NCBI GenBank assembly: GCA_019314085.1 | Contig: JAFCZZ010000076.1 | Location: forward strand, 1 to 6,926 | Direction: 5' to 3' | Length of the DNA: 6,926 nt | Source of the DNA: Deltaproteobacteria bacterium | GTDB lineage: Bacteria; Desulfobacterota; Syntrophia; Syntrophales; UBA2210 | In this document: piece after piece, positions 1 through 6,926 of the stretch | Layout of the letters: each line of letters begins with the position of its first letter | Numbering within the stretch: position 1 is the first letter of the stretch | Made by a program: the position numbers and the translations under genes | The notes under the pieces: generated by a model | Seen by the model: only the letters and a program-made list of their open reading frames with translations | What the model was told of the DNA's origin: nothing | Database searches by the model: none

Positions 1-2
1 CA

Positions 3-170
3 CGGGTGAAAAATCCCACACGGGAAGAAGATCCTATCGACCTTCCCGCAACAGAAGATCAAAAGGGCAAGCCTCCGCATAATGTTGTTCTGTTTCAGGA
101 ACCAATCCTGCCAAAATTGAGTTGTTTGATACATTCCTCACATCGCGGTATGCCTATCTATCGGGTATAA
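3..170 (+). CDS. Possible 3' end of an unrecognised + strand gene (partial)
   Basis: Frame 3 is open from the window edge to a TAA at 168-170, giving about 55 residues. The composition is protein-like: a charged, Pro-rich first half (NPTREEDPIDLP, then ATEDQKGKPP) followed by a more hydrophobic stretch (NVVLFQEPILPKL). I recognise no family or motif, and the 5' part lies outside the window. Weak support comes from a terminator-like hairpin on the same strand about 55 nt after the stop. The opposite strand is also open in the same codon register (from an ATG at 134 to the edge), but it lacks a well-spaced ribosome binding site and looks less like protein. At this length an open frame can arise by chance, so this is a tentative call. 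Confidence 0.3.
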   Translation, partial: RVKNPTREEDPIDLPATEDQKGKPPHNVVLFQEPILPKLSCLIHSSHRGMPIYRV

Positions 171-225
171 TCGGCCCGTGCATTGAAAAAAGAGGCTCTC
201 GGCCGAATTCATCAGCGCGTCTCTT

Positions 226-253
226 CGATCAGCAAATGATGCTGAATCGTTTT
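226..253 (+). terminator. Candidate intrinsic terminator hairpin
   Basis: A 9-bp stem pairs CGATCAGCA (226-234) with TGCTGAATCG (240-249), with one bulged A and a 5-nt loop. A short TTTT run follows at 250-253. The T run lies on the + strand side only, so the element would end a + transcript, matching the possible gene that stops at 170. The short T run makes it a moderate candidate. Confidence 0.4.
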
Positions 254-369
254 ACCCCTCTATTTTTGCTAGTTTTTTGCGTATCACATCTATTCGCCAA
301 GGTTTCCAAAGCGTTGGCGCATGATCCTCTGGAGCCGTGCTCGAAGAGGCGGTGCCGTTTTCTCCTTGA

Positions 370-966
370 TCAGGTTCGTGGTCCCGGCTTCTTGACCAGT
401 TGTCTGCCCAGTTCTTCGGCCTTTTGCATGAGGGTCCCGTTTGTCTCAATCTCACCCGGTTCAAGAGCACTGCCGTAGACCATCCCCACGAGTCTGGAAC
501 CGGTATATCGAAAGGCGTCCTGAAAGGTGCGCAGCGCATTGACACACCCGGAGGCGAAAGGGTCCTCATCACCGTAACTCATAGCGATGGCTATGCGTTT
601 GGTGCGAAAGGGGTCCGGGCCGTAGGCGCCAAGCCCGAAGAGGCGATCCATAAACAGCTTCATCTGGGCCGACATGGTAAACCAGTAAACCGGGCAGGCC
701 AAGATCCAGGCCTGGCTTTCTATGAGTTTGGTGTAGACGGTCTGCATGTCGTCGTCAATGGCGCAACCCTTGCTGTCTTTTTTCTGGCAGGCGTAGCAGG
801 CCTGGCAGGTCGATATATCGAGATCGTTAAGACAGACCGTCTCTGTCTCAGCCCCGGCGGATTGAGCCCCGGTGATTATCCTCTGAGCCAGGGCGGTGCT
901 GTTGCCCTTCTTGCGCGGACTGGCGAGCAGTACAAGAACTTTGAATTGTTCCATTCGGTTTTCCAT
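370..966 (-). CDS. Isf-like iron-sulfur flavoprotein (NADPH-dependent FMN reductase/flavodoxin fold)
   Basis: This 198-residue cytoplasmic protein has a flavodoxin-like fold. The phosphate-binding loop is SPRKKGNST (residues 16-24), directly after the first beta strand. The segment CPVYWFTMSAQMKLFMDR (91-108) is the usual flavin-contacting strand and helix. A compact cysteine cluster at C54, C57, C60 and C68 (C-X2-C-X2-C-X7-C) matches the [4Fe-4S] motif of Isf proteins known from methanogens and other anaerobes. In that family FMN and the cluster pass electrons between ferredoxin and an acceptor. The physiological acceptor here is unknown. The length is normal. The ATG at 966 is preceded by a G-rich site (GGATGGGGG, about 7 nt away); a second in-frame Met (residue 5) is possible. 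The gene is the last of three on the - strand, 235 nt after the hydrolase, and a candidate promoter of its own lies in that gap. Confidence 0.85.
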   Translation of the reverse strand: MENRMEQFKVLVLLASPRKKGNSTALAQRIITGAQSAGAETETVCLNDLDISTCQACYACQKKDSKGCAIDDDMQTVYTKLIESQAWILACPVYWFTMSAQMKLFMDRLFGLGAYGPDPFRTKRIAIAMSYGDEDPFASGCVNALRTFQDAFRYTGSRLVGMVYGSALEPGEIETNGTLMQKAEELGRQLVKKPGPRT

Positions 967-1019
967 GATGTATCCCCCATCCTTTCAGCTTTTGCCTGTC
1001 ATGTCGCTAACTCTCGGTT

Positions 1020-1048
1020 AAACTACTAGAAACCTGTCTACCCGTCAA
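1020..1048 (-). promoter_or_regulatory. Candidate sigma70-type promoter for the Isf-like gene
   Basis: On the - strand TTGACG (1048-1043; 5 of 6 matches to the -35 consensus) lies 17 nt before TAGTTT (1025-1020; 3 of 6 matches to the -10 consensus). Transcription would begin near 1013, giving a leader of about 47 nt before the ATG at 966. The -35 box and spacer are good and the -10 box is weak. If real, the flavoprotein can be expressed apart from the two genes upstream. Confidence 0.35.
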
Positions 1049-1201
1049 ACTTTATGATTGGCAGTGACGGGGTTGCACCTTTGAAAAACCTCGAGAGTGG
1101 CGGTTACGGTGCCGGGCACAGGCGTTCTCCTTCCGGCGCGATGACGCACCCAAAGACCTTGCCCGATCCCAAACGGTTCTCCACCCCTTCCTTGACCTTT
1201 T

Positions 1202-2083
1202 TCAGGGAAGTTTTTGCCCCTCCATGCCCGTCCTGTCCGCTCTGTGCTCCTCGACAAGACCCACAAACCGTTCAAGTGTCTCCCAATATGATTCACCGGC
1301 GGTCCACATGAGGTCATTGTGGCGCGCCGCATCAACCCAGAATCTCATTTTCGGAGGATTTGCCTCCTCATAGAGCCGTTCTCCGTGCCAGAAAGGAATA
1401 ATGGAATCCTGTTTCCCGTGAATGACGAGGATTGGGCAGGGAAGGGCTTTAATCTTGTTGAGATTATTAAATTTGTCAATCGGAAAGAGAGGAATGGTTG
1501 TGACTACCCGGAATGCGGACACGAAGGAACTTTCGAGGATCAGGCCGCCGACGGTCTCCCGGACCGCCAGATCGAGAGAGGGCCCGCCACCAACTGATCT
1601 GCCAAAGAGCAGTATATTTTCTGGGCGAAGACCAATCTTCCGAACGGCATGGTCATAGACAGCCGAAATATCGGCATAAGCGGCATCCTCTGAAGGCTGT
1701 CCGGAGCTTGTTCCATAGCTGCTGTAATCATAGGCGATTACCGCGAAACCGTGTTTGTGGAACCGCTGAAGGACCTCCCGAATATCGCCCAGATCTTCGG
1801 CATTCCCATGACTGTACAAAATCGTATATGTCGCCCCGGGATTTTGCAGATAAAAAACTGAAATAAATGCACCTTTCATGGTTTTCAGTTTGAGGATCTG
1901 GTCAGTATCTGTGTAGGATGACGGTTGAGGCTGAAAGATGAGGCGATCCCCGAAAAACATGCCGTAGAGCAGAAAAAAAATATAGAGACTCAAGGCAATC
2001 GATCCTGTTGAACGGATGACCCCTTTCCAATTCAGTTCACCAGTCACAAGTTTCTGGGGTATTTTAGTGTCCATATCACGCAT
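1202..2083 (-). CDS. Membrane-anchored alpha/beta hydrolase (ABHD17/Bem46-like serine hydrolase)
   Basis: This 293-residue protein starts with a short polar tail and then one hydrophobic segment (about residues 25-43), probably a signal anchor that leaves the catalytic domain outside the cytoplasm. The core shows the alpha/beta hydrolase landmarks in order: an HG oxyanion motif in SHGNAED (91-97); the nucleophile elbow GRSVG with Ser163; the acid Asp226 in HGKQDSIIP; and His255 in ARHNDL. The order and length fit the ABHD17/FAM108/Bem46 group, whose members are esterases or thioesterases. The substrate cannot be read from sequence. The gene begins 36 nt after the stop of the MerB-like gene, which suggests cotranscription. 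The start is uncertain: the ATG at 2083 and the one at 2074 (Met4) both lack a close Shine-Dalgarno site, with AGAGGAAGG about 15 nt before the first, so translation may be coupled to the upstream gene. Confidence 0.85.
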   Translation of the reverse strand: MRDMDTKIPQKLVTGELNWKGVIRSTGSIALSLYIFFLLYGMFFGDRLIFQPQPSSYTDTDQILKLKTMKGAFISVFYLQNPGATYTILYSHGNAEDLGDIREVLQRFHKHGFAVIAYDYSSYGTSSGQPSEDAAYADISAVYDHAVRKIGLRPENILLFGRSVGGGPSLDLAVRETVGGLILESSFVSAFRVVTTIPLFPIDKFNNLNKIKALPCPILVIHGKQDSIIPFWHGERLYEEANPPKMRFWVDAARHNDLMWTAGESYWETLERFVGLVEEHRADRTGMEGQKLP

Positions 2084-2119
2084 CGAGGGTGCCGCCGGCC
2101 TTCCTCTGGGGACCGTGCT

Positions 2120-2818
2120 TTACAACTTCCAAAATGATCCAGACGTTTCAAGCTTCTTAAGATCATTTACAAATTCGGATCCATATTCTCGAAGATGGGA
2201 AACATAATCCGGGTCCATGCGTCGTTTAAAATAGTTTCCGGAAAAAAGCTTGACCAGATCAGGCAACGAAATGATTCCTTCACGGGTTTCCGGAACAAAT
2301 CCAGACCAGTTTCGAAGGTGTTCTTCCGACCGGAAGAAAAGCATGGTACTTCAGGCATAGGGGACGTTCTGCAACCATTTAACAAAGGGAACAGACACAT
2401 GACCGATCAGTCCCTCCGGCTCCTCTTTTTGAATGGTCCCGTCTTGAATTTCTACGCGTATCGGCTCTCCACAATCCAGGCATGGTGAGTCGATCCGAAT
2501 GGTTTTGCCAGGGAAAAGCCAGCAGACCGCCAGCGATTCAAAAGCTCATTGACCGAACCATTTCTGCTCACCATCGATGGTGATTCGAAACTGGGTAGGA
2601 AGGTTGTTGAAAGGCGCAAAGGAGGTTATCAGGTCCGTATCCGGGAAAAGCCACCCAGGGATCCCCGCGGCAAAAAGTGCATGGAGCGCCTTTCTCCCCT
2701 CATCCGGTGAAATTTCCAACTCCTGTGCAATTTCAGTATAATGCGGTGCCTGACCCGTCTTAACCATGCGCTTCATAATAACATGAAAGGTTTGGTCCAT
2801 TTGACTAAAATCATTCAT
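2120..2818 (-). CDS. MerB-like organometallic lyase, selenoprotein with two in-frame TGA (Sec91 and Sec156); resembles SaoL-type proteins
   Basis: Read through TGA at 2548-2546 and 2353-2351, this is one 232-residue frame ending in TAA, with no frameshift. Residues 1-60 look like the winged-helix N-domain of alkylmercury lyase, and the rest follows the MerB core. Around the first TGA, W-F-G-Q-U-A-F-E-S-L aligns with MerB Y-A-W-C96-A-L-D-T-L. SPCLDCGEP (C113, C116) aligns with the Cys117 region. Around the second TGA, Y-A-U-S-T-M-L-F-F aligns with F-C159-C160-H-V-H-F-F. MerB uses Cys96, Cys159 and Asp99 to break carbon-mercury bonds. Here both catalytic Cys become Sec, Asp99 becomes Glu94 and Cys160 becomes Ser. 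Each TGA has a SECIS-like hairpin. The start is firm: ATG at 2818 with GGAGGT 5 nt upstream. From memory, MerB-like selenoproteins named SaoL are known in anaerobes; membership of that family is unverified, as is the true substrate (organomercury, another organometal or none). The selA, selB and selC genes are not in this window. Confidence 0.88.
2321..2338 (-). promoter_or_regulatory. SECIS element for the second UGA (Sec156)
   Basis: In the - strand transcript UUCUUCC (2338-2332) pairs perfectly over 7 bp with GGAAGAA (2327-2321) around a GGUC tetraloop (2331-2328). The loop starts 19 nt after the UGA at 2353-2351. Bacterial SECIS hairpins sit inside the reading frame just after the UGA and carry G residues at the start of the apical loop for SelB binding, and this one fits on both counts. 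It also encodes residues in the F-F-R-S-E-E-H segment, so coding and structure overlap. Confidence 0.82.
2518..2534 (-). promoter_or_regulatory. SECIS element for the first UGA (Sec91)
   Basis: In the - strand transcript GCUGGC (2534-2529) pairs with GCUGGC (2523-2518) over 6 bp: four G-C pairs and two central G-U wobbles. The apical loop is GGUCU (2528-2524) and begins 17 nt after the UGA at 2548-2546. As I remember it, the E. coli fdhF SECIS has the same GGUCU loop about 18 nt after its UGA. The loop core GGUC is shared with the second element in this gene. Confidence 0.8.
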
Positions 2819-2823
2819 TTTTC

Positions 2824-2829
2824 ACCTCC
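2824..2829 (-). promoter_or_regulatory. Strong ribosome binding site of the MerB-like selenoprotein gene
   Basis: GGAGGT on the - strand, 5 nt before the ATG at 2818-2816, followed by GAAAA. It is the strongest Shine-Dalgarno match in the window. It fixes the start of the selenoprotein frame and argues that the gene is actively translated rather than decayed. Confidence 0.75.
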
Positions 2830-2983
2830 ATATTCTTTTTAAGTCTTTAGTCATGCGAGATCAATCTTTTACGAAGGTGCTGATGCTAAGGCTCACAGGC
2901 CAAGAGACACGAACGGTCATCGTGGAACCGCAAATAGGGGTCTATAAACTGCTTCTTATTCGGTCTAATCCTTTCTGATCGTG

Positions 2984-2992
2984 TGGTATAAT
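2984..2992 (+). promoter_or_regulatory. Candidate extended -10 promoter
   Basis: TGGTATAAT fits the extended -10 pattern TGN-TATAAT exactly. No good -35 box lies 16-18 nt upstream, which extended -10 promoters can tolerate. Transcription would begin near 2999 and run toward the thiolase, through the hairpin at 3179-3212. The AT-rich surroundings make a chance match possible. Confidence 0.35.
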
Positions 2993-3104
2993 TTTTAATA
3001 AATTATTCAGTTTTTCACAGGAATAATAATCGCAATAGGCGCCGTTGGCGACTTTCTTTTTCATTGTATTTTTTTCTTTGGATCCATTATTCTATCTCAT
3101 AACA

Positions 3105-3180
3105 GTGTCGATGGATAGGAGTTTCTATATATTGCCTTTATAATATGTAGAGAATTCCATCTAATTTTGTATCGATAGAT
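3105..3180. repeat. Imperfect 12-bp direct repeat upstream of the thiolase
   Basis: GTGTCGATGGAT (3105-3116) and GTATCGATAGAT (3169-3180) agree at 10 of 12 positions, and their starts are 64 bp apart. They flank the TATAAT at 3139-3144, a layout that could suit a transcription factor binding two sites, although no factor is identified. The second copy runs into the left arm of the terminator-like hairpin. Confidence 0.3.
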
Positions 3181-3212
3181 CAGGGGGAGAAAAATTACCC
3201 CTTGATTTTTTT
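3179..3212 (+). terminator. Intrinsic-terminator-like hairpin in the thiolase leader
   Basis: ATCAGGGGG (3179-3187) pairs with CCCCTTGAT (3198-3206), 9 bp with one G-U wobble and a 10-nt A-rich loop. It is followed at once by a run of seven T (3206-3212). The T run is on the + side only. It lies about 125 nt before the thiolase start, so it either ends a short leader or small RNA, or works as an attenuator. Confidence 0.55.
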
Positions 3213-3246
3213 GTTTTATTCATATATTTCGCGGTACCATAGAAGG

Positions 3247-3268
3247 CAGGCAGGAAATCAGGCAGGAA
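3247..3268 (+). repeat. Tandem 10-bp direct repeat (CAGGCAGGAA twice)
   Basis: CAGGCAGGAA occurs at 3247-3256 and 3259-3268, a 12-bp period, 70 nt before the thiolase GTG. It lies between the hairpin and the start codon, so it could be a DNA-binding site near an unseen promoter or an element of the transcript. No protein is known to bind it. Confidence 0.4.
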
Positions 3269-3338
3269 CTTTTATCGTAGCTTGTAAATAAGTACAGGCG
3301 AGGCGGTTCGGTTATTAAAAAACGAAAGGGGCAAAAAA

Positions 3339-4547
3339 GTGAGTAACAATGATGTTGTTATTATAAGCGGTGTGAGGACACCGTTCAGCAAGTTTGCAGG
3401 AACACTGAAAGAGATTCACAGCACGGATCTCGGCACACTGGTTATTAAAGAGAGCCTGAAACGTTCAGGCCTGAAGGGTGAGGACCTGGATGAGCTGTAT
3501 TACGGGATGGGCGACCAGGCGGAGGCTGCCCTGTACGACAACGTAAATGGAAGGCAGGCCCTCCTGCGCGCGGGTCTGCCTCAGGATTTGGTATCACTGA
3601 CGATAGATCGGGCATGTTGTTCATCTCTGTGTGCGATCCATCTGGGGCGCAGGGCCATCCTGCTGGATGAGGCGGATACGTGCATGGCCGTGGGGGCTGA
3701 GAATATGAGCAATACCCCTCTGTTGATGAACGGACATCGCTGGGGGTCGAGAATGGCGCCCCTCCTGGTTCAGGATTATCTCAATCCCATCACCTACCGT
3801 GAATATAGTCCCTTAGGGCGGGATGCCGGAGAGATCGCTATCGAGCATGGCATATCGCGGGAGGAACAGGATAAGTGGGCATTGGGATCGCAGCAGAAGT
3901 GGGCCGAGGCCGACAAGGCCGGGAGGTTCGCGGATGAGCTTATGACCGTTGAGGTGCCACAGAAAAGAGGGGACCCCATCATCTTTGATAAGGATGAATT
4001 CCCCAAACCCACCACAACGCTGGAAGGCCTTGCGAAATTAAAGACAATATACGGGAGCCCGACCGTCACCGCCGGTAATGCCCCGGGTCTGGATGCGGGT
4101 GCCGCCGCTATGATCATCATGAGAAGGTCTAAGGCGGAAGAAATGGGGATTACGCCGCTGGCAACGATTGTTTCCGTGGCAAGCGGTGCGAGCGAACCCC
4201 GGACGATGGCGGAACTTCCCGCGAAGGTCATTCAGAAGGCCCTGGACAGGGCCCAGCTGACCATCAATGATATGAATGTCGTTGAAATCAATGAGGCATT
4301 CGCCGCGGTGACCCTGGTTTCGACCAAGATGCTGGCGGGCGATGACGAGACAAAGTGGCGCGCTCTTCTGGAAAAAACCAATCCCAACGGGGGTGCCATC
4401 GCGATCGGTCATCCCGTGGGGGCAAGTGGGGCACGCATACTGATGACCATGATGTACGAACTGAGACGGCAGGGCGGCGGCTACGGCGCCTGCGGTATCT
4501 GCGGAGGTCTCGCTCAGGGCGATTGCGTTATCATCAAGGTGGATTAG
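3339..4547 (+). CDS. Thiolase (acetyl-CoA acetyltransferase/3-ketoacyl-CoA thiolase family)
   Basis: This 402-residue cytoplasmic enzyme makes or cleaves beta-ketoacyl-CoA. Family landmarks appear in order: an N-terminal IISGVRTPFSKFAG; the nucleophile Cys93 in the D-R-A-C-C-S-S-L segment; GNAPGLDAGAAA (247-258); the NEAF motif (318-321); GHP with His358; and a C-terminal CGG with acid/base Cys388. The length is normal for a thiolase. Whether it works in ketoacyl-CoA breakdown or acetoacetyl-CoA synthesis cannot be told from sequence. The start is GTG at 3339 with GAAAGGGG 7 nt upstream; no better in-frame ATG was seen nearby. The nucleophile region is odd: the usual C-x-S-G reads C-C-S-S, with another Cys at 98. 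The gene stands alone on its strand after a long leader, ends at a strong terminator, and converges on the oxidoreductase operon. Confidence 0.92.
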   Translation: MSNNDVVIISGVRTPFSKFAGTLKEIHSTDLGTLVIKESLKRSGLKGEDLDELYYGMGDQAEAALYDNVNGRQALLRAGLPQDLVSLTIDRACCSSLCAIHLGRRAILLDEADTCMAVGAENMSNTPLLMNGHRWGSRMAPLLVQDYLNPITYREYSPLGRDAGEIAIEHGISREEQDKWALGSQQKWAEADKAGRFADELMTVEVPQKRGDPIIFDKDEFPKPTTTLEGLAKLKTIYGSPTVTAGNAPGLDAGAAAMIIMRRSKAEEMGITPLATIVSVASGASEPRTMAELPAKVIQKALDRAQLTINDMNVVEINEAFAAVTLVSTKMLAGDDETKWRALLEKTNPNGGAIAIGHPVGASGARILMTMMYELRRQGGGYGACGICGGLAQGDCVIIKVD

Positions 4548-4591
4548 GATTATTGCTTTGTGCCGTTTCGCTATAAAAGAGGCGGCTTTGG

Positions 4592-4625
4592 CCCGGTGAC
4601 AGGGTAGTCCTTCGCCGGGGTTTTT
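4592..4625 (+). terminator. Intrinsic terminator of the thiolase gene
   Basis: CCCGGTGA (4592-4599) pairs with TCGCCGGG (4612-4619), with one G-U wobble. The stem continues as AGG/CCT (4601-4603 with 4609-4611) past a bulged C, around a 5-nt loop. One G and then five T (4621-4625) follow. It lies 45 nt after the thiolase stop. No equally good terminator was found for the converging - strand operon. Confidence 0.75.
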
Positions 4626-4751
4626 GAAAATTAGGGGAAGGGGACGCGATGCCGGGTTATGCGTATGGCGGCTCCTCCCCATGGATATCCGTAAAAGCAG
4701 GGGATCGAATCTCTCTCATGTTGCTCTTGAGAGGAACGCTGTAACATTTCG

Positions 4752-5618
4752 TTATGGCTTTCTCTTCTCGTCGATAAATTGCTGAAGTTTTTTCAAGCCT
4801 CTCTCCCTCTTGATGACCGGAGTACTGTCTTCGGCATAGACATCGAGACTCTCTTCAAACGTTGCCTTCCTGGGATTGGTATAAATAACACCAAGCGGAA
4901 ATTTTGTCGGATCCACGGTCTTTTCAAATGCCCGTACCCTGTCACCCGGGTTGTATGAATCTTCGAGATGATAGGTATGGTCCTTGAACCACTTGTACGT
5001 GTTGGTTTTGTTGAACGAGACACAGGGCTGGAATATGTCGACCAGGGCATACCCCCTGTGTGAAAGCGCCTTCTTGATAATCTCCTTCGTCATATCGACA
5101 TCGTCAATAAAGGCCCGCGCGACGAATGACGCGTCGAGGGCCACAGCCACGGCGAGCGGATTGAACGGTTCGAGAATAACGCCGCCGATCTGTACCGGTG
5201 TCACGAATCCTCTCTGACTTGTCGGTGACGCTTGGCCCTTCGTCAGGCCGTACACCATGTTGTTGTGGACGATGTTGGTGATATCCGGATTTCTGCGGAT
5301 CGTGGCGAGAAAATGGTTTCCACCCTCGCCGTACATGTCGCCGTCACCGCTCTCGGCGATGACGACAAGCCGGGGATTGGCGGCCTTAATCGCCACCGCC
5401 GCGGGGAGCGCTCTTCCGTGAAGGCCGTTGAAGGCATTGCATTTCAGATAGTGCGGTATCTTCGCCGCCTGACCGATTCCTGAAACCATGACCAGTCCTT
5501 CGGGGGCGATATCCATCTCAGCAAGGGCATTCTTCAGGGCCTTAAGAACGCCGAAGTTGCCGCAGCCGGGACACCAGGCCATATCTATATCACCCATGCT
5601 GTAAGACTGTATATCCAT
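4752..5618 (-). CDS. 2-oxoacid:ferredoxin oxidoreductase, beta subunit (KorB-type, thiamine diphosphate-binding)
   Basis: This 288-residue subunit oxidises 2-oxoacids to acyl-CoA with reduction of ferredoxin, together with the alpha subunit encoded just upstream. WCPGCG (C16, C19) gives two [4Fe-4S] ligands. The thiamine diphosphate/Mg2+ site is [10 protein letters not shown] (91-100) with the downstream NN pair (119-120) and VYGLTKGQ (122-129). C199 matches the last ligand of the family. The third ligand, usually Cys in a GIGC motif, is Gln50 here (GIGQAAK); Cys60 lies ten residues later and may take its place. Substrate choice (2-oxoglutarate, pyruvate or branched-chain acids) cannot be read from sequence. 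The start is ATG at 5618, 17 nt after the alpha stop, with a G-rich site (AAGGGGG) 5 nt upstream. The two genes form an operon. Confidence 0.93.
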
Positions 5619-5635
5619 GAGAGCCCCCTTTCTTT

Positions 5636-6926
5636 CTACACCACCTCGCGCAGTCTGCCTTCGAGTTCCTCTACCGAGAAGGCAAGACCGCTGTAGTTGG
5701 TAATCTTCGTTTCGATAGCAATGCCGGCGTGTATCTTGAGTATCTGCGAGAATTGGGATGTCGCGTTGCCCTCGACGATCACCAGTCGGTCCGCTTTACC
5801 CAGTATCTTGGCCGTGTCGGGATGCAGAGGATAGACCTGGCTGAAGTGAACAACTGAAATATCGCTCCGCCCGATACGCCTGACGGCCTCGCTCGTGATC
5901 GCCATAAGAGAGCCCCAGCAGACGATCATTGTTGCACCCTTGGTCTTACCCGAAAAAGTGGGTAAAATCGCCTCCTGGGCCAACAGGGCTCGTTTCCTGA
6001 GGCGTTTGTCCACCATCTTGATCCTGATATCGTGATTTTCCGTCAGATGCCCCTCCTCGTCATGCTCATCGCTGTCGACAACCACCAATCCCCTGCCGTT
6101 TCCCGGGATTCCCCGGGGAGAGACGCCGCTTTTGGTTAAGGCGTACCGTTTGTACCCTTTCTCCGTCCGGACGACATGCTGTTCGATCTTAACGGTCGAC
6201 ACGTCGAGTCTCGGTATGTTGTAATAGGAATCGATAAGGTACTGATCGGTCAGGATAAAGACCGGCACCTGGTATTTATCCGCCAGGTTAAATGCCCCGG
6301 CTGTCAGCTCAAATGCTTCCTCGAGTGTCCCCGGGGCGAAGATGACACGCGGAAATTCTCCATGTCCCGCGTAGAGCGCTAGGTCCAGATCGCCCTGTTC
6401 CGTTCTCGTCGGCAGGCCTGTTGCCGGGCCCGGCCTCTGGGCCAGGTGAATCACCATGGGCGATTCCACGGCCCCTGCCAGGCTCAGACCCTCTGCCATG
6501 AGGGCGAACCCTCCCCCCGATGTTGTCACCATCCCTCTCGCCCCGGCATACCACGCGCCGATCGCCATGTTCATGGCCGCTATCTCGTCCTCCGCCTGTT
6601 CCGCGATGATGCCGAATTCTTTCGACTGTCGGGCGAGAAGCGTGAGGACGGATGTCGAAGGGGTCATGGGGTACGAAGAGATGAAATTACAGCCGCCGGC
6701 AATTGCCCCCATCCCCACGGCTTCACCACCGTTGATAATGATCTGATCAGTGACGTCTGGATCTTTCTTAATGCTGATTGATACGGTCCCGGATGTTATT
6801 AGCTCGCCGCCGATCTCATACCCGTGCTTGACCGCGCGAATATTGTGGGTCATCACCGTCTTGCCCTCTCCAGAGAATCGTTCCTTCAGATCGTCGATGA
6901 TGTTCTCCTTGTCGATGCCGAAGAGG
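5636..6926 (-). CDS. 2-oxoacid:ferredoxin oxidoreductase, alpha subunit with fused gamma domain (partial, 5' end outside window)
   Basis: The frame stays open to the window edge, giving 429 visible residues; the first full codon begins at 6925. The GTG at 6856 that could be taken as a start is internal. The residues before it ([17 protein letters not shown]) read as the end of the gamma domain that precedes the alpha domain in KorA-type fusions. The alpha domain then shows [13 protein letters not shown], the substrate/CoA-site motif [37 protein letters not shown] and [19 protein letters not shown], which are hallmarks of this family. A C-terminal domain includes the CWGS and VEGN segments. 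It pairs with the beta subunit encoded 17 nt downstream. Most of the gamma domain lies outside the window. Confidence 0.92.

What the first reader, a model, noticed from the sequence alone, without database searches (positions are those of the whole stretch)
2120..2818. A MerB-family enzyme with both catalytic cysteines replaced by selenocysteine
Two in-frame TGA codons split a frame that is otherwise intact from a strong ribosome binding site to TAA. From my memory of the MerB sequence, they fall at Cys96 and Cys159, the two catalytic thiols, while the Cys117 equivalent remains Cys. Two chance nonsense mutations are unlikely to hit just these two codons, both as TGA, with no frameshift elsewhere and a SECIS-like hairpin after each. 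Selenols bind soft metals such as mercury more tightly than thiols, so a diselenol active site suggests organometal chemistry that may differ from ordinary demethylation. I recall that SaoL, a MerB-like selenoprotein, has been described in anaerobes. The neighbours here differ from what I remember of that system, so this may be a separate context or branch.
Basis: partly seen in the sequence, partly recalled or inferred. Interest (0 to 1): 0.93.

Follow-up and report, generated by a model that had tools for sequence, protein, structure and literature searches.

The report
Mercury-lyase relative with two selenocysteines
Bacteria of at least two phyla carry a gene, usually cut short in the protein collection searched, for a relative of the mercury-detoxifying enzyme MerB in which codons that likely specify selenocysteine stand at both catalytic cysteine positions; it would be a selenium-based enzyme that probably breaks carbon-metal bonds, perhaps those of methylmercury in oxygen-free habitats.

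The parts
2120..2818 (-). MerB-family gene with two in-frame TGA codons; 232 residues plus TAA
2546..2548 (-). TGA codon 91, predicted selenocysteine at the MerB Cys96 position
   Evidence: TGA in 32 of 32 double-TGA loci, a set chosen for having two TGAs
2351..2353 (-). TGA codon 156, predicted selenocysteine at the MerB Cys159 position
   Evidence: TGA in 32 of 32 of the same set; 70 of 120 listed homologous proteins end just before this position in the alignment
2518..2534 (-). predicted SECIS-1 hairpin GCUGGC-GGUCU-GCUGGC, loop starting 17 nt after the TGA triplet
   Evidence: All six stem pairs form in 26 of 26 clade A+B loci, with hardly any variation; commonest codon 0.77, 0.92, 0.73 and 0.81 at E94, L96, A97 and V98
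2321..2338 (-). predicted SECIS-2 hairpin UUCUUCC-GGUC-GGAAGAA, loop starting 19 nt after the TGA triplet
   Evidence: Loop GGUC at the same distance in 32 of 32; five inner pairs formed in 32 of 32, the sixth in 31, the seventh in 29; changes C-G to U-A and U-A to G-C; F162, R163 and S164 codons invariant in 26 of 26 clade A+B loci
2823..2829 (-). ribosome binding site GGAGGTG, four bases before the ATG
   Evidence: Sequence
1202..2083 (-). alpha/beta hydrolase, 36 bases downstream on the same strand; probably one transcript (inference), but not a conserved partner
   Evidence: Pfam Hydrolase_4 4.1e-15; this neighbour is shared only with L001 among the 32 loci
370..966 (-). NADPH-dependent FMN reductase / flavodoxin-like protein, further downstream
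   Evidence: Pfam FMN_red 1.1e-24

Best explanation
The gene encodes a MerB-family protein with TGA codons at both catalytic cysteine positions, each followed by a conserved hairpin, so it very likely makes a double selenoprotein that is predicted to cleave carbon-metal bonds with two selenolates in place of the two MerB thiolates. Shown by the calls: the MerB fold as a predicted model; TGA at the same two positions in each of 32 loci from two phyla (a set chosen for having two TGAs); an acidic residue at the Asp99 position in all 32; purifying selection across both TGAs; RNA-level selection on the second hairpin and codon bias in the first; SelB or tRNA-Sec in carrier genomes. Inferred from that: SelB and tRNA-Sec insert Sec at both codons. 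Inferred from MerB chemistry: Sec91 and Sec156 would take up an organomercury (or similar soft organometal) cation, Glu94 or Asp would deliver the proton that releases the hydrocarbon, and the metal would stay bound as a bis-selenolate until it is handed to a thiol carrier or to the CxxC at 113-116. No partner gene recurs beside it and neither mer nor SAO genes adjoin it in the window, which suits a stand-alone detoxification or scavenging enzyme; an anaerobic life of the carriers is inferred from the record titles, not tested.
For: Fold and residues. Conservation. Of 41 MerB-domain matches in 297 genomes of L001's phylum, 26 (in 20 genomes) hold exactly two stops, both TGA; 3 hold one TGA, 1 one TAA, 11 none. 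Of 67 match rows (some of them fragments) in 396 genomes of L002's phylum, 5 hold two TGA, 19 one TGA, 43 none. Hairpins at the permitted distance with energy of -7.5 or lower: 29 of 32 after TGA-1, 29 of 32 after TGA-2, against 179 of 384 control codons of the same genes. Covariation and frozen codons. Natural control: five of five single-TGA rows of the neighbouring clade (Cys at site 1, TGA at site 2) keep GGUC at offset 22, and the two rows of that clade with Cys at both sites have lost it. Machinery: SelB over cut-off in 18 of 20 and tRNA-Sec in 16 of 20 carriers, all 20 having at least one; second phylum, SelB in 20 of 22 TGA-bearing against 28 of 46 other genomes, Fisher p 0.012. Separate branch: the 26-row clade with the window has support 100/99.
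Against: No protein or activity data. Within L001's phylum SelB is nearly universal (18 of 20 genomes without a MerB match also have it), so co-occurrence there says little. SECIS-1 pairs hardly vary and overlap conserved residues, so covariation does not support that hairpin; four of 26 loci have loop CGUGC, three AGUCU and one GGUGC there. The compensatory changes of SECIS-2 may be as few as two events. Three other single-TGA relatives (L108-L110) lack GGUC at offset 22, so that loop is not needed in every MerB-like selenoprotein. MerA passes its cut-off in only 2 of 20 carriers, so where the metal goes is unexplained. No neighbouring gene ties the enzyme to mercury. Bis-selenolate binding might trap Hg and make it a sink, not a catalyst.
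Confidence: 0.72

Rival explanations
1. It is a double selenoprotein of the MerB fold but its substrate is not mercury: another soft organometal(loid), or it binds a metal ion without breaking a bond (sink, sensor or carrier). (This overlaps the best explanation in part, so the two odds do not add up to one.)
For: No mer neighbours; MerA over cut-off in only 2 of 20 carriers; far below the MerB equivalog cut-off (41.7 against 193 bits); fused to a stretch with a weak AAA ATPase match in L105 and L107.
Against: The acidic residue for proton delivery is kept in 32 of 32 (26 Glu, 6 Asp), which a mere binder would not need; the Cys113 position is Cys in 31 of 32.
Confidence: 0.35
2. The TGAs are nonsense mutations or sequencing errors and the locus is a decaying merB.
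For: In the protein collection searched it stands as a short protein: 116 of 120 listed N-terminal homologues are 90 residues long.
Against: TGA, with no TAA or TAG inside, at the same two codon positions in 32 loci (the set was chosen by its two TGAs, but their positions were not); dN/dS well under 1 beyond both TGAs; conserved hairpins.
Confidence: 0.01
3. TGA is read as another amino acid (Trp or Gly code, or readthrough) and not as Sec.
For: 47 of 120 listed homologues carry Trp at both positions.
Against: The Trp most likely comes from gene prediction with code 4 on short contigs (inference; their DNA was not seen). TGA ends two neighbouring genes in the window and is the first stop after the MerB domain in 7 of 32 family members. 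Relatives have Cys at these positions. SECIS-like hairpins and SelB point to Sec.
Confidence: 0.02

Closest known systems
MerB, organomercurial lyase (plasmid R831b MerB, MerB2; PF03243, NF033555, NF009710)
   Different: Both catalytic Cys replaced by TGA; Glu for Asp in the main clade; extra CxxC at 113-116; 17-19% identity in the structural alignments; fails the NCBIfam MerB cut-offs; no mer genes beside it in the window
SaoL, MerB-like organometallic lyase of the SAO system (NF040728; listed with one Sec, motif CU, in PMC13188914 Table 1, read)
   Same: MerB-like; Sec at the second site. L108 and L110, which pass the SaoL cut-off (175.3 and 148.4 bits), have TGA at the position of our codon 156
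   Different: L108 and L110 keep Cys at the first site; the window scores 46.3 against a cut-off of 140; separate in the tree; no SAO genes beside it in the window
Other prokaryotic double selenoproteins, for example MbdU (NF045648) and MduS, listed in PMC13188914 Table 1
   Same: Two Sec in one protein; metal binding in the name of MbdU
   Different: The window does not match NF045648 at E 1e-3; none of the listed families with two or three Sec is named a MerB relative
E. coli fdhF SECIS (recalled, from no call)
   Same: Apical loop with GGUC(U), hairpin just after the UGA
   Different: Here two per gene, 65 codons apart

Membership tests
MerB family in the wide sense (Pfam PF03243) | Pfam gathering score 27 bits | tested here: met
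   80.6 bits with C for U
MerB family in the wide sense (Pfam PF03243) | MerB fold | tested here: met
Canonical MerB (organomercurial lyase) | Cys96, Asp99, Cys159 and Cys117 signature as used in PMC8261052 (passages) | tested here: not met
   TGA, Glu, TGA and Cys at these positions
Canonical MerB (organomercurial lyase) | NCBIfam cut-offs (NF009710, 193 bits; NF033555, 200 bits) | tested here: not met
   41.7 and 37.3 bits
Canonical MerB (organomercurial lyase) | Protonolysis of R-Hg | not testable with these tools
   Needs the purified protein
SaoL (NF040728) | NCBIfam equivalog cut-off 140 bits | tested here: not met
   46.3 bits; two relatives that pass score 175.3 and 148.4
SaoL (NF040728) | SAO operon around it | tested here: not met
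   The five neighbouring genes of the window scanned, none a Sao family; over the 32 loci no neighbour recurs in more than 3, though those neighbours were not all scanned
Bacterial selenoprotein | In-frame UGA conserved in homologues or replaced by Cys | tested here: met
Bacterial selenoprotein | SECIS hairpin just downstream of each UGA | tested here: met
   Second hairpin strongly, first by presence and codon bias only; no Rfam family matched it
Bacterial selenoprotein | SelB and tRNA-Sec in the genome | tested here: inconclusive
   Window's genome not held; both over cut-off in the nearest relative G001. G002 has SelB, but none of its tRNA-Sec matches passed the cut-off
Bacterial selenoprotein | Selenium shown in the protein | not testable with these tools
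   Mass spectrometry needed

The most novel reading that the evidence does not exclude
This is a missing methylmercury demethylase of anaerobes: a two-selenocysteine organomercury lyase, widespread in the phylum of L001 (Thermodesulfobacteriota) and present in many bacteria that also make methylmercury (hgcA), and overlooked because gene finders stop at its first UGA and surveys demand Cys96 and Cys159.
Probability: 0.3. Interest if true: 0.95.

Novelty: new variant of a known kind. Interest (0 to 1): 0.86.

Why it matters
A metal-carbon lyase whose two catalytic thiols are both selenols would be a new active-site design and a natural test of what selenium adds to mercury chemistry. Methylmercury demethylation is described as running by mer-dependent and by mer-independent microbial pathways, with merB said to favour oxic settings (PMC12997803, passages). 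A merB survey of 84,032 genomes screened for Cys96, Asp99, Cys159 and Cys117, and reports no HgcAB in genomes that encode only MerB (PMC8261052, passages). Here 10 of 20 carriers encode HgcA over the cut-off and 2 of 20 MerA, though the HgcA excess is not significant. The read-through reading and the hairpins give survey makers a concrete model to add and experimenters a concrete protein to test.

Tried and rejected
I went through the genomes of L001 and L002 instead (on).

Conserved neighbourhood: none seen. Clusters of similar genes reach 3 of 32 loci at most. Only simple ORFs of at least 80 codons were used there and many contigs are short, so small, Sec-containing or distant neighbours may be missed. 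Ten proteins outside the window (two fusions and eight neighbours, one of these L001's copy of the hydrolase) were scanned with Pfam; none is a mer gene apart from the MerB domain of the fusions.

Rfam over 2050-2900: one match, RsaH at E 3.6, below its gathering score, taken as chance. Plasmids: 4 records, all at 25-29% identity, three annotated as MerB or alkylmercury lyase and one unannotated, so no close relative on the plasmids searched. Phages and E. coli genomes were not searched.

HgcA co-occurrence: 10 of 20 carriers over the cut-off against 4 of 20 genomes without MerB (p 0.096) and 9 of 34 of all others (p 0.14): suggestive only.

dN/dS: 24 pair-segments computed, 5 saturated. Of the 19 finite ones 18 lie between 0.045 and 0.254 (five of these with dS above 1, so rough) and one (L093-L097, codons 92-155) is 0.66.

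The hairpin scan misses the window's own second hairpin because its 18 nt are shorter than the scan's minimum; it is plain. One search read the wrong strand. One search left minus-strand loci unturned and was redone. In one search the L108 and L109 references were misplaced and were redone.

Rows dropped: the 32 double-TGA loci are all 26, the 5 (one of them, G002:C189, taken as L002 by its coordinates) and the window. L022 (one TAA), G160 (not fetched) and duplicate short loci were left out of the tree; its CC and CU rows are the 30 loci fetched of 67 rows; long rows were cut to 260 residues. Structural matches below rank 8 are short winged-helix overlaps and were not used. The fold library 'viral' was not searched. 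The literature lists were capped: 20 of 31 papers shown and 15 of 21.

Full report

The two TGAs are conserved. In L001 (JAUSPK010000203.1, Syntrophales MAG, 94% identical protein) and L002 (JAOTYQ010000463.1, Acidimicrobiia MAG) both are TGA. Among 297 genomes of L001's phylum, Pfam MerB gives 41 matches in 34 genomes: 26 with two TGA (20 genomes), 3 with one TGA, 1 with one TAA and 11 without stops. Among 396 genomes of L002's phylum there are 67 match rows, some of them fragments: 5 with two TGA (4 genomes), 19 with one, 43 with none. I aligned all 32 double-TGA sequences: the 26, the 5 (one being L002) and the window. The set is chosen by having two TGAs, but both TGAs fall in the same two columns in 32 of 32. 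The Asp99 column is acidic in 32 of 32 (26 Glu, 6 Asp), and the Cys117 column is Cys in 31 of 32. Identity to the window runs from 94% down to 18%.

The protein collection shows the same thing indirectly. Of the 120 listed homologues (of 268), 47 have Trp at both sites, which I take to be TGA read by code 4 in gene prediction (inference; their DNA was not seen); 69 have Cys at site 1 and end just before site 2; 1 has Ser and ends there; 2 have Cys at both sites; 1 has Trp and Pro. With the first 90 residues as query there are 2569 homologues, and 116 of the 120 listed are exactly 90 residues long, as if cut at TGA-1.

Selection. dN/dS between window and L001 is 0.07, 0.20 and 0.17 before, between and after the TGAs. 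Over eight pairs, 18 of 19 finite values are at or below 0.254; the exception, 0.66, is a closely related pair with 15 differences in that segment.

SECIS. After TGA-2 the loop GGUC lies at the same distance in 32 of 32 loci, in a stem whose five inner pairs form in 32 of 32. The closing pair is U-A for C-G in L096, L101 and L102, where Trp stands for Arg in the protein. The sixth pair is G-C for U-A in L086 and L090, with Cys for Phe or Leu and Ala for Glu. These may be as few as two events. Among 45 columns where at least 85% of 26 clade A+B sequences share a residue (Met, Trp and U left out), the only three with a fully fixed codon are F162, R163 and S164, inside this hairpin; E165, also inside it, and L96 of the first hairpin follow at 0.92. 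After TGA-1 a GCUGGC-loop-GCUGGC hairpin forms in 26 of 26; its loop is GGUCU in 13, another GGUC form in 5, and AGUCU, CGUGC or GGUGC in 8. Its pairs hardly vary, so covariation cannot judge it; the six clade C sequences carry other letters there. The neighbouring clade gives a natural control: five single-TGA rows (Cys at site 1) keep the TTC CGG TCG GAR codons after their TGA, while the two rows of that clade with Cys at site 2 (L067, L076) have lost both the hairpin and the FRSEEH peptide. Against this, three other single-TGA relatives (L108-L110, two of them SaoL) do not have GGUC at that offset.

Machinery. The window's genome is not held. In L001's phylum all 20 carriers have SelB over the cut-off (18) or tRNA-Sec (16), none lacking both; since 18 of 20 genomes without MerB also have SelB, this is permissive, not discriminating. 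In L002's phylum, SelB is in 20 of 22 TGA-bearing genomes, in 17 of 26 with only TGA-free MerB matches and in 11 of 20 without MerB (Fisher p 0.012 for 20/22 against 28/46). In G002 itself no tRNA-Sec match passed the cut-off. selA and selD were not searched.

Place among relatives. In a 75-row tree (32 double-TGA, 8 single-TGA, 35 without) the double-TGA sequences form two groups, 26 rows (100/99) and 6 rows (100/100); the label needs two changes. The two rows that pass the SaoL cut-off (L108 and L110) lie outside both. Hence Sec at both sites either arose twice or was ancestral and lost; the tree does not decide.

Surroundings. The alpha/beta hydrolase, flavin reductase, thiolase and 2-oxoacid ferredoxin oxidoreductase genes of the window are no mer or SAO genes. 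Across the 32 loci no neighbour recurs in more than 3. In carriers MerA passes its cut-off in 2 of 20 and HgcA in 10 of 20 (not significant against genomes without MerB, 4 of 20, p 0.096).

How it probably works. From MerB chemistry (Cys96, Asp99 and Cys159 named essential in PMC8261052, passages) the inference is that Sec91 and Sec156 bind the organometal cation and Glu94 or Asp delivers the proton. That selenolates bind Hg(II) more tightly than thiolates is general knowledge, from no call. How the metal leaves is open; the CxxC at 113-116 (Cys116 in 29 of 32) is a candidate relay.

Known or new. The 2026 review PMC13188914 (passages; section 7 parts 1 and 2 of 3, with all of Table 1) counts 119 families and subfamilies; the only MerB relative listed is SaoL, with one Sec. 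Searches for SaoL, MerB, alkylmercury or organomercurial lyase together with selenoprotein or selenocysteine, for 'selenocysteine-assisted organometal' and for 'double selenoprotein' turned up no double-Sec MerB in the titles and abstract beginnings listed; the lists are capped, and I read none of those papers through. PMC9312934, PMC2398784 and PMC5029168 were seen as passages: the first lists a MerB-like selenoprotein, the other two had no hit for MerB or alkylmercury. Two papers by Haft and colleagues, cited by the review for SaoL and for double selenoproteins, were not held, so a mention there cannot be excluded. Among NCBIfam models of June 2026 the window passes the cut-off of none of the three it matches.

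Noticed in passing
L104:7962-9347, L105:77-1639 (-), L107:7791-9341: The double-TGA MerB domain is fused to a long C-terminal stretch, about 290 residues in L105 and L107, with a weak AAA ATPase match in the two that were scanned (L105, L107).
   Followed up: partly
L066, L068, L071, L074, L075: A neighbouring clade with Cys at site 1 and TGA at site 2, GGUC hairpin kept, far below the SaoL cut-off in the three scanned (L066, L068, L075): a second MerB-like selenoprotein group apart from SaoL.
   Followed up: partly
G224:C109:14250-15620: A MerA-like flavoprotein (411 bits, cut-off 454) with one in-frame TGA: possible selenoprotein disulfide reductase.
   Followed up: no
L067, L076: Relatives with Cys at site 2 that lack the whole FRSEEH peptide, suggesting that the peptide is there mainly for its RNA.
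   Followed up: partly
L094:8508-9134: A C_GCAxxG_C_C redox protein starts 9 bases after the double-TGA gene in this one genome.
   Followed up: no
L096, L098-L102: A very divergent double-TGA group (18-22% identity to the window) with Asp at the acid position and a different first hairpin.
   Followed up: partly
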